Assembly (NCBI RefSeq): GCF_003634575.1
Contig: NZ_RBLJ01000002.1
Coordinates: 248,001 to 312,000 of the forward strand
Length of the DNA: 64,000 nucleotides
Origin: Photorhabdus asymbiotica
Lineage (GTDB): Bacteria > Pseudomonadota > Gammaproteobacteria > Enterobacterales > Enterobacteriaceae
Reading direction: 5' to 3'
The notes under the pieces are model-generated. The model saw nothing but the letters and a program-made list of their open reading frames with translations. It did no database searches and had not been told where the DNA came from. Below are positions 1 to 64,000 of the stretch, piece by piece. Each line of letters opens with the position of its first letter. Position 1 is the stretch's first letter. A program made the position numbers and the translations under genes.

Positions 1-1286
1 CTGCCCAAACCAATTGTATCCAGCTTCGTCCGGGCAAGATTTTTATTCTGCAATCCCATCCGATAGAGGCGATGAATGACTGCTGGCAAGTGTTATCTGT
101 CACTCATCATGGACAACAGCCTATAGCGTCAAATGACGGTGGCAAAGGAACAACATTGACTAACGATGTCACCTTTATTCCAGGGCGACAGGAGTGGCGA
201 CCACCTTACCGCTACAAACCGCTGGCAGATGGCGATGAAGTCGCTACTGTCGTCGGGCCGGGAAGCGAAGAGATTTATGTTAACGAACACGGCGCGATAC
301 GCATCCATTTCCACTGGAACCGCTACGATGAAGCAGATGACCTTGCTTCCTGCTGGGTACGGGTCGCACAGGGCTGGAACGGCAGTGGTTACGGTTTTAT
401 GGCGATCCCCCGCGTCGGGCAAGAAGTGATAATCAGCTATCTTAACGGTGATATCGACCGGCCAATTGTGACAGGCTGCACCTACAACGGCATCAACCGC
501 CCTCCTCTTGATTTACCCGCAGAAAAAACCCGGACTACCTTTAAAACCCGCACTCACAGGGGCCAAGGATTTAATGAGCTGCGCTTTGATGACGCCAAGG
601 GAAGCGAGGAAGTGTTTATTCATGCCCAACGAGATATGAATACACGGGTTCTCTGGGATAAAACCACACAGGTAAGCCATGACCAGAAGACAGAAGTCGA
701 GCATAACCGTACCACTATTATAAAAAACGATGATGATGAGGCCGTGCAAGGTTTCCAGACGCTTGAAGTCAGCCAAAATCAAAATGTGACCATTAAAGGC
801 CAACAAGCCATTTCAATTGGTAAAAGCCATATACTGAACATCACCGACAACCAGCAAATTACCGTCGGTAAACATATTTCGCTGCACTCAGAAAGCGGGC
901 AAATCACCATTGGGAACGCCGGCGGGCAGATAGTCATTGACCCGATGGGGAATATCCGTATCGAGGGAGTCAGCATCACCATGACTGACCATATTACCGG
1001 AAGAAAATCCGCTGATGCGCTGTTTGACTACTCCGCCCGTTATACGCTGCTCAGTGAACAGAGCGGTAAACCACTGGCGCATACCCGCTATACCATTACC
1101 ACCGCTGGCGGTCAGACCCTTTCCGGTAAAACCGATGGGTTGGGCAGAACCGTGACGGTACAGAGTGAGGAGGAAGAAAATCTGCAACTGAGTTCACCAG
1201 AAGCCCCACCGAAACCGAAGCAAACCTTATGTCAGGCCAGTGATAACACACCGGTAGAGCATGTTATGGAATTTATGGAGATATAA
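1..1286 (+). CDS. vgrG: T6SS spike protein VgrG, 5' end outside window
   Basis: VgrG forms the trimeric spike at the tip of the type VI secretion tube and carries effectors out of the cell. The reading frame is open back to the first bases, so the ATG at 72 is internal and the gp27-like N-terminal part is missing here. Visible are the gp5-like OB fold (a GAIRIHFHW segment, then CWVRVAQ, GFMAIPRVGQEV and the conserved VTGCTYNG) and a repetitive beta-helix needle rich in V/I-T-V-G repeats. After the needle comes an extension of about 90 residues (SARYTLLSEQSGKPL onward) that looks like a transthyretin-type cargo-loading domain. The effector gene starts 2 bases after the stop, which fits an adaptor role for the tail. 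The family call is firm; the cargo role of the tail is inferred. Confidence 0.93.
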   Translation, partial: AQTNCIQLRPGKIFILQSHPIEAMNDCWQVLSVTHHGQQPIASNDGGKGTTLTNDVTFIPGRQEWRPPYRYKPLADGDEVATVVGPGSEEIYVNEHGAIRIHFHWNRYDEADDLASCWVRVAQGWNGSGYGFMAIPRVGQEVIISYLNGDIDRPIVTGCTYNGINRPPLDLPAEKTRTTFKTRTHRGQGFNELRFDDAKGSEEVFIHAQRDMNTRVLWDKTTQVSHDQKTEVEHNRTTIIKNDDDEAVQGFQTLEVSQNQNVTIKGQQAISIGKSHILNITDNQQITVGKHISLHSESGQITIGNAGGQIVIDPMGNIRIEGVSITMTDHITGRKSADALFDYSARYTLLSEQSGKPLAHTRYTITTAGGQTLSGKTDGLGRTVTVQSEEEENLQLSSPEAPPKPKQTLCQASDNTPVEHVMEFMEI

Positions 1287-1288
1287 GT

Positions 1289-2647
1289 ATGGCAATATCC
1301 AACAGCGGCAAGATGTGCCCGGCCGTGACCTCAATTAATTGCACGATGGAAATAGGGGTCTTTCCCGCCGATGAAGATCCCTGTTACCTGGCGAGAAAAG
1401 CTGAGTATGCTCTGCGTCTGCCGGCAATGATTATCACCAAGCTGGGAGCTATTCGCTTTCTTAATCAAGTCATTATGAGTGGGTTGATTAAGGTTGAAGA
1501 ACTTAAACATGACTTTCTGTGGCCCTATAAAGCGGAAGTGGTGTTTGCTATCAGAGGGAAGCAAGATGTTCCTCTGCCTATGCTGGCGACTAGTCTGGCC
1601 TCTAAACAGCGTTATGGCGATAACTTACCGCAGTCCAGTAACCCGTTTGCCCGGCCTTCTGCCGAAGACGCGGAAAAATTTGGGGTTGTCGGTATCCGTC
1701 GCCCCGATATTATTCTGGTTAAAAATGAAGCTCTACGTTGGCCGGGTAGAAATGCCACCTACTTCGACGGGTCTGTGCACCCTGATAATCTAAAGATGTT
1801 AATTGAGGTGAAATTTCCGGGGGATTCTCTCAGTAAAATGCAAGAAAAAGATTATATCCAGATTGCGACCGAAGATCGCTTTGGGGTAATGCGCGTCGAT
1901 GACAGCCGCACAGAAGAACAAAAACAGTATGATGAAGCATGGCGAAAACACTATCAACCCGGTTCCCAACACTATAAAAATCCCATACCACTGGCCCCGC
2001 TACCACCCAGTTCACAGCCTGACGATAACACTTTGCCCATCCCTCCCAAAGAGGGAGTACCGGGAACCATTCCACAACCCCTGACAAAAAATCCACCACT
2101 TCTCAGTACCTCCCGCTGGTCTTTTTTACCGAGCTATGAAGACTGGGTTATCCTCGGGCAAGAGGTGGCGGGTCTGGCCGAAAACGGATTGAATTATGTC
2201 CGCGACAGTACCCGGGAGCTCCTTGCCCAGTTTGGTACCTGGTTCAATCAAGCCGGCAAGTGGGTGTGTGAAGAGATTATTGATCCGGTCACTCATCAAG
2301 TCAGCTATGCGTTTTCCTGGGTTAATGAACAAACGGAGAAAATCGTGACCTGGACTGAGAATGAGATAAAAGCCCGGTGGCAAACCGTGCAACAGGGCTC
2401 AGATATCACCCTGGAAGAGCTAAAAAACATTAGCTGGATGCAAATATTAAAAGAGGTGGGTGAAGGCATGCTGGAAATGGTGGTGATTATTGCCGGCGTT
2501 GCCGTTGTTATCCTGGTCACCCTTGCCGTCGCTGCTGCGCTGATTGCACTGGTGGAAATTTTAGCTGCCGCCGCCGCTGTAAGCGCCGCAGCATTAGCCG
2601 CTGTCCTGACAATATTAGCGAGTGTGACATTCGCTACTGCCTCATAA
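1289..2647 (+). CDS. T6SS effector candidate with VRR-NUC nuclease domain and C-terminal membrane segment
   Basis: This 452-residue protein is probably the toxic cargo of the preceding VgrG. Residues 135-195 look like a VRR-NUC (PD-(D/E)xK) nuclease: RRPD with D140, IEVKFPGD with E173 and K175, and Q185 in MQEKDY. A Pro-rich linker follows at about 233-272, then Trp-rich amphipathic helices (280-390). One long hydrophobic stretch at about 396-446 could span the membrane once or twice. VRR-NUC effectors of the TseV type attack DNA in target cells and are neutralised by DUF3396/TsiV-type immunity proteins, which is the type of gene that follows here in five copies. The nuclease sits before the hydrophobic segment; the usual order in toxins is translocation part first. 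The start ATG at 1289 is 2 bases after vgrG, so translation is probably coupled. Toxicity itself is inferred. Confidence 0.75.
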   Translation: MAISNSGKMCPAVTSINCTMEIGVFPADEDPCYLARKAEYALRLPAMIITKLGAIRFLNQVIMSGLIKVEELKHDFLWPYKAEVVFAIRGKQDVPLPMLATSLASKQRYGDNLPQSSNPFARPSAEDAEKFGVVGIRRPDIILVKNEALRWPGRNATYFDGSVHPDNLKMLIEVKFPGDSLSKMQEKDYIQIATEDRFGVMRVDDSRTEEQKQYDEAWRKHYQPGSQHYKNPIPLAPLPPSSQPDDNTLPIPPKEGVPGTIPQPLTKNPPLLSTSRWSFLPSYEDWVILGQEVAGLAENGLNYVRDSTRELLAQFGTWFNQAGKWVCEEIIDPVTHQVSYAFSWVNEQTEKIVTWTENEIKARWQTVQQGSDITLEELKNISWMQILKEVGEGMLEMVVIIAGVAVVILVTLAVAAALIALVEILAAAAAVSAAALAAVLTILASVTFATAS

Positions 2648-2661
2648 TTAACGGAGAGAAT

Positions 2662-3807
2662 ATGGATACTTCAGATTACTTTGCCCAGTTAAAATCACAA
2701 CTGACTTCTTTTCTTTTTATCAATGCCGATGAACTGACTGTTTCCCGCCTGGGTCTCTCGATTACCCTGTTTTTTAAACAAGGCTATACCCAGGAGAAAA
2801 AACAACGCATTCTGGCCTGCTACCGGCGCTTTCGGGAGGAATTCGGTACCCACCTGCGTTTTCACCGTCATGAATTTAAAGGGTTAAGAAAATATTCACC
2901 AGAAAATATTGCTAAAGTTGAAGAGGGCATTCTTAATCAGAAAAAAAATCAGCCCTCTAGCTGGGTAGTCAGTGATGCTAAAAATATCTATGAAGCCCCT
3001 CACTATCTAATGCATTACCTGGATTCTCGAGAAATCGATGGTGACGATGATAGCTCTTACCTCAGTTTGGTATTGCCCTGGGATTATCTGAAAGCACAAG
3101 AGGGCATGACTCGCTTTATGGCCTGGCTGGAATTTCTGTGTGAACAGCTCGAACCCGACAGTGGGGACTGTGGTTACTGCCTGGTCTTACCCAATGATTA
3201 CCATGACTACTTTCCCTTGGAGTACCAGTTAGCGCAACGTTACCCTTCCCTGCAAGTCAATTCCACAGTGCATACCGCTGTATTGCAGTATGAACACTCC
3301 ATCCGTGGCATTAACTGGATCACCTTACTGTCCAAACGCTTTGTAAACCGACTGGGTGGAGAAGTCTGGATACGTAAAACGCTGGCACGTTACACGGATG
3401 TGATGATTAGTCCCTACTCCAATGGCCTGATGATCCGCGCTGGTCAATACCCGGACTTAACGCCTCTGCCGGGCAGTGTCCCGGAGAGTTATTTTGCCAT
3501 TAACCAGCTGATACGTCCGATACGGGTGATACCTCGTGAAGGCCATTCATTGCACTTCTATGGTGAAGGTCATTTTAATTCAACTTCCACCCTAGCCTGG
3601 TATGCCCGTTATGACCGCGGACCTCTACATGTCACTCCGCTGAGAGGTGGTCATCCTGCATTGGTCAGCGGGATTTGGCAAACCGATAGCCTGCCAGGTC
3701 AGCAGTATTTCTTTACTCAGGGTGTGATGGCTTTTGATATTGAAGGCGCAGAGTCAGGGACAACGATATGGCACCTGATACGGGAAACGGCAAATATGTG
3801 GGAATAA
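2662..3807 (+). CDS. T6SS immunity protein, DUF3396/TsiV family, array copy 1
   Basis: This 381-residue protein lacks a signal peptide and membrane segment and so should stay in the cytoplasm, where a nuclease effector would act on kin. It resembles the DUF3396 (TsiV-type) immunity family that accompanies VRR-NUC effectors. It is the first of five tandem homologues and the only one starting MDTSDYF; the others begin with a double Met. An ACGGAGAG ribosome-binding site precedes the ATG. From base 3301 to the stop the DNA is almost identical to the other four copies, while the first two thirds carry copy-specific changes (here NIYEAPHYLMHY and SREIDGDDDS). Immunity function is inferred from family and context. 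Confidence 0.8.
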   Translation: MDTSDYFAQLKSQLTSFLFINADELTVSRLGLSITLFFKQGYTQEKKQRILACYRRFREEFGTHLRFHRHEFKGLRKYSPENIAKVEEGILNQKKNQPSSWVVSDAKNIYEAPHYLMHYLDSREIDGDDDSSYLSLVLPWDYLKAQEGMTRFMAWLEFLCEQLEPDSGDCGYCLVLPNDYHDYFPLEYQLAQRYPSLQVNSTVHTAVLQYEHSIRGINWITLLSKRFVNRLGGEVWIRKTLARYTDVMISPYSNGLMIRAGQYPDLTPLPGSVPESYFAINQLIRPIRVIPREGHSLHFYGEGHFNSTSTLAWYARYDRGPLHVTPLRGGHPALVSGIWQTDSLPGQQYFFTQGVMAFDIEGAESGTTIWHLIRETANMWE

Positions 3808-3841
3808 CAGATTATCCACCACCTCATAATTCACGGAAAAA

Positions 3842-4990
3842 ATGATGGAAACTTCAGATTACTTTGCCCAGTTGAGATCACAACTGACTTCTTTTCTTTT
3901 TATCAATGCCGATGAACTGACTGTTTCTCGTCTGGGCCTCTCGATTACTCTGTTTTTTAAACAGGGTTACACCCTAGAGAAAAAGCAACGCATTCTGGCC
4001 TGTTATCACCGTTTTCGCGAAGAGTTTGGTACCCACCTGCGTTTTCATCGTCATTCACTGAAGGGATTAAAAAAATATTCACCGGAAAATATTGCCAAAG
4101 TAGAAGAAGGTATTCTTAATCAGAAAAAAAACCAGCCCTCTAGTTGGGTAGTCAGTGACGCCAAAAATCTCTATGAAGCCCCTCGCTATCTGATGCGTTA
4201 TCTGGATTCCGATGAAGCTGATGGTGACGATGGTAGCTCTTACCTAAGCCTGACACTTCCTTGGGATTATCTAAAAGGGCAAGAGGGCATGACCCAGTTT
4301 ATGGCCTGGCTGGACTTTCTGTGTGAACAACTCGAACCGGACAGTGGGGACTGTGGCTACAGCCTAGTCATCCCCAGAGATTACCATGACTACTTTCCCT
4401 TAGAGTACCAGCTAGCGCAACGTTATCCCTCCCTGCAAGTCAATTCTGCGGTTCATACTGCGGTATTACAGTATGGGCATTCTATCCGTGGCATTAACTG
4501 GATCACCTTACTGTCCAAACGCTTTGTAAACCGACTGGGTGGAGAAGTCTGGATACGTAAAACGCTGGCACGTTACACGGATGTGATGATTAGTCCCTAC
4601 TCCAATGGCCTGATGATCCGCGCTGGTCAATACCCGGACTTAACGCCTCTGCCGGGCAGTGTCCCGGAGAGTTATTTTGCCATTAACCAGCTGATACGTC
4701 CGATACGGGTGATACCTCGTGAAGGCCATTCATTGCACTTCTATGGTGAAGGTCATTTTAATTCAACTTCCACCCTAGCCTGGTATGCCCGTTATGACCG
4801 CGGACCTCTACATGTCACTCCGCTGAGAGGTGGTCATCCTGCATTGGTCAGCGGGATTTGGCAAACCGATAGCCTGCCCGGTCAGCAGTATTTCTTTACT
4901 CAGGGTGTGATGGCTTTTGATATTGAAGGCGCAGAGTCAGGGACAACGATATGGCACCTGATACGGGAAACGGCAAATATGTGGGAATAA
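3842..4990 (+). CDS. T6SS immunity protein, DUF3396/TsiV family, array copy 2
   Basis: Second array member, 382 residues. It begins MMETSDYF; the second Met aligns with the start of copy 1 and may be the original start. Copy-specific residues cluster before residue about 213: SLKGLKKYSPEN, NLYEAPRYLMRY, SDEADGDDGS, VIPRDYHDY and QYGHSIRG. The rest matches the other copies almost base for base. The 34-base spacer before it (CAGATTATCCACCACC and onward) recurs before copies 3, 4 and 5, so the repeat unit includes spacer plus gene. The role is probably to bind and neutralise a T6SS effector in the cytoplasm. The sequence does not show which effector each copy recognises. Confidence 0.8.
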   Translation: MMETSDYFAQLRSQLTSFLFINADELTVSRLGLSITLFFKQGYTLEKKQRILACYHRFREEFGTHLRFHRHSLKGLKKYSPENIAKVEEGILNQKKNQPSSWVVSDAKNLYEAPRYLMRYLDSDEADGDDGSSYLSLTLPWDYLKGQEGMTQFMAWLDFLCEQLEPDSGDCGYSLVIPRDYHDYFPLEYQLAQRYPSLQVNSAVHTAVLQYGHSIRGINWITLLSKRFVNRLGGEVWIRKTLARYTDVMISPYSNGLMIRAGQYPDLTPLPGSVPESYFAINQLIRPIRVIPREGHSLHFYGEGHFNSTSTLAWYARYDRGPLHVTPLRGGHPALVSGIWQTDSLPGQQYFFTQGVMAFDIEGAESGTTIWHLIRETANMWE

Positions 4991-5024
4991 CAGATTATCC
5001 ACCACCTCATAATTCACGGAAAAA

Positions 5025-6173
5025 ATGATGGAAACTTCAGATTACTTTGCCCAGTTGAGATCACAACTGACCTCTTTTCTTTTTATCAATGCCGATGGGC
5101 TGACTGTTTCTCGCCTGGGTATCTCGATTACCCTGTTTTTTAAACAGGGTTACACTCAGGAGAAAAAACAGCGCATTCTGGCTTGTTACCGGCGCTTTCG
5201 CGAAGAGTTTGGCACTCACCTGCGTTTTCACCGGCATGCACTAAAAGGATTAAAAAAATATTCACCGGAAAATATTGCTAAAGTTGAAGAGGGCATACTA
5301 AATCAGAAAAAAAATCAGCCCTCTACTTGGGATATTAGTGACGCTAAAAATATCTATGAAGCCCCTCGCTATCTGATGCATTACCTAGATTCCGATGAGG
5401 ATGATGGTGACGACAGTAGCTCTTACCTCAGTTTGGTATTACCTTGGGATTATCTGAAAGAACAAGAAGGCATGACCCGATTTACGGCCTGGCTGGATTT
5501 TCTGTGTGACCAACTCGAACCGGACAGTGGAGATTGTGGCTACTGTCTGGTATTACCTAACGACTTCTATGACTATTTTCCCTTAGAGTACCAGTTAGCG
5601 CAACGTTACCCCTCTCTGCAAGTCAATTCTGCGGTTCATACTGCGGTATTACAGTATGAACACTCCATCCGTGGCATTAACTGGATCACCTTACTGTCCA
5701 AACGCTTTGTAAACCGACTGGGTGGAGAAGTCTGGATACGTAAAACGCTGGCACGTTACACGGATGTGATGATTAGTCCCTACTCCAATGGCCTGATGAT
5801 CCGCGCTGGTCAATACCCGGACTTAACGCCTCTGCCGGGCAGTGTCCCGGAGAGTTATTTTGCCATTAACCAGCTGATACGTCCGATACGGGTGATACCT
5901 CGTGAAGGCCATTCATTGCACTTCTATGGTGAAGGTCATTTTAATTCAACTTCCACCCTAGCCTGGTATGCCCGTTATGACCGCGGACCGCTACATGTCA
6001 CTCCGCTGAGAGGTGGTCATCCTGCATTGGTCAGCGGGATTTGGCAAACCGATAGCCTGCCAGGTCAGCAGTATTTCTTTACTCAGGGTGTGATGGCTTT
6101 TGATATTGAAGGCGCAGAGTCAGGGACAACGATATGGCACCTGATACGGGAAACGGCAAATATGTGGGAATAA
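5025..6173 (+). CDS. T6SS immunity protein, DUF3396/TsiV family, array copy 3
   Basis: Third array member, 382 residues, starting exactly 1183 bases after copy 2. It differs from its neighbours at scattered N-terminal positions (ADGLTVSRLGIS, HALKGLKK, TWDISDAKN, SDEDDGDDSS, PNDFYDYF) and agrees with them from SIRGINW to the stop, apart from single silent changes such as CCG for CCT near 5990. No catalytic motif is visible, as expected of an inhibitor. Spacer, ribosome-binding site (ACGGA) and double ATG are the same as in copies 2, 4 and 5, so all five are probably read as one transcript with the effector. Confidence 0.8.
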   Translation: MMETSDYFAQLRSQLTSFLFINADGLTVSRLGISITLFFKQGYTQEKKQRILACYRRFREEFGTHLRFHRHALKGLKKYSPENIAKVEEGILNQKKNQPSTWDISDAKNIYEAPRYLMHYLDSDEDDGDDSSSYLSLVLPWDYLKEQEGMTRFTAWLDFLCDQLEPDSGDCGYCLVLPNDFYDYFPLEYQLAQRYPSLQVNSAVHTAVLQYEHSIRGINWITLLSKRFVNRLGGEVWIRKTLARYTDVMISPYSNGLMIRAGQYPDLTPLPGSVPESYFAINQLIRPIRVIPREGHSLHFYGEGHFNSTSTLAWYARYDRGPLHVTPLRGGHPALVSGIWQTDSLPGQQYFFTQGVMAFDIEGAESGTTIWHLIRETANMWE

Positions 6174-6207
6174 CAGATTATCCACCACCTCATAATTCAC
6201 GGAAAAA

Positions 6208-7356
6208 ATGATGGAAACTTCAGATTACTTTGCCCAGTTGAGATCACAACTGACTTCTTTTCTTTTTATCAATGCCGATGAACTGACTGTTTCTCGCCTG
6301 GGTCTCTCGATTACCCTGTTTTTTAAACAGGGCTACACTCAAGAGAAAAAACAGCGCATTCTGGCTTGTTACCGGCGCTTTCGGGAGGAATTCGGTACCC
6401 ACCTGCGTTTTCACCGTCATGAATTTAAAGGGTTAAGAAAATATTCCCCGGAAAATATTGCCAAAGTGGAAGAGGGTATTCTTAATCAGAAAAAAAACCA
6501 GTTTTCTGGTTGGGTGGTCAGTGATGCTAAAAATGAAGATGAGGCACCTCATTATCTGATGCGTTACTTGGATTCCCGGGAAATAAGTGGTGATAACGGC
6601 AGTTCTTACCTAAGCCTGACACTTCCTTGGAATTATCTGAAAGCACAAGACGGCATGACCCGATTTATGGCCTGGCTGGACTTTCTGTGTGACCAACTTG
6701 AACCGGACAGTGGGGACTGTGGTTATTGTCTGGTCTTACCCAACGACTTCTATGACTACTTTCCTTTAGAGTACCAACTGGCACAACGTTACCCTTCCCT
6801 GCAAGTGAACTCCGCAGTGCACACTGCTAAATTACAGTATGAACACTCCATCCGTGGCATTAACTGGATCACCTTACTGTCCAAACGATTTGTAAACCGA
6901 CTGGGTGGAGAAGTCTGGATACGTAAAACGCTGGCACGTTACACGGATGTGATGATTAGTCCCTACTCCAATGGCCTGATGATCCGCGCTGGTCAATACC
7001 CGGACTTAACGCCTCTGCCGGGCAGTGTCCCGGAGAGTTATTTTGCCATTAACCAGCTGATACGTCCGATACGGGTGATACCTCGTGAAGGCCATTCATT
7101 GCACTTCTATGGTGAAGGTCATTTTAATTCAACTTCCACCCTAGCCTGGTATGCCCGTTATGACCGCGGACCTCTACATGTCACTCCGCTGAGAGGTGGT
7201 CATCCTGCATTGGTCAGCGGGATTTGGCAAACCGATAGCCTGCCCGGTCAGCAGTACTTCTTTGCTCAGGGTGTGATGGCTTTTGATGTTCAAGGTGCAA
7301 AACCGGGCACAACCGTATGGCATCTGGTACGGGAAGCGGCAAATATGTGGGAATAA
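6208..7356 (+). CDS. T6SS immunity protein, DUF3396/TsiV family, array copy 4
   Basis: Fourth array member, 382 residues. The N-terminal variable part resembles copy 1 (HEFKGLRKYS, SREISGDNGS) and also copy 5 (QFSGWVVSDAKNEDEAP, TAKLQYEHS), so it is a mosaic of its neighbours. It is the only copy whose extreme C-terminus departs clearly from the common sequence (FFAQGVMAFDVQGAKPGTTVWHLVREAAN), with matching base changes at about 7250-7345. This tract has escaped the homogenisation that covers the rest of the 3' half. Function is inferred from family and context. Confidence 0.8.
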   Translation: MMETSDYFAQLRSQLTSFLFINADELTVSRLGLSITLFFKQGYTQEKKQRILACYRRFREEFGTHLRFHRHEFKGLRKYSPENIAKVEEGILNQKKNQFSGWVVSDAKNEDEAPHYLMRYLDSREISGDNGSSYLSLTLPWNYLKAQDGMTRFMAWLDFLCDQLEPDSGDCGYCLVLPNDFYDYFPLEYQLAQRYPSLQVNSAVHTAKLQYEHSIRGINWITLLSKRFVNRLGGEVWIRKTLARYTDVMISPYSNGLMIRAGQYPDLTPLPGSVPESYFAINQLIRPIRVIPREGHSLHFYGEGHFNSTSTLAWYARYDRGPLHVTPLRGGHPALVSGIWQTDSLPGQQYFFAQGVMAFDVQGAKPGTTVWHLVREAANMWE

Positions 7357-7390
7357 CAGATTATCCACCACCTCATAATTCACGGAAAAA

Positions 7391-8539
7391 ATGATGGAAA
7401 CTTCAGATTACTTTGCTCAGTTGAAATCACAACTGACCGCGTTTACCTTCCTCAATGGCGATGGGCTGACCGTTTCTCGTCTTGGGATTTCTATCACCCT
7501 GTTTTTTAAACAGGGTTACACCCAGGAGAAAAAGCAACGCATTCTGGCCTGCTACCGCCGCTTTCGCGAAGAGTTTGGTACCTACCTGCGTTTTCACCGT
7601 CATGAGCTGGAAGGGCTAAAAAAATATTCACCAGAAAATATTGCTAAAGTGGAAGAAGGCATTCTTAATCAGAAAAAAAACCAGTTTTCTGGTTGGGTGG
7701 TCAGTGATGCCAAAAATGAAGATGAGGCACCTCGTTATCTGATGCGTTATCTGGATTCCAGAGAAATAGATGGTGACGATGATAGCTCTTACCTAAGTCT
7801 CACACTGCCTTGGGATTATTTGAAAGAACAGGATGGTATGACCCGCTTTATGGCCTGGCTGGACTTTCTATGTGACCAACTCGAACCGGACAGTGGGGAC
7901 TGTGGCTACAGTCTGGTCTTACCCAACGACTTCTATGGCTACTTTCCCTTAGAGTATCAACTGGCGCAACGTTACCCTTCCTTACAAGTGAACTCCGCAG
8001 TGTTCACAGCTAAATTACAGTATGAACACTCCATCCGTGGCATTAACTGGATCACCTTACTGTCCAAACGCTTTGTAAACCGACTGGGTGGAGAAGTCTG
8101 GATACGTAAAACGCTGGCACGTTACACGGATGTGATGATTAGTCCCTACTCCAATGGCCTGATGATCCGCGCTGGTCAATACCCGGACTTAACGCCTCTG
8201 CCGGGCAGTGTCCCGGAGAGTTATTTTGCCATTAACCAGCTGATACGTCCGATACGGGTGATACCTCGTGAAGGCCATTCATTGCACTTCTATGGTGAAG
8301 GTCATTTTAATTCAACTTCCACCCTAGCCTGGTATGCCCGTTATGACCGCGGACCTCTACATGTCACTCCGCTGAGAGGTGGTCATCCTGCATTGGTCAG
8401 CGGGATTTGGCAAACCGATAGCCTGCCAGGTCAGCAGTATTTCTTTGCTCAGGGTGTGATGGCTTTTGATATTGAAGGCGCAGAGTCAGGGACAACAATA
8501 TGGCACCTGATACGGGAAACGGAAAATATAATGGAGTAA
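7391..8539 (+). CDS. T6SS immunity protein, DUF3396/TsiV family, array copy 5
   Basis: Last array member, 382 residues, followed 3 bases later by the PAAR gene. It has the most divergent N-terminus (QLTAFTFLNGDGL, TYLRFHRHELEGL, FYGYF, NSAVFTAKLQ) and ends ETENIME where most copies end ETANMWE. That ending may mark the border of the duplicated unit: the other copies carry GTGGGAATAACAG at the stop, here it is ATGGAGTAAACG. The central and 3' parts are the common sequence. Cytoplasmic immunity to a T6SS nuclease is the likely role. Confidence 0.8.
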   Translation: MMETSDYFAQLKSQLTAFTFLNGDGLTVSRLGISITLFFKQGYTQEKKQRILACYRRFREEFGTYLRFHRHELEGLKKYSPENIAKVEEGILNQKKNQFSGWVVSDAKNEDEAPRYLMRYLDSREIDGDDDSSYLSLTLPWDYLKEQDGMTRFMAWLDFLCDQLEPDSGDCGYSLVLPNDFYGYFPLEYQLAQRYPSLQVNSAVFTAKLQYEHSIRGINWITLLSKRFVNRLGGEVWIRKTLARYTDVMISPYSNGLMIRAGQYPDLTPLPGSVPESYFAINQLIRPIRVIPREGHSLHFYGEGHFNSTSTLAWYARYDRGPLHVTPLRGGHPALVSGIWQTDSLPGQQYFFAQGVMAFDIEGAESGTTIWHLIRETENIME

Positions 8540-8542
8540 ACG

Positions 8543-8815
8543 ATGCGAAGTGTAGTGGAAGGAAAGAAAATTATACTTAAAGGTGATACCACCACAACCG
8601 GAGGCGATGTTTTAAATGGCTCCGGCTTGGTAAACCAACAACGATCGGTTGCCTGTAAAGGCGATCCGGTGTTTTGCCCTGCCTGCAAACAAACAGGTGC
8701 TATTGCAGAAGGCTCCCATTTGTTCAATATACAGGGAATACCTGTTGCACTGGAGGGGCACATTGTTAATTGTGGTTGCTCAACTGGAGCCTGTAGATTA
8801 AAGGTACGGCCATAA
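8543..8815 (+). CDS. PAAR-domain T6SS tip protein
   Basis: This 90-residue protein matches a stand-alone PAAR domain, the small cone that sharpens the VgrG spike and binds zinc with His and Cys residues. Typical features are GDTTTTGGDVLNGSG at residues 14-28, two Cys in FCPACKQ, and the closing VALEGHIVNCGCST. It has no toxin extension, so it is structural and not itself an effector. It starts 3 bases after immunity copy 5 and closes the vgrG-effector-immunity cassette; PAAR genes more often sit beside vgrG, so the array has probably grown between them. Confidence 0.9.
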   Translation: MRSVVEGKKIILKGDTTTTGGDVLNGSGLVNQQRSVACKGDPVFCPACKQTGAIAEGSHLFNIQGIPVALEGHIVNCGCSTGACRLKVRP

Positions 8816-9683
8816 ATACCAATGTCTTCAGTGCTGCCTCGGTCTAAAAAGATATCTCAATCCCAGATAAATGCATTCAGGCCAGTATGAATGTTTTAAA
8901 CAAGGCATTACCAGAAGATACTGTATTGTCCATATTATCAAGGTGATAAAACTTCAATGCTTTTTTATACGGAACCGATATTACGCTAGATTTTATGATA
9001 AGCAGGTTTTAAAAAGTTATTATTTTAACTTATGGTTTTAACTGGTATAAAGTTTTTACCATTGTTTTTACCACTTTTAACACCTGCTTTTTGTTAAGTT
9101 TAATCACCATCGGCTATCATGTGTTTTACTTTTAACGAATGCTTATTATGCCCGCTTTTTATTTTTACTGACTCTGCTTTTCGATTTTTCCCTTTTTTAT
9201 CACCGCCTATCGTTTACGATAATATTTACTGAAAATCCCGAGGATTTTCATCGTCCTCCCTGCATTTTTTCTTCATAAATAAACCAATAAATAACCTGAT
9301 TAGATAAAATCCGCTCCTTCTGTTTTTTCAGATAATTCCTCCATTTTTCAAATGGCTTAAATCCTGCCAGATTAATCGCTTTATCCCTTTTTTACTGCAT
9401 CATTCTTAAAGTTTTCTACGTAATATAACCAGCGAGAAAACAATTAAACTCCATCTATTTAAATAATATTCTTTTACATGCCGATTCCTTTTCAACTCGT
9501 TATTAATAGTTAATTGTTTTCAGTTAAATACAATTAACTCTCCAGTTGAAAAGTTACATTTACTGAGTTAAATCGGTTTTTTTAAATCTTAAATACCTCG
9601 GTATTCACGATTTTAAATGATTGCGGCAGGTTAGTTAAATGTAAAATAAGCGGAATATAGAATCGCCGATAAATGAATTGAAT

Positions 9684-9812
9684 ATATACCCTTCATCCTT
9701 CAAGTTGCTGCTTTGTTGGCTGCTTTCACTCACCCCAGTCACATAGTTATCTATGCTCCTGGGGATTCGTTCACTTGCCGCCGCGCTGCAACTCGAAATT
9801 TATTGGGTATAT
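9684..9812 (+). repeat. Dispersed repeat of about 127 bp, copy A
   Basis: The element begins ATATACCC and ends GGGTATAT, so it has inverted termini like a small non-autonomous element (MITE or BIME-like). It contains CTTCAAGTTGCTGCTTTG, CAGTCACATAGTTATCTATG and CTCGAAATTTATTGGG. Read on the opposite strand, copy C at 15622-15749 appears identical to it base for base. No reading frame is evident. I recall repeats of this kind as widespread in Photorhabdus and Xenorhabdus. Confidence 0.85.
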
Positions 9813-9936
9813 ACCGTTTATCTTTCAAGTTGCTGCTTTATTAGTTGCTTTCACTTACCCCAGTCACATCGTTATCTATGCTCCTGAGGATTCGTTCACT
9901 TGCCGCCACGCTGCGGCTCGAAATCTATTAGGTATA
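9809..9936 (+). repeat. Dispersed repeat of about 127 bp, copy B (diverged)
   Basis: This second copy abuts copy A in the same orientation and shares its terminal ATAT bases. It has about a dozen substitutions relative to A and C (for example CCGTTTATCTTTCAAG at the left, GCGGCTCGAAATCTATTAGG at the right), and its right end is only GGTATA. It is therefore an older copy, or one not recently homogenised. Confidence 0.8.
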
Positions 9937-10066
9937 GCAGGGTAAACAAAGTGAAATCCTGCCATATCCACAAAACGATGCCGCTGGAATATTCTATTTT
10001 TCACTCCAACGGCATACTTTTTTCAGTACTGTATTTCTCAGCAAGCTCTGTTTTATAAAGAGTTAT

Positions 10067-11491
10067 TTACTGCTTTTTAATCGCTTTAATAATATTAGTC
10101 GTTGAAATACCGTCTTCAAAGTTCAGCACTTTGACTTCACCACCAGCAGCCCAAACCTCTTCACTACCAGCAATCTCTTCAGGTTTATAATCACCGCCTT
10201 TAACCAATACATCCGGCAAAACATCTGCAATCAAACGGCGAGGTGTATCTTCTTCAAACGGAACGACCCAATCCACAGCGCCCAGCGCAGATAACACGAT
10301 CATCCGTTGTTCCAGTGGATTGACAGGGCGACTTTCACCTTTTAACCGCTTAGTTGATGCATCACTGTTAACGGCAACAATTAGCCGATCACCCAACTTA
10401 CGGGCATTTTCTAGATAAGAGACATGACCTGCGTGCAAAATATCAAAACAACCATTGGTCATCACGATTTTTTCTCCGCGCTGACGAGCATCAGCAACCG
10501 CTTGTTTAAGCTGAAATTCAGTCATGACACCAAAACCGGTTTCAGCACGGCCACGGACAGCGTTCTCCAATTCAATTGGCGAAACCGTTGAAGTCCCCAG
10601 TTTGCCAACAACAACGCCCGCTGCCGCATTCGCTAGGAAACAAGCTTCATTCAGTGGCCTTCCCGCTGCAATTGCAGTTGCTAACACACCAATAACCGTA
10701 TCGCCAGCACCGGTAACATCAAATACTTCTTGCGCCTGAGTCGGCAAATGTAGTGGCGGTTGATCGACACTCAGCAAACTCATTCCTTGCTCAGAACGGG
10801 TGATCAGTAATGCCTGAAGATCCAGATCTTTAACCAGCTTAGTGCCCTTCTCAACCAGTTCATCGTCATCTTTGCAGCAACCCACTACTGCTTCAAATTC
10901 AGACAAATTCGGCGTTAACAGCGTTGCGCCACGATAACGCTCAAAATCATTCCCCTTTGGATCGATTAACACCGGAACTTTGGCATCGTTTGCCAGTCTG
11001 ATCATGCTCTGAACTTGACTCAACGCACCTTTGGCATAGTCAGACAGAACCACCGCTCCAATATGGGGTAACGCCTTTTCAATACGCTCAAGCATCGGTT
11101 GTGCATCAACGTTTTCGAAACCTTCTTCGAAATCTAAACGGATTAACTGCTGATTACGGGAAAGTACCCTCAGCTTAGTAATTGTCGGATGTGTTGGCAC
11201 AGCAACAAAATCACAACGCACCTTCACACCGCTCAATTTTTTATTCAGCGCACGTGCGGCGTCGTCAATTCCAGTCAATCCAACCAAATGTGAATTCGCT
11301 CCAAGCGCAGCAATATTCATAGCAACGTTAGCCGCGCCACCCGGGCGCTCCTCAATGGTATTTACTTTTACTACAGGCACCGGTGCTTCCGGTGAGATCC
11401 GGCTGGTTGGTCCATACCAATAGCGGTCTAACATCACATCACCGACAACCAAAACGCCTGCACGATGAAAATCCGGGAGTGTTACTTTCAT
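10067..11491 (-). CDS. hldE: Bifunctional heptose 7-phosphate kinase / heptose 1-phosphate adenylyltransferase
   Basis: HldE makes ADP-heptose for the inner core of lipopolysaccharide: its N-terminal ribokinase-like half phosphorylates D-glycero-D-manno-heptose 7-phosphate at C1, and its C-terminal half adds AMP. Visible are the kinase motifs [12 protein letters not shown] and the catalytic [10 protein letters not shown], and the nucleotidyltransferase motifs [12 protein letters not shown] and [12 protein letters not shown] place the start at 11491 (MKVTLPDF), where the E. coli protein starts, because GGAGCAAGGG lies just before it; an upstream ATG at 11503 would add four residues. The length (474) is normal. 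It is the last gene of the ygiF-glnE-hldE order known from enterobacteria. Confidence 0.97.
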
Positions 11492-11586
11492 CCCTTGCTC
11501 CAAATATCAGATATTAACTAGTGACAAATATTATCATAAGCCCAGAAAATGCCAGTAAAATCCACACACAAAACCGGTATCAACTG

Positions 11587-14430
11587 TTATTGCCCACCCA
11601 ACCACTGTTGCCAGCTATAACGTACTTGTTCCTGTTGCCGGCTGAAACAATCAGCTGATACCTGACTGGAAAACTCCTGCAACGCCAAATGATGCAATTC
11701 ATCACGCATGGAAACATAAGCCTGAGTCAACGAGGCGGCTTCATTTTCATCCATAATTCCATAAGCTGCCATCAATTCGAAAATTCGCACATTATCTGAC
11801 CAACGAGTCAATCGTTCATTCTCAGATGCGTAACGTAGTACCAGATACTGAGCAATAAATTCAATATCAGTAATCCCCCCCGGATCAGCTTTGATGTCAA
11901 ATTGATCTGAATGACGACTACCTAAATGTTTATGCATCTTCTCTCGCATTTCCCTGACCTGCTGACGTAACAAAGCCGGTTCCCGTCGCGTACATAACGT
12001 CTGGTGACGTATTCGTTCAAAATCCTGCTGCAATCTTTCATCACCAAATACCATACGAGCGCGTACCAATGCCTGATGTTCCCAAGTCCACGCTTCATTC
12101 TGTTGATAATCAGCAAACGCTTCGATGGTACTGACCAACATTCCTGACTCGCCAGAAGGACGCAAACGAACATCTACATCATACAAAACACCGGAGGAAG
12201 TTCGGGTACTAAACAGGTGCATAATTCGTTGAGCAAGACGCAAATAAAATTGCCGGGCATCAATCGACCGATCGCCATCGGTCATCACATCCATTGGGCA
12301 ATCAAGTAGGAAAACCAAATCAAGATCGGAACCATAGCCCAGTTCCCAACCTCCAAGTTTGCCATAGCCGATCACAGCAAATCCCAACCCTTCACGCTGG
12401 CTCAGATGTGATGGAATACCATAGCGCTTTACCATTTGGTTCCAAGCCTGTTGAACTACAGCCTCAATAATTGCCTCAGCCAGATAAGTCAGATGATCAC
12501 TCACTTTCATCACCGGTAGCACGCCGGTAATATCCTCCGCGGCAATCCTCAGTAATTGCGCCTGCTTAAATTGACGGAGAGCCTCTAATTGCTGCTCTTC
12601 GTCATCTTCCGGTATGCGCAACAAATATTGTCGTAGTTCATCTTTATAAGCATACAGAGGCAACGGCTTATACAGAAATTGTGGATCAAGCAGCTCATCC
12701 AGTAACAATGGATGAAGGGAAAGCTGAGTCGCAATCATTGGTGAAGCAGCACACAGCCGAATAACATGCGTCAATACGGCTTCCGATTCCAGTATTAATT
12801 CCAAGTAAGTTGTACGGCTGACAATACTAAGTAACAGCGGAATAATCCGTTCTAGAACCGTATTGGCATCTTGTCGTAAACAAATTTTTGCCAATAACCG
12901 TGGCATCAGATGATCAAGGACATCGCGCCCACGAGGGCCAATGGTTCTTTTGCCTACATCATGACGGTATAGAGAAATGGTGTGCAATATCTGTTGTGCA
13001 ACCAATTCATCTAAATGCGGAGCAAGTATTACTAATTCTTCTTTTTCAAGATGTTCCAGCCACAAGCTCTTAAATGGCACATGATAGGGTTCTTTTTCAC
13101 CATTATCACTATCATCACCAATTAATTGGGTAAAAATAACCCGAACGGCTCCCATCTTGCTGTTCAACTCAATAATCAAATCATCCCAGCTTGTGAATTT
13201 CATACCCCATGCCAATCGTGAGCGGTTCAGCTCCTCTTCTGGCAAAGTCTGAGTTTGCTGATCATTGATTGACTGTAAAAGATTTTCCAACCGCCGTAAA
13301 AAGAGATAACTATCAGTTAGTTGTTTAATCTGTAATGGCTGTAAAAGCTCCAGCTTTTCGATTACTTGCAAAGTGGGTAACAGTGCCTGAGATTGCAAGC
13401 ACAACTCACGACCACCACGAATAAGCTGAAATACCTGAGTGATAAATTCGATTTCACGAATGCCGCCCGCACCCAGTTTGATATTGTCTTTCAAACCACG
13501 GCGACGAACTTCCCGTTCAATCATCCCTTTCATATTTCTCAGGGACTGAATCACACTGAAATCGATATAACGGCGAAAAATAAATGGCCTCAGCATCCGG
13601 CGTAGTTCTTCACAATATGATTCACTGTCCGATCCCATAATGCGCGCTTTAATCATCGCATAACGTTCCCAGTCGCGTCCTTGCTCTTGATAATAATCTT
13701 CTAACGCTGCAAAACTGAATACCAGCGGGCCACTGTCACCGAATGGACGCAAACGCATATCAACCCGATATACAAAACCATCCACTGTCTGCTGATCGAG
13801 TACTTTGATAAGACGCTGTCCCAGGCGAGTAAAAAACTGAGAATTATCCATTTCACGGCGACCACCTCGGGTAATCCCGTTTTCAGGATAGACAAAAATC
13901 AGGTCAATATCGGAAGAAAAATTCAGCTCACCACCACCGAGTTTTCCCATGCCGAGAATTAATAGTGGTTGTGGCTCACCTTGCTGATTATAAGGCGTTC
14001 CCCAATCCTGACAACAACGCTGATACAACCAGTCACGGGCAGCAACAATCAGCGTTTCAGCCAACACACTAAGCTGTTGCAACGTATCCTGAGTAGTACT
14101 GCCATGTAACGCTTGTAACCAGGCAATTCTGACCAGAATTTTGCTACGAAACTGACGTAAAACCCGCATTAAGGTATTTTCATTTTCTGCTGATGAAAGC
14201 AACCGTTGCAACCATTCAGCATATTGGTGCCATTCTTGCGCTTCAGGTGGATTTTGGCGGATTTCAGCTAACCATTCAGGGTGAATCTGCAAATTTTCAG
14301 CAACAAAATCACTCAGTGATAACACCGCCTGCTCATGAGGAGTAAAAGGTTCAATACATAAAGCCAATTCCTGAAAATGCTCAGTCACACTCTGTAATTG
14401 AGCCAGAAGCGGAGTTGAAAGTGGCAACAT
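11587..14430 (-). CDS. glnE: Bifunctional glutamine synthetase adenylyltransferase / adenylyl-removing enzyme
   Basis: GlnE adds AMP to glutamine synthetase when nitrogen is plentiful and removes it by phosphorolysis when nitrogen is short, under control of PII proteins. The 947-residue length is that of the E. coli enzyme. Two nucleotidyltransferase domains are visible: the N-terminal one with [20 protein letters not shown] (de-adenylylation) and the C-terminal one with [20 protein letters not shown] (adenylylation), each followed by a long helical domain. It starts 16 bases after ygiF, so the two are probably cotranscribed. Confidence 0.97.
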
Positions 14431-14446
14431 AGCGAATTCCTGTTAT

Positions 14447-15397
14447 TTAAGCAGAGAGATTTACCAACCGCATAGTTAGCGCTAGCTTACATTGCAAATA
14501 AACTGAGCTGTAACACAGAGTTTCAGCCTCTGTTTCCGCCACCGATAATTTTTGCTTGATAGCAGTTAATTGATCATCCAATTGTTCCAACCTGCCTGCT
14601 GGCTCACTAAAACATTCCATCGTCTGCTGGACCAAAGTAAGTACTTGCTTCAAACCATTCCGACCTTCGGATAAGCCTGCCAGCCAGTATTCTTCCTGAT
14701 CTTGCCAATCGATTAATATTGATGAAAGCACAGATGATAATGGCTGCTGCATGTCAATTTCTGTCGGCACTGGAGACGAAATTGCCCTCGGTTTTCCCTG
14801 AGTTAACTGATAGCCACGGGCTGCTTTACTTTTATTTCCCGGCCGCAAACCATCTGATTTTGCCAGCTCAAATGCCAGCGCGAATACATCAGCTATGGCT
14901 CCTTGTTTTAATTCCAATTCAAACTCACAGATTGGATCTTTGCCACCTGCTGCGATGATTTCTCCCTGATCAAACACCACTTCAATCTCACTCTGCCCGT
15001 AAGTGATTACCCACTTTTCACGCATAAAGTCAGTGCTGAATAAAGCATGCAAGCGGGATTGCAATTCTTCTACGTCACACTTTTCAGGCCAGATATGCGG
15101 TGGAAATAGAGTCAGCGCCAGTTCAGGCTTTACCAATCGCACATTATATTCTGGCCGTTGATGCAACCCACCAATGACTTTACCGGCTGTTTTGATCGTC
15201 ATTTCATATTGGTCATCAAAACCACGAATACGCAGCCCCATATCAAGACGGCGAAGTTGGTTATTTGGTGTTTCAAAATAGATATTGGTTAGTTTCTGAG
15301 GAACAAAATAGCGATGAGGAAATATTGATAATTGCTGACGGATTGCAGGAATAGCTGTCGGTTTGGCGGTAAGTTTTAATTCAATTTCTACACTCAT
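14447..15397 (-). CDS. ygiF: CYTH-domain inorganic triphosphatase with shortened CHAD domain
   Basis: YgiF hydrolyses inorganic triphosphate through its CYTH tunnel domain. The N-terminal 200 residues are intact: the opening EIELKL that marks the family, METAL-binding acidic strands, MGLRIRG, HQRPEYNV, CEFELELK and SKAARGYQL. The E. coli protein is 433 residues because a helical CHAD domain follows; here the protein stops at 316 within that domain, at the place corresponding to MAKLALTEWL in E. coli. glnE begins 16 bases later, so the missing part of about 115 residues has been deleted and not merely frameshifted. The triphosphatase should still work. CHAD domains bind polyphosphate, so that function may be reduced. 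Confidence 0.9.
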   Translation of the reverse strand: MSVEIELKLTAKPTAIPAIRQQLSIFPHRYFVPQKLTNIYFETPNNQLRRLDMGLRIRGFDDQYEMTIKTAGKVIGGLHQRPEYNVRLVKPELALTLFPPHIWPEKCDVEELQSRLHALFSTDFMREKWVITYGQSEIEVVFDQGEIIAAGGKDPICEFELELKQGAIADVFALAFELAKSDGLRPGNKSKAARGYQLTQGKPRAISSPVPTEIDMQQPLSSVLSSILIDWQDQEEYWLAGLSEGRNGLKQVLTLVQQTMECFSEPAGRLEQLDDQLTAIKQKLSVAETEAETLCYSSVYLQCKLALTMRLVNLSA

Positions 15398-15621
15398 ATC
15401 TGCACCATTGATGACAATCTTTTAGTCATCATCTTACCCTGATTTCACTTTTCTTTGCGACTACAAGCTATTTTCATCTCATCAAGAGGTTAATCCAAGA
15501 AAGTTACGTTTATTACTAGGGAAGCCTTCAGATGTAATTTTCCATCAATCAGCTTCCAATACAAAATACATTCGAGATAGTTGATTTTTCGTTCCGTTGC
15601 TTCTTAAACGCCAATTTTATC

Positions 15622-15749
15622 TATACCCAATAAATTTCGAGTTGCAGCGCGGCGGCAAGTGAACGAATCCCCAGGAGCATAGATAACTATGTGACTGGGG
15701 TGAGTGAAAGCAGCCAACAAAGCAGCAACTTGAAGGATGAAGGGTATAT
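15622..15749 (-). repeat. Dispersed repeat of about 127 bp, copy C
   Basis: Inverted relative to copies A and B. It begins TATACCCAATAAATTTCG and ends GAAGGATGAAGGGTATAT. It appears identical to copy A over its whole length and ends 1 base before the stop codon of the nitroreductase gene (CTA at 15751-15753), so it forms the start of that gene's 3' untranslated region and may act as its transcript end. Confidence 0.85.
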
Positions 15750-15750
15750 G

Positions 15751-16491
15751 CTATTTGTCCAATTTAAAACCTTGTTGCTGAATAGCAGAGAGCACTGCTG
15801 GGTAATAGATATTTTGGTAATAATTGGCAGTATTCACGCTCCAATTACTACCGTCATTGCGATCGATATGTTGCCAGTGCTCCATTAACGTTTTGTTGTA
15901 CTGTTCAATAGCTTCCGATAATACTTCACAATGATAATACTCTTCGTGACAGAAACTATTGAGCGGCAAACGCGGTTTCTGCTGTGCGGGAATATCCACA
16001 TAGCCGATCACCAGACCGGCCACTGGGAAAGTGAGTTCCGGCAATTGCAGGAGCTCAATCATCGCTTTTGGATTATTACGAATGCCTCCAATTGGTACGA
16101 CCCCCAGACCGTGAGAGCGAGCGGCAGTCATCAATGCACCTAGTGCGATACCAACATCTGTTGAGCCAGAAATTAGGCTTTCAATGCTTTGATGCGCGAT
16201 CTGCTGTTTACCGCTCATCTCGATGCCGAGTCGTGTTTTATGCATATCCAGTACTACGGTAATAAATACTGGTGCCTGAGCGACCCACGGCTGACCACCA
16301 GCCAATTCAGCGATTCTCGCTCGGCGATGGGCATCACGGATAACGATTAGTGATACTTGTTGCGAATTCACCGATGTTGGTGCGAGATGAGCTGCTTCAA
16401 TGATGCTGGTAAGAACATCTTCAGCAATCGGTTTATCAAGATAACTGCGTTCACTACGATGCGAAGTGAGTAGTTCAATTGTTTGATTCAT
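15751..16491 (-). CDS. Nitroreductase-family NAD(P)H-dependent flavin oxidoreductase
   Basis: This 246-residue protein fits the NfsA/FRP group of FMN-binding nitroreductases, which reduce quinones, flavins or nitro compounds. The N-terminal HRSERSYLDKPI contains the Arg-Ser pair that holds the FMN phosphate; SVNSQQ and VGIALGALMTAARSHGLGVVPIGG are further family segments, and the tail with many aromatic residues matches the dimer arm. It is a single gene, read towards ygiF, with a repeat directly at its stop. The natural substrate cannot be told from sequence. Confidence 0.85.
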   Translation of the reverse strand: MNQTIELLTSHRSERSYLDKPIAEDVLTSIIEAAHLAPTSVNSQQVSLIVIRDAHRRARIAELAGGQPWVAQAPVFITVVLDMHKTRLGIEMSGKQQIAHQSIESLISGSTDVGIALGALMTAARSHGLGVVPIGGIRNNPKAMIELLQLPELTFPVAGLVIGYVDIPAQQKPRLPLNSFCHEEYYHCEVLSEAIEQYNKTLMEHWQHIDRNDGSNWSVNTANYYQNIYYPAVLSAIQQQGFKLDK

Positions 16492-16945
16492 AATAGTTCT
16501 TTAAATAGGTTAACCGAGGCTTATTCATGTCTTGTCTATCTTAACTATCAAGCTTTTCCATAGGAGCAAAAATATTACATGATCTTATAAGTTGGCGTCA
16601 TTCTTCCTTAATGCCAAACAACACCGCCAAACAAAGTCAGCATAATATTTCTCTTCTGTGCAACATCTCGGAAAAAAAATAGCTGTTGTTGTGACTGCTT
16701 CCTGTCTAATCGAAGCTATAGCAAAAGATCAGTATTTCTTGCTAAGTGAGAAAATTAAAATTTTCTCTTTTCTAAAAGTTATGATAGTAATTGGCAGAAT
16801 GTGCTTTGTTAAACACACAACCAGTAAGCACTGTATTCGACCAGTTAGATAGCTTCTCTTTATGGTTTACTGTTTGCTCCAGCAAACTTAACTCTTTACT
16901 ATCAAAGTCTAAACTCACCATAGATAAAGGACAGTTGAAATTACA
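16492..16945. other. Divergent intergenic region between nitroreductase gene and ygiM
   Basis: This 454-base AT-rich stretch separates two divergent genes and must hold both promoters. I see no convincing RNA gene or conserved small protein. AAAGGACAG at 16926-16934 is the probable ribosome-binding site of ygiM. Confidence 0.5.
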
Positions 16946-17566
16946 ATGCGAAAACTACCTTTACTTTTTACAGCGTTATTGAGCCTGGGTTTTTCACTTG
17001 CTGCCCAAGCTGAAGAAAAACGCTATGTATCCGATGAGTTATCTACCTACACTCACGCAGGTCCGGGTAACAAGTATCGTATTGCCGGCACACTGAATGC
17101 TGGTGATGAAGTCACATTAATCAACATCAACCGGGACAGTAATTACGCTGAAGTAAAGGATGATAAAGGCCGTATTGTCTGGCTGCCAGTTAACCAGCTC
17201 AGTAATAAACCGAGCCTACGGGCCCGTCTTCCTGAAATGGAGCGGGAAATAAAGCTACTCACTGATAAGTTAGCCAATATAGACAACAGCTGGAATCAAC
17301 GTACTGCCGATATGCAGCAGAAAGTTGCAAACAGCGGTGACATTATTGCTGGGCTAAAAAAAGAAAATGAACAGCTGAAAAGTAAACTGATCGTGGCAGA
17401 GAAAAAGCTCGATGTTGCAAATCTTCAACTTGATGACAAACAACGCAATATCATTCTGCAATGGTTCATGTATGGCGGCGGTGTTGCTGGTGCTGGCTTA
17501 ATTTTAGGGTTGTTACTACCACATATGATCCCACGTCGTAAACGTAATGACCGTTGGATGAATTGA
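16946..17566 (+). CDS. ygiM: SH3b-domain inner-membrane protein YgiM
   Basis: This 206-residue protein has a signal peptide (cleavage likely after AAQA, residue 22), a bacterial SH3 domain ([18 protein letters not shown] to IVWLPVNQL), a coiled coil at about 95-165, and one membrane segment near the C-terminus ([21 protein letters not shown]) followed by a positively charged tail. It should be anchored in the inner membrane with the SH3 domain in the periplasm. Its position directly before cca is conserved in enterobacteria. Its exact function is not established; binding of cell-wall material is the usual suggestion for SH3b domains. Confidence 0.9.
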
Positions 17567-17580
17567 TAAGGAATATTAAG

Positions 17581-18807
17581 GTGAGAATCTATCTGGTTGG
17601 CGGTGCAGTACGTGACCGCCTGCTAAACCTTCCTGTCAAAGAACGGGATTGGGTTGTTGTTGGCGGAACACCGGAAGAGCTGTTATCTCAAGGATACCAG
17701 CAAGTGGGGAAAGATTTCCCCGTATTCCTGCATCCCAAAACTCATGAAGAGTATGCATTGGCGCGTACTGAGAGAAAATCCAGCTTGGGATATACAGGTT
17801 TTACCTGTTATGCCGCCCCCAATGTCACATTGGAAGACGATTTGCTACGCCGTGACCTGACAATTAATGCGATTGCTCAAACACCTGACGGTGAGTTTGT
17901 CGATCCTTATCATGGTATTAGTGACTTAAATAATCGTATCTTGCGCCATGTTTCTGACGCTTTTTCTGAAGATCCATTAAGGGTATTGCGAGTAGCCCGT
18001 TTTGCTGCACGTTTCGCACATTTAGGATTTACCATCGCACCAGAAACACAGGCATTAATGTCAAATATGGCAACTAACGGGGAGTTATCAATACTCACAC
18101 CAGAACGTGTCTGGAAAGAGACAGAAAAAGCCCTTTCTACTTATTCACCACAGGTTTTCTTTCAGATTTTACGTGATTGCGGCGCTCTGGCTGTACTATT
18201 TCCTGAAATTAATAATCTGTTTGGCGTTCCTGCTCCAGAAAAATGGCATCCTGAGATTGATACCGGTATTCACGCGTTGATGGTGCTAAAAGTTGCGGCT
18301 GAACTGACAAATGAAGTAGATAGCCGTTTTGCTGCGCTATGCCATGATCTCGGTAAAGGACTGACACCACCAGAACAATGGCCTCATCATTACGGCCATG
18401 GCCCAGCAGGCGTTAAGTTAGTGGACCAATTATGCCAACGTCTGCGTGTTCCTAATTCTGCCCGTGATTTGGCAAAACTGGCCGCTAATTATCATGATTT
18501 AGTACATACTGTCGATCAATTACGACCAAAAACATTACTTAAGCTGTTTGATGCCGTTGATGCATGGCGTAAACCTCAGCGGATAGAGCAGTTGATTATC
18601 ATCAGTAAAGCAGATGCACGTGGCCGTACCGGGTTTGAAGATACACCATATCCACAAGGTAATTATCTGCGGCAGGCATTCAAAGTTGCCAACCAGGTTC
18701 AGGTAAAAAACATTGTAGCCAGTGGGTTGCGTGGTGCTGATATTGGTAATGAGTTACGGCGTCAACGTCAACAAGCACTAGCTGAATGGAAACAACAACA
18801 GGATTAG
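17581..18807 (+). CDS. cca: CCA-adding tRNA nucleotidyltransferase
   Basis: Cca builds or repairs the 3' CCA of tRNAs without a template. I place the start at the GTG at 17581, because the protein then begins [11 protein letters not shown] like its homologues and TAAGGAATATTAAG lies before it; an in-frame ATG at 17554 lies inside ygiM. Motifs are [17 protein letters not shown], the [15 protein letters not shown] helix and, further on, an HD phosphohydrolase motif (CHDLGKG) with AAELT and YHDLVH. The length (408) matches the enterobacterial enzyme with its additional phosphatase domain. Confidence 0.97.
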
Positions 18808-18841
18808 TGCTGCTATTTAAGGATCGAAATACTTAACATTT

Positions 18842-18890
18842 CCCCTAATATCGAACTTTAATTATACCTAAATTAAATCGATATTAGGGG
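18842..18890. terminator. Inverted repeat between convergent cca and uppP
   Basis: CCCCTAATATCGA (18842-18854) pairs perfectly with TCGATATTAGGGG (18878-18890), and the loop contains further TTTAATT/AATTAAA pairing. It lies between two converging genes and is the probable transcription stop for both, although the T-run is weak. Confidence 0.55.
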
Positions 18891-18902
18891 GATACATTCT
18901 CA

Positions 18903-19721
18903 CTATATAAATACCCAGTAAACAGCCGCTGCTACAATAAACCGGTAGATAGCAAATGGGATAAAAGAAATACGTTTAATCAATGTCAGAAAGGTTTTAA
19001 TTGCTATCAACGCAACAATAAACGCAGTAATAAAACCAACAGCAAACACTGGAGCGTCAGCAGCAGTTAAAAAGTGCAAGCTCTTATAGAGATCCAGCCC
19101 GCTCGCCCCCATCATCATTGGCACAGCCAGAATAAATGAGAATTCTGAAGCAGTATAACGGTTAACCCCCATCAGCATTCCACCAGAAATTGTTGCTCCT
19201 GAGCGAGAGAATCCCGGCCACAATGCCAGACACTGAAAGCAACCAATCATAAAAGCCTGGCGATAAGTAATATCATCCAACCCTTCTGCTGTCGGTGTCT
19301 TAGGTTTCAAGATTTCTGCTGTAATTAACAACACACCACCAATAACTAAAGCATACATCACGCTTTGCGGGTTAAACAGTGACTTGATTGTATCGTGGAA
19401 CAGTAAACCAAGAGTCACCGCAGGCAACATTGCCAGAATAATATGGCTCAGTTTCAACTTGCCGTTGGTTTTACCTTCGTGAGGAACTTCACCAAAGTGA
19501 ATACCAATTAACCCAAACAAACGACGCCAAAATACAACTACCACGGCAAGAATAGATCCAAGCTGAATAATCACTTCAAATGTTTCAGCTTTATCACCAG
19601 TAAACCCCAGCAAGTGACCAACAATAATCATATGGCCAGTAGAGGAAACAGGAAGAAATTCAGTTAGCCCTTCAACAACACCAAGAATAAGTGCATGAAA
19701 CAAGGTAGAAAGGTCAGTCAT
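18903..19721 (-). CDS. uppP: Undecaprenyl-diphosphate phosphatase
   Basis: UppP (BacA) removes one phosphate from undecaprenyl diphosphate so that the lipid carrier of peptidoglycan and polysaccharide units can be reused; high dosage gives bacitracin resistance. It is a 272-residue polytopic membrane protein of typical length. The two signature motifs are present: [16 protein letters not shown] near the N-terminus and [13 protein letters not shown] near residue 170. It is a single gene, convergent with cca. Confidence 0.97.
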
Positions 19722-19899
19722 ATAGAGAAGTCACACTCCATTAACAAATATCCGAAACAGGCAACCAAGAATAACCCAGCTGCTATTTTCCCATTGTCAT
19801 TAATCAAATTGACATATTATTAAGCCTGGCAATGCTGCATGCCAAGCTATGGTAAGAACAATGACAACAATATGACAACTGAATTCACTGCTGATAAGA

Positions 19900-20253
19900 C
19901 TATTTTTTTCTTTCAATAATCACGCCGACTTGACGAGCCTGTGCTACAGCCCCCGGTTTACTGACTTTTATCCGTATCCACGGTGAATTAAAGCGGTTTA
20001 ACAACAAATCAGCCACCTCTTCAGCCACCCTTTCAACCAGCGCAAAATTTTGATTCTCTACATGGTTGATAACCGCTTCACTAACTTTGGCGTAATCCAA
20101 ACAATATTCAACATTATCACTAGAAGATGCGCGTTTGTTATCCCAGCCCATTTCGATATCGAACACTAACTTCTGCTTAATGGTTTGTTCCCAGTCATAA
20201 ACACCAATGGTAGTAATGACAACTAATTCCTCAATAAATACGATATCCATCAC
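19900..20253 (-). CDS. folB: Dihydroneopterin aldolase
   Basis: FolB cleaves (and epimerises) 7,8-dihydroneopterin in folate synthesis. The 117-residue protein has the family motifs TTIGVYDWEQ with the active-site Glu, DYAKVSEAV, FALVERVAEEVAD and VSKPGAV. The second Met (20250) gives the usual MDIVFIE start. It is divergent from plsY with about 100 bases between, as in E. coli. Confidence 0.95.
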   Translation of the reverse strand: MMDIVFIEELVVITTIGVYDWEQTIKQKLVFDIEMGWDNKRASSSDNVEYCLDYAKVSEAVINHVENQNFALVERVAEEVADLLLNRFNSPWIRIKVSKPGAVAQARQVGVIIERKK

Positions 20254-20357
20254 ATCGCTTTCCTATATTTTCAACTTGTCGGATACCACTTCCGACTAAA
20301 TATGCGTATTATCCATGGATAAGCTAAGAAAACGACCATTATTATTGGAGAGACATT

Positions 20358-20999
20358 ATGAGTGCTATCGCGCTTGGTATGATTATCTTCGCGTATCTTT
20401 GCGGTTCGATCTCCAGCGCAATACTGATCTGCCGTCTGGCTGGGTTACCCGATCCTCGCCAATATGGCTCAGGAAATCCAGGAGCGACGAATGTATTGCG
20501 GATTGGTGGCCGCAGTACTGCGGCAATAGTACTGATTTTTGATGTTCTAAAAGGAATGATTCCAGTCTGGCTGGCTTACCAATTCAATGTATCCCCTTTC
20601 TATTTGGGGATTACCGCAATAGCTGCTTGCCTCGGTCATATTTATCCAATCTTTTTCCATTTTAAAGGTGGTAAGGGTGTCGCAACTGCCTTTGGTGCTA
20701 TTGCCGCCATCGGCTGGGATCTCATGGGTTTGATGACCGGCACTTGGCTACTGACAGTCTTACTAAGTGGCTACTCCTCTTTAGGCGCGATTGTTAGCGC
20801 TTTAATTGCCCCTTTCTATGTCTGGTGGTTTAAACCTGAATTTACTTTTCCAGTTGCCATGCTTTGCTGTCTGGTGCTACTGCGTCACCATGATAATATT
20901 CAACGCCTTTGGCGCGGCCAGGAAAGTCGTATCTGGAACAAGCTGAAAAAGAAAAAAGAGATGACCGAGCAAGAAAAAATTCAAACAAAGAAAGAGTGA
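20358..20999 (+). CDS. plsY: Acyl-phosphate glycerol 3-phosphate acyltransferase
   Basis: PlsY transfers an acyl chain from acyl-phosphate to glycerol 3-phosphate, the first step of phospholipid synthesis, in the inner membrane. The 213-residue protein has five to six membrane segments and the three signature motifs: [28 protein letters not shown] and a C-terminal [15 protein letters not shown]. The Lys/Glu-rich tail ([16 protein letters not shown]) is somewhat longer than in E. coli. GGAGAGAC lies before the ATG. Confidence 0.96.
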
Positions 21000-21032
21000 A
21001 AAAGGAAAAAAAGATTAACAACAGCTATGAGC

Positions 21033-21067
21033 AAAAAACCAGTAACCAACTGAATTACTGGTTTTTT
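21033..21067. terminator. Bidirectional terminator between plsY and tsaD
   Basis: A perfect 13-bp stem (AAAAAACCAGTAA with TTACTGGTTTTTT), a 9-base loop, and A-run and T-run on either side. It can stop both convergent transcripts. Confidence 0.9.
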
Positions 21068-21089
21068 ATTTCCATTATTGAGAGAAGAA

Positions 21090-22103
21090 TTATAAGGCCG
21101 GTAATTCAGACAACGGCCAACGGGCTTTGACAGTCACCCCAAGAGAATCACTCACTCCCCCTTTCAAACGGAGCATACCGGCAAGCGCAATCATGGCACC
21201 ATTATCTGTACAGAATTCTGGACGTGCATAAAATACTTCACCACCCAATCTAGCCATGACCTCTTCCATTCTAGTGCGCAATGTACGGTTAGCGCTGACA
21301 CCACCAGCCATTACCAGCCGTTTGAATCCCGTCTGATCAAGCGCCCTTTTGCATTTGATCGCTAATGTATCAACGACCGCATCTTCAAAAGCACGGGCAA
21401 TATCCGCTCTGGTCTGCGCATCATCACTATTATTATGAATAGTATTAGACGCAAAAGTTTTCAGTCCGGAAAAACTAAAATCCAGCCCAGGACGATCAGT
21501 CATCGGGCGCGGAAATACAAAACGGCCCGTTTCCCCTTTTTGAGCCATTTTAGAGAGCAGCGGCCCTCCTGGATAATCCAATCCTAACAACTTAGCTGTC
21601 TTATCAAATGCCTCACCAGCAGCATCATCTATTGATTCGCCAAGCAACTCGTATTCACCAATACCTGTTACGCTAATGAGCTGAGTATGACCACCAGACA
21701 CTAACAAAGCCACGAACGGAAATTCAGGACTGTTATCTTCCAACATCGGAGCCAGTAAATGTCCTTCCATATGATGAACAGGAACCGCAGGAACATCCCA
21801 GGAAAATGCCAAAGAGCGGCCAATAGTCGCCCCTACCAATAATGCACCGACCAGACCAGGACCCGCCGTATAAGCAACGGCATCAATATCTTTACTCGTT
21901 AATTTTGCTTCTTTCAAAGCAGCCTGAATCAGCGGAACTGTTTTGCGGATATGGTCACGTGAAGCTAGCTCAGGCACAACACCGCCGTAATCAGCGTGTA
22001 ATTTAATCTGACTGTATAATTGATTTGCCAATAAACCGGCTTTATCGTCATAAATTGCGATTCCGGTTTCATCGCAAGACGTTTCTATACCTAAAACTCG
22101 CAT
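21090..22103 (-). CDS. tsaD: tRNA threonylcarbamoyladenosine transferase subunit TsaD
   Basis: TsaD, with TsaB, TsaE and threonylcarbamoyl-AMP from TsaC, makes t6A37 in tRNAs that read ANN codons. The 337-residue length is that of E. coli. It has the ASKHA-fold nucleotide-binding motifs, [14 protein letters not shown] at the start, the metal-binding HMEGHL near residue 110, [10 protein letters not shown], and [13 protein letters not shown]. It is divergent from the rpsU-dnaG-rpoD operon, as in enterobacteria. Confidence 0.97.
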
Positions 22104-22171
22104 TACACTACCTATAGTCCACAGAAGAAAGCCAGTTTATCATTAATGAGACAATTTGCGTGGTTTACATG

Positions 22172-22200
22172 CTGACTATTTTTACTGTTTAGTCTATAAT
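22172..22200 (+). promoter_or_regulatory. Probable sigma-70 promoter of the rpsU-dnaG-rpoD operon
   Basis: CTGACT at 22172-22177 (4/6 match to the -35 consensus), a 17-base spacer, and a perfect TATAAT at 22195-22200. It lies about 200 bases before rpsU, in the 301-base gap to tsaD, leaving a long leader. Confidence 0.7.
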
Positions 22201-22393
22201 CAGTGCCCTACGTGAAGTTCCTGTGTGGTTATCGTCAATATTACAGAACTGATTTGCAAATCTCATTGCAGGTCATCATGTAATGTTGTTTCAATTTGCT
22301 GCGGCGCTTTACAAAGCCGTATCCATTGAAGTAAAATTCCGCACCATTTTAAGATGGCTGGCATATCACGCCAGCAAAACCGATTTCTATTGA

Positions 22394-22621
<228 letters not shown>

Positions 22622-22680
22622 TCCTTGCGGTTCACCCGCACAGTGGTTAAATTTGCAGATAACAGTAGTTGCAGATAAAG

Positions 22681-22707
22681 GCCGTGCTTTCCGAAAGGAA
22701 GCGCGGC
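22681..22707 (+). terminator. Attenuator hairpin between rpsU and dnaG
   Basis: GCCGTGCTTTCC and GGAAGCGCGGC pair around a GAAA loop, followed by TTATTG. The E. coli operon has a partial terminator at the same place that keeps dnaG expression well below rpsU. Confidence 0.65.
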
Positions 22708-22741
22708 TTATTGTCGTTCATCAACAGGCGTAAAAGGGCTT

Positions 22742-24487
22742 ATGGCTGGACGAATTCCGCGCGCATTTATCAATGATTTATTAGCTCGTACCGATATCAT
22801 CGAGTTGATCGATGTTCGTGTGCCACTTAAAAAACAGGGTAAAAATTACCACGCGTGTTGTCCGTTTCATAACGAGAAAACGCCTTCGTTCACTGTTAAT
22901 GGCGATAAACAGTTTTATCATTGCTTTGGCTGCGGAGCTCACGGTAACGCTATCGATTTTCTGATGAATTATGACAGACTTGAATTTGTTGAATCCATCG
23001 AAGAATTAGCAGCCATGCACGGGCTGGAAGTGCCTTATGAAGCGGGTTCAGGTAGTAGCCAGATAGAACGCCATCAAAGACAAAATCTTTATCAATTGAT
23101 GGATAAGCTCAACAGCTTCTATCAGAATTCATTAAATACCTCCGCTGCACAACAAGCCCGACAATATCTGGCTCAGCGCGGGCTTAGTGAAGAAGTTATC
23201 CACCGTTTCTCGATTGGTTTCGCTCCCGCTGGTTGGGATAACACCTTGAAACGGTTTGCTCGTAACGCGGAAGAACGTCAACAATTAAATGACGCAGGTA
23301 TGTTGGTCGCAAATGATAATGGCCGGACTTATGACCGTTTCCGCGAACGAGTGATGTTTCCAATTCGTGACCGTAGAGGGCGCGTGATTGCATTTGGTGG
23401 ACGTGTTCTGGGAGATGCACTCCCTAAATATCTCAATTCACCAGAAACTGAAATTTTTCATAAAGGTCGCCAACTATATGGCCTTTATGAAGTGCAGAAA
23501 AGCCACAAGGAGCTTTCACAATTATTAGTGGTTGAAGGCTACATGGACGTAGTGGCACTGGCGCAGTTTGGTATTGATTATGCTGTTGCCTCATTAGGTA
23601 CTTCGACTACATCGGAACATATTCAATTACTTTTCCGCGCCACTGATAACGTCATTTGTTGTTACGATGGCGACAGAGCCGGGCGTGACGCTGCATGGAG
23701 AGCGTTGGAAACAGCACTCCCTTATCTAAATGATGGTAGGCAGTTACGTTTTATGTTTTTGCCTGATGGCGAAGATCCTGATTCACTGGTTCGCAAAGAA
23801 GGCCGTAAGGCATTTGAGCAAAGAATGGAACAGTCTCATACATTATCCGAATTTTTGTTCGAATCGTTATTGCCGCAGGTTGACTTAAGTAGTCCAGAAG
23901 GAAAAACCAAGCTCAGCTCACTTTCTGTACCATTAATCAACCAAATTCCGGGAGAAACTTTACGCCTCTATATGAGGCAAGAACTCGGTAATATGATAGG
24001 TATTCCCGATGCAGTACAGTTGGAACATTTATTACCACAGCGTCTGGAAAACGGGAATAATTATCAGATGCCGCAGCTAAAACCGACAACTATGCGTATA
24101 CTTATAGGACTGTTGGTACAAAACCCACACTTAGCCGCTTTAGTTCCCCCTCTACAGGGAATTATGCAGGCCAAGATTGCAGGCTTACCATTATTTATGG
24201 AGCTTGTGGAGGTTTGCCTTACTCAACCAGGGCTAACAACTGGGCAGCTACTAGAACAATATCGTGATACTAAATTTAGTAAACAACTTGAAAAACTAGC
24301 TACATGGAACGATATACAAGTAGAAGAAATAGCAGAAAATACATTTCGTGACGCATTGGATCACCTCGTCGATTCCGCGTTAGAAGAACGTTTAGACATT
24401 CTTATCGCCAGGGCAAGGACTGAAGGTCTGACACAGGAAGAGCGTGAAGAAGTCCGCTTAATTAATGAGTCCCGTGCCAGAAAGTAA
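22742..24487 (+). CDS. dnaG: DNA primase
   Basis: DnaG lays RNA primers at the replication fork. At 581 residues it has the expected three parts: the N-terminal CHC2 zinc finger (CCPFHNEKTPSF and FYHCFGCGAHG, residues 39-66), the TOPRIM RNA-polymerase core (VVEGYMDVVAL with the catalytic Glu, and CYDGDRAGRDAAWRA), and a C-terminal helicase-binding domain after about residue 430 that docks on DnaB. Confidence 0.98.
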   Translation: MAGRIPRAFINDLLARTDIIELIDVRVPLKKQGKNYHACCPFHNEKTPSFTVNGDKQFYHCFGCGAHGNAIDFLMNYDRLEFVESIEELAAMHGLEVPYEAGSGSSQIERHQRQNLYQLMDKLNSFYQNSLNTSAAQQARQYLAQRGLSEEVIHRFSIGFAPAGWDNTLKRFARNAEERQQLNDAGMLVANDNGRTYDRFRERVMFPIRDRRGRVIAFGGRVLGDALPKYLNSPETEIFHKGRQLYGLYEVQKSHKELSQLLVVEGYMDVVALAQFGIDYAVASLGTSTTSEHIQLLFRATDNVICCYDGDRAGRDAAWRALETALPYLNDGRQLRFMFLPDGEDPDSLVRKEGRKAFEQRMEQSHTLSEFLFESLLPQVDLSSPEGKTKLSSLSVPLINQIPGETLRLYMRQELGNMIGIPDAVQLEHLLPQRLENGNNYQMPQLKPTTMRILIGLLVQNPHLAALVPPLQGIMQAKIAGLPLFMELVEVCLTQPGLTTGQLLEQYRDTKFSKQLEKLATWNDIQVEEIAENTFRDALDHLVDSALEERLDILIARARTEGLTQEEREEVRLINESRARK

Positions 24488-24658
24488 ACACTGAATTCAC
24501 GGCTTAAGTGCCGCATTTAGGTAGGGACAAAACCCTACATTTTGCCGCTATAAGTGGGCAGTGGCAATATAACGAAAACGCCCCTAAATGTTATTGTTGG
24601 CAGATTAGTTTTGCCGACCGACACCAACCCAAATACTCTGAAGTGTGGATACCGTCTT

Positions 24659-26509
24659 ATGGAGCAAAACCCGCAGTCACAGCTAAAGCTACTTGTCACC
24701 CGTGGTAAGGAGCAAGGCTATCTGACCTATGCTGAGGTCAATGACCATCTGCCGGAAGATATCGTCGATTCCGATCAGATCGAAGATATCATCCAGATGA
24801 TCAATGACATGGGCATTCAGGTAATGGAAGAAGCACCTGATGCCGATGATCTGATGCTAGCAGAAACTACTAACGACACAGACGAAGACGCTGTGGAAGC
24901 TGCTGCTCAAGTCCTATCTAGCGTTGAATCTGAAATCGGCCGTACCACCGACCCGGTACGTATGTACATGCGTGAAATGGGTACCGTTGAATTATTGACC
25001 CGGGAAGGTGAAATTGACATTGCTAAACGCATTGAAGATGGCATCAATCAGGTACAATGCTCTGTTGCTGAATACCCTGAAGCAATTACCTATTTACTGG
25101 AACAATACGACCGAGTAGAAGCTGGTGAAGCTCGCTTGTCAGATCTAATTACCGGTTTCGTTGATCCGAACGCAGAAGAAGACCTCGCACCTACCGCAAC
25201 TCACGTTGGTTCTGAGCTCCCACAAGAAGAGCTTGATGACGATGATGATGAAGACGATGAAGACAACGATGACGATAGCGATGGTGATGATGACAACAGC
25301 ATTGACCCGGAATTAGCTCGTCAAAAATTCCAGGAACTGCACGAACAGTATGAAATCACCCGTCAGGAAATTAAGAAAAATGGCCGTGATCATGCAAATA
25401 CTACAGCCGAAATCTTAAAACTGTCAGAGATTTTCAAACAGTTCCGTCTAGTGCCAAAACAGTTTGATTACTTGGTCAACAACATGCGTTCTATGATGGA
25501 TCGCGTTCGTCTTCAAGAACGCCAAATCATGAAAATGTGTGTTGAGCAGTGCAAAATGCCGAAGAAGAACTTCATCACTTTATTCTCCGGTAATGAAACC
25601 AGTGACATCTGGTTCACCGCTGCAAAAGCAATGAACAAGCCGTGGTCTGAAAAACTACTTGAGGTTGAAGAAGAAATACAACGTAGTCTGCAAAGACTTC
25701 GTCAGATCGAAGAAGAAACCGGTTTAACCATTGAACAAGTGAAAGATATCAACCGTCGTATGTCTATCGGTGAAGCAAAAGCCCGCCGTGCGAAAAAAGA
25801 GATGGTTGAAGCTAACTTACGTCTGGTTATTTCAATTGCTAAAAAATATACCAACCGTGGCCTGCAATTCCTGGATCTGATCCAAGAAGGCAATATTGGT
25901 CTGATGAAAGCGGTTGATAAATTTGAATATCGCCGTGGTTATAAGTTCTCAACTTACGCCACATGGTGGATACGTCAAGCAATTACACGTTCTATTGCCG
26001 ACCAAGCTCGTACCATTCGTATTCCCGTTCATATGATTGAGACAATCAACAAACTCAATCGTATCTCCCGCCAAATGTTGCAAGAAATGGGACGCGAACC
26101 AACACCGGAAGAATTGGCAGAACGGATGTTAATGCCGGAAGATAAAATCCGCAAAGTACTGAAAATCGCCAAAGAACCAATCTCAATGGAAACCCCAATT
26201 GGTGATGATGAAGATTCACATCTGGGTGATTTTATTGAAGATACAACGCTGGAACTGCCGCTGGATTCTGCGACCTCAGAAAGCCTGCGCTCAGCAACCC
26301 ACGATGTTTTGGCTGGGTTAACTGCTCGTGAGGCAAAAGTACTGCGTATGCGTTTCGGTATTGATATGAATACTGACCATACACTAGAGGAAGTCGGTAA
26401 ACAGTTTGACGTCACCCGTGAACGTATTCGTCAGATCGAGGCAAAAGCACTGCGTAAACTGCGTCATCCAAGCCGCTCTGAAGTTCTGCGTAGCTTCCTT
26501 GATGAATAA
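24659..26509 (+). CDS. rpoD: RNA polymerase sigma factor RpoD (sigma-70)
   Basis: This is the main sigma factor. I place the start at 24659 ([10 protein letters not shown]), which matches the E. coli protein and gives 616 residues; the frame is open further upstream but without similarity. Visible are region 1.1 ([20 protein letters not shown]), region 1.2 ([11 protein letters not shown]), an acidic Asp-rich insert in the non-conserved region, region 2 ([22 protein letters not shown], then [10 protein letters not shown] for -10 recognition), region 3, and region 4 ([20 protein letters not shown] for -35 recognition). It is the last gene of its operon. Confidence 0.99.
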
Positions 26510-26534
26510 TCAAAAATTTTAATCATGCTGATTG

Positions 26535-26562
26535 AAAAGCGTCTGCTCCGGCAGACGCTTTT
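26535..26562. terminator. Terminator after rpoD, usable in both directions
   Basis: A perfect 12-bp stem (AAAAGCGTCTGC with GCAGACGCTTTT) and a TCCG loop. It ends the rpsU-dnaG-rpoD transcript and, from the other strand, that of the converging acetyltransferase gene. Confidence 0.93.
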
Positions 26563-26584
26563 ATTTCTTACCACAACACCAATA

Positions 26585-27349
26585 TCAATCGCGATAAAAA
26601 CTCTGATAACTAAACAATGGAGTAAAACCGAGACGCTGGTACAAAGAAACACCATCATCTGAAGCTTCCAGGTAACAAACTACTGCACCATTAATCCTCG
26701 CCTCATTTAGAGCATAGTTTATCAATGCAGTTGCATATCCTCTTCCCTGCACTTCCACAACCGTACCAATATCATCCAAACGTGCCATATTATCCAATAT
26801 TGATAAAGTTAAAGAACAAACAGGACGACCATCCACGTACAGCGCATAGTGTTTTAGCTGTTTTCCTGCTTCAACTGCCGCTCGATGCCGTTCCTGATAT
26901 TGTCTGGTAACATTATATTCCTCAGATGCAAAAGCACTCTCAAGCGGAATAGACCAATCCTGCAAAACAATATCAACACATCGAATATCGTGATTAACCG
27001 GCTTGTTATGCCACTCAGATAAATTTAGTTGCATGGCTGTGGTCACCCCATCATGAACAAAATTGGCTTGTTGAATATCTTGCTGAACACGCTGAACCTC
27101 ATCTTCAACAAAAACAACGCCAAAAGGTAATCCGGTATTTTCTAAAAATTTAACACCTGAACGCAGAGCATCACTTACGTCAACACATCCTTTTGTTACC
27201 AACAAAAAATTAAAAATATCTGCTTCAATCCCCATCACATATACCCGCACATGCTCGTTTATATATTGAGACGATTGACTAATAGACGAGAAAAAGTAAT
27301 TTTCCATCTGATGATAAGAAGAAACAGAAGAAAGATGTTTATTATTCAT
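26585..27349 (-). CDS. GNAT-family N-acetyltransferase
   Basis: The C-terminal third is a GNAT domain: VDGRPVCSLTLSI, then the acetyl-CoA loop QGRGYATALI, and CYLEASDDGVSLYQRLGF at the end. The first 150 residues have no motif I recognise. I prefer the ATG at 27349 (MNNKHLSS), preceded by TGGGTGATTAT; in-frame ATGs at 27361 and 27406 lack this. The substrate is unknown. The gene lies between rpoD and the tRNA into which the prophage has integrated. Confidence 0.82.
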   Translation of the reverse strand: MNNKHLSSVSSYHQMENYFFSSISQSSQYINEHVRVYVMGIEADIFNFLLVTKGCVDVSDALRSGVKFLENTGLPFGVVFVEDEVQRVQQDIQQANFVHDGVTTAMQLNLSEWHNKPVNHDIRCVDIVLQDWSIPLESAFASEEYNVTRQYQERHRAAVEAGKQLKHYALYVDGRPVCSLTLSILDNMARLDDIGTVVEVQGRGYATALINYALNEARINGAVVCYLEASDDGVSLYQRLGFTPLFSYQSFYRD

Positions 27350-27548
27350 ATAATCACCCATCAAAATATATTGATTATCGTGATCATAATATAACCAACA
27401 ACACAAAATATCTTATTGAAAATTAAGTCGATAACTTATAAAAACATTAAATTAGCCATAAAAATAGCCAATATATATCGCTAACCTCTTTTACTACTTA
27501 ATAAAAACCAAATTTTGTATACAAAATGGCCATATAAATTTATAGGTC

Positions 27549-27577
27549 TAGACCGCAAGCAAAACTGTACGTATAAT
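27549..27577 (+). promoter_or_regulatory. Probable promoter of tRNA-Ile2
   Basis: TAGACC at 27549-27554, a 17-base spacer and TATAAT at 27572-27577, 14 bases before the tRNA. The -35 matches the consensus at 4 of 6 positions. Confidence 0.6.
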
Positions 27578-27591
27578 CCCTTCCATTCAAC

Positions 27592-27668
27592 GGCCCCTTA
27601 GCTCAGTTGGTCAGAGCAGGCGACTCATAATCGCTTGGTCACTGGTTCAAGTCCAGTAGGGGCCACCA
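27592..27668 (+). tRNA. ileX: tRNA-Ile (anticodon CAU, lysidine-modified type)
   Basis: A 77-base tRNA including an encoded CCA. The acceptor stem is GGCCCCT with AGGGGCC, the T arm contains GGTTCAAGTCC, and the anticodon loop is CTCATAA. Although CAU reads as Met, the sequence is nearly that of E. coli ileX, a minor tRNA-Ile whose C34 is converted to lysidine by TilS to read AUA. It stands downstream of rpoD, as in E. coli. Confidence 0.93.
27645..27668 (+). other. Probable prophage attachment site (attL) at the tRNA 3' end
   Basis: The integrase gene begins right after the tRNA and reads towards it, the usual arrangement when a tyrosine recombinase uses the tRNA 3' end as crossover site. 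The partner copy (attR) would lie beyond the right edge, so the exact core cannot be read here. Confidence 0.5.
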
Positions 27669-27682
27669 GATTTTTCAATAAG

Positions 27683-28846
27683 TTACATGTTATTTAACTT
27701 ATTAGATATAATCGCCTGGGACGTAGATGGGACGTGGCTGTCAAAAATCACATCTATTTGCATTGCGTGCTCAGTTAAGTGATTAGGCGCTAGGTGAGCA
27801 TAGCGCCTTACCATTTCTATACTCTCCCATCCTCCCATCTCTTGTAAAATTGACAATGGAACTCCTGATTGAACTAACCAGCTTGCCCACGTATGTCTTA
27901 AATCATGAAAGCGGAAATTTTCTATTCCGGATCTTTTTAATGCGGAATTCCACGCTGTATTATCATCAACCCGCATCTTTCTAACTGCTGGCGTCTTAGT
28001 TCCATCATTTCTAATTGCGGATTTTTTATGCACAAACACCCATTTGTGATGATTTCCTATCTGATTACGCAGTACTTGGCACGCTGTGTCATTCAAAGCC
28101 ACTCCGATAGCTTTTCCTGATTTACTATCTTCAGGGTATATCCAAGCTACTTTTCTTTGCATGTCAATTTGTTGCCACTCAAGATTAATAATGTTTGATC
28201 TACGTAATCCTGTAGCCAGTGCAAATCTAACGATGGATTTTAATGGCTCATGGCATTCATCTATAAGTCTTTTAGCTTCGTGATGTTCGAGCCATCGTAT
28301 TCGTCCATTCTTCGGCTGACTTGTTTTGATTATTGGTGCCCTATCTATCCATTTCCATTCTCTCTCTGCCGCCCTAAGTAGCGATTTTATAAGCGCCAAA
28401 TGCAATCCTTTTGTGGCTTTTGCTGCTGGCTTTGGTACATAAACGGGCATATCTTTACCTTTTCTTTTATTTGCTTCGCACTTTGATTGCCAATTTTCCA
28501 GATGTTTTCGATTCTCCATCTTTGCTACTGCGGAATATATCTTCTCTGCTGTGATATTTTTTATGATCATCCCAGAGAAGTGGATTAGCCAAAACGCTAT
28601 CATGCTCTTATCCTTATCTATTGACTTCTTATCAGATTTATCTTCAAGCCATCTGATACATGCTTCTTCAAATGTGACATCAGGATAATCACCAAGTTTA
28701 TCTACCCTCCACAAATCAGCTCTTAATTTGTCATGCAATTCCTTTGCTTGCCGCTTATCCTCCGTGCCAAGAGATTGCTTAATTCTCTTGCCGCCCGGGA
28801 TCGTGATGTCGGCGTACCAGGTCTTGTTTCTACGGAATATTGACAT
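27683..28846 (-). CDS. int: Prophage integrase (tyrosine recombinase)
   Basis: This 387-residue site-specific recombinase inserts and excises the prophage. Catalytic residues are visible: R215 in ATGLRRSN, H314-x-x-R317 in HDLRH, W340 in GGW, and the nucleophile Y349 in RRYAHL. The N-terminal part ([20 protein letters not shown]) is an arm-binding domain, followed by a core-binding domain at about 55-165. It ends 15 bases from the tRNA. Confidence 0.96.
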
Positions 28847-29070
28847 GTATTACCTTCCTTAGCGTCAACCGCGCTCACTTTTATAGTGTTGATCGGATTG
28901 TTTAATGCGGCAATGCAATTTTGTCTCGTGATGAGATAAGGTGATTGGTGTTTTGATGGGTCTTTTCTTGCTGCCACCAACCTGCCAGTTCGAATCCAGT
29001 TTCTTAATGTTGGCGGTGATATACCGATAAAGTCACATGCTTCGTTAAATGTCATTGGATATCTATCCAT
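28723..29070 (-). CDS. Excisionase-like helix-turn-helix protein
   Basis: This 115-residue protein begins with an AlpA/MerR-like DNA-binding domain ([26 protein letters not shown]). Its last 41 codons overlap the start of int in another frame, a position typical of phage excisionases that bend attachment-site DNA and direct excision. I choose the ATG at 29070 because AAAGGAATGTAAG precedes it; the frame is open further upstream. The excisionase role is inferred from position. Confidence 0.65.
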
Positions 29071-29290
29071 TCTTACATTCCTTTTGCAAATTTCGCACAT
29101 ACTGAGAAAGCCAGACTTTGGGCGTTGACTTTCTCCTTTGATGCTCATTTATAATTAATTTGAATTGCTGTGTATATTTATCGAGAATAGCTGTGACGGC
29201 TTTGTCATCGTATTTCGATAGTTGAGTGAGTTCATTTAAGCATTCCTTTGCTATTGCTCTGCGTCCGTTTTCATAAACTTGGTCATTCAT
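29063..29290 (-). CDS. Hypothetical prophage protein, 75 residues
   Basis: A small, helical, charged protein (ENGRRAIAKECLNELTQLSKYDD) whose stop overlaps the next gene's start region (bases 29063-29070), suggesting coupled translation. I recognise no domain. It is the last accessory gene before the int/xis pair in the leftward early operon. Confidence 0.6.
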   Translation of the reverse strand: MNDQVYENGRRAIAKECLNELTQLSKYDDKAVTAILDKYTQQFKLIINEHQRRKSTPKVWLSQYVRNLQKECKNG

Positions 29291-29329
29291 CTAGATTAAC
29301 TTTAATTGGCTTTATTAAGCTGATTAATT

Positions 29330-29872
29330 TCATGATGATGTAATCCCATTTAATATATTATAGCCAATTTGAATTAATTGGCATTTATCAACTGTTGTGA
29401 ATATACAGCGGGGTTTAATAAATGGACGCCAGATTAGCAGTAAACTTCCCTTTGTATTTCCTTTTTTCTCTTTCCCGTTGCCAGCATTAATAAATGAAAT
29501 CCTTCCGCCTGTTATTAGTCTGATTTCATCTACGGAGTTCATAGCTAATTTAAACCAGCCGACTGATGTGTCTGTTGGAACTAACATAACGACCGGCTGT
29601 AATTGCTTCCTGCATTCAATAGCTGCTTTAATAACCCACGGCGTAATATCGGAATACGGCGGGTTACAATATATTGCTCCGTAGCTCACCCAGTCGCATA
29701 TTAGTGCATTATCGCGTTCCGTGAGATAATGAGCACATAGAGCATTTTCATTGTCTGCTGCTGCATCGAGATAAAAGCCGAATTCTAAGTCTAGAGCGGT
29801 GAATATCTCAATCGGGGTTTGCCATTTATCTTTTAATTCCTTGGGAGTATTACTTCCTCTGAAGCCTGCCAT
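29330..29872 (-). CDS. Phage N6-adenine DNA methyltransferase (Dam-like)
   Basis: This 180-residue protein fits the phage Dam family (PF05869): DKWQTPIEIFTALD at the start, LDAAADNENALC for S-adenosylmethionine, and the catalytic NPPY at residues 70-73, followed by VMLVPTDTSVGWF. Such enzymes methylate adenine in phage DNA, usually for protection from host restriction or for timing of packaging. No partner nuclease is present, so it is an orphan methyltransferase. Its stop codon touches the next gene upstream (29872). Confidence 0.88.
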   Translation of the reverse strand: MAGFRGSNTPKELKDKWQTPIEIFTALDLEFGFYLDAAADNENALCAHYLTERDNALICDWVSYGAIYCNPPYSDITPWVIKAAIECRKQLQPVVMLVPTDTSVGWFKLAMNSVDEIRLITGGRISFINAGNGKEKKGNTKGSLLLIWRPFIKPRCIFTTVDKCQLIQIGYNILNGITSS

Positions 29873-30087
29873 TAATCACTCCAATATGACAATTGCTCTT
29901 TCGCCGCGTCATGCGGATGAATATATTTCCAATACCCATCTTTCTTAGAATATTCTTCAATCTCACACTCAGCGGCTTCTTCTGCTTCTGCTAAACTAGC
30001 GCCGCGTGATATAAGCGTATTTATCATGTAACTCTTGAACATTCGTTTCCACACAAAATAAAAATATTGGCATAGATAATCATTCAT
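29872..30087 (-). CDS. Hypothetical prophage protein, 71 residues
   Basis: A small protein with mixed aromatic and acidic composition (FYFVWKRMFKSYMIN, EAEEAAECEIEEYSKKDGYWKY). It overlaps both neighbours by one to eight bases within the early operon. No recognisable domain. Confidence 0.55.
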   Translation of the reverse strand: MNDYLCQYFYFVWKRMFKSYMINTLISRGASLAEAEEAAECEIEEYSKKDGYWKYIHPHDAAKEQLSYWSD

Positions 30088-30430
30088 TTTTCTTCAACTC
30101 TTGTTCCAGTAAAGATTGTGATAAAGTTATTAGTGGGTTAAGTGCATCAAATCCGAGTTCAAAAACCCGAATTTTCTTTTTTAATATTTTAATTTTATCT
30201 ATTACTTGGCCCGGTGAGCCCGTATCATCTTCTTCTTTAATACCCACAGCTTCAGCTATTGAAGCTAAACCCATGCATGATTCAGCAAACATCTGCTTAT
30301 AGTTTTCTCGCCCATTCTGCAAAGAAATTAATCTATCAGCAATCTCATTCAGAATTAAATAATCGTCACATTTTGCCGTTTTTGCTAATTCGTGACATGC
30401 GGATATTAAAGACTCTGTATCTTTATTCAT
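30080..30430 (-). CDS. Hypothetical prophage protein, 116 residues
   Basis: A largely helical protein (CHELAKTAKCDDYLILNEIADRL at the start, KIKILKKKIRVFELGFDAL near the end) that may form a coiled coil. It overlaps the genes on both sides by 8 bases, which supports translation as part of the operon. No known family recognised. Confidence 0.6.
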   Translation of the reverse strand: MNKDTESLISACHELAKTAKCDDYLILNEIADRLISLQNGRENYKQMFAESCMGLASIAEAVGIKEEDDTGSPGQVIDKIKILKKKIRVFELGFDALNPLITLSQSLLEQELKKNE

Positions 30431-30881
30431 AATTGCTACCTCTTTTAATAATCATATTTTCACAAATTTCTTTGGCTCTATAACATGTGTCAATATCGAA
30501 CCAGCCAAAGTGACATTTCCTGAAATTAATTCCCAGTCGTTTTGCTAGAAATTTATACGCGTCCGTGCGTTCAAATCCTATTTTATCCCGCATTTCTTCA
30601 AAATGCCGATGCCCGCTCATTCTTGCGTTTCGTGTGGCTTTATCTGCTAACGTACCTAAAGGGATATCAGTAAACGGGTGCATGCCGACGTATGCCCTAC
30701 ACTCAGTACAAATATAGAGCCACGGCCATTTGCTATATGCTTTGCCGAATACATTTTCATGATGAGCTATTGTTACGTCGCCATTGCAGTAATGACACTC
30801 TGTCGGAATTGGGAGCGGGTCTTTAACCCGTTGAATGGCTTTTTGACACGGATTCCACGGTGTTTTCTGAGTCATATTCAC
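30423..30881 (-). CDS. Zinc-finger protein of the DUF3268 type
   Basis: This 152-residue protein resembles DUF3268 phage proteins. Cys pairs in ECHYCNGD and CTECRAYVGMH should form a zinc ribbon; the middle part (GTLADKATRNARMSGHRHFEEM) is the most conserved family segment as I recall it. The function is unknown. It lies in the early leftward operon. Confidence 0.7.
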   Translation of the reverse strand: MNMTQKTPWNPCQKAIQRVKDPLPIPTECHYCNGDVTIAHHENVFGKAYSKWPWLYICTECRAYVGMHPFTDIPLGTLADKATRNARMSGHRHFEEMRDKIGFERTDAYKFLAKRLGINFRKCHFGWFDIDTCYRAKEICENMIIKRGSNYE

Positions 30882-30889
30882 CTCTCTTT

Positions 30890-31072
30890 CTAATTAACGT
30901 AACGATTGCTTACATATTCATTGTCCATTTCACATAATAATTTAGTTCTTAATTCAGTCAGAATCTGTCTTTCTTCATGCGTACTACATGAAGTAAAAGC
31001 CGTGGAATATTCAACATGATGTTTATTTAAGTCTTCATTAAACGAGATACAAATTTCTAACTTCACAGCCAT
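30890..31072 (-). CDS. Hypothetical prophage protein, 60 residues
   Basis: A short protein (MAVKLEICISFNEDLNKHH) that starts with a beta strand and ends in a helix. It sits 8 bases before the DUF3268-type gene in the same direction. No domain recognised. Confidence 0.5.
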   Translation of the reverse strand: MAVKLEICISFNEDLNKHHVEYSTAFTSCSTHEERQILTELRTKLLCEMDNEYVSNRYVN

Positions 31073-31093
31073 AAATCACCTCATTAGATTAAA

Positions 31094-31330
31094 TTAATTT
31101 CTCACTCTTTCAGGATTTCCGAGAATAAATACGCAATGGGTAAAATCATCGGGATTGAATTTATTTCTACTTTCTTGCTTGGACTTTTTTACTTTATTTC
31201 TCGATTTCTTTTTGTTTGTACTATGACATTCAACACAATTTCCGCTTGCTATATATCTGAGAGTGTGCCCCAAGGGGCACGGTTTGCCATTAAATTTTTC
31301 ACCATACATGAATGAATATTCTCCTTGCAT
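31094..31330 (-). CDS. Small Cys-His protein, prophage
   Basis: A 78-residue protein with CPLGH and CVECH, a likely single zinc site, followed by a very basic stretch (NKKKSRNKVKKSKQESRNK), which suggests nucleic acid binding. An internal ATG (31309), preceded by AAGGAG, is a possible alternative start. Its first ATG overlaps the stop of the SSB-like gene by one base. Confidence 0.55.
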   Translation of the reverse strand: MQGEYSFMYGEKFNGKPCPLGHTLRYIASGNCVECHSTNKKKSRNKVKKSKQESRNKFNPDDFTHCVFILGNPERVRN

Positions 31331-31935
31331 TAAAATGGAGAGAAATTATCATCGAATTGATTTGGCTGCATATTGCTATCATAACAGTTATCATTGCTAT
31401 TATTATGTGATTTCTTTCTTTCGTCTCTATCTTTTAAATTTGAGACAATATTATTTATAGTTTCAGCAACTTTACCCTCTTTTAACTCTTGTAAAGTCTG
31501 GCTCGTTTTAGCAATGAATGGAATTCTGATATCAAAACCAAACGTGTCATTACCGTCTGATTTTTTTGTCCGCAGTGTTTTTTGAAGCACTAGACCGACT
31601 GTTTTCCCTGTTAATTCGGGGGCAATAAAAGTATTGTCATCTTTCGTGATATAGCTTAGCTGTTTTACACCCGCACACCCTATAATTGCATTAATCATAT
31701 TAATACCGTATTGATTATCCATCCCATCATTCTTTTTATAACAGACGCTCAAATAATTAACTTTTCTCCCATCATTTGATTCGCCAGAAAATTCAATGAA
31801 ACAAGCACCCCCTTTTCCCGTCGTGAATTTAGCCTCGCTTATAGTAATAATATAAGCTCCGCTTTCTGTGATAAAGCCGCTTTGACCTGCGGACAATGCT
31901 AATTCTTCGTTATAAACAAACATAACATTACTCAT
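31330..31935 (-). CDS. Single-strand DNA-binding-like phage protein (DUF669-like)
   Basis: About 201 residues, with a beta-rich core (SGAYIITISEAKF, ACFIEFSGES, TVGLVLQKTLRTK) and a disordered Asn/Asp-rich tail that ends DDNFSPF. Bacterial SSB proteins end in an acidic tip with Pro-Phe that docks repair partners, so the tail fits a phage SSB. The next gene upstream is a RecA-like ATPase, which supports a recombination role. I choose the ATG at 31935, preceded by ATAAGG; an in-frame ATG at 31974 overlaps the ATPase gene. Confidence 0.65.
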   Translation of the reverse strand: MSNVMFVYNEELALSAGQSGFITESGAYIITISEAKFTTGKGGACFIEFSGESNDGRKVNYLSVCYKKNDGMDNQYGINMINAIIGCAGVKQLSYITKDDNTFIAPELTGKTVGLVLQKTLRTKKSDGNDTFGFDIRIPFIAKTSQTLQELKEGKVAETINNIVSNLKDRDERKKSHNNSNDNCYDSNMQPNQFDDNFSPF

Positions 31936-31946
31936 TTCATTTAACC

Positions 31947-32603
31947 TTATTTTTTGATTTCGTAATAATGACAAATTATTTCATCGATAGCAGCTAAATC
32001 ATTTTCTATCTCATGTTTATCAAACATACCCATCGGTGATTTAACTGTATCGTAACCGTTGTTTCTTGTTGAGAAAAAATAATTGTCATCCTTGACAATT
32101 GTTCTTAATACTATTGTGAACATTCCTTCGATGGTTATTTTTTCATCAAGCATTTTTCCTATTGTTTTTATTTTAACTTTCCCTGTCTGCGTCTCTTCCG
32201 TATGAGACAGAAAATAAACACGTAAATCGTCTGGCGTTCCATTTATTGCTTTATCAATAATATTCCATGCATGGCTGCCAATTTCCGTAAATTTATCGAA
32301 TGACTTTTCATCAGAGCGGCGCATGAACTCATTTGCCATGACATATTGAAAGTCATCAATAATGACAATTTTCTTTCCGTATGAGTGAGCTTTTATTATT
32401 GCGCCCTCGATATGACTATATTTATCTGAAATGAAAACGGAGGTTTCTGGGTTTTCTTTATCCCACAATTTCCATGTTGCACTCTTGAATGGCAATGGTT
32501 TCCTTACTGTTTGAATTAATAAGCAATCTGATGAGTTTAAATTCCTGAGACTTGTTGATTTCCCGGTACCAGATTCGCCTAAGATTAATGTTGCGGTTCC
32601 CAT
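31947..32603 (-). CDS. Sak4-like RecA-type recombination ATPase
   Basis: A 218-residue P-loop protein with Walker A GESGTGKS (residues 9-16) and Walker B VIIDD (80-84), followed by a sensor region FLSHTEE. The short RecA core without other domains fits the Sak4/AAA_24 family of phage single-strand annealing proteins. Together with the SSB-like protein and the DnaQ-like exonuclease it forms a homologous-recombination cassette in the early operon, comparable in place to lambda exo-bet. Confidence 0.78.
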   Translation of the reverse strand: MGTATLILGESGTGKSTSLRNLNSSDCLLIQTVRKPLPFKSATWKLWDKENPETSVFISDKYSHIEGAIIKAHSYGKKIVIIDDFQYVMANEFMRRSDEKSFDKFTEIGSHAWNIIDKAINGTPDDLRVYFLSHTEETQTGKVKIKTIGKMLDEKITIEGMFTIVLRTIVKDDNYFFSTRNNGYDTVKSPMGMFDKHEIENDLAAIDEIICHYYEIKK

Positions 32604-32633
32604 AATTACCTCTAATAAAAATCCACCCCAGGG

Positions 32634-33320
32634 CTATGCTGCAAATGTCATTCTTTTGTGAATAGCTCTGACTCTTTCAACATCACCATTGCAATATTCC
32701 GCTACTGTTGATATTTTCCCATCTCTCACAAAGTCCCAAACTTTACTGCCGTCAATATCCTCGCCGGTCTCAGAGCCTTTTTGTAGTAAATTAAGTACCT
32801 GGCATAACTTACAAAGTGACACTCTATTGTTATGCCCGGCCCACTCTGTCATTGTGTCGAACACTTGCTTATCCCATGATCTAGCCCCAAACGGAATAAA
32901 TCGTGGGGGTTTAATGCCAAGTACAACGGCACGCTGAAATAAGAAACGCAAATCAAACCCGGCGATATTGTGACCAATAAAGACGGGGGGTATTTGACGC
33001 GATGGGTCGTAATGACTTTCCAGATAATGAAATAAATCAGCAATAATTGCAGGCTCTGAGTTTTTCCAGTCTTCATCAAAAAACGTCACAGTGGGTTCAT
33101 CATTAATTGCTACACTGACACAGCACACTTGACCAAAGCCGCCGTCAAAACTAGTTTTTCTCCAGTCCTCATCTGCAACTTTCTCTCTATTTTCAGCAAG
33201 CCAATCATCAATACTTTCTTGCTTTTTAAAGTTACCTGGTGCTTTCACATTATCGAGAAAGGATTTTTTTACTGATTCGTTTTGAGACGGGATTGTTTCA
33301 ATATCAATATAAATGTTCAT
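32634..33320 (-). CDS. 3'-5' exonuclease, DnaQ/PolB-exo type
   Basis: This 228-residue protein has the three exonuclease motifs of the DEDD superfamily: DIET at residues 6-9, GHNIAGFDLRFL in the middle, and YCNGDVERVR near the end. The insert around FGQVCCVSVA matches the PF10108 (predicted PolB exonuclease-like) phage group. It probably trims DNA ends for recombination with the adjacent ATPase. No polymerase domain follows. Confidence 0.85.
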   Translation of the reverse strand: MNIYIDIETIPSQNESVKKSFLDNVKAPGNFKKQESIDDWLAENREKVADEDWRKTSFDGGFGQVCCVSVAINDEPTVTFFDEDWKNSEPAIIADLFHYLESHYDPSRQIPPVFIGHNIAGFDLRFLFQRAVVLGIKPPRFIPFGARSWDKQVFDTMTEWAGHNNRVSLCKLCQVLNLLQKGSETGEDIDGSKVWDFVRDGKISTVAEYCNGDVERVRAIHKRMTFAA

Positions 33321-33334
33321 TTTGTTTCCTGTGA

Positions 33335-33502
33335 TTAAGTGAAGTCGCCATTGAATTCAATTGAACTAATCGGCATATTCCTATCAATTCCCTGAATAGA
33401 GTGCTTATATTCAAGTTCCATGTGCTCGATAATTTCTTTATCTGAATAGCCGATTTTCGTGTAGAATTCCGTTTCTTTATTCCTCTCGTGTTGAGTGTTC
33501 AT
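33335..33502 (-). CDS. Small prophage protein, 55 residues
   Basis: The frame reads MNTQHERNKETEF at the start and ends IEFNGDFT. It lies between the exonuclease gene and the next small gene with no overlap, and GAGG stands about 9 bases before its ATG. It has no known domain. It is accepted because the operon is otherwise gap-free. Confidence 0.45.
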   Translation of the reverse strand: MNTQHERNKETEFYTKIGYSDKEIIEHMELEYKHSIQGIDRNMPISSIEFNGDFT

Positions 33503-33503
33503 T

Positions 33504-33689
33504 TTATAAAGCCTCGATTTTATACCCTTGACTTTCGAAATATGCTTTTACTTCATTAAAGCAGAGATTAGAATTTCCGATGATTTCAGTAGCAGTTCCT
33601 TTTGTTATGAAATATCCGTCATCTACTTCAATTTCATATCCTTTGTTTTTTGTAAAGCTTTTAAAAGTATCACAATAAATCTTAATCAT
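33504..33689 (-). CDS. Small prophage protein, 61 residues
   Basis: The ATG at 33689 (MIKIYCDTFKSF) has a good GAGGTAATT site; the frame is open upstream without similarity. The protein has a KGYEIEVDDGYFITKGTATEI strand pattern that occurs in small phage proteins of unknown role. It ends one base before the 55-residue gene begins. Confidence 0.5.
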   Translation of the reverse strand: MIKIYCDTFKSFTKNKGYEIEVDDGYFITKGTATEIIGNSNLCFNEVKAYFESQGYKIEAL

Positions 33690-33691
33690 AA

Positions 33692-33775
33692 TTACCTCAG
33701 AAATATTAAAATTAACGTCGTAAATAGAACTAAACAAGATGGATATAACATAGCAAAGAGCCATTCTTTAATCAT
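33692..33775 (-). CDS. Very small membrane peptide candidate, 27 residues
   Basis: The frame reads MIKEWLFAMLYPSC and continues as one hydrophobic helix to LILIFLR. It starts inside the end region of the 41-residue gene and stops 2 bases before the next start. Small hydrophobic peptides in lambda-type early leftward operons can act on the cell envelope or on division, but nothing here proves that. Confidence 0.35.
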   Translation of the reverse strand: MIKEWLFAMLYPSCLVLFTTLILIFLR

Positions 33776-33893
33776 ATTCATATGATAGTCTCAGATATTG
33801 CATTGCTATAACCCACGCCATTTTGCTTTCTGTCTTTAATGCTATCTTAGCTTTAGATTGAGCTAACTCGAAAAGTTGTTTGTTGATTTTCAT
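33768..33893 (-). CDS. Small prophage protein, 41 residues
   Basis: MKINKQLFELAQSKAKIAL and a closing QYLRLSYEYD. It overlaps the next small gene by 8 bases. It is basic and helical at the N-terminus, with no family recognised. Confidence 0.35.
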   Translation of the reverse strand: MKINKQLFELAQSKAKIALKTESKMAWVIAMQYLRLSYEYD

Positions 33894-33997
33894 AATATAC
33901 CCCTATGCCATCCACTGGCTTCACAGCTCCATATTATTAATTAGCATCCATGCCGATAATTCCCTGTTATTTTCCCGGTGTGGCGAAATAATGCTGC

Positions 33998-34216
33998 TTA
34001 TTGAATTTGCTCAGAACGTCCATTACATCTAAAAACCGCCCCATCTTTATCGATTGAGATTTTCGTATCTCGATGTTGTCGCAATGCAATTCTAACTGCG
34101 GCCTCTGCATTATTTATATATGCATCAAACTCATTTTGTAATTTATCTAATTTTAATTTCCATTCCCTTTCTATTTCTGCGTAACGCTCGCTTGGCGGTG
34201 GTGAATAAAATGACAT
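33998..34216 (-). CDS. Hypothetical prophage protein, 72 residues
   Basis: A charged, probably coiled-coil protein (SERYAEIEREWKLKLDKLQNEFD) with a short C-terminal strand pair around DKDGAVFRCNG. It begins 10 bases after the 38-residue gene. Function unknown. Confidence 0.5.
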   Translation of the reverse strand: MSFYSPPPSERYAEIEREWKLKLDKLQNEFDAYINNAEAAVRIALRQHRDTKISIDKDGAVFRCNGRSEQIQ

Positions 34217-34226
34217 TCCGTAACAT

Positions 34227-34343
34227 TCATGCCCCCCCCATGACAGACTCAGCTAATGATTTAACTTGTTCTTTTGTTAGAACTAAATCGCAATCACCAG
34301 CGCCGTCCGAAATACATTCACTCCAATACTCTAAATCATTCAT
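34227..34343 (-). CDS. Small acidic prophage protein, 38 residues
   Basis: The ATG at 34343 has a strong GGAGGCGAT site, so I prefer it to longer starts. The protein (MNDLEYWSECISDGAGDCDL) is acidic and is followed by EQVKSLAESV. Similar small proteins occur in the leftward operons of lambda-type phages, as far as I recall; no function is known. Confidence 0.5.
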   Translation of the reverse strand: MNDLEYWSECISDGAGDCDLVLTKEQVKSLAESVMGGA

Positions 34344-34356
34344 ATCGCCTCCATAT

Positions 34357-34602
34357 TTATCTGACTGAATAGAGCCAGGTGTTGTGTAAGCATCTGTTAT
34401 CAATGCTGTCATAGAAAGTCGTGGCTTGTACTGAAAGAGCTTTATCAACTCGATTCATTGCAGCGCGCTTAATTGTCAGAACCGGACGGACTGGCTTAAC
34501 TTCTTCAGGATTAATCCCGTTTGCTTGGTTATAAGCATCAGTTAATGCCTGTCTGCTATTACGTCTGCGTTTAGCTGCGTTGTTATATGCATAGCATTTC
34601 AT
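34357..34602 (-). CDS. Lambda N-like transcription antitermination protein
   Basis: An 81-residue protein whose N-terminus carries an arginine-rich stretch (AAKRRRNSRQALTDAYNQAN), like the boxB-binding helix of N. Its middle, KPVRPVLTIKRAAMNRVDKALS, aligns with KPVNRPILSLNRKPKSRVES of lambda N, the NusA/polymerase-binding part. It is the first gene of the leftward operon and stands just downstream of a boxA-boxB site, as N does. AGGAG lies 8 bases before the ATG. It should load onto RNA polymerase at nutL and nutR and let it read through terminators. Confidence 0.75.
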   Translation of the reverse strand: MKCYAYNNAAKRRRNSRQALTDAYNQANGINPEEVKPVRPVLTIKRAAMNRVDKALSVQATTFYDSIDNRCLHNTWLYSVR

Positions 34603-34672
34603 AAATTTTCTCCTGTTGATTTCTGATTAAGCTATCGTGATAACTCAGTCAGAAACCGACTGGTTGAAAATG

Positions 34673-34702
34673 TGCACTTTTCAGCGCTATCTGTTAAAGA
34701 GC
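34673..34702 (-). promoter_or_regulatory. nutL antitermination site (boxA + boxB)
   Basis: On the minus strand boxA GCTCTTTAACA (34692-34702) is followed by a boxB hairpin (34674-34687): a GCGCT/AGTGC stem closing a GAAA loop. The whole 30-base stretch recurs exactly at nutR on the plus strand. It lies between the PL candidate and the N-like gene. Confidence 0.85.
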
Positions 34703-35081
34703 GAAACTTCCTGTTAGCTACTACTTCCTATTTGTACTGCTTGCTGCTTGTACTGCGTTGTTTCTTAGCACTTGCGAATCACCTACCTCTTCATCTGCCT
34801 TTTCACTGTTGTGCTTTGATGTGATAATAATGAACTATTAGTACAATTTTGTAAAGTACCAATAGTACAAATTCTTTGTTTGGATATGTACTTTTAGTTT
34901 ATTTGTTTGATTTTTAAGGAAATTTATTTTTTGAAAAGTTTTTCTAAATGAGAAGCTGATTTGGAAGTAAGATATCAAGATTTATCTATTATCTTATTGA
35001 TTTTAAATAAAATTATTGATAATAATGGAAAAGGGATGGGAAAAGCCACCCAATTAGGGTGGGTAGCAGGTGATATATGTC
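34703..35081. promoter_or_regulatory. Leftward operator and PL promoter region
   Basis: This non-coding stretch of 379 bases holds a good minus-strand promoter: TTTACA at 34850-34855, a 17-base spacer, CATTAT at 34827-34832. Around it are repeats of a TAGTACAA / TTGTACTA half-site (near 34838-34845, 34862-34870 and 34887-34897), the same motif as at the CI-Cro operator. These are the likely repressor sites. The leader from the promoter to the N-like gene is about 220 bases. Confidence 0.65.
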
Positions 35082-35381
35082 TTAGAAGATAAGCTTTGCA
35101 ATACCAATCGCCAAACCAGTTATTCCTAACATTGTGGCAGCAATCCATTTGGTTTGAGCTGCAATAGATTGGTGAACCTCAATTCTCACAGATGCAATAT
35201 CTTCCTTTGTTGCATAGTTAGCTTTCATAACTGCGAGATCGGTTTTGATGAGGTTCAGATCATCTTCAAGTTTTTTTACTCTGATTTCAAGCATATCGTT
35301 GCTGCCTCCGTCACCACTATTGCCGCCTGTTTTAAATGGCAAATCACTTCTTATTGGAACTACGTTATCTTTTTTATTCAT
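35082..35381 (-). CDS. Coiled-coil membrane protein in cI operon position
   Basis: A 99-residue protein with a Gly-rich N-terminal linker, a coiled coil (DMLEIRVKKLEDDLNLIKTDLAVMKANYATKED) and a C-terminal membrane segment (WIAATMLGITGLAIGIAKLIF). It follows the zinc-ribbon gene and cI on the same strand, as rexA and rexB follow cI in lambda, so it is probably made in the lysogen. A paralogue lies at 59011-59319. Superinfection exclusion is possible but not shown. Confidence 0.6.
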   Translation of the reverse strand: MNKKDNVVPIRSDLPFKTGGNSGDGGSNDMLEIRVKKLEDDLNLIKTDLAVMKANYATKEDIASVRIEVHQSIAAQTKWIAATMLGITGLAIGIAKLIF

Positions 35382-35712
35382 TGCTATCTTTCCCCATGAT
35401 AGCAGGGTATTTCTGTTTTACCCACTCAAGAATTTGTGATGTATCTATCATCATTACATTCCCACATTTTTTACAAATAATTGAAATGTAATAATTATCC
35501 GTATTTTTGTGATATATGCTTTCTGCTTTAAATACATTAACATATGGTCCCGTGCTCATATTACAAGAGATAGCACCTGTCATCCCAACCTGAGGAACAG
35601 TAAAATGTAAATTATCACAAAGACTACAATGAGGGATAACTCCTTTTGAATCGAAGTACTCACCCAATATTTCAGCGGTAATGAATTCAAAATTTTCATA
35701 CATTGAAGACAT
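35374..35712 (-). CDS. Zinc-ribbon protein in cI operon position
   Basis: A 112-residue protein with CSLCD and CKKCG, which together could bind one zinc. It overlaps the membrane protein gene by 8 bases and starts 62 bases after the end of cI, so all three should be transcribed from the repressor promoter. It has no known family. Its place suggests a lysogenic-conversion role. Confidence 0.6.
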   Translation of the reverse strand: MSSMYENFEFITAEILGEYFDSKGVIPHCSLCDNLHFTVPQVGMTGAISCNMSTGPYVNVFKAESIYHKNTDNYYISIICKKCGNVMMIDTSQILEWVKQKYPAIMGKDSNE

Positions 35713-35774
35713 TAACTCTCCTGTAATTAAATATAATGTATTGATAATAAAAAAATTTAACCGAATTGTTCGCC

Positions 35775-36461
35775 TTAACTAATCTCGTCATCATCAATGT
35801 AACGCGTGTTTTTTATAATAGCCGATACATAATGAATCATTGCCACATCATCCTTAGGAATTGTTATTGGTCGATGATCGCTGTTTATACTTGAAAACTG
35901 ATAATCACCATTTCGTGTAATGTTCATGATTTTTATCATGTTATGACCGTTACGCGTTCTAACAAAAACTTCATCGCCAGGATGCACGAGTGTATTCGGC
36001 TCAATGACAACAAATTCGCCGGACTGTATGCGGGGCCACATGCTATCTCCCTTAACTTTTAATCCATATGCATCTCGATCGGAACTACAAATACGCAACC
36101 ATCCGGCATGGAATTCAACCATATCTACAGCGCCGTCAATGCCAAGAATAGCTTCCCCTACTACTCTAACAAGTCCATCTTTTAGTTTTCCTGCATATTC
36201 TACTTTTCCTTGTTCGTCTGCGTTCTTTACTATTCCCAATTGAAGCCATGCCAAATCAACTCGCAAATAATCAGCGATACCTTTCATTGTGGCCTGTCTG
36301 GGAAGTGATTCAGCGTTAAACCATTTGCTTGCTGCTTTTGGTGTAACTCCTAAAGCTTTTGCAATGGCAACACCTCTCCCATGTTCATCTAGGCCGAATT
36401 TTTTACAGGCCAGTGCAAGCCTATCGGCGAACTCTTTTCGCACTTTTTCTGTTTGTACCAT
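35775..36461 (-). CDS. CI-like prophage repressor, LexA/S24 type
   Basis: The 228-residue repressor that keeps the prophage silent. An N-terminal helix-turn-helix (RGVAIAKALGVTPKAASKWF, residues 29-48) is followed by an S24 peptidase domain with the catalytic Ser140 in GDSMWPR and Lys177 in NMIKI. RecA-stimulated self-cleavage would give SOS induction; a candidate Ala-Gly site is at residues 90-91, but its spacing to Ser140 is longer than in lambda, so the site is uncertain. It is divergent from cro. Confidence 0.92.
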   Translation of the reverse strand: MVQTEKVRKEFADRLALACKKFGLDEHGRGVAIAKALGVTPKAASKWFNAESLPRQATMKGIADYLRVDLAWLQLGIVKNADEQGKVEYAGKLKDGLVRVVGEAILGIDGAVDMVEFHAGWLRICSSDRDAYGLKVKGDSMWPRIQSGEFVVIEPNTLVHPGDEVFVRTRNGHNMIKIMNITRNGDYQFSSINSDHRPITIPKDDVAMIHYVSAIIKNTRYIDDDEIS

Positions 36462-36523
36462 AGGTTCAATAATAAACCACTTGCAAAAACTTTCAGTTCA
36501 ATAATAATATGTACTAAAAGTAC
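36451..36523. promoter_or_regulatory. Rightward operator and PR promoter region between cI and cro
   Basis: It contains the palindrome GTACTAAAAGTAC (36511-36523) and two copies of GTTCAATAATAA (36473-36484 and 36497-36508). On the plus strand TTGCAA (36481-36486) with ATAATA (36504-36509), 17 bases apart, is the likely PR. Operator and promoter overlap, as expected for repression. Confidence 0.65.
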
Positions 36524-36543
36524 AAATAAGGGATTGAAAAAAG

Positions 36544-36768
36544 ATGGACATCGACATAGCAATAAAAGACATAGGCGTTTCTCATGTCGCTACCGCGTGT
36601 GGTGTTACGAAAAAAGCGGTTTACAAGTGGTTAGAAAAAGGCTCATTACCAAAAACCGAATTTTTTGAAAAAACAACTTACGCAATAACAATCGAAAAAA
36701 TTTCCAAGGGTAAATATCTGGCTAAAGATCTTTTGGAAGCAAGTAAAAGAAATTTATTAGCCGAATAG
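36544..36768 (+). CDS. Cro-like repressor
   Basis: A 74-residue DNA-binding protein. The helix-turn-helix is GVSHVATACGVTKKAVYKWLEKG at residues 11-33. Position and direction next to cI match Cro, which shuts off the lysogenic promoter once lytic growth begins. AAGGGA lies before the ATG. Confidence 0.85.
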   Translation: MDIDIAIKDIGVSHVATACGVTKKAVYKWLEKGSLPKTEFFEKTTYAITIEKISKGKYLAKDLLEASKRNLLAE

Positions 36769-36794
36769 ATCGAGCGAGCTGGTATAGCTCGCAT

Positions 36795-36824
36795 GCTCTT
36801 TAACAGATAGCGCTGAAAAGTGCA
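36795..36824 (+). promoter_or_regulatory. nutR antitermination site (boxA + boxB)
   Basis: boxA GCTCTTTAACA (36795-36805) and boxB (36810-36823), with a GCGCT/AGTGC stem and GAAA loop. It is identical over 30 bases to nutL. It lies between cro and cII, as in lambda, and hairpins suited to a tR1 terminator lie directly around it (GCGAGCT/AGCTCGC at 36774-36792, CCCC/GGGG at 36827-36841). Confidence 0.88.
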
Positions 36825-36891
36825 TTCCCCACAAACGGGGAGCGGCCTTATTTAAGGCTATTAACATTATTTTATTTAAGGAATTTAACAT

Positions 36892-37233
36892 ATGGATACT
36901 GCAACGGAACGCAAATTTCGTGAGATGGAAAGCAAGTTAATTAAAAAACTGGTGCTGAAAGGTGCGAGAAATGTCGCAGAAATTATTGGGTTTCATGAGT
37001 CTCAAATTGCGAGATGGCAACGACCGCAGAGAATCGACGACATCAGTTTTATTGAGAAGATGGCTCGGTTCTTAGTTGCGATTGAATTCGAAATCCCGGA
37101 ACAAGAAGTTGTTATGACGGGGGAAGATGCGAAAGCGCTATTAGCTGCTTTGGAGCTTATCAGATACCCGAAAAGAAAAACCTCGGTTGCGCCAACAACT
37201 GAGGCTTCTAATCAAATTGAAATGTCAATATGA
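36892..37233 (+). CDS. CII-like transcriptional activator
   Basis: A 113-residue protein close to lambda CII. The helix-turn-helix is NVAEIIGFHESQIARWQR, and the end TTEASNQIEMSI matches TERSEQIQMEF of lambda CII. CII turns on repressor and integrase synthesis when conditions favour lysogeny. It lies directly after nutR, so it is under N control. Confidence 0.88.
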   Translation: MDTATERKFREMESKLIKKLVLKGARNVAEIIGFHESQIARWQRPQRIDDISFIEKMARFLVAIEFEIPEQEVVMTGEDAKALLAALELIRYPKRKTSVAPTTEASNQIEMSI

Positions 37234-37285
37234 ATCAAACAGGGGAGCTCTCATTTCCCCTATATACCACTAATAGGTCTATATC

Positions 37286-37342
37286 ATGTCAAGAAAACGG
37301 CGATTTCACAAGATAAATCAAGCTGAAAAGGAGGTCACATGA
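37286..37342 (+). CDS. Short basic leader peptide before the O gene, 18 residues
   Basis: The frame reads MSRKRRFHKINQAEKEVT and its stop TGA overlaps the ATG of the O gene (ATGA). GGAGG inside its end is the ribosome-binding site of O. It may couple translation of O to an upstream reading frame. It is too short to call firmly. Confidence 0.35.
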   Translation: MSRKRRFHKINQAEKEVT

Positions 37343-38151
37343 ATACAGCGGAAGTAATTAATTTTCCCGCACTTCAGCGCCGGGAGGTTGTCAAAGTGGC
37401 TGATGTTGATGATGGCTATACGCGCATCGCTAATGAACTGCTTGAATCAATAATGAGTGCTGATTTAACAGCCAGGCAACTAAAAGTTGTCTTAGCGATT
37501 ATCAGAAAAACCTATGGTTTTGGTAAAAAAACAGACCGGATAACGAATACTCAGATAGCCGAGATGACAGGTATTCATCATACACATGTCTGCAAAGCAA
37601 AGAATGAAATGATTGCAATGAAAATCATTGTGTTATCTGGAAATCAAATAGGAATAAATAAGATCGTTTCTGAGTGGAGTACAGACATTAGCCGACTTAG
37701 CGAAACATTAGCCAAGTCAGCTAATAAAACATTAGCTAAGTCGGCTAATGAGGATAAGCCAAGTCAGCTAAACACAAAAGAAACTATACAAAAGAAAAAA
37801 GAAATTAATGATCCCCTTGTATCCCCTTTACCAGAAAAACCAAAACCGAAACCGAAAACTAAATTTGACCCAGCACAAGTTGAAATACCGGACTGGTTAA
37901 GCGGTGATGCTTGGGCTGAATGGGTGAGCTATCGCCAGCAATCCGGCAAACCGATTAAAACCCAGATTACTGTTACAAAGGCATTCAATTTGCTGAAGGA
38001 GTGTTTTGACGAGGGACATGATCCGGCTGATGTAATTAACACAAGCATAGCAAACGGATATCAGGGGCTGTTTAAGCCCAAATATCCACTGCGAGCTAAG
38101 CAGGGTCTGGATTTCAATAATACAGATTGGATAGATGGGCTAACGATATGA
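37339..38151 (+). CDS. Replication initiator, lambda O-like
   Basis: This 270-residue protein binds the prophage origin, which lies inside its own gene. The N-terminal 110 residues form a winged-helix DNA-binding domain (ANELLESIMSADLTARQLKVVLAIIRKTYGFGKK, then ITNTQIAEMTGIHHTHV). The middle is coded by the iterons and is poorly conserved; the C-terminal part (LSGDAWAEWVSYRQQSGKP) contacts the P-like loader. It overlaps P by four bases. Confidence 0.88.
   Translation: MNTAEVINFPALQRREVVKVADVDDGYTRIANELLESIMSADLTARQLKVVLAIIRKTYGFGKKTDRITNTQIAEMTGIHHTHVCKAKNEMIAMKIIVLSGNQIGINKIVSEWSTDISRLSETLAKSANKTLAKSANEDKPSQLNTKETIQKKKEINDPLVSPLPEKPKPKPKTKFDPAQVEIPDWLSGDAWAEWVSYRQQSGKPIKTQITVTKAFNLLKECFDEGHDPADVINTSIANGYQGLFKPKYPLRAKQGLDFNNTDWIDGLTI
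37687..37771 (+). other. Prophage replication origin: four 18-bp iterons
   Basis: Four near-identical dyad repeats of the type ATTAGCCAAGTCAGCTAA start at 37687, 37707, 37731 and 37754. Directly to the right comes an A-rich tract (ACACAAAAGAAACTATACAA and on). This is the layout of lambda ori, iterons plus AT-rich unwinding region within O. Confidence 0.85.
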
Positions 38152-38846
38152 GAAATCTTGCTACTGTGGTACAGAATCGGGATGGCGGGGCTTTGCAGGT
38201 TATGGCCGGATCTCAAAAACCACAACAGGGAACACAAGTTACAAAGCAGGCCGCAGAAATTTTCAATGAGTTATTCCGCCAGTTAAAAGGCGCTTTTCCG
38301 GCTTTGATGGCGAATATCAAAACACAGGAAGATTTTAATGAACTGCGTCGGCAATGGGTTCTCGCTTTCGCTGAGAATGGCATCAGAACCGTTGAACAAG
38401 TCAATGCCGGAATGAAAATTGCCAGGCAACAAGATACGCCATTTTTGCCATCGCCAGGGCAATTCGTCCAGTGGTGTAAACGGGGTGGTATCAAAAATGC
38501 TGGTTTACCGGATGATGCAGAGTTATATGAAATGGTGATGGACTATAGCGCCCGCCGTGGTTTGTATAGCAGCGCAGAGGCTTTCCCTTGGCAGAGCAAC
38601 GCTTGTTACTGGATTGTCACTAAATTGTATTCACAGATGCGAGGGCTGAATTTAACTGAGTCTGAGTTACGCAAACGTTGTAGTCAGGAGCTGATTAGCA
38701 TGTCTCGCAGAATGGAATCAGGCGAGCAAATACCAGCGCCAGTTAAGCAGATCCCGAAGTTGCATATTCCAGTTAGCAATGAGCGGGCATTAAATCGTCT
38801 GGCGGAAATCAGACGGAAATTCAATTTACACAAGAAGGATTTTTAA
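38148..38846 (+). CDS. Replication protein, lambda P-like helicase loader
   Basis: About 232 residues from the ATG at 38148, which overlaps the stop of O (ATGA); a start at 38127 is also open. The segment FNELFRQLKGAFPALM and the conserved PFLPSPGQFVQWCK fit the P family, which brings the host DnaB helicase to O at the origin. Like lambda P it has no ATPase motif. Confidence 0.88.
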   Translation: MRNLATVVQNRDGGALQVMAGSQKPQQGTQVTKQAAEIFNELFRQLKGAFPALMANIKTQEDFNELRRQWVLAFAENGIRTVEQVNAGMKIARQQDTPFLPSPGQFVQWCKRGGIKNAGLPDDAELYEMVMDYSARRGLYSSAEAFPWQSNACYWIVTKLYSQMRGLNLTESELRKRCSQELISMSRRMESGEQIPAPVKQIPKLHIPVSNERALNRLAEIRRKFNLHKKDF

Positions 38847-38847
38847 G

Positions 38848-39171
38848 ATGAAAATTAAAACAGAAAATTTAACAGGCCGTGCGCTGGATTATGCTGTTGC
38901 TATTTGCGATGGATGGGATTCAGATTACTTGATTAAAAATCCAGAGAATATCCCTGAATATTCTACGGAATGGAGTGAATGCGGCCCGTTAATTGATGAG
39001 TTTTTTGTCAGTATCATAGAGCGCGGCGATTGTTGGTGTGCAGATCGTCCGGGATTTGATGTCATGACGGGAAAAACTGCAAAAGAGGCTATTTGTCGTG
39101 CTATTGCAATAGAGCTTGATGATGAAATTGAAATTCCTGATGAGCTATTGGAGCCTGGAATAAGAGAGTAA
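38848..39171 (+). CDS. DUF2591/NinX-like protein
   Basis: A 107-residue acidic protein. ENLTGRALDYAVAICDGW at the start and the middle segment WSECGPLIDEF fit the DUF2591 (NinX) family common in the nin region of lambdoid phages. Function unknown. Confidence 0.75.
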   Translation: MKIKTENLTGRALDYAVAICDGWDSDYLIKNPENIPEYSTEWSECGPLIDEFFVSIIERGDCWCADRPGFDVMTGKTAKEAICRAIAIELDDEIEIPDELLEPGIRE

Positions 39172-39185
39172 ACGATGGGGGTTAG

Positions 39186-39632
39186 ATGCAAATAGAAATG
39201 ATTAAAAACGCGGGTGGGGTATTTGCTCCAGTATTTGAACGTGATCTACCCCGGTTAACAAAATTCAAAAATGGCGAGCAATATACGGCTGAATTTAAAT
39301 TAACAAGAAATCCCGCATTTCACAGAAAGATGTTCGCCTTTTTTAATTTCTGCTTTGAGCATTGGGCGGCTGATAAAGCAGGATTAGAAAATATGGACGA
39401 GCATAGTCAGTTTGATAGATTCAGAAAAGACTTAACAATTCTTGCTGGGTTCTATGAGCAGACAGTCAGATTAAATGGAGAAATCAGAACGGAAGCAAAA
39501 AGCCTGGCATACGCAAGTATGGATCAAGACGAATTCGAGCGTTGTTACAATGCAATGATTAATGCCGCGCTTAAGCATATTTTCAAAAGTGCTGATAAAT
39601 TAACAGAGAATCGATTGTTATCGTTTTTTTAA
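39186..39632 (+). CDS. DUF1367 family prophage protein
   Basis: A 148-residue protein with the family signature LTRNPAFHRKMFAFFNFCFEHW. DUF1367 proteins stand among nin genes in lambda-type phages of enterobacteria. The function is unknown; it overlaps no neighbour. Confidence 0.8.
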   Translation: MQIEMIKNAGGVFAPVFERDLPRLTKFKNGEQYTAEFKLTRNPAFHRKMFAFFNFCFEHWAADKAGLENMDEHSQFDRFRKDLTILAGFYEQTVRLNGEIRTEAKSLAYASMDQDEFERCYNAMINAALKHIFKSADKLTENRLLSFF

Positions 39633-39652
39633 TTAAAACAGGAGCAAGATAG

Positions 39653-39844
39653 ATGATAGCGGGCAATAAACACTGGTGTAACTTCTGTGGTAAATCGCAA
39701 GATGAAGTAAACGCGATAGTGTCGGGCAACAACGTTGATATTTGTGACGGTTGCGTTCTTCGCTGTGTTGCGACGCTAGTATTGAAAAATGGAAATAAAT
39801 TAAATGAGTCAACAAACATCACAGACTCAGCGAGTCATCAATAA
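39653..39844 (+). CDS. Stand-alone ClpX-type C4 zinc finger protein
   Basis: This 63-residue protein consists of one treble-clef zinc finger with [11 protein letters not shown] and ICDGCVLRC, close to the N-terminal domain of ClpX (CSFCGKSQHEV, ICDECVDLC). In ClpX this domain dimerises and docks adaptors such as SspB. Here the AAA+ part is absent. It could compete for adaptors or pair with host ClpX, but neither is shown. It overlaps the ninE-like gene by 41 bases. Confidence 0.8.
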
Positions 39845-39992
39845 TCTAATCTATAAAGTCCCGCCCAATAAATCAAAGCCAATTCCCACAGAGTCCGAAG
39901 TGAAAACGTTTGATTACGTTTATAAACTATTGCGTGCGAAGTGGGATCGGAGGAGAAATAGAAATGAAAAAACCAGCGAGACGGAAATGTAA
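39804..39992 (+). CDS. NinE-like protein
   Basis: 62 residues. The part [21 protein letters not shown] aligns with [21 protein letters not shown] of lambda NinE, and both end with a W-x-RRR basic segment. The function is unknown. It overlaps genes on both sides. Confidence 0.75.
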
Positions 39993-40563
39993 AATATGCT
40001 GTGAGTGGTTTATGCCGAAATATCAAAATATATGGTGGTGTAATCCCGAACATGGCGCGGAATTAGCAATCAGAAAAAGAAATAGAGACAAAGAAAAAGC
40101 AGAGCGGGCACTTAAAAAGAAACAGCAACAGGAATTAACAGAAAAGAAAGATAAACTCAAAGCCCGTCGATTAGCAGTCAAGCCTCTCTCATATTTCAGA
40201 AATCAAGCGCAACAGGCATTTAATGCATTTATCAGAGAAAGAGATAAAGACCTGCCATGCATTAGCTGCGGGAGATTTCATAAGGGACAATATCAAGCGG
40301 GACATTATCGAACAACTAAAGCTCATCCAGAATTAAGATTTGATGAAGACAATTGTCACAAACAATGCTCTGCATGTAATAACTATTTATCAGGAAATAT
40401 AATTAACTATAAACCCAAGTTGATTGAGAAAATTGGGCAAGAAAGGTTTGATGCTCTAATGATGCCAAAGCCATTGATAAAATGGCGGCGTGAAGATTAC
40501 GAACGTATTTGTGATGAGTATCGTGCAAAACTCAGGAGCTTAAGCAATGACAATCTTCACTGA
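39964..40563 (+). CDS. NinG-like recombination protein
   Basis: 199 residues from the ATG at 39964 ([10 protein letters not shown]), which has a CGGAGGAG site. NinG (Rap) proteins cleave branched recombination intermediates. Conserved parts are the zinc ribbon CKICCEWF, the Lys-rich helix, and PCISCGRFHKGQYQAGHY with CSACNNYLSGN, an HNH-like core. Confidence 0.9.
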   Translation: MKKPARRKCKICCEWFMPKYQNIWWCNPEHGAELAIRKRNRDKEKAERALKKKQQQELTEKKDKLKARRLAVKPLSYFRNQAQQAFNAFIRERDKDLPCISCGRFHKGQYQAGHYRTTKAHPELRFDEDNCHKQCSACNNYLSGNIINYKPKLIEKIGQERFDALMMPKPLIKWRREDYERICDEYRAKLRSLSNDNLH

Positions 40564-40759
40564 TATTGGAGCAGCAATTGAAGAAGCCAGGTTTAGGAGT
40601 GGTATTACAGGCAGGTCATTTGCAGTCCTGCAATGCAGATATGGTTCACTGAAAGTTATTCAGGATCGAATAATCAGGGGCAAAAAACACTCAGTCATGT
40701 TCTCAACTAAATATGACAAATATCATTCAGTATTGCCGGGGGTCAGAGATGGGAGTTAA
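40547..40759 (+). CDS. Hypothetical prophage protein, 70 residues
   Basis: Overlaps the NinG-like gene by 17 bases and the DUF1133 gene by 11, in a tightly packed operon. DIGAAIEEARFRSGITGRSFAVLQ and RGKKHSVMFSTKYDKYH show no domain that I know. The upstream overlap suggests it is translated. Confidence 0.5.
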   Translation: MTIFTDIGAAIEEARFRSGITGRSFAVLQCRYGSLKVIQDRIIRGKKHSVMFSTKYDKYHSVLPGVRDGS

Positions 40760-41237
40760 AGAATATGAACTCACTAAAGAGCAACACGACTGGATTGATA
40801 GCTGGTTAAGTTTATGGGGAGCGTGGGTTTATAGTGGTCGTATAGGTAAGTGCCAGATAAACATGATTTATAAGTTTATGGTGAGCGTAAAACCAAGTAA
40901 TAACAAAACACGGCAGATGTGCAATGATGATGATGGAATGTTGATTTCTCGGGTCGTCGATTCCGTCATGTTCATTGACAAGAAAGCCTACGGCATTTTA
41001 CTGAGTTATTACGCTCACGGTGCCTCAAAACTGTCAATCGCATCTTACTATCACAGGGTCGCAAATCCCCGCAAAATGATGACCCGATCTGGAGGAAGGC
41101 TTAAGAAACCATCTCGCGGAACGTGTCGTCGTGAAGTGGATGAGATTCTAAATGCAAGCACCTATCTTTTGTATCAACCTCTGAAAAATGCGCTTAATTC
41201 ACGTAAACGTGTAGAGAAAATTAAAAAGATTTTATAG
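40749..41237 (+). CDS. DUF1133 protein, probable Q-like late antiterminator
   Basis: 162 residues from the ATG at 40749 (MGVKEYEL). The family segments YGILLSYYAHGASKLSIASYYHR and CRREVDEILNASTYLLYQPLKNAL match DUF1133, often listed as antitermination protein Q-like. It stands in the Q position, just before a promoter, several hairpin terminators and the lysis genes. The role as late activator is inferred from family and place. Confidence 0.72.
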   Translation: MGVKEYELTKEQHDWIDSWLSLWGAWVYSGRIGKCQINMIYKFMVSVKPSNNKTRQMCNDDDGMLISRVVDSVMFIDKKAYGILLSYYAHGASKLSIASYYHRVANPRKMMTRSGGRLKKPSRGTCRREVDEILNASTYLLYQPLKNALNSRKRVEKIKKIL

Positions 41238-41243
41238 AACGTG

Positions 41244-41272
41244 TTGACATTAATGAGCAAATGAGCAATACT
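41244..41272 (+). promoter_or_regulatory. Candidate late promoter (pR'-like)
   Basis: TTGACA at 41244-41249, a 17-base spacer and AATACT at 41267-41272. It is the first strong -35 after the Q-like gene and is followed within 60 bases by a terminator hairpin, as is pR' in lambda. Confidence 0.55.
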
Positions 41273-41324
41273 TTTTGGTAAGATTGCCTTAAGTGTCTCT
41301 TAGGTGTCTTAACCGAATCTCAGT

Positions 41325-41347
41325 CCTCGCCATCTCGCGGGGCTTTT
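41325..41347 (+). terminator. Terminator 1 downstream of late promoter
   Basis: CCTCGC (41325-41330) pairs with GCGGGG (41337-41342), followed by CTTTTC. With the next hairpin it would stop transcripts from the candidate late promoter unless the Q-like protein acts. Confidence 0.6.
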
Positions 41348-41405
41348 CATTTTCGCCGCCGCAACTTTTCAACACTCCAACCTTGTTGCGGTTGGCGACA
41401 ATTCA

Positions 41406-41429
41406 GGCTACGCATAGCGTGGCCTTTTT
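41406..41429 (+). terminator. Terminator 2 downstream of late promoter
   Basis: An eight-base stem, GGCTACGC with GCGTGGCC, around ATA and then five T. A third hairpin (GGCTGCG/CGCGGCC at 41860-41879, followed by TTTTC) lies before the holin. Confidence 0.75.
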
Positions 41430-41466
41430 CACACGATTAGTCTCTATGTCTTTATAAAGGTGATGT

Positions 41467-41589
41467 ATGGAAAAGAAAGATAATGAGCATGAGAAGAAAT
41501 CGCCAGCGAAGCAAATAGCAAACATGCTCATCAGAGATATAGAAGGGTTTATTCAAGCTCACCAACAATGTCGCGAACAAAAGTCTTAA
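41467..41589 (+). CDS. Small prophage protein, 40 residues
   Basis: MEKKDNEHEKKSPAKQIAN is followed by a helix ending in CREQKS; AAGGTGATGT lies before the ATG. Its last 41 bases overlap, on the opposite strand, the end of the IraP-like gene. Known only from this reading. Confidence 0.4.
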   Translation: MEKKDNEHEKKSPAKQIANMLIRDIEGFIQAHQQCREQKS

Positions 41590-41770
41590 CTTGTTCGATG
41601 TCACTTGTGTATTCAGGGTGATTGTCGGTAGCTATTTTAAATGTAGACTCGACATTAGATGATAACTCTTTCTTTTGCTGAGTAGTTAAAGTTGGCAGAA
41701 TGGACTTTACAACTACTTTTAATGCGACAATCTGGCACTCTAATTTGTTTAATTGTTCCGCACTCATCAA
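41549..41770 (-). CDS. IraP-like anti-adaptor candidate (sigma-S stabilisation)
   Basis: A 73-residue helical protein read against the late operon, with a strong GAGGAGAAATTG site (start at 41767 or 41770). From LECQIVALKVVVKSIL onward it aligns without gaps over about 60 residues with E. coli IraP (LCAQVEALEIIVTAML), although identity is modest. IraP binds RssB and thereby saves RpoS from ClpXP. A prophage copy could keep sigma-S high in the lysogen. The gene has its own direction between Q and lysis, as morons do. The assignment is by remembered similarity only. Confidence 0.5.
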   Translation of the reverse strand: MMSAEQLNKLECQIVALKVVVKSILPTLTTQQKKELSSNVESTFKIATDNHPEYTSDIEQVKTFVRDIVGELE

Positions 41771-41933
41771 TTTCTCCTCGTTTGTATTGTTACTTTTGGC
41801 GATTTAACGATAGCAGATAGAGGAATGTGCTGCCAGTCGCTTGCTGGCAACACTTCAAGGGCTGCGATCTGACGCGGCCTTTTCTTTTCACGCCCGTATT
41901 CGCGGGGACTTAATCCCCAGCGGGGGTGGAAAT

Positions 41934-42269
41934 ATGAAACTCATGGATAAGCAGCCTGATATATGGATGCAGCTATGGCTATGGCTGCTGTCAGTCAAAG
42001 AGCAAGGTATTGGTGCGGCACTGGCTGCGACAATGGCGTATCTCAGAGGCCGCTATAACGGGGGTAAGTTCTGGAAGACGATCATTGACGCAATGATGTG
42101 CGCGCTTATTGCGTGGTTCATTCGTGACTTACTCGTCTTCTTAAATTTAAGTACGGACCTGGCTTATATCGGCAGCGTCATTATTGGTTATCTGGGAACT
42201 GACTTTTTTGGTCAATTGATGCGTGGGACTTTACGTAATAAAGCGGGAGTATCTGATGCAAATCAGTGA
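41934..42269 (+). CDS. Lambda S-like holin
   Basis: 111 residues, clearly homologous to lambda [25 protein letters not shown], then [11 protein letters not shown] and [13 protein letters not shown]. Three membrane helices (class I holin). It forms holes in the inner membrane that release the endolysin. The start MKLMDK has two Met three codons apart, like the MKM start of S that yields holin and antiholin. Confidence 0.93.
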
Positions 42270-42681
42270 GAAAGGGTTAGCGAAACTCAAAGGCTATGAG
42301 GGTTGTAGCTTAACTTCATACCGTTGTCCCGCAGGGGTATGGACAATCGGCTATGGTCATACTTTGGGCGTCAAGCCCGGCGATGCAATCACAGAGCAAC
42401 AAGCAGAGCAGTTCTTGCTTGATGACTTAGCGCCGGTTTACATCACAATTGAGCATAACGTTAAAGTAAAACTGACGCAGGGCCAGTTTGATGCACTGTG
42501 TTCATTTATCTTCAACTGTGGTGCCGGTGCTTTCGTCCGTTCTACTTTGCTTAAGAAACTCAATGCTGGTGACTACAACGGCGCAGCCAATGAGTTTATG
42601 AGATGGAATATGGCTGGTGGGAGAATATTACCGGGGCTGGATGCTCGCAGGGCATCGGAAAAAACGATGTTTTTATCATGA
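42256..42681 (+). CDS. Endolysin, phage lysozyme (GH24)
   Basis: 141 residues from the ATG at 42256, which overlaps the holin. The catalytic pattern E-x8-C-x5-T of GH24 muramidases is present ([23 protein letters not shown]; Cys in place of the more common Asp, as in a known subgroup). There is no signal or SAR helix at the N-terminus, so export depends on the holin. Confidence 0.94.
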
Positions 42682-43127
42682 AATTCAACGCTCACTACTA
42701 CACGCTTATTGCGCTGATTATTGTCTCACTGACAGCTTATTACTATCGCTCTGCATTACAGAAAGAGCGGCATGTAACAAAGCAACAGCAAGAAGACATT
42801 CAGCAACTTACTGACACTATCAGCTATCAAAATTCGCATATCACAATGCTAGCTGAATTAGACAATAAGCATACAAAGGAGCTAGCCAATGCCAAATCTG
42901 AAATCGATGGCCTTCGTGATGATGTTGCTGCAGGTCGTCGGAGGTTGCGTATCGCGGCCACCTGTCCAAAGAGCGAAGCCGGTTCCCCCTCCGGCGTGGT
43001 TAATGCAAGCACCGCCCGACCTACTAACTCCTCTATCAGGGATTATTGGACCCTCAGAGAGCGAATAGCGGTAGTTAATCAGCAGGTGTTGGGCTTGCAG
43101 GACTACATCAAAACTCAGTGTCAGTAA
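42678..43127 (+). CDS. Spanin inner-membrane subunit Rz
   Basis: 149 residues from the ATG at 42678, which overlaps the endolysin stop. An N-terminal membrane anchor (YTLIALIIVSLTAYYY) is followed by a long coiled coil in the periplasm (KQQQEDIQQLTDTISYQNS). With Rz1 it links inner and outer membranes and disrupts the latter at lysis. Confidence 0.9.
   Translation: MKFNAHYYTLIALIIVSLTAYYYRSALQKERHVTKQQQEDIQQLTDTISYQNSHITMLAELDNKHTKELANAKSEIDGLRDDVAAGRRRLRIAATCPKSEAGSPSGVVNASTARPTNSSIRDYWTLRERIAVVNQQVLGLQDYIKTQCQ
42889..43068 (+). CDS. Spanin outer-membrane lipoprotein Rz1, nested in Rz
   Basis: A 59-residue frame entirely within Rz, shifted by one base. Signal peptide MPNLKSMAFVMMLLQ with lipobox VGGC (Cys20), and a mature part rich in Pro (RPPVQRAKPVPPPAW). 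AAGGAG stands 8 bases before the ATG. This is the classic Rz/Rz1 embedded arrangement. Confidence 0.9.
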   Translation: MPNLKSMAFVMMLLQVVGGCVSRPPVQRAKPVPPPAWLMQAPPDLLTPLSGIIGPSESE

Positions 43128-43130
43128 CAG

Positions 43131-43154
43131 CCCCAGATTGACTGGGGTTTTTTC
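43131..43154 (+). terminator. Terminator after the lysis cassette
   Basis: CCCCAG (43131-43136) pairs with CTGGGG (43142-43147) around ATTGA, followed by six T. It separates the lysis genes from the antirepressor-like gene. Confidence 0.88.
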
Positions 43155-43290
43155 TATCTAGCGTATTCACACACGCATTTATTTCTAAACGCAGAACCTT
43201 ACAGAAAGCGAACCTGAGAAAACCGTTAAATGGTATTTCTGCGGGCGGTATTTCTGTGTGAACAGGTTCGTCTTTCTATAGGGTAATACC

Positions 43291-43875
43291 ATGACTACAT
43301 CATTAACTTTCAAAAATCACACTGTTGTTCCTTTCGATAATGGCGATGGGAAAATTTGGTTTACTAGTAAACAGGTTGCAACATTACTTGATTATTCCAA
43401 AACCAAGTCAGTAACCAATTTGTATAACGTTAATTCTGATGAGTTCACTCCAGCTATGACCGAGGTCATTACAAGAGTGACCTCGAAAGAATCAGACACT
43501 TACAGCAATTTAAAGACGAAAGTTCGCATATTTTCTCTTCGAGGTCTTTATTTACTGGGGATGCTGGCAGATACACCTGTAGCTAAGGATTTGCGTAAGT
43601 GGGTGTTGGACTTGATAGAAAAAGAAAGTCAGCCCCAGGATTTATCATTGATGGATATAAACAGCTTGAAAGAGCTGACAATCGGTGAGATGCAAAATCG
43701 CTTGGTAGCTGCCAATAAGTGGTCTTTCGAGAATTTTGGAAGAAAGGGTAGCAATTTGATGAATCTGCGAAAACGCCACCTTAAGAAACTCCGTAAGGCT
43801 GAAAAGGCCATTCTGGATTTGTCGCAGCTTACGTTACCCGGCTTTGATGACTTCCCGGACGGAGAACCTGCATGA
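43291..43875 (+). CDS. Bro-N-type antirepressor-like protein
   Basis: A 194-residue protein. Residues 1-110 fit the Bro-N/antirepressor N-terminal domain (VPFDNGDGKIWFTSKQVATLLDYSK, then RIFSLRGLYLLGMLADTPVAKDLRKWVLD). The C-terminal part is basic and helical. Such proteins inactivate repressors of the same or another phage. It lies between lysis and packaging genes. Confidence 0.75.
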   Translation: MTTSLTFKNHTVVPFDNGDGKIWFTSKQVATLLDYSKTKSVTNLYNVNSDEFTPAMTEVITRVTSKESDTYSNLKTKVRIFSLRGLYLLGMLADTPVAKDLRKWVLDLIEKESQPQDLSLMDINSLKELTIGEMQNRLVAANKWSFENFGRKGSNLMNLRKRHLKKLRKAEKAILDLSQLTLPGFDDFPDGEPA

Positions 43876-44084
43876 ATCATGAGCAATTCATAGCGAAGAA
43901 CGTACAAGCCGAGTTAACCAAGCTCGGTTTTTCTTCATCTATTGCGTGCATGGCAAGTGACAAAGCGGTCGATCACTATCGAAGAGCTTCATCAGCGAGT
44001 CGTAAGGGCAAGATGTACGATGACTGTTTGCATATTGCTAAAGTGTGGGCGAGTAAATATAGCTCAGTCAGGCCATCAAAGTAA
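43872..44084 (+). CDS. Hypothetical prophage protein, 70 residues
   Basis: Overlaps the previous gene by 4 bases (ATGA). EQFIAKNVQAELTKLGFSSSIACMASDKAVDHYRR looks like a small helical DNA- or protein-binding domain. No function known. Confidence 0.6.
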   Translation: MNHEQFIAKNVQAELTKLGFSSSIACMASDKAVDHYRRASSASRKGKMYDDCLHIAKVWASKYSSVRPSK

Positions 44085-44198
44085 CTCATTCAGAGCATTC
44101 TGCTGACAGAGTGCTAGATAGTAGTTATTCAATCCGAGACGGTATTTAAAATGCCGGGGATTTATTAAACCGGGAAGTATAAAGTTCTAAATTGAACC

Positions 44199-44219
44199 GG
44201 TCGCTTCGGCGGCCTTTTT
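44199..44219 (+). terminator. UUCG-loop hairpin before the terminase genes
   Basis: GGTCGC-TTCG-GCGGCC followed by TTTTTA, just 15 bases before terS. Either a weak terminator that the Q-like protein overrides, or a structure near the packaging site. Confidence 0.6.
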
Positions 44220-44234
44220 ATTTAAGGGAAAGAG

Positions 44235-44636
44235 ATGGGACAACAAACAAATCAAGTTGGTTGCCCTACCAAACTGAATGATGAGTTGATTTCTAGGGCA
44301 AAGGAATATCTATACGGCGGTTATGTTGAGCACGAGGCTGTTATTCCGAGCGTCGCGGGTTTAGCGTGTTATTTGGATATTGCACGCTCTACTATCTACG
44401 AATATGCAAAACAATCAAATGAGTTTTCGGACACGTTAGAAGGGATTTTGGCGCTACAAGAAAGCAAGCTGATTAACAAAGGACTCGTGGGAGAATTTAA
44501 TGCCACAATCACTAAGCTGATGTTGGCTAATCATGGCTACTCAGATAAACAAGAAATCGATCACCGTTCCCCTGATGGTTCTATGTCTCCAAAGCCAACT
44601 ACTATCAGGCTCGTTGGAGTCGAGCCAAAACAATGA
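44235..44636 (+). CDS. Terminase small subunit
   Basis: A 133-residue protein with an N-terminal DNA-binding helix-turn-helix (SVAGLACYLDIARSTIYEYAKQS) and a helical oligomerisation part (ALQESKLINKGLVGEFNATITKLMLANHGY), both typical of small terminase subunits that recognise the packaging site. It overlaps terL by 4 bases. Confidence 0.85.
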   Translation: MGQQTNQVGCPTKLNDELISRAKEYLYGGYVEHEAVIPSVAGLACYLDIARSTIYEYAKQSNEFSDTLEGILALQESKLINKGLVGEFNATITKLMLANHGYSDKQEIDHRSPDGSMSPKPTTIRLVGVEPKQ

Positions 44637-45868
44637 CGGTAGCAGTTGACATGCCGATTCCTGCAAAACTCGTACCTGTGTTTACAAAAGAAAATGTTCG
44701 TTACCGTGGCGCACACGGTGGCAGAGGCAGCGCTAAAACTCGAACATTTGCAATGATGAGTGCGGTTAGAGCTTATCAAGCTGCTGAATCTGGTACAAGT
44801 GGGGTTATTTTGTGCGCTCGCGAGTTTATGAACTCTCTCGAAGAATCATCAATGGAAGAAGTGAAACAAGCGATCCGTTCTATTCCCTGGCTTGATGACT
44901 ATTTCGATATTGGCGAAAAATACATTCGTACCAAAAACCGGTTAGTCAACTATGTGTTCTGTGGTCTACGCCATAATTTAGACAGCATCAAATCAAAGGC
45001 CCGTATTCTTTTGGCGTGGGTTGATGAAGCTGAATCTGTTTCTGAAATAGCTTGGAAAAAGCTACGCCCAACAGTACGTGAGTCTGGATCTGAGATCTGG
45101 GTGACGTGGAACCCGGAAAAAGATGGTAGTGCAACAGATAAGCGATTCAGAAAGAAACCACCGAGAAGCTCAATTATTGTAGAGATGAACTACAGTGATA
45201 ATCCGTGGTTCCCTGATGTGTTGGAGGAAGAACGACAGGAAGATCTGGAAAGTCTCGAACACTCGGATTATGCGTGGATATGGGAGGGTGCTTATCTTGA
45301 GAACTCAGAAAAGCAAGTATTAGCGAATAAGTACAAAATTGAATCGTTCCCAGACGATTTATGGATGAAAGCGGATAGATTGTTATTTGGCGCTGACTTT
45401 GGTTTCGCTAAAGACCCAAACACTTTGCTTCGTATGTTTATCTTAGATAATTGTCTGTATATCGATCGCGAGGCTTGCAGGGTGGGGGTGGAACTCGATC
45501 ACATACCCGCTTTCTATGACAAAGTACCGGAGTCTCGAAAATGGCCTATTAAAGCCGACTCCGCCCGCCCTGAGACAATCAGCTATCTGAAACGGCAAGG
45601 TTTCAATATCTCAGCAGCGAAGAAGTGGCAAGGCAGCGTAGAAGACGGCATTACATTCTTACGCGGGTTCAAGAAAATCATTATTCATCCACGCTGTAAA
45701 GAAACAGCAAAAGAGGCTCGTCTTTACTCATATAAAACAGATCGTATTACTGGCGAAGTGCTTCCCGTCATTGAAGACGCACATAACCACTGTTGGGATG
45801 CAGTGCGGTATGGGTTGGATGGGTATATCAAAGGTAGGACGACAGTATGGGACGTCATGTATGACTAA
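44633..45868 (+). CDS. Terminase large subunit
   Basis: The 411-residue motor that cuts and pumps phage DNA. Walker A GGRGSAKT at residues 29-36, Walker B WVDEAE at 129-134, motif III VTWNP, and a C-terminal nuclease domain with FGADFGFAKDPN, KADSARP and DAHNHCWDAVRY. The type is that of PBSX/SPP1 terminases (Terminase_3). Confidence 0.95.
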   Translation: MTVAVDMPIPAKLVPVFTKENVRYRGAHGGRGSAKTRTFAMMSAVRAYQAAESGTSGVILCAREFMNSLEESSMEEVKQAIRSIPWLDDYFDIGEKYIRTKNRLVNYVFCGLRHNLDSIKSKARILLAWVDEAESVSEIAWKKLRPTVRESGSEIWVTWNPEKDGSATDKRFRKKPPRSSIIVEMNYSDNPWFPDVLEEERQEDLESLEHSDYAWIWEGAYLENSEKQVLANKYKIESFPDDLWMKADRLLFGADFGFAKDPNTLLRMFILDNCLYIDREACRVGVELDHIPAFYDKVPESRKWPIKADSARPETISYLKRQGFNISAAKKWQGSVEDGITFLRGFKKIIIHPRCKETAKEARLYSYKTDRITGEVLPVIEDAHNHCWDAVRYGLDGYIKGRTTVWDVMYD

Positions 45869-47231
45869 AAAAACGATGATAGGCCGCTTGACTGATGGCA
45901 TACACAGTATGATGACATCGCTCGGCGAGCGAGTGGCAGCAATAAAATATGCGAGCAATAAAGCTAATGTGCCCGATAAAGAATTGTTGGCAATGTACAA
46001 ACGCTCATGGATTGTCAAGAAATACATAGATAAGACAGCCGATGATATGTTGAAGTTACCCCGCGAATTTGTGGGTGATATTGATGGCTCTCTGGTTCAA
46101 CGCATCAAAGACGCAGAAACAGTATTATGCGTCTACGAGATATTCCGTGACGCGCTAACGTGGGCCTCACTGCTGGGGGATTCATTAATTGTAGCGGTTA
46201 CAGATTGTTCTGATGAGATGATTAGTGAGCCACTTGATCTCCAGTCAGAAGACATCATCAAGTTTTTAGTATTGAGGAAAGGCGAGTACACGCCCGCCAG
46301 CGATGTTATTTCTGATATTGCTTCACCGCATTTTGGGCAGCCGCATACATATCAGATTGATATCAGCAGTCAGCAACTCAAATTTCATCACTCACGCTGT
46401 CATAGAACAAAATTGGGTAAGCATAGCATAAAGGACATGTGTAAGTTCGGCACATCTGACATTCAGGCATCATATGATGCTATCAAAATATTTGACGCCG
46501 CAATTGTCAGCACGGGTGACACAATACAAGAAGCGAATGTTGATGTTATTTTCCTTCCTGGCTTAAACAATCAGATTGATGCAGGACAAGAATCGCAAGT
46601 TGTTGAATATGCTCGTATAATGAAACAAACAAAATCGTCAACGGGCTTGATGTTGATGGATGCCGGTGATAGCACAATGCAGAGCCGCTATGAGCAAAAA
46701 ACGGCGCAATTCACGGGATTGTCTGATGTTATTACAAAGATGGCAAACGTTCTAGCTGGCGCACTTGACAGACCCATAAATGTATTGTTTGGGCAGTCTG
46801 CTAGCGGGTTCAACTCCGGCGAAGAAGATAATAAGTCGTATTACGAAACAATAAACGGGTTACAAGAAACCCGTTTGCGGCCAATGCAAGACTTTGTTGA
46901 TCAATTCATTCTCGACAAGCTAGCTGTCAGCATCGACACAATCAGCTACGAATACCCGTCAATAGACAGCATCAATGAAGCTGACGAAGCAGCTCGCTTT
47001 TCGCAGTATGCGACAGGGTTCACTTCTCTTGTTCAATCTGGTGTTGTTACCGAAGAGATTGCATTACGTGAAATGCAAGCGCGGGGCGTGCTCACGACGG
47101 TGACTGACGAAGAAATAGAAGCTATGACTGGAGTAAATAATGGACAGTGGTATCAGTCTGAAGCAAATGCTGGAGCGCAAACAGGGGCGTTTGAAAGCTC
47201 GCAATCGACGTATGAGGCCGCAAACACCTAG
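45861..47231 (+). CDS. Portal protein (DUF1073 type)
   Basis: 456 residues from the ATG at 45861, which overlaps the terL stop. Conserved parts are WIVKKYIDKTADDMLKLPREF at the start, RPINVLFGQSASGFNSGEEDNKSYYETI and the following helix with RLRPMQDFVDQFIL. The portal ring is the gate for DNA and the base for the tail. It overlaps the head morphogenesis gene by 92 bases, unusually long for neighbours here. Confidence 0.9.
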   Translation: MTKKTMIGRLTDGIHSMMTSLGERVAAIKYASNKANVPDKELLAMYKRSWIVKKYIDKTADDMLKLPREFVGDIDGSLVQRIKDAETVLCVYEIFRDALTWASLLGDSLIVAVTDCSDEMISEPLDLQSEDIIKFLVLRKGEYTPASDVISDIASPHFGQPHTYQIDISSQQLKFHHSRCHRTKLGKHSIKDMCKFGTSDIQASYDAIKIFDAAIVSTGDTIQEANVDVIFLPGLNNQIDAGQESQVVEYARIMKQTKSSTGLMLMDAGDSTMQSRYEQKTAQFTGLSDVITKMANVLAGALDRPINVLFGQSASGFNSGEEDNKSYYETINGLQETRLRPMQDFVDQFILDKLAVSIDTISYEYPSIDSINEADEAARFSQYATGFTSLVQSGVVTEEIALREMQARGVLTTVTDEEIEAMTGVNNGQWYQSEANAGAQTGAFESSQSTYEAANT

Positions 47232-48003
47232 CAAGCGAACGGAAGTCTGGTATCGCGACAGGCTCGTCGAATTTATTAAGATGATGCAAGATGTTGTGAT
47301 AGATGACTTACAAAAACCAATTTTAAACGATGCACTCAACTCCTCATCACTTTCAATCACTTCAAGACTTTCACGAGCAATTCAGAAATTAGCCAATATG
47401 TCCATTTTGGATATGGCTAAACGGCTGTCATTCGGCATGGTCAAGCGTGCGAATGAGCAAAACAAGTCACAGACGCAATCGACATACAAATCGGCGTTTG
47501 GCATTGATTTAACTGGGATGCTCGGTGATGAAGTTGTGAAAAAACAGATGGATGATGCGGTAAAAGAAAACGTTGATTTAATCAAGTCGATACAGACAGA
47601 TTTTATCAATGATATCGGCTCTAAGGTGTTCACGAATCTATTTGATGGCGGACGTCACGAAAACCTTATTTCTCTCATTCGTGAGCGCGGGCAAGTAACA
47701 GAAAGTCGAGCAAAGCTTATTGCTCGTGATCAAACAGCTAAGCTCAATTCGGCACTGACAGAGCAGCGGCAAAAAGCGCTTGGTATTGACTTGTACGAGT
47801 GGGGTGGCGCGGGTGATGAGCGAGAGCGTGACAGTCATTTTGTATTGAACAATATGACATGCAAATACTCAGACCCTACAGTTTATTCAGATGATGGAGG
47901 GAAGACTTGGAAGAAACGTAAAAGCATTGGGGCGTTTGAAGGCAAGCCCGGTGATGATTATCAATGCCGGTGTGTAGCTCTTCCAAAAATATCTTGGGAT
48001 TAA
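47140..48003 (+). CDS. Phage head morphogenesis protein (SPP1 gp7/MuF type)
   Basis: 287 residues. The C-terminal half has the MuF signature (RAKLIARDQTAKLNSALTEQRQKALGIDLYEWGGAGDERERDSH and ending YQCRCVALP), each part shorter in other families. These minor head proteins sit at the portal and can be ejected with DNA. The basic N-terminus (KRKQGRLKARNRR-like) overlaps the portal gene. The start is uncertain: downstream Met residues would reduce the overlap. Confidence 0.85.
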   Translation: MDSGISLKQMLERKQGRLKARNRRMRPQTPSKRTEVWYRDRLVEFIKMMQDVVIDDLQKPILNDALNSSSLSITSRLSRAIQKLANMSILDMAKRLSFGMVKRANEQNKSQTQSTYKSAFGIDLTGMLGDEVVKKQMDDAVKENVDLIKSIQTDFINDIGSKVFTNLFDGGRHENLISLIRERGQVTESRAKLIARDQTAKLNSALTEQRQKALGIDLYEWGGAGDERERDSHFVLNNMTCKYSDPTVYSDDGGKTWKKRKSIGAFEGKPGDDYQCRCVALPKISWD

Positions 48004-48005
48004 TT

Positions 48006-49166
48006 ATGGCATGGAAAAAAACTCGGCAGGGGTATGTTGTGACCTCGGCGCAGATAACTCGTGCAGGCCCGGTTGAATATTACGGGCATGAAATCGGGTT
48101 AACAAGCAAAGATATCAACAAAAAGATCACTATTCACCGCACTATCGAAGAACTTTCCAAACTCGAAACACTGAAATCATTTGAAGGGCTGCCAGTCACG
48201 CTGACGCATCCGCGTAGCGGTGAAGTCAACGCTGATGAATGGAAAGACAAAGCCATTGGACACATTCAGAACGTACGCATTGATGGCGATTACGTTGTTT
48301 GTGATGTGTATCTGAAAGATGCCAATGCGATTCAAATTCTAGAAGAGAAAGGCATTCGCGAGCTTTCAGTCGGTTATGAACCCACTGAGTTAGTCGAGAA
48401 AAGCGGCGAATTGCATCAAGTCAATATTCGCGGCAATCACGTTGCCGTTGTAGCAGAGGCGCGAGTCGGCGCTGATTGTAGATTAAACGACAAAAAAGGT
48501 AGACCAATAATGAAGAAACTCTCATTGAAAGATGTCATTGCTTTGCTTAAGGGTAAGCGCGCTAACGATGCGGATGGGCAACCGCTGACTGAAGACGAAT
48601 TAATTGGCATGATTGCCGCACTGGAGAAAACACTGCAAGACCTTGAAGGCAACGCAACACCGGAGGCCACAGCGAAAGCCCAGGAAGTTATTGCGCAATT
48701 AGAAGAGCTTAAAGCGCAGCTTGAGCAGTCAAAAGGGGCTGGAGCACTGCCTCCCAATGATGCCGATCCCGATCCTGCTGATGGCGATGACAAAGACGCC
48801 CGTATCGCAGCACTTGAAGCCGAGAATGAGCAACTGAAAGCAGAAAATCAGGCGCTTAAAGAAGAACTGGAAAAACTGAAAGGTTCACAAGATACAGAGA
48901 CTACTTTGAACGATGCGAAAGCACGCTTTCCCAAAGTGAACTTCAATGATGCTAAATCCGCGCGTGATGTTCGCTCTCGTGTTTTGCTCAATTGCGGTGC
49001 ATTCAATGACTCGCAAGTCAAGACTATGTCCGATGATGAAATTCGTGCTGCTTATGCTGCGGTACAGGCCACATCTAAGCCACGTAGCAATATCGGATTT
49101 CACTTGCTCAATGACTCAGCACCAAAAGCTAAGAAATCAGCATCTCAACGTTTAGGGGGTAAATAA
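48006..49166 (+). CDS. Prohead protease/scaffold protein (DUF2213)
   Basis: 386 residues from the ATG at 48006. The N-terminal 165 residues are a DUF2213 domain (SFEGLPVTLTHPRSGEVN, GDYVVCDVYL, IRELSVGYEP), thought to be a prohead protease. A coiled-coil part at 220-300 (DKDARIAALEAENEQLKAENQALKEELEK, in shorter pieces) is typical of scaffolding. A protease-scaffold fusion would shape the capsid and then be removed. Confidence 0.85.
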   Translation: MAWKKTRQGYVVTSAQITRAGPVEYYGHEIGLTSKDINKKITIHRTIEELSKLETLKSFEGLPVTLTHPRSGEVNADEWKDKAIGHIQNVRIDGDYVVCDVYLKDANAIQILEEKGIRELSVGYEPTELVEKSGELHQVNIRGNHVAVVAEARVGADCRLNDKKGRPIMKKLSLKDVIALLKGKRANDADGQPLTEDELIGMIAALEKTLQDLEGNATPEATAKAQEVIAQLEELKAQLEQSKGAGALPPNDADPDPADGDDKDARIAALEAENEQLKAENQALKEELEKLKGSQDTETTLNDAKARFPKVNFNDAKSARDVRSRVLLNCGAFNDSQVKTMSDDEIRAAYAAVQATSKPRSNIGFHLLNDSAPKAKKSASQRLGGK

Positions 49167-49168
49167 TT

Positions 49169-49654
49169 ATGGCATTTGGATTTACAGACTGGGATGCTGA
49201 AACAGGCACGATTAAGCCAGGCTCTATCAAACGAGCTTCAAGCTCAAACGATAAAGTTTGGGGTGAAGAAAATCGTACTGAAACGGATTTGTTGTACGGT
49301 ACTTTCGTTGCGGTGAATTCAGAGGGCGGCGTAAAGCCAATCGCATCAGTAACTGATGTTATTCACGGCATTGTTGTTCGTGATATTTATGGTGATAAAG
49401 CCCCTCACAGCAAACAAGTCAATGTAGGGCATTTCTCACATGGTGACTGCGTTGGAGCATTAGCTGTTGAAAAAGATACATTCAAGCGCGGCGACCGGGT
49501 TTACATCGTTGCAACAGGTAAAGATGCTGGCAAAGTGACTAGCGCGGCAAAAGGCAACATTGATTTAGGTTATTGGGCTGAAGAAGTTAGCGCGGGTAAT
49601 CACTGCGTAGCTATCACTTTGGGTTATATCAACACTCAAAAAGCAGGAGAGTAA
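49169..49654 (+). CDS. Capsid decoration/cement protein candidate
   Basis: 161 residues, beta-rich, between scaffold and major capsid genes. The segments VAVNSEGGVKPIASVTDVIHGIVV and VYIVATGKDAGKVTSAAKGNI resemble the beta-tulip of head decoration proteins. The role is inferred from place and fold pattern. Confidence 0.7.
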   Translation: MAFGFTDWDAETGTIKPGSIKRASSSNDKVWGEENRTETDLLYGTFVAVNSEGGVKPIASVTDVIHGIVVRDIYGDKAPHSKQVNVGHFSHGDCVGALAVEKDTFKRGDRVYIVATGKDAGKVTSAAKGNIDLGYWAEEVSAGNHCVAITLGYINTQKAGE

Positions 49655-49656
49655 AG

Positions 49657-50616
49657 ATGGCTATGGAAACTGCATACTTTGAAGAAGTATTACAAGAAGC
49701 GCTGACGGAACGTGATCAACAGTTGCAAGAAAAAGAACTGCCAGAAATTAATATCGGAGAGGCGCTGCCGATCACTGAAGGGCTCGATTTCTCGCTGGAA
49801 TACGTTGATTTTGGCGTAACTGATGTTGTTGGCTCACTGAAAGACGGCATTATCGGCAACAAAACTAATTCATTGAAAACCATTGATAGTGATATTGAAT
49901 GGCACAAAGCGCCGGTTGGGCAGTGGGGCAAATCAGCAACTTGGACACAGCAAGAGTTAGAGAAAATTGCTCGCTTGAATATTAACTTGCAAACAAAAAA
50001 GCAAGATGATCTGTATGCAAACGCAACGGCAACTATTCAGTACGCGGGTTATGTTGGTCATGAAGCCGTGAAAGGGCAAGAAGGATTGCTAACTGGATCT
50101 AAAGTGCAGTTAATTGCTGAGGTAACAGGAAAATCAATCAAAGACATGTCGGCTGAAGAATTCATTAACATGGTTCTTAATGCTTATAACGTCGCTTGGG
50201 CTAAATCGGGTTATCGCATTCAGCCAACCCACGTGGCAATGGATGCGTCTGATTTTATGCTAGCAATGCAGAAGTTCGACACTAACAGCGTCATTGTGGG
50301 TGTCGATTTGCTGCCAGTTTCAGCGATGGATCGCATTATGGCAGCACTGCGTAAAGCATCGAACAATGATTCATTCAGTATTACTTTTGTAAAAGTCCCG
50401 TCCAATTTTGCTAAAAACATTGTTAAGGGGAAAACGCGTCTGGCGATTTATACATACAGCGAAGATTACATTGAAATGAAAGTGCACATGCCTGAATTGC
50501 TGCCAGTTCGTCAGCGTGATTTGCTGACATACGAATGCGGTTATCGTGCAGCTTTCGGCGGTGCAATGTGGAAACAGCCTCAGTCTGCCGTGTATGTAGA
50601 CTATAAAACCTCATAA
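49657..50616 (+). CDS. Major capsid protein (DUF2184 type)
   Basis: The 319-residue shell protein. LPITEGLDFSLEYVDFGVTDVVGSL, the central WTQQELEKIARLNINL and the C-terminal RQRDLLTYECGYRAAFGGAMWKQP fit the DUF2184 capsid group with HK97 fold. It directly follows the decoration gene, which is the usual order. Confidence 0.88.
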   Translation: MAMETAYFEEVLQEALTERDQQLQEKELPEINIGEALPITEGLDFSLEYVDFGVTDVVGSLKDGIIGNKTNSLKTIDSDIEWHKAPVGQWGKSATWTQQELEKIARLNINLQTKKQDDLYANATATIQYAGYVGHEAVKGQEGLLTGSKVQLIAEVTGKSIKDMSAEEFINMVLNAYNVAWAKSGYRIQPTHVAMDASDFMLAMQKFDTNSVIVGVDLLPVSAMDRIMAALRKASNNDSFSITFVKVPSNFAKNIVKGKTRLAIYTYSEDYIEMKVHMPELLPVRQRDLLTYECGYRAAFGGAMWKQPQSAVYVDYKTS

Positions 50617-50630
50617 TATCAGGGGGTAGC

Positions 50631-50993
50631 ATGGAATTTCTCATTCGTTACCCTGAATTTGCCAAAGTTGACATATTACGCATAGAAATAGCTCTGCAAG
50701 ATGCTGCTAATCAAGTGAGTAGCAAAGTGTGGGGCAAACTCTATGAACAAGGGTTCCACGCGCTTGCAGCCCACCTCCTATATGTCTCTGGTGCATTAAC
50801 TAAATCAGGTAACAGCAACGGAAAGCCCGTGCAAATAGCGACAAGTCAATCGGCGGGTGGATTGTCCGTCGGTTACTCTTCGCCCGACTCCGGCTTTAGT
50901 GCTAATCATGATGGTTATGCATCCAGTACTTATGGGCAGGCGTATTTGCGCCTGCGTAAATTGGTCTCTCGGCATATGTTGGTAGTGCGATGA
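50631..50993 (+). CDS. Head-tail adaptor (DUF4054)
   Basis: 120 residues: FLIRYPEFAKVD at the start and the helical bundle QGFHALAAHLLYVSGAL fit DUF4054, the adaptor that docks under the portal. It overlaps the next gene by 4 bases. Confidence 0.82.
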   Translation: MEFLIRYPEFAKVDILRIEIALQDAANQVSSKVWGKLYEQGFHALAAHLLYVSGALTKSGNSNGKPVQIATSQSAGGLSVGYSSPDSGFSANHDGYASSTYGQAYLRLRKLVSRHMLVVR

Positions 50994-51460
50994 TTAAGAA
51001 CTCTGGCAATTTTAAAGGGGCGGGACTTAAAGCGCTTGAAGCTCGAATCAGGGCTTTGGGTAAAAAGAAGGTGGTAGTGGGTGTGCCTGCGTCTAAAAAT
51101 TCTCGTAATGAAGAGTCTAGTGTAAGTAATACTGTTGTAGCCGCCGCTCAGGAATTTGGCGTACCCGGTCATATTCCAGAGCGCTCATTTCTGCGTTCAA
51201 CGTTACGAGAAAACAAAGAGAGCGCGGTCAAGTTTTTAGCTAGCAAATTGAAAGAAGCGATTGTTAGCGGCGATGGATTGAATACACCTTTTGAACTGCT
51301 TGGTGAAAAGATGGCTGGCGAGGTTAAGAGAAAAATTCAATCGGGTATTTCTCCACCATTAGCCCCAGAAACCATCACGCGTAAAGGGTCATCTAAGCCG
51401 CTCATTGATACCGGGCAATTACTCCAATCTATTACTTATGAGGTACGAGACGATGGATGA
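50990..51460 (+). CDS. Tail completion / neck protein
   Basis: 156 residues. KKVVVGVPASKN, AAAQEFGVPGHIPERSFLRSTL and SPPLAPETITRKGSSKPLIDTGQLLQSITYEV are the common HK97 gp10-like pattern of tail completion proteins. It overlaps the next gene by 8 bases. Confidence 0.82.
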   Translation: MIKNSGNFKGAGLKALEARIRALGKKKVVVGVPASKNSRNEESSVSNTVVAAAQEFGVPGHIPERSFLRSTLRENKESAVKFLASKLKEAIVSGDGLNTPFELLGEKMAGEVKRKIQSGISPPLAPETITRKGSSKPLIDTGQLLQSITYEVRDDG

Positions 51461-51785
51461 TTTTGTTGATGAGATTTTCGACAATGATTTCTTTCGGCAA
51501 GAACTTGAGTTTAAGTCGCATAGCAATAGCCGGTTGCTTGTTTGTATCGTTCAACCAGCTGGATCTGAAGACCTGCAAATTCTGCCAGAAGGCGATCGCT
51601 ATAATCCGATTGTCAGAGTGATGACACAAGAGCCGGTAGAAAATAAAGCGCTTTTCTCATGGAACGGTTATCGCTGGCGAATAATTAGTAACGCACGCTG
51701 GAATGACTATGGATACTACGACTCTCTCGCAACTCGATATGAGGGCAGTCAGACAGACGATAGCGACGGTTTTGAAATTACCTGA
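51453..51785 (+). CDS. Neck/head closure protein candidate
   Basis: 110 residues from the ATG at 51453 (MDDFVDEIFDNDFF). It lies where the head closure protein is expected. RLLVCIVQPAGSEDLQILPEGDRYNPIVRV and WNGYRWRIISNARWNDYGYYD, split across strands, suggest a small beta-barrel. Family not certain. Confidence 0.65.
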   Translation: MDDFVDEIFDNDFFRQELEFKSHSNSRLLVCIVQPAGSEDLQILPEGDRYNPIVRVMTQEPVENKALFSWNGYRWRIISNARWNDYGYYDSLATRYEGSQTDDSDGFEIT

Positions 51786-52203
51786 ATCCGTTGTCATTGA
51801 TACTGACAGTGAAACAGATGTATCTGATATGCCGTCATTTATCACTGTCAATCGGGTCACATCTGAATTGATGGGTGAAGAATATAAGTTCAATGCCAAA
51901 AAAGAAGTTGAAATTATCACCCTCACCCGCGAGACCATCATTTCTGTCAATGCATTCGGCAAAAACTCATATCTCTTAATTGAAAAACTGGCTAGCGTTC
52001 TTAGTACGAGTTACGCGCAAACTATTTTTAAACGCGTCGGCGCTGGCATAGTTCGAAAATCCCAGGTCCGCAACCTGCCAACGGCGATTGCTGGCGGCAA
52101 AGAGCAACGGGCGCAAATTGATTTAACTTTCTCTCATATCCATCGTATTGAAACGCCGGTATATCAGGCGAAAGCGGTTGATATTACAGTACATAAGGAT
52201 TAG
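51703..52203 (+). CDS. Tail terminator-like protein
   Basis: 166 residues, overlapping the previous gene by 83 bases; a second ATG at 51709 is also possible. MDTTTLSQLDMRAVRQTIATVLKLP begins a long helix, then alternating strands as in tail terminator proteins (LIC_12616-like phage family). It precedes the sheath, its normal place in contractile tails. Confidence 0.65.
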   Translation: MTMDTTTLSQLDMRAVRQTIATVLKLPESVVIDTDSETDVSDMPSFITVNRVTSELMGEEYKFNAKKEVEIITLTRETIISVNAFGKNSYLLIEKLASVLSTSYAQTIFKRVGAGIVRKSQVRNLPTAIAGGKEQRAQIDLTFSHIHRIETPVYQAKAVDITVHKD

Positions 52204-52206
52204 CAA

Positions 52207-53718
52207 ATGAGCTTATCTATTAGTCAAGTGGTTAATGCTCAAATCATGCCACAAGCAATCTCAGCACAACGCCGTGATTTGAGCATGATAGCAATCTTCA
52301 CGCAAGAAGTGGGTAATACATTTACGGATGACACAACGCGATATGTCATTGTGTCAAGCGCACAAGAGGTAGCAAACTTATTTGGCACTAAATCAGAAGC
52401 CTACAAAGCAGCCCAGGCGCTTTTCTCAGTACGTCCCACGCCAAAGCGCGCTCTTATTGCACGTTGGGCAAAAGAAAAGCAGGAAATCCCGGCTACAGCC
52501 AATGCTTTGAAGGGATCAACCATTTCAGCAGGTATCAACGCATTTAAAGCCATCACCGATGGTTCGATGATGCTCAATGTGGGCGGTAAAGATGTTTTGC
52601 TCTCCGCTTTAGATTTCAGCAAAGCGATTGATTTCGCTGATATTGCGGGTGTTCTGCAATCAGCATTACCGAAAGAGAGTAATCTGCAAGTTGTTTGGGA
52701 TGTTGTCGGTCATCGAGTCATCATTCAGGCGCAAACCCCCGGTTCTTATCCTGCCACAAAGTTGGGTTATGTCACAGAGCCGAATACCGGAATCTACATT
52801 GGCAAAATACTGAAACTGGAAGACGGACAAGCAACAATCGTGATTGGCAAAGCCGCGATCACTGTTGAACAGGAACTCCCGTCTGAAGCACTTCACAAAC
52901 TACAAAATACCTATCAAGACTGGTACGGTGTCTATTTTGCTGATGCGATTACAGATGAGCAATTAGACGATGTTCACACCTGGGTAGCGTCTGCTGATAT
53001 GAAAGTGGGTGCGTATACAGCGCTGCGTGATGAGTTGATTGAGTGGAACAGCAGCAATATTCTCAAAAAGCTGTATGACAAAAACAGCGGTCGTCTGATG
53101 ATTCAGTTCAACAAAACTGGGGATGATCATGCCGCAGTAGCGCTAATGTCTATCGCACTTTCAACGAACTGGAACGCACAAAACTCAGCGAAGACAGTCA
53201 AATTCAAGCAGCAAACAACCGTTCGTTCTGATGACCGGATTACGCAATCAGAGGCAGAAAAATGTAAGCGCCTGGGAGTTAACTTCTATACCGACTATGA
53301 CGGCGTGAGCATGCTTGCCGAGGGCACAATGATTGGCGGCCAATTTATCGATGAAGTTGTTGGTCTGGATGCGTTCATTGATGCATGTCAGAAGCAAGCG
53401 TTCACGACATTACAGGCTAATCCGACGAAAATTCCACAAACAGACAAAGGGCAAGCCATGCTAATAGGTTCGCTGAATGTGATTGGTGCTGAGTTTGTCC
53501 GAAACGGACTTATGGCTGGTGGTATCTGGCGGGGTAATGATATCGGTGAACTGACATACGGCGACAGACTGGATGAGGGATTTTATTTCTACTCTGATAG
53601 CTATGACTTGCAATCAATTGCCGATAGAGAAGCACGTAAAGCGATGCCAATCATGTGTGCTATTAAGCTCGCCGGCGCTATTCACTCTGTTGATATATCA
53701 ATCCAATTTAATCGATAA
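52207..53718 (+). CDS. Contractile tail sheath protein (DUF3383)
   Basis: A 503-residue protein with the DUF3383 segments SAQRRDLSMIAIFTQE, YVIVSSAQEVANLFG and, at the C-terminus, FYSDSYDLQSIADREARKAMPIMCAIKLAGAIHSVDI, here cut into parts. DUF3383 proteins form the contractile sheath of myovirus tails. This gene makes the phage contractile even though its regulation is lambda-like. Confidence 0.9.
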   Translation: MSLSISQVVNAQIMPQAISAQRRDLSMIAIFTQEVGNTFTDDTTRYVIVSSAQEVANLFGTKSEAYKAAQALFSVRPTPKRALIARWAKEKQEIPATANALKGSTISAGINAFKAITDGSMMLNVGGKDVLLSALDFSKAIDFADIAGVLQSALPKESNLQVVWDVVGHRVIIQAQTPGSYPATKLGYVTEPNTGIYIGKILKLEDGQATIVIGKAAITVEQELPSEALHKLQNTYQDWYGVYFADAITDEQLDDVHTWVASADMKVGAYTALRDELIEWNSSNILKKLYDKNSGRLMIQFNKTGDDHAAVALMSIALSTNWNAQNSAKTVKFKQQTTVRSDDRITQSEAEKCKRLGVNFYTDYDGVSMLAEGTMIGGQFIDEVVGLDAFIDACQKQAFTTLQANPTKIPQTDKGQAMLIGSLNVIGAEFVRNGLMAGGIWRGNDIGELTYGDRLDEGFYFYSDSYDLQSIADREARKAMPIMCAIKLAGAIHSVDISIQFNR

Positions 53719-53736
53719 TCAATAATAGGTATAAGT

Positions 53737-54174
53737 ATGTCTCAATACAATCATGCAAACTCGATTCTGACTATTTCTGGCTATGAAATATCAGGATACG
53801 AAAATGCAGCTGATGCGCTTAATTTTGCCCCGGTCGGTGATGATGGGGATATAACTTACGGCATAAATGGCGACGGGGTTTATGTCGCTACGTGCAATAA
53901 AGGGTTAATTATTACAATAAAGCTTTTACAACATTGCGAATCTAATGAGTATTTGAATAACTTACGCAATACTCAAATCAATATACCGAAAGCGTATACC
54001 CCGGCATATATTTACTATAAAGACGTCATTAACGGTGATGAAATTATTGCAGAGCGTTGTTTCTTCACTACACCGCCGACAATCACACGGGGTACCGCTC
54101 ATAACACAATGACGTGGACACTGAAATCAACAAAATCAACAATGAAACTCAAAAAGGGAGTGTATAACTCATGA
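53737..54174 (+). CDS. Tail tube protein (DUF3277)
   Basis: 145 residues, directly after the sheath gene. ITTKTRG-like strands are seen as ILTISGYEISGYENAADALNF, ATCNKGLIITIKLLQHCESNEYL and PTITRGTAHNTMTWTLKS. This pattern fits DUF3277, the inner tube along which DNA passes. It overlaps the next gene by 4 bases. Confidence 0.87.
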   Translation: MSQYNHANSILTISGYEISGYENAADALNFAPVGDDGDITYGINGDGVYVATCNKGLIITIKLLQHCESNEYLNNLRNTQINIPKAYTPAYIYYKDVINGDEIIAERCFFTTPPTITRGTAHNTMTWTLKSTKSTMKLKKGVYNS

Positions 54175-54566
54175 TTATTGACAATATAAATTATGAACAT
54201 CGCTTGTCTAATTTCATCGAAGCCAAAAATCATGCGTTAAAACTGGTTGGTTTTCTGAAGGGCTGCATTAAATTAAATGGCGATCATGTTGATATTGATG
54301 TTGGTGCGATTGTTTCTAATGTCGGCTCACAAGAAATGCAGGGCATTGAACAGTTTATTTTGAAATATGTCACGGTGACTGATGCAGATGGGAATACCGT
54401 TCTGTTACAAAAATCTGATGATTTCAATCGTCACTTCAATACTTATCGCGCTCACTATTTCCAGCTAATCATTGACGGATTGAAATTTCACTTTGCGGAT
54501 TTTTTGCCAAATGGGGCCGCGTCTGTAATAAATACCAGCAGCTTGGCGGCTCTGAATCTTCAGTGA
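54171..54566 (+). CDS. Tail assembly chaperone candidate
   Basis: 131 residues, between tube and tape measure, which is the place of tail assembly chaperones. No strong signature except size and position; HALKLVGFLKGCIKL and FHFADFLPNGAA are notable segments. Its stop overlaps the GTG start of the next small gene. Confidence 0.65.
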   Translation: MIIDNINYEHRLSNFIEAKNHALKLVGFLKGCIKLNGDHVDIDVGAIVSNVGSQEMQGIEQFILKYVTVTDADGNTVLLQKSDDFNRHFNTYRAHYFQLIIDGLKFHFADFLPNGAASVINTSSLAALNLQ

Positions 54567-54748
54567 GTGATGTTGACTGGATGGTGTGGACGCCGATCAT
54601 GAGAAACCTGTGTACTTTACATGAACTCCGCACTGTCTACTCACTCTCTGACGTCATTGATATGCATGAAGCGATAGCTGAAACGCTATTATCTGAAAAG
54701 AGGGCAAACGATGCAGATCGACGAACTTCTGGTAGCCATCGGCGTTGA
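54563..54748 (+). CDS. Second tail assembly chaperone candidate, 61 residues, GTG start
   Basis: The frame begins GTGAGTGATG where GTG shares bases with the preceding stop TGA. In many phages the chaperone is made as two products from overlapping frames, and the position fits. Its end overlaps the tape measure start by 38 bases. I cannot see a clear slippery sequence, so reinitiation at the GTG is more likely than frameshifting. Confidence 0.55.
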   Translation: MSDVDWMVWTPIMRNLCTLHELRTVYSLSDVIDMHEAIAETLLSEKRANDADRRTSGSHRR

Positions 54749-56618
54749 TACGTCGCAAGCAGCAAAAATTAAAGAGGTCATTGTTGCGCTCGGTGTCGCA
54801 GCGACTCAGATTGCCAACGAAGCCAACAAAGTGAACAAGACGCTTGATAGTGTCGGCGAAGAGTCCATTAAAAGCACTGAGGAAGCGTCAGAAAAAGCGG
54901 ATGAAGCCGGAGCATCCATCAGTAAATTAAAATTGCTTGCTATTGGGGTTGTAGCGGCGGTTAGTGTTGCGACTACAAAAGTGCTTGGCTTTATCAATAG
55001 CTCGATTACTGGCGCTAAGGAGCTGGCGAAAGAGAAAGGGCTACTCTATAAGATATCCGACAGAGAGCTAAAACAGGCTGATGAGTACGAGAAGTCCATG
55101 AAGAAAATGGGGCTATCTATTGATTCAGTGAAGACAAAGATAGCACTCAATCTTGTTCCCTCAATGACTAAAGCGGTGAATAGTTTTAATGCCTGGATTG
55201 CTTCAAACAAAGAGCTAATCACGAGCGGGCTGACAAAAATTATCAAAGTCGGCGGCAAAGTCATTCAGGTTATTGTTAACTCAGTACGTGCGGTAAATAA
55301 AATTGTCACATCAACCATCGGCTGGAAAGCGGCGATTATACTTCTCGTCGGTGCATTGGCAATTCTCAAACGCTCGATGATCATGGCGTTCATTACTAAC
55401 CCGATTACCTGGGTTATTGCGGCAATAGCGGGCTTACTTCTCTTGCTTGATGATCTGATGGTCTATCTTGACGGCGGTGATTCTCTATTCGGGGCGTTCT
55501 GGGGGCCTGCGGTTAAATGGGTGAAAGATGTCATCAAGTGGGGGCAGGATTTTTACGCTAAATACAAAGGGATTATTGACAATTTAGTGTCGATTTGGAG
55601 TCAGTCGTTTAAAGCGATGTGGGCTATCTTCAGCGGAGTTTTTCAATATATCTGGAACGTCATTAAGTTGTTTGTCGGCCTCTTTACCGGCGATATGGAT
55701 CTTGTCAGTGAAGCATGGGCCGGGATGACCGCGGCATTGATGAAAATATGGAATGGGCTGATTGCTTATCTCAAGGCCTTCTTTGCTTTCTTTGGGGCCA
55801 TGTGGGACATTGCGGGAAAACTGGCAGGTAAAGCATTTAACTGGATAAAAGGCAGAGCAAAAAGCTTTGTGAGTAGCGTGGGTTCTATATTCAGCAAAGT
55901 ATGGAGCTACATCACCACCCCGTTTAAAAAGGCGTTTAAGTGGGTGTTAGGCTTGTTCGGTGTGAGTGAAAAAGATGCGGATAAATATATCGACAATATC
56001 GGTAAAGCGTTTGATGCGGTATTTGGCTTCATCAAAGCCCCATTTGAGAATGCATTTAAGTTTGTTAAATCCCTGATTGATATCGCGACTAATGACAACC
56101 TAACCTTTACTGAAAAAATCGAGAAAATTTTTTCTGCTGTCTGGGGCTACATCACCGCGCCATTCAAAAAAGCATTCAAATTTGTGCTGGGGTTGTTCGG
56201 GGTCAATGAGAGCGAGGCCGATAAGTATGTCTCAAATATTGGCAAGACCTTTGATGGCGTGATTGAGGCTATCAAGGCTCCATTTAAAACGGCTTTTGAC
56301 TGGGTTGAGCAGAAGTATTTGGCATTAAAAAATTTCTTTTCGGGTGATTCAGCAGCGGAAGAGGTGGCGGTTAGTCTAAGTCAGGTTGCGGCTACAGTTA
56401 ATGCTGGTGATGGTTCAAATATTGGTCAATCCGTTGCAAATTCTACTATGAATAACAGTAACAAAACGACAATTAATCAAGGTGATGTGACGGTGCATCA
56501 AAACATAACAACACCGGATGCAGTAAGAGCAGCTCAAATGTCTACCGATGGGTTTGGCAGGGCATTGAAAAATGCTAGTTACAACACAAAAGGGCAATTC
56601 GTTAATGGCTCAGGGTAA
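54711..56618 (+). CDS. Tail tape measure protein
   Basis: 635 residues. The N-terminal 60 residues (DTSQAAKIKEVIVALGVAATQIA) and long helical parts are those of tape measure proteins; a hydrophobic region around 200-250 (AAIILLVGALAIL, WVIAAIAGLLLLL) may enter the host membrane on DNA injection. Two copies of a repeat with PFKKAFK-V-GLFGV-E-ADKY-NIGK start near residues 400 and 480. At about 1.5 angstrom per residue the tail would be roughly 95 nm. Confidence 0.9.
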   Translation: MQIDELLVAIGVDTSQAAKIKEVIVALGVAATQIANEANKVNKTLDSVGEESIKSTEEASEKADEAGASISKLKLLAIGVVAAVSVATTKVLGFINSSITGAKELAKEKGLLYKISDRELKQADEYEKSMKKMGLSIDSVKTKIALNLVPSMTKAVNSFNAWIASNKELITSGLTKIIKVGGKVIQVIVNSVRAVNKIVTSTIGWKAAIILLVGALAILKRSMIMAFITNPITWVIAAIAGLLLLLDDLMVYLDGGDSLFGAFWGPAVKWVKDVIKWGQDFYAKYKGIIDNLVSIWSQSFKAMWAIFSGVFQYIWNVIKLFVGLFTGDMDLVSEAWAGMTAALMKIWNGLIAYLKAFFAFFGAMWDIAGKLAGKAFNWIKGRAKSFVSSVGSIFSKVWSYITTPFKKAFKWVLGLFGVSEKDADKYIDNIGKAFDAVFGFIKAPFENAFKFVKSLIDIATNDNLTFTEKIEKIFSAVWGYITAPFKKAFKFVLGLFGVNESEADKYVSNIGKTFDGVIEAIKAPFKTAFDWVEQKYLALKNFFSGDSAAEEVAVSLSQVAATVNAGDGSNIGQSVANSTMNNSNKTTINQGDVTVHQNITTPDAVRAAQMSTDGFGRALKNASYNTKGQFVNGSG

Positions 56619-56692
56619 TAATTTTGCTTTCTCTTGCGATTTCTAAGTGGTCTAATTAAACCTTAATTTTAGTTATTGCAAGAGAAGCATTT

Positions 56693-56974
56693 ATGAGAAA
56701 ACTATTTTTACCAATTGTATTGGTTGCTTTTTTGGCTGGTTGTGGCGAGCCAAAGTTAGACGCATCTAGTGACACAGCAATGAAAGAGTCTATTCAAGAA
56801 ATGAACAAGAATCTATCACCAGAAGATCAAGCGAAGTTCCAAAGAGCAATAGCAAAAACCATATTCAAAGTTGGTTTCTCTTCTGGTGATGCAGCCCAAA
56901 AGGATCAAAAATTCAAAGAAGCACTGAATGGAAAGACCGCTAAAGAGATCATCGCCATGGACGAGAAAAAGTAA
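56693..56974 (+). CDS. Small prophage lipoprotein (DUF6694-like)
   Basis: A 93-residue lipoprotein: signal peptide MRKLFLPIVLVAFLAGC with lipobox LAGC, then a charged mature part (KESIQEMNKNLSPEDQAKFQRAI). Similar lipoproteins are found as extra genes in lambdoid prophages; some block receptors of competing phages. The function here is unknown. It opens the accessory island after the tape measure gene. Confidence 0.75.
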   Translation: MRKLFLPIVLVAFLAGCGEPKLDASSDTAMKESIQEMNKNLSPEDQAKFQRAIAKTIFKVGFSSGDAAQKDQKFKEALNGKTAKEIIAMDEKK

Positions 56975-56993
56975 GCCATCCTTGGCTTGGGGG

Positions 56994-57572
56994 TTAGTAC
57001 TTCCAGCTGTTTTTCATGTTCAACAGATTTTCTCTATGAATAATGAGATAACCAGCTTTTTGTGCTAACTCCATAAACGTGTTTAACGTTAAGACATGGC
57101 TATCAGGGCGAACTATTTCGCAACTATCAACCGCACTATTTCGTAATGTGATGAGGATCTTGCCATTTTCGGGGAATTGAATTCCTAACGTAGGGGAAGT
57201 TTCTTTACCAAGGAATTCCCCTTCTTTCTGGTTAAAGTAAAAATCCTCCAGTGCTTCGAACACATCCCAGGCCTTGTCGGTGTCGAGCATTTTGGCGTGA
57301 CGAGCCGCTCCGCGTTCGGTCCAGAGAATTAGGCTTCTTGTCTTGGGTGAAATTTGTAGGTTACTTAAAGTAACCCGCAAATCTTTTAGGGCCTTCCCAA
57401 TAACTTTAAAGTAATGTTTGCCTTCAACGAATCTTTGCGTATTTCGTGAATGATTCACTTTGATGTTATTGGTGCTGGTTTCATACAATTGAGCTAATAA
57501 CTCGGTAGTGATCACCGGAATGCTATTATGAATGATAGCTTGGAGGCTTTGAGCTGAAATTTGATTAGTCAT
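56994..57572 (-). CDS. ORF6N-domain antirepressor candidate
   Basis: 192 residues, reading against the tail genes. The first 110 residues fit ORF6N (SIPVITTELLAQLYETSTNNIKVNHSRN, then RFVEGKHYFKVIG, LILWTERGAARHAKMLDT and AWDVFEALEDFYF). ORF6N/KilA-N proteins are antirepressors or regulators in phages. AAGGAG precedes the ATG. It is the last gene of a leftward operon that begins with an Arc-like repressor, as ant follows arc in P22. Confidence 0.8.
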   Translation of the reverse strand: MTNQISAQSLQAIIHNSIPVITTELLAQLYETSTNNIKVNHSRNTQRFVEGKHYFKVIGKALKDLRVTLSNLQISPKTRSLILWTERGAARHAKMLDTDKAWDVFEALEDFYFNQKEGEFLGKETSPTLGIQFPENGKILITLRNSAVDSCEIVRPDSHVLTLNTFMELAQKAGYLIIHRENLLNMKNSWKY

Positions 57573-57599
57573 TGCTGACTCCTTACTTTATCTCTGAAT

Positions 57600-57908
57600 T
57601 TAGTTGACCATATTACGGTATGGTGCCGGGAGGTTCAGAACGGCAGTAAGAGCCGCGGACTTATTCCCCTTTCGGGTGTTGTATTCGTCGCCCTCCCGAC
57701 CTTGATCGGAGTGTGGTCGCGTATTGCGCCCACTGAATGACAGGCATAAAAAATCCAACGCTAACGGGGTTGGTTTAGTCCGCTTACTTGAGGTTCTGAC
57801 GCCTCGCAAGGGCAAGATAACCCCGGAGAGTGATCCTGTCAACAATATTCCTTCAGCAAGGAATGCATTGATAGTGTTATATGTTTCATTAATTGCTATA
57901 CTTGTCAT
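57600..57908 (-). CDS. Ash-like small prophage protein (uncertain)
   Basis: A 102-residue frame from an ATG with AGGAATATAGAC before it. SGRNTRPHSDQGREGDEYNTRKGNKS, quoted in part, recalls the Ash/Icd-like proteins of P4-type elements. A frame of 71 codons on the plus strand overlaps it almost wholly (57724-57939), but that lacks a ribosome-binding site. It sits between the Arc-like and ORF6N genes. I am unsure that it is a real protein. Confidence 0.4.
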   Translation of the reverse strand: MTSIAINETYNTINAFLAEGILLTGSLSGVILPLRGVRTSSKRTKPTPLALDFLCLSFSGRNTRPHSDQGREGDEYNTRKGNKSAALTAVLNLPAPYRNMVN

Positions 57909-57935
57909 GTCTATATTCCTAGTAGGTTTGGACAA

Positions 57936-58118
57936 TTAGAGGCCCTGACTATTGCGAGTAGTTGGGGCTTCGCTATTTCTGGCTATGTATTCCTTAAGTG
58001 CTTTAACGATTACATAATTCATAGATCTATCTTGTGTATTTGCAATGCATTTCAAGCTTTCTCTTACTTCGTTTGGCATCCTGATATTTACTTGTGGTGG
58101 TCTTCCTATATTACTCAT
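57936..58118 (-). CDS. Arc/Mnt-family ribbon-helix-helix repressor, leftward
   Basis: 60 residues from the ATG at 58118, with a strong GGAGGAACC site. The strand PPQVNIRMPNEV and the helices RESLKCIANTQDRSMNYVIVKALKEYI are the ribbon-helix-helix fold of Arc and Mnt. It heads the operon that contains the ORF6N gene. Confidence 0.85.
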   Translation of the reverse strand: MSNIGRPPQVNIRMPNEVRESLKCIANTQDRSMNYVIVKALKEYIARNSEAPTTRNSQGL

Positions 58119-58142
58119 GGTTCCTCCATATAATATAGCCAT

Positions 58143-58179
58143 TGGCTACCATTGATAGGCTAGTAGTTAATGGCTACCA
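58143..58179. promoter_or_regulatory. Probable operators between the two Arc-like genes
   Basis: TGGCTACCA occurs twice, at 58143-58151 and 58171-58179, exactly 28 bases apart. With their flanks they have ATGG/CCAT arms. The divergent repressor genes flank the sites, so they are the likely binding sites. Confidence 0.6.
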
Positions 58180-58210
58180 TGTCAACAACTTATTATGCTG
58201 GATTACATTT

Positions 58211-58477
58211 ATGAGTCGTGACCCACAGATAAACATTCGTTTGCCGCAAGATCTCAAAGAGGCAGTACAAAACATGGCATTAGACAATAAGCGGTCTGTA
58301 AATGCTGAGATTGTTGCCATTTTGTTAGATGCAGTCAGAAAGCATGCGCTCAGTAATCAGGGCCAATCATCATCAGGAACGCGACTAAAGGCAATAGATT
58401 ACCTCTATGAACGAGAGGTATTAGAGGAAATTGCGAAGCTTGCCGCAGAAAACGCTGTAAAGCTTGTAAAGAAGTGA
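58211..58477 (+). CDS. Arc/Mnt-family ribbon-helix-helix repressor, rightward
   Basis: 88 residues from the ATG at 58211. SRDPQINIRLPQDLKEAVQNMALDNKRSVNAEIVAILLDAV has the same fold as the leftward one, followed by a second helical part (REVLEEIAKLAAENAVKLVKK) like the tetramerisation helix of Mnt. Divergent Mnt- and Arc-type genes with an antirepressor form the immI region of P22. Confidence 0.85.
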   Translation: MSRDPQINIRLPQDLKEAVQNMALDNKRSVNAEIVAILLDAVRKHALSNQGQSSSGTRLKAIDYLYEREVLEEIAKLAAENAVKLVKK

Positions 58478-58574
58478 AGCAGCCCCGAAAGGGGCTTACT
58501 GGTTAAAAAATCAGTAACGCCTATCATTGCATCAATGGTTAACTATGTAAAATAATTAACCATTGGATGATGTA

Positions 58575-59018
58575 ATGGAAGTCAAAGAAAAAATTGCAAC
58601 GGCGTTTTTATCAATGCGTCCAGATAATCCAGAAGATACAAACGAAATCATTAGGCCCATTGTGACTAAGGCTGTTTCAAGGCTTCCAGAAGATTTGTTC
58701 CTGTATGTCACACTGTCTATTCTCGGATTGACGCAAGGTAAGTCTTATAAATTATTCATAGACATTCTCCATAATGGAGAAAGTTGTATAAAATATTATA
58801 ACAACCCCTACGGAGATGATGGCGAAGAGTTTGTTGCTGATAATAAAGATCTGCCAGCGAACCAAGTTTCTGCAATCTTCAATATTGATTTTCCCGTAAT
58901 TGCAATACCTGATACTGGTATTTATGAAATCAAAGTCAGGCTTCGCGATAGTAACGGAGAGCTTTTGGATGAAAATTCGTACTACTTTGATATAATAAAG
59001 AGGGCGGGTAATGAGTAG
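58575..59018 (+). CDS. Hypothetical prophage protein, 147 residues
   Basis: From the ATG at 58575 (MEVKEKIATAFLSMRP); a TTG 12 bases before is also in frame. The second half looks like an immunoglobulin-type beta sandwich (YKLFIDILHNGESC, FNIDFPVIAIPDTGIYEIKVRLRDSNGELL). It overlaps the next gene by 8 bases. No known family; such proteins form part of host-interaction cassettes. Confidence 0.6.
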   Translation: MEVKEKIATAFLSMRPDNPEDTNEIIRPIVTKAVSRLPEDLFLYVTLSILGLTQGKSYKLFIDILHNGESCIKYYNNPYGDDGEEFVADNKDLPANQVSAIFNIDFPVIAIPDTGIYEIKVRLRDSNGELLDENSYYFDIIKRAGNE

Positions 59019-59319
59019 CAAACCAGGTATACGCCTTGTAAGTTCAAATAACATGACAGATTATCATATCAAACATGGTGGTTCTGGCGGTGGAGGGGAT
59101 ATGCTAGAAAGAATCAAAAAGCTAGAAGATGACGTATTCGCGCTAAAAACCGATGTTGCTGTGATAAAGTCTAACTATGCAACAAAGGCTGATGTAGTAA
59201 GCTCGGCCAATAAAATAATTTTATGGGTTGTTGGGGCGGTTGTCTTCTCTCAGTTTCTGCCTGCAATACCAAAGATCATCGAAGTATTCACAAAGATGCA
59301 AAAGGTCGTTTTAACCTGA
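59011..59319 (+). CDS. Coiled-coil membrane protein, paralogue of 35082-35381
   Basis: 102 residues with the same plan as the gene in cI operon position: a Gly-rich linker (HGGSGGGGDMLE), a coiled coil (RIKKLEDDVFALKTDVAVIKSNYATKAD) and a membrane helix (IILWVVGAVVFSQFLPAI). Its last 32 codons overlap the KilA-N reading frame. Confidence 0.65.
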   Translation: MSSKPGIRLVSSNNMTDYHIKHGGSGGGGDMLERIKKLEDDVFALKTDVAVIKSNYATKADVVSSANKIILWVVGAVVFSQFLPAIPKIIEVFTKMQKVVLT

Positions 59320-60017
59320 ATGCATTGCATAAAGCGGGTGGTGGTAAAGATGCTAAACGACCTAAAACATGGCTCGAAACAAAACAGGCTCAGGAGCTTG
59401 TTGAGGAGCTAAGGCAGAATTACGCCTTAGGTCAAGAAGTGCTCAAAGTTCAAAAAGGCGGTGTGAATCAAGGCACTTTCGCTCATGAATTGTTAGCTAT
59501 TTCTTACGCTGGCTGGATTAGTCCGTCGTTCCAATTACAGGTCAATCAAATATTCTTTGATTATCGTACTGGTAAGCTGGTTTCTGCGGTCCCGGTTAAT
59601 AATCAATCGGGGTTACCTGAATATCGTCTTGCCAAAGCGGAACAATTAAGGTCTGTTGCTCTTGAGAAAAACATAGCTTCAATTGAAAGACTAAATATGC
59701 TTTTGCCGAATCTGGATCGCTTGGCTAAGCAGACCTTAGCAGCATCGGTGATTAATCCTTTAATTGGTCAAGATGTAATCCCCCTTCCTGTATTGGAAGA
59801 GAAATATTATACGGCTGGTGAAGTAGGGAGGATGCTGGAAGTGTCAGCAAACAAAATCGGGCGGACTGCCAATAATCACAATCTAAAAACCGAACAGCAT
59901 GGGAAGTTCTTTCTGGATAAATCCGCTCACTCCGATAAACAAGTTGAAGCATTCCGTTATAACGAGAATGGTATTAAAGCACTTAGACATTTGATCCACG
60001 GCGTTGAAGTAGCTTAA
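59223..60017 (+). pseudogene. KilA-N-domain antirepressor with remodelled or missing 5' end
   Basis: The frame carries a KilA-N domain (IHKDAKGRFNLNALHKAGG, TWLETKQAQELVEEL, GTFAHELLAISYAGWISPSFQLQV) and a C-terminal DNA-binding part (YYTAGEVGRMLEVSANKIG). The start of the domain should be about a dozen residues further up, but that DNA instead codes the end of the membrane protein in another frame. The first ATG (59223) has no ribosome-binding site and adds foreign residues (GCWGGCLLSVSACN). It is probably a fusion remnant, perhaps still translated by coupling. Confidence 0.55.
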
Positions 60018-60104
60018 GGATTCGAGGCCAAAGACGGCTGACTGTAGATAAATATATTTCACTTTGGTATATTTTGGGCGGGCGCTTGAGACTATCTGTC
60101 TCTG

Positions 60105-60170
60105 GCGTGCTGGAGCGGATAGAAGAAAGCCCCAAATGATCTTTCAATCAATTTGAGGCCCATCTAATGC
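60105..60170 (-). ncRNA. sok: Sok-type antisense RNA (position approximate)
   Basis: Read on the minus strand, the region opposite the mok start resembles Sok of plasmid R1: GGCCTC..., then a hairpin-like ATTGATTGAAAGATCA and GGGGCTTTCTTCT. A promoter candidate, TTGTTA, 16 bases, TATGTT, lies just before it. Its ends are estimates. It would block mok translation and thereby hok. Confidence 0.55.
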
Positions 60171-60226
60171 TTCGCAACATAAGATTAGCCTCTTACCTAA
60201 CAAGAAGCAAGGAGAGAAGGCTATGA
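60167..60226 (+). CDS. mok: Mok-like leader peptide, 19 residues
   Basis: The frame begins MLRNIRLASYLTRS and its stop TGA overlaps the hok start (ATGA). In hok/sok loci, hok is translated only when the ribosome has read mok. Confidence 0.6.
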   Translation: MLRNIRLASYLTRSKERRL

Positions 60227-60381
60227 AGCCGCAAAAAATCGCAATATTTAGTTTGATTATTATTTGTGTGACGTTACTCATATTCACGTGGATAACAAGG
60301 GGCTCACTCTGTAAGCTCCACATCAAACGAGGTAATACAGAGGTTGCGGCAATCATGGCTTACGAATCCAGCAATAGGTAA
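60223..60381 (+). CDS. hok: Hok/Gef-family type I toxin
   Basis: A 52-residue membrane toxin. After MKPQKIAIF comes one membrane helix (SLIIICVTLLIFTWIT), then RGSLCKL and the family-defining end EVAAIMAYESSN, which matches EVAAFMAYES of Hok. The leader (60080-60222) carries the typical GGCGGGCGCTTGAG, AAGAAAGCCCC and TAGCCTCTTACC blocks of hok mRNAs. Hok depolarises the membrane when its antisense RNA is lost. It is located between the tape measure and baseplate genes. Confidence 0.9.
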   Translation: MKPQKIAIFSLIIICVTLLIFTWITRGSLCKLHIKRGNTEVAAIMAYESSNR

Positions 60382-60391
60382 GGCAACCTTA

Positions 60392-60420
60392 GGCGGGAGG
60401 TTTTTACTCCCGCCCTTTTA
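60392..60420 (+). terminator. Terminator after hok
   Basis: GGCGGGAG (60392-60399) pairs with CTCCCGCC (60407-60414), followed by CTTTTAG. In hok mRNAs the 3' end also folds back on the leader. Confidence 0.8.
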
Positions 60421-60478
60421 GATGTTGTGATTGCTTGGCTCTCAAGCGCCCTTTTCAATTTCTTAAATAGTAATCGAC

Positions 60479-60505
60479 AAACCCGCCTTTGAGCGGGTTT
60501 TTTGT
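60479..60505 (+). terminator. Terminator before the baseplate genes
   Basis: AACCCGC and GCGGGTT around TTTG-A, then a T-run, only 12 bases before the next structural gene. Late transcription must pass it, which fits Q-type antitermination. Confidence 0.75.
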
Positions 60506-60517
60506 TGCAGGTACTGT

Positions 60518-61276
60518 ATGGACTTACTCAGCGGTTTTAACACAACAAATGCATCTGTAATAACTCGTTCTATTGGTGAATTTCAGTTTGATTGCGTGAC
60601 TGTTGAGAATCACGAGTCGAGTTTGCGTATTACTGAGAACCCAGTAGAGTCTGGGGCTGCAATTGCCGATCATGCAATTCTTGAACCGAAAGAAATTACG
60701 ATAACTGGGATTATGGTTAGCTATGAACCGCCGCAATACTCAAAAGATATTACAGGATTTGATTCTGACGTGATGGATACTTTTCCCTTGCCTGTTGAAA
60801 TTCGTGCTCAAACAAAGCAGGCGGAAGCAATGATAAACCGCTATATCTCCGTTGCTGATAACGTTATTGAACAATCCCAACGAGCAATAGCACCATTCTT
60901 ACCCGATTATCAGGGATTGGCTGGTGATAGCTCACAGACCCTAGACAGGGTTGGAAAAGCCTATAACGACTTGCTTAACTTACAGAAAAAAGGCGAAACA
61001 ATCACAGTTCAAACTGGCTTAAAGCAATATGAGAATATGATGATTGTGAGTGTCAGTGTTTCTCAGATGTACGATGGTTCCGCAGAATTTTCGCTGACAT
61101 TGCGCGAGATATTCATTGTCGAAACCCAGACAGCGAAAGGACTGAATGTGAAAAAATCAACAAAAAAGCAGATGGGCAAGACGCAACCTAAACAGGCTGA
61201 TAATAAATCAATGCTAAAAAGTGGCAATGATGCCCTCGGCGGGGGACTTAAAAAACTTTTAGGCCGGGAGGCGTAA
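60518..61276 (+). CDS. Baseplate/distal tail (Dit-like) protein
   Basis: 252 residues. The segment VENHESSLRITENPVESGAAIADHAI and then KEITITGIM is the common start of Dit-like tail proteins, which connect tail tube and baseplate. The C-terminal part is basic. It is the first structural gene after the accessory island. Confidence 0.78.
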   Translation: MDLLSGFNTTNASVITRSIGEFQFDCVTVENHESSLRITENPVESGAAIADHAILEPKEITITGIMVSYEPPQYSKDITGFDSDVMDTFPLPVEIRAQTKQAEAMINRYISVADNVIEQSQRAIAPFLPDYQGLAGDSSQTLDRVGKAYNDLLNLQKKGETITVQTGLKQYENMMIVSVSVSQMYDGSAEFSLTLREIFIVETQTAKGLNVKKSTKKQMGKTQPKQADNKSMLKSGNDALGGGLKKLLGREA

Positions 61277-61614
61277 TGATATACGAAATTCCCGTTTCAA
61301 CAGAAGAAATACAAGAGCAATCATTCAGTTTATTTAATATGAACCTCCGATTTACATTGTATTTCAACACTGTTTCTAATGGCTGGCAGTTTGATTTACT
61401 TGATACAAACATAGATCAATACATCGCGCAAATGTACGGACTCACAGTCAATAGCCCGGCATTGATAACAAAGAACTTACCGTTTGTGATCATGATGAGT
61501 GATAGTTCCGGCTTTGGCCTTAATTCTGTTAGACGAATTGAGTTGGGTAATAGACTGAAAATTTATTTTGTCGATAAAGAGGTGTGGCGTGAAGCAATTC
61601 GGGAGACAACTTAA
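61276..61614 (+). CDS. Baseplate plug protein (Pam3 gp18-like)
   Basis: 112 residues: MIYEIPVSTEEIQEQSFSL and NGWQFDLLD, FVIMMSD... LKIYFVDKE. Size and strand pattern fit the small plug proteins between tube and hub in Pam3-like contractile baseplates. It overlaps its predecessor by one base. Confidence 0.7.
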   Translation: MIYEIPVSTEEIQEQSFSLFNMNLRFTLYFNTVSNGWQFDLLDTNIDQYIAQMYGLTVNSPALITKNLPFVIMMSDSSGFGLNSVRRIELGNRLKIYFVDKEVWREAIRETT

Positions 61615-62434
61615 ACTTAGCATTGGCAACAAAAAAGAAAGCATTGAAATTACTAACTTAAGAGTGGCTTTCGAAGTATCAAAGACAATTACAAGCGAAC
61701 CCAACCCGGCAACAATTCGAGTTTATAACCTCAACCAATCACATCGAAATCTGATTACAAGTAAAGCCTATAATAAGGTATCCCTAGCTGTTGGCTATGA
61801 AGAACTACGGGTAATTTATACGGGCGATATTATTGAGGTCGTTACTCTTCGTGATGACCTGGATTTCATTATTGAATTGACGTGCGGGGATGGCTATAAA
61901 GCTTACACCGGAGCGTTAGTTAATAAGACTCTGAAAGCCGGTGCGACTGATACTGATATTCTGTCAGAAACGACTAAGTCAATGAAAGTTGGTAACGGGG
62001 TGGTTGATTTACCAAAAGATCGGCAATTACCGCGGGGCAAGGTTCTAACGGGCAATGCTCGCGACATTATGCACAAGATAGCACGAAATAACGGCGCTAA
62101 TTGGTCCGTGCAAGATGGAAACATGGTCGTACTGCCGAAAAATAAAGTGCTTGCGGATAATGAGGGTTTTGTGTTGTCACAAGAAACGGGAATGATCGGC
62201 AGTCCTGAAAAAACAGATGACGGCTTGCAAATCACTTGCTTGTGTAATCCCGCGCTGCGGATCGGCGGCCTTGTTCGGATTCAGTCAATTATCCCAGAGT
62301 ATAACGGTGACTATAAAATCACTGAATTAGAACATTCAGGCGATTTTATGTCAGACGATTGGAATACGCTGATAACGTGCACCGGTGGAAAATATCAAAA
62401 GGTGAATAATGAACAAAAATCCAACTCTACTTGA
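61589..62434 (+). CDS. Baseplate hub protein (gp27-like)
   Basis: 281 residues from the GTG at 61589, preceded by AAAGAGGTGTGGC; an ATG at 61568 lies inside the previous gene. NPATIRVYNLNQSHRNLI, VSLAVGYEELRVIYTGDIIEV and VVLPKN... VRIQSIIPEYNGDYKITELEHSGD are the pattern of phage hub proteins. It overlaps the spike gene by 26 bases. Confidence 0.8.
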   Translation: MKQFGRQLKLSIGNKKESIEITNLRVAFEVSKTITSEPNPATIRVYNLNQSHRNLITSKAYNKVSLAVGYEELRVIYTGDIIEVVTLRDDLDFIIELTCGDGYKAYTGALVNKTLKAGATDTDILSETTKSMKVGNGVVDLPKDRQLPRGKVLTGNARDIMHKIARNNGANWSVQDGNMVVLPKNKVLADNEGFVLSQETGMIGSPEKTDDGLQITCLCNPALRIGGLVRIQSIIPEYNGDYKITELEHSGDFMSDDWNTLITCTGGKYQKVNNEQKSNST

Positions 62435-63080
62435 TGTACTCAATAAAAAAGCAGAAAACGAGCGTTTAGATATTCACACCGCATTACCCGCCCGCGTTGT
62501 TTCATTTAACGGCCACACAGCAACAATAGAACTAATGATCACTCAGACATTAAGTAACGGTGAAGTTATCGAACTACCGCCGCTTGTTGACGTTGTTGTC
62601 CAGTTTCCACGTGCGGGTGGATTCTGTTTCACGGTTCCAGTGAAAGCTGGTGACGAGGGGTTGGCTATCTTTTCAGAACGGTGCATTGATGGTTGGTATG
62701 CAACAGGCAATAAATCCGCTCCTCTTGATGCTCGCTTACATGATTACTCTGATGCTTTCTTTATTCCTGGAGTTTGCAGCCAGCCGAAGAAAATACCTGA
62801 TTTTTTTTCAGGCGGGGCATCTATGCAGACTGATGACGGCTCAACGTACATTCGCATGACTAACGGGAAAATCACTATCAAGGGAGATATTGAGCATACA
62901 GGTAATAGCCAGCAGATCGGACAGCATCAACAAATTGGCGATTGGAGCCAGACTAGCGGCAACAGTGAGTCTAACGGGACTGTTAGTGCTGCAAAAGTTG
63001 TCGGTGGTGGCATTGACCTACAAACACATGTACACGGCGGAGTGCAATCAGGCGGTAGCAACACGGGAGCACCCAAATGA
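62409..63080 (+). CDS. Baseplate spike protein (Gp138/gpV-like)
   Basis: 223 residues. An OB-fold at 25-120 (LPARVVSFNGHTATIELM, PLVDVVVQFPRAGGFCF, GDEGLAIFSERCIDGWY) is followed by a beta-helix and a tip with HVHGG. The HxH motif binds iron in P2-type spikes that pierce the outer membrane. Confidence 0.88.
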   Translation: MNKNPTLLDVLNKKAENERLDIHTALPARVVSFNGHTATIELMITQTLSNGEVIELPPLVDVVVQFPRAGGFCFTVPVKAGDEGLAIFSERCIDGWYATGNKSAPLDARLHDYSDAFFIPGVCSQPKKIPDFFSGGASMQTDDGSTYIRMTNGKITIKGDIEHTGNSQQIGQHQQIGDWSQTSGNSESNGTVSAAKVVGGGIDLQTHVHGGVQSGGSNTGAPK

Positions 63081-63439
63081 GAGTACGGCGATTAGATAAT
63101 AACCATGATTGGACATTTGGCAATGGTCGCAGTGATTACGCCACAAAGTCAGAAGCTATCGCTCAATGCGTACAAACCAGGTTGTTATCTTTGCGTAATG
63201 ACTGGTTTCTTGATTCAGATCACGGGGTGCGCTGGTTTGATTATCTGAAGAAAAATCCAAATATACTCGCAATGGAATCAGAATTGAAAACTACAGTTCT
63301 GAAAACTGAGGGGGTAACAGAAATTACCGCTTTTGACATCATAATTGATATAGATAGCCGTGGATCGCTAGTAACTGTCACTTATATTGATATTTACGGC
63401 AATAAAAAAGAGGTCAATACAGATGCTCCAAGTAACTGA
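63077..63439 (+). CDS. Baseplate wedge protein (gp25/W-like)
   Basis: 120 residues, overlapping spike and J-like genes. Characteristic are SEAIAQCVQTRLLSLRNDWFLDSDHGVRWFDYL in parts and the later strands (TVTYIDIYG). Gp25-like proteins initiate sheath assembly at the baseplate. Confidence 0.82.
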   Translation: MRVRRLDNNHDWTFGNGRSDYATKSEAIAQCVQTRLLSLRNDWFLDSDHGVRWFDYLKKNPNILAMESELKTTVLKTEGVTEITAFDIIIDIDSRGSLVTVTYIDIYGNKKEVNTDAPSN

Positions 63440-64000
63440 CAAAGGGATAGTCATTGACCAACTATCAGATATCCACCAGCGCCTTATTGATGGCTTTAAG
63501 CGTATTTATGGTGAAGATATCAATCTTGATGCTGATACACCGGACGGGCAGATGATAGGGGTTTTTTCTCAGGAACTAGCGAATATTAATCAAGTGATTG
63601 CTTTTATCGTTCAAATGTTAGACCCATATGAAGCAACGGGGTCATTTCTTGAACAAAGAGCTATGTATGCGGGACTTGTGCGTCGGGGTGCTGAATTTAG
63701 TTACATTGATGATGTAGTGATCTCCGGCAATACTGGCGTAACACTACCCAAAGATACAGTATTAATTGATGATAATCGTGTTAAATGGGTAACTTTAGAT
63801 GACGTAAAGCTCAATAATCAAGGTTCGGCTCGTGTGAATTTACGTAGCCAAGTGTTGGGTGTTTTCTCACTGCAAGCAGATAAAGAGTTACAGAGTGAAA
63901 CCGTCATTGTTGGTGTTGATAAAATTGTAACGACAAAGGAAGCAAAGCCGGGCGATGATGAAGAAACAGACGGTAATTTCTTAAGACGCTTTATGCGCTC
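63423..64000 (+). CDS. Baseplate J-like protein, 3' end outside window
   Basis: The frame opens MLQVTDKGIVIDQLSD and is open to the edge (192 residues seen). ADTPDGQMIGVFSQELANI and LEQRAMYAGLVRRGAEFS are the conserved start of gpJ/gp47-like wedge proteins. It overlaps the gp25-like gene by 17 bases. Confidence 0.88.
   Translation, partial: MLQVTDKGIVIDQLSDIHQRLIDGFKRIYGEDINLDADTPDGQMIGVFSQELANINQVIAFIVQMLDPYEATGSFLEQRAMYAGLVRRGAEFSYIDDVVISGNTGVTLPKDTVLIDDNRVKWVTLDDVKLNNQGSARVNLRSQVLGVFSLQADKELQSETVIVGVDKIVTTKEAKPGDDEETDGNFLRRFMR

Follow-up and report, generated by a model that had tools for sequence, protein, structure and literature searches.

Tandem DUF3396 immunity genes behind VRR-NUC effectors have been described in the TseV/TsiV systems of S. 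bongori SPI-22, where each effector is followed by one or two copies and where, in the TsiV2 tandem, only the first of the two neutralises TseV2 (PMC9635880). In the TseV3:TsiV3 complex from the same study, L131 of TsiV3 contacts P256 of TseV3, at the N-terminus of helix α2 (PMC9635880). The tandem arrangement was also noted there in Photorhabdus thracensis and P. asymbiotica, and its authors left open why extra DUF3396 genes follow effectors, Photorhabdus being among the cases (PMC9635880). The T6SS arrays of Vibrio cholerae, which carry one effector and several immunity genes resembling the cognates of other strains, are thought to be protective against kin (PMC5361080). Homogeneous polyimmunity loci, in which closely spaced tandem paralogues from a single immunity family lie on the same strand uninterrupted by toxin genes, have been proposed as a backup against non-kin toxins (PMC3482391). 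Finally, PefE and PefE2 of Proteus mirabilis are near-copies whose strain specificity is set by a variable inner segment, and PefE2 protects against the operon of another strain (PMC5714391).

The window, a stretch of 64,000 nucleotides from P. asymbiotica (contig NZ_RBLJ01000002.1, positions 248,001 to 312,000), begins with a T6SS island in the order vgrG, VRR-NUC effector, five intact TsiV (DUF3396) genes and a PAAR gene, comprised of the following features.

1..1286, + strand: 3' part of vgrG (T6SS tip protein; PF22178, PF04717; TIGR03361 positions 305-512 of 513)
1289..2647, + strand: VRR-NUC nuclease effector (TseV-like), 452 aa (PF08774, 53.4 bits, cut-off 23.8)
1823..1876, + strand: effector segment of very high variability (residues 179-196), 3' of the presumed catalytic motif E173-V-K175; predicted α2, the putative immunity-bound surface
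2662..3807, + strand: TsiV copy 1, adjoining the effector, presumed cognate (PF11876, 263 bits)
3842..4990, + strand: TsiV copy 2 (ORF; PF11876)
5025..6173, + strand: TsiV copy 3 (ORF; PF11876)
6208..7356, + strand: TsiV copy 4 (5' part a mosaic, in places like copy 1 and in places like copy 5; last ~99 nt diverged)
7391..8539, + strand: TsiV copy 5 (ORF; PF11876)
8543..8815, + strand: PAAR-motif spike-tip gene, closing the island (PF05488, 68 bits)

The vgrG frame remains open back to position 1, with the start of the gene outside the window. All five TsiV ORFs are complete (381/382 aa) and follow one another on one strand, separated by 34 nt and without an intervening toxin gene, an arrangement shared with homogeneous polyimmunity loci; DUF3396/TsiV is absent from the homogeneous loci named in the relevant section of that paper (PMC3482391). 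Copies 1 and 5 were scanned directly with Pfam and all five matched PF11876 in a search of their own genome, where all nine matches covered the full model above the gathering score (246–267 bits, cut-off 25). The sequence-only reading of five such genes behind a single effector thus stands, with one PF08774 effector upstream. The TsiV proteins have the fold of PA0821/TsiT. A repeated stem, CCGGGCAGTGTCCCGG, sits within each TsiV ORF and is a candidate internal terminator. A second array, of an effector and four TsiV copies, lies ~120 kb away in the same genome.

Residues D140, E173 and K175 of the effector are invariant in 31 sequences and, by analogy with the family, are presumably catalytic. 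Entropy reaches 2.1–2.5 at residues 180, 183, 184 and 187. A low-confidence model of the effector (mean pLDDT 41.5), used for secondary structure alone, places a strand at residues 170–175 followed by a helix at 183–192. Position P256 of TseV3 corresponds to the catalytic K+9, whose equivalent in the window effector is, by counting, residue 184, and L131 of TsiV3 aligns to L120 of the window TsiV. A search for a solved relative of the effector gave no single-sequence match at E 1 and, with a profile, one chance-level match (E 0.27). For the PAAR-like N-terminal domain expected of TseV effectors, neither Pfam nor NCBIfam gave a PAAR match in this protein at E 0.001; the separate PAAR gene lies 3' of the array.

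The five copies repeat with a period of 1183 bp, which holds for all four steps when these are counted from the shared METSDYF/MDTSDYF start; the shorter first step of 1180 bp reported earlier arose because copies 2–5 have an extra ATG. Pairs of copies differ at 81–112 nt within nt 1–639, in line with the many differences described for the first ~640 bases. The uniform 3' end, put at ~507 nt, was found over nt 640–1047 (0–4 differences per pair) and does not extend through the last ~99 nt of copies 4 and 5, where copy 4 has 14–18 differences and copy 5 has seven from copies 1–3; near-identity to the very end is confined to copies 1–3. The homogenised blocks are located as follows.

3304..3708, + strand: homogenised block of copy 1 (nt 643-1047), 0-4 differences per pair in nt 640-1047
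4487..4891, + strand: homogenised block of copy 2 (nt 643-1047), 0-4 differences per pair in nt 640-1047
5670..6074, + strand: homogenised block of copy 3 (nt 643-1047), 0-4 differences per pair in nt 640-1047
6853..7257, + strand: homogenised block of copy 4 (nt 643-1047), 0-4 differences per pair in nt 640-1047
8036..8440, + strand: homogenised block of copy 5 (nt 643-1047), 0-4 differences per pair in nt 640-1047

The 207 variable columns are distributed with 184 in nt 1–642, four in nt 643–1047 and 19 in nt 1048–1146, and the hypergeometric probability of four or fewer in the central block is ~9e-38, which is not chance. The border near codon 214 is sharp and common to the copies. The Chi site is an octamer in E. 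coli; its E. coli consensus, sought in connection with this border, does not occur in window positions 1–9000 on either strand. Copy 4 is a mosaic of copies 1 and 5, as proposed (104 informative sites, permutation p = 0.0005), being mostly copy 1-like over nt 1–240, mostly copy 5-like over nt ~258–400 and mixed thereafter; copies 1, 2, 3 and 5 likewise gave some triplets at p ≤ 0.005. The description of many of the 5' differences as amino acid changes needs correction, as most are silent (pS 0.447 vs pN 0.063).

To place the array within the genus, 56 TsiV genes from nine named Photorhabdus species and this genome were compared; truncated TsiV copies, both Xenorhabdus loci, L083–L086 and L078, a locus of low similarity to the query (67%), were left out, and copy counts of arrays at contig ends are lower bounds. 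Uniformity of the 3' half is confined to individual arrays and is not seen genus-wide. For codons 215–381, pS was 0.041 within the window array vs 0.403 between arrays, and for codons 1–214 the values were 0.447 and 0.474, respectively. In the 215–381 tree the five window copies form one clade (support 0.997) and the second array's four copies another (support 0.998), whereas in the 61–214 tree no clade smaller than the full set of 56 genes contains all window copies. Three other multi-copy loci are not single clades in the 215–381 tree, which counts against this reading; the clades concerned hold 7 tips (L063), 26 (L059) and 26 (L053, whose clade holds two arrays). A genus-wide conserved C-terminal half was rejected as an explanation, since between-array pN is 0.095 there vs 0.080 in the N-terminal half. 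The suggestion of a C-terminal part kept uniform by gene conversion survives as homogenisation within this array and not as conservation between arrays. Gene conversion would be the homogenising process, and it is indistinguishable here from a recent amplification with later exchange of the 5' segments.

Effector and immunity protein covary across the genus. The sample comprised 28 effector/first-immunity pairs; the L072 effector (start pattern mismatch) and partial effectors, including L053, L073 and L086 (length filter), were left out, as was the L077 effector, whose immunity gene runs off the contig. Residues 61–214 of the first copies correlated most strongly, among 23 effector tiles, with tile 181–200 (r 0.48, p 0.001). 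A separate scan of many pairs of effector and immunity segments, which also supports residues 61–214, gave nominal P values, uncorrected for multiple testing and based on 500 permutations. The 13 tiles covering effector residues 201–452, between the two segments, gave r of −0.20 to 0.15, and linkage as the sole cause was rejected, as the effector and immunity DNA lying between the two segments lacks this pattern of covariation. For α2 itself the partial Mantel r with immunity 61–214 was 0.41 (p 0.001), the within-species p was 0.0002 (4,999 permutations), and none of 1000 random sets of seven other variable effector positions reached the α2 value. With effectors counted as the same type when at most one of seven positions differs, the type was shared by 15 of 22 pairs at an immunity distance of <0.08 and by 1 of 401 at ≥0.12. 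For a held-out genome, the nearest neighbour gave the exact effector type at three of four loci; the fourth had two tied neighbours, one and two residues off. Codons 1–60 vary at silent sites, with hardly any covariation with the effector helix. The proposal that the N-terminal part decides which effector variant is bound is thus supported for residues 61–214, which covary with the immunity-binding helix, and not for codons 1–60. The predicted recognition segments, together with a stretch shared with P. luminescens, are given below.

2842..3303, + strand: predicted recognition segment of copy 1 (codons 61-214), from covariation
4025..4486, + strand: predicted recognition segment of copy 2 (codons 61-214), from covariation
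5208..5669, + strand: predicted recognition segment of copy 3 (codons 61-214), from covariation
6391..6852, + strand: predicted recognition segment of copy 4 (codons 61-214), from covariation
7574..8035, + strand: predicted recognition segment of copy 5 (codons 61-214), from covariation
4280..4542, + strand: 263 nt within copy 2 that match, at every position, the TsiV next to the effector in P. luminescens DSM 3368 (L057:8436-8698)

Immunity residues 215–280 also track α2 (r 0.23, within-species p 0.0002), so the recognition signal has no sharp stop at codon 214. Silent sites in immunity 61–214 follow α2 as well (partial r 0.25, p 0.001), a pattern to be expected from the exchange of entire segments. 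Effector tiles 81–100 and 161–180 correlate with both immunity halves, and two P. thracensis loci share an α2 type yet have dissimilar immunity segments (0.20); both observations count against the reading. Of 14 arrays, 10 had the first copy as the best match to their effector (chance 6.1, P 0.03), a test that does not discriminate because 9 of the 14 gave this result with the C-terminal half too. Second copies correlated more weakly with their own effector (partial r 0.28, p 0.029). The 17 covarying sites had a dN/dS of 0.64 vs 0.12 for the rest, which is not independent evidence, as the sites were chosen partly for variability. Positive selection over the whole 5' half was not supported, the average dN/dS of 0.14–0.18 being far below 1 and indicative of purifying selection on these intact frames. 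The covariation suggests that TsiV may neutralise the VRR-NUC effector by binding near α2.

Over residues 61–214 the own first copy was nearest in only 1 of 21 downstream copies, compared with 11 of 21 over residues 215–280, and for 20 of the 21 the first copy of another locus was nearer than, or tied with, their own. Non-first copies therefore resemble the cognate immunity of other strains over this segment, like those of V. cholerae (PMC5361080). Sequence is also shared across species: the three of 28 first copies nearest to the copy 2 segment, from P. luminescens, P. akhurstii and P. namnaonensis, all accompany DSDDExI effectors, and codons 99–150 of copy 5 agree at 153 of 156 nt with copy 2 of a P. 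noenieputensis array. Copies 3–5 lie at least 0.09 from any first copy, and no partner effector can be assigned to them with confidence. The first copies closest to copy 1 (0.058) are of the GSDNERI type, a poor fit to its own SSKMEKI effector that counts against the reading, and the kernel score for the window effector slightly preferred copy 2 over copy 1. The idea of a store against the effectors of rivals is consequently backed by the general trend and, with confidence, by copy 2, and not by copies 3–5.

It is unlikely that the array serves dosage or backup, with all five copies neutralising the resident effector and the 5' variation being neutral drift after tandem duplication. The intact, evenly spaced copies in one orientation, the mostly silent 5' differences and the residual correlation of second copies with their own effector agree with such a role, but drift accounts neither for near-zero silent divergence in one half beside species-level divergence in the other nor for the α2 covariation; moreover, foreign first copies match 20/21 downstream segments as well or better, and the second tandem TsiV2 of S. 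bongori does not neutralise (PMC9635880). The sharp common border, the 263-nt identity with P. luminescens and the degraded downstream TsiV copies present in other species would also be expected from recent amplification with random foreign 5' replacement, leaving spare copies without selected function. This too has a low probability, given that the 28 full downstream copies have a first-copy-like dN/dS (0.161 vs 0.177) and that first-copy covariation with α2 marks the exchanged segment as relevant to the effector. Regulation of the effector operon by the extra copies, in place of immunity against rivals, was put forward in the discussion of the TseV paper by analogy with the immunity protein of another PD-(D/E)xK effector (PMC9635880); it is very improbable here, as it offers no reason for several differing copies or for downstream segments near the first copies of particular foreign effector types.

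Collectively, the observations of the sequence-only reading were confirmed with corrections and its interpretation was supported in part. The locus is probably a T6SS VRR-NUC island with a homogeneous immunity array, in which swappable recognition segments are carried on a homogenised scaffold. TsiV residues ~61–214, comprising β-sheet strands and loops, would bind the N-terminus of the nuclease α2 and block the nuclease. The most likely role of copy 1 is immunity to the resident effector; copies 2–5 carry other recognition segments, exchanged as sub-gene pieces among Photorhabdus species, and the likeliest targets of these copies are the variants of the effector in rival strains. Recombination among the tandem copies would keep the 3' half uniform, with this uniformity most likely halted near codon 214 by selection for differing recognition segments. 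More tentatively, the array may act as a recombinational immune memory below the gene level, in which foreign segments of ~460 bp are captured by homologous recombination onto the uniform scaffold and the α2 type of the effector that each copy resists can be read from its residues 61–214.

The array differs from each of its described relatives. The S. bongori effectors each have one or two copies, and the function of the additional one was left unexplained, whereas the window has five with a shared 3' half and a variable recognition half (PMC9635880). In V. cholerae whole genes are added by displacement and the alleles of one genome do not cluster, whereas the window copies differ by sub-gene segments on a common scaffold and fail to cluster over 61–214 only, forming one clade over 215–381 (PMC5361080). 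The PefE/PefE2 pair resembles the array in its variable inner segment but differs in its predicted propeller fold, eight-gene effector operon and two copies only (PMC5714391). In the literature searched, no report of this array was found, and no paper linked concerted evolution to T6SS effector immunity proteins. To the question of why extra DUF3396 genes follow effectors, the array and the genus-wide covariation offer a specific and cheaply testable answer, that the spare copies are immunity to the variants of other strains, with the matching partner often readable from residues 61–214. If true, this would help to predict which Photorhabdus strains can coexist, and T6SS immunity could spread as recognition segments and not whole genes.

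The window occupies G000:C2:248001-312000 of its own genome (G000), where the island opens with vgrG, whose start lies beyond the window edge, and continues with the VRR-NUC effector, five TsiV genes and PAAR. The 1183-bp repeat of five TsiV genes behind a single effector, claimed from the sequence alone, was recovered, with all five genes complete, on a single strand and separated by identical 34-nt gaps. All named relatives of the window TsiV protein at identities of at least 82% belong to Photorhabdus, which assigns the window to that genus. Two 125-bp direct repeats, 89% alike, are present at window 9683-9936, where AT-rich sequence separates the PAAR gene from an hldE-like gene. The genome as a whole has two genes for VRR-NUC proteins and nine full TsiV genes, and the following loci outside the window were found on its contigs C2, C6 and C3.

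C2:368649-374714 (L009:6649-12714): second array, another VRR-NUC effector followed by four TsiV genes in tandem, its 1182-bp steps being located at C2:370023-374737, flanked by degS (before) and murA (after) from ORF reading
C6, L010:5443-6129, minus strand: relic in which a C-terminal effector piece runs into 62 codons of TsiV, with a tssB-like T6SS gene nearby
C3, L011:4954-5136, minus strand: relic consisting of the final 60 codons of TsiV, next to a decarboxylase-like ORF

No vgrG or PAAR was recognised among the ORFs listed alongside the second array. Around codons 281-346, its copies fall into two classes (copies 1/4 and copies 2/3).

Divergence along the window copies is sharply partitioned. 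The 5' parts are variable, as the sequence-only reading had stated, with 81-112 of 639 nt differing per pair, and the border near codon 214 is common to all 10 pairs. The proposed near-identity of the 3' ends holds for nt 640-1047 (0-4 differences in 408 nt) but fails in the 99-nt tail (0-18 differences) for copy 4, with 14-18 differences, and copy 5, with 7 from copies 1-3. Copy 4 is indeed mosaic, combining stretches that resemble copy 1 with others that resemble copy 5.

TsiV is present in 11 of the 12 genus genomes searched (own genome included) and in 19 of 198 genomes sampled from the taxonomic family. Named Photorhabdus contigs (nine species) and the own genome together supplied the comparison set of 56 full TsiV genes and 29 intact effectors, 28 of the latter having a full TsiV gene directly behind. 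These 28 arrays hold one full copy in 14 cases, two in 10, three in two, four in one and five in one, the last being the window. Between arrays, codons 215-381 are approximately as diverse as codons 1-214 (pS 0.403 versus 0.474; pN 0.095 versus 0.080). In the window copies, the 3' half is nearly uniform (pS 0.041) and the 5' half (pS 0.447) varies as much as it does between loci; the other arrays, pooled over 23 pairs, are less uniform in the 3' half (pS 0.279), yet below the between-array level. For this genome the trees agree: by 3' halves, the window copies make up a single clade (support 0.997) and the copies of the second array another (0.998), and by the 61-214 segments the window copies are dispersed across the entire tree. 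None of three other multi-copy loci tested is a single clade by 3' halves. Uniformity of the 3' half is thus a local feature, most marked in this genome, rather than a sign of a conserved functional half. Two effector/TsiV pairs lie a few kb apart in Xenorhabdus mauleonii (L079:6440-15067), with near-identical TsiV C-terminal ends and different N-terminal parts, a window-like pattern without a tandem array.

The effector has its own hypervariable segment. Among 23 tiles, amino acid diversity is greatest in tile 181-200 (pN 0.170), with peaks at residues 180, 183, 184 and 187, directly after the invariant E173-V-K175; residues 91 and 317 also stand out as highly variable single positions. Across 28 effector/first-copy pairs, this tile correlated with immunity residues 61-214 (r = 0.48), consistent with the proposed link between the N-terminal part and the effector variant, at the level of covariation. 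For intervening tiles 201 to 452, r ranged from -0.20 to 0.15, the largest being tile 201-220 (p = 0.023). The signal at this segment, predicted helix α2, persisted when silent distance and the remainder of the effector were corrected for (partial r = 0.41, p = 0.001), under within-species-only permutation (r = 0.44, p = 0.0002) and among different-species pairs only (r = 0.42). Immunity residues 215-381 showed the reverse pattern, tracking mostly both effector ends; 215-280 kept a weaker α2 signal (r = 0.23, p = 0.0002), and 281-346 and 347-381 had none in the 28 pairs. Twelve locus pairs sharing an α2 type (seven effector residues) had a mean 61-214 distance of 0.086 versus about 0.16 for others, with one clear exception (0.20), and their tails were no closer (0.25 versus 0.23).

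In the TseV3:TsiV3 complex as published, the immunity protein sits on helix α2, with TseV3 P256 (catalytic K247 + 9) against TsiV3 L131 (PMC9635880). By counting, K + 9 in the window effector is residue 184, and alignment via a locus fitting TsiV3 makes L120 of copy 1 the counterpart of L131, with covarying residue 118 just two positions away. In the TsiV model, covarying residues 69, 100, 102 and 118 lie on predicted strands 67-70, 100-104 and 116-120 with invariant residues between them, a spacing as one sheet face would give; residues 204-211 fall inside a low-confidence stretch.

Leave-one-out nearest neighbours by 61-214 recovered the α2 type with at most one of its seven residues wrong in 15/28 cases, versus 0/28 by 215-381. 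In a held-out genome unused beforehand (G006), the exact type was obtained at three of four loci by 61-214 and at one of four by 215-381; the fourth locus had two tied neighbours, one a single residue off and the other two off. With the tie scored as a hit and the loci taken as independent, the chance probability is about 6e-5. None of the four full downstream copies in G006 decodes to the type of its own effector; one gives a type resembling that of a different effector in G006.

Several results run against this reading. The window effector is the sole member of its type (SSKMEKI), SSK-type effectors are decoded badly in general, and copy 1 is nearest to GSDNERI-type first copies and was not favoured in the cognate-copy test within the window array. 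The first copy is the best match to its own effector in 10/14 arrays, where the C-terminal half scores 9/14, and second copies retain a weak correlation with their own effector.

The suggestion that the array would store immunity against rival effectors is supported in part. The own first copy is nearest to only 1 of 21 downstream copies over 61-214, compared with 11 over 215-280, 10 over 281-346 and 8 over 347-381, and dN/dS in 61-214 is similar in downstream (0.161) and first copies (0.177). The three first copies closest to window copy 2 are all paired with DSDDExI effectors; with the held-out genome added, a VSDNERI first copy ties for third nearest. Copy 2 also shares an unbroken 263-nt identical stretch with the P. 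luminescens copy among those three, mostly in a region of usually strong silent-site difference between loci. Codons 99-150 of copy 5 match a downstream copy of P. noenieputensis at 153 of 156 nt, and for the fourth copy of the second array the closest first copies are of ESRDEKI type (distance 0.039). Window copies 3, 4 and 5 lack a confident match: their nearest first copies are 0.091-0.104 away, and few pairs at such distances share a type (12/73 at 0.08-0.12). Downstream TsiV copies are truncated or in pieces at six loci of other Photorhabdus species (L052, L055, L057, L067, L074 and L076), and thus spare copies also get lost.

The TseV/TsiV families and the idea of spare-immunity arrays are already known, the latter from two papers (PMC5361080, PMC3482391). 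The TseV/TsiV paper does not settle what the extra DUF3396 copies do and proposes regulation among the options (PMC9635880). An experimental precedent is P. mirabilis PefE/PefE2, a near-copy with an inner segment setting strain specificity (PMC5714391). In the Vibrio model, displacement brings in entire genes, and duplication is rejected because same-genome copies do not cluster (PMC5361080). Unlike the Vibrio arrays, the window copies group together over only one of their halves, a pattern that requires sub-gene segments to have been exchanged.
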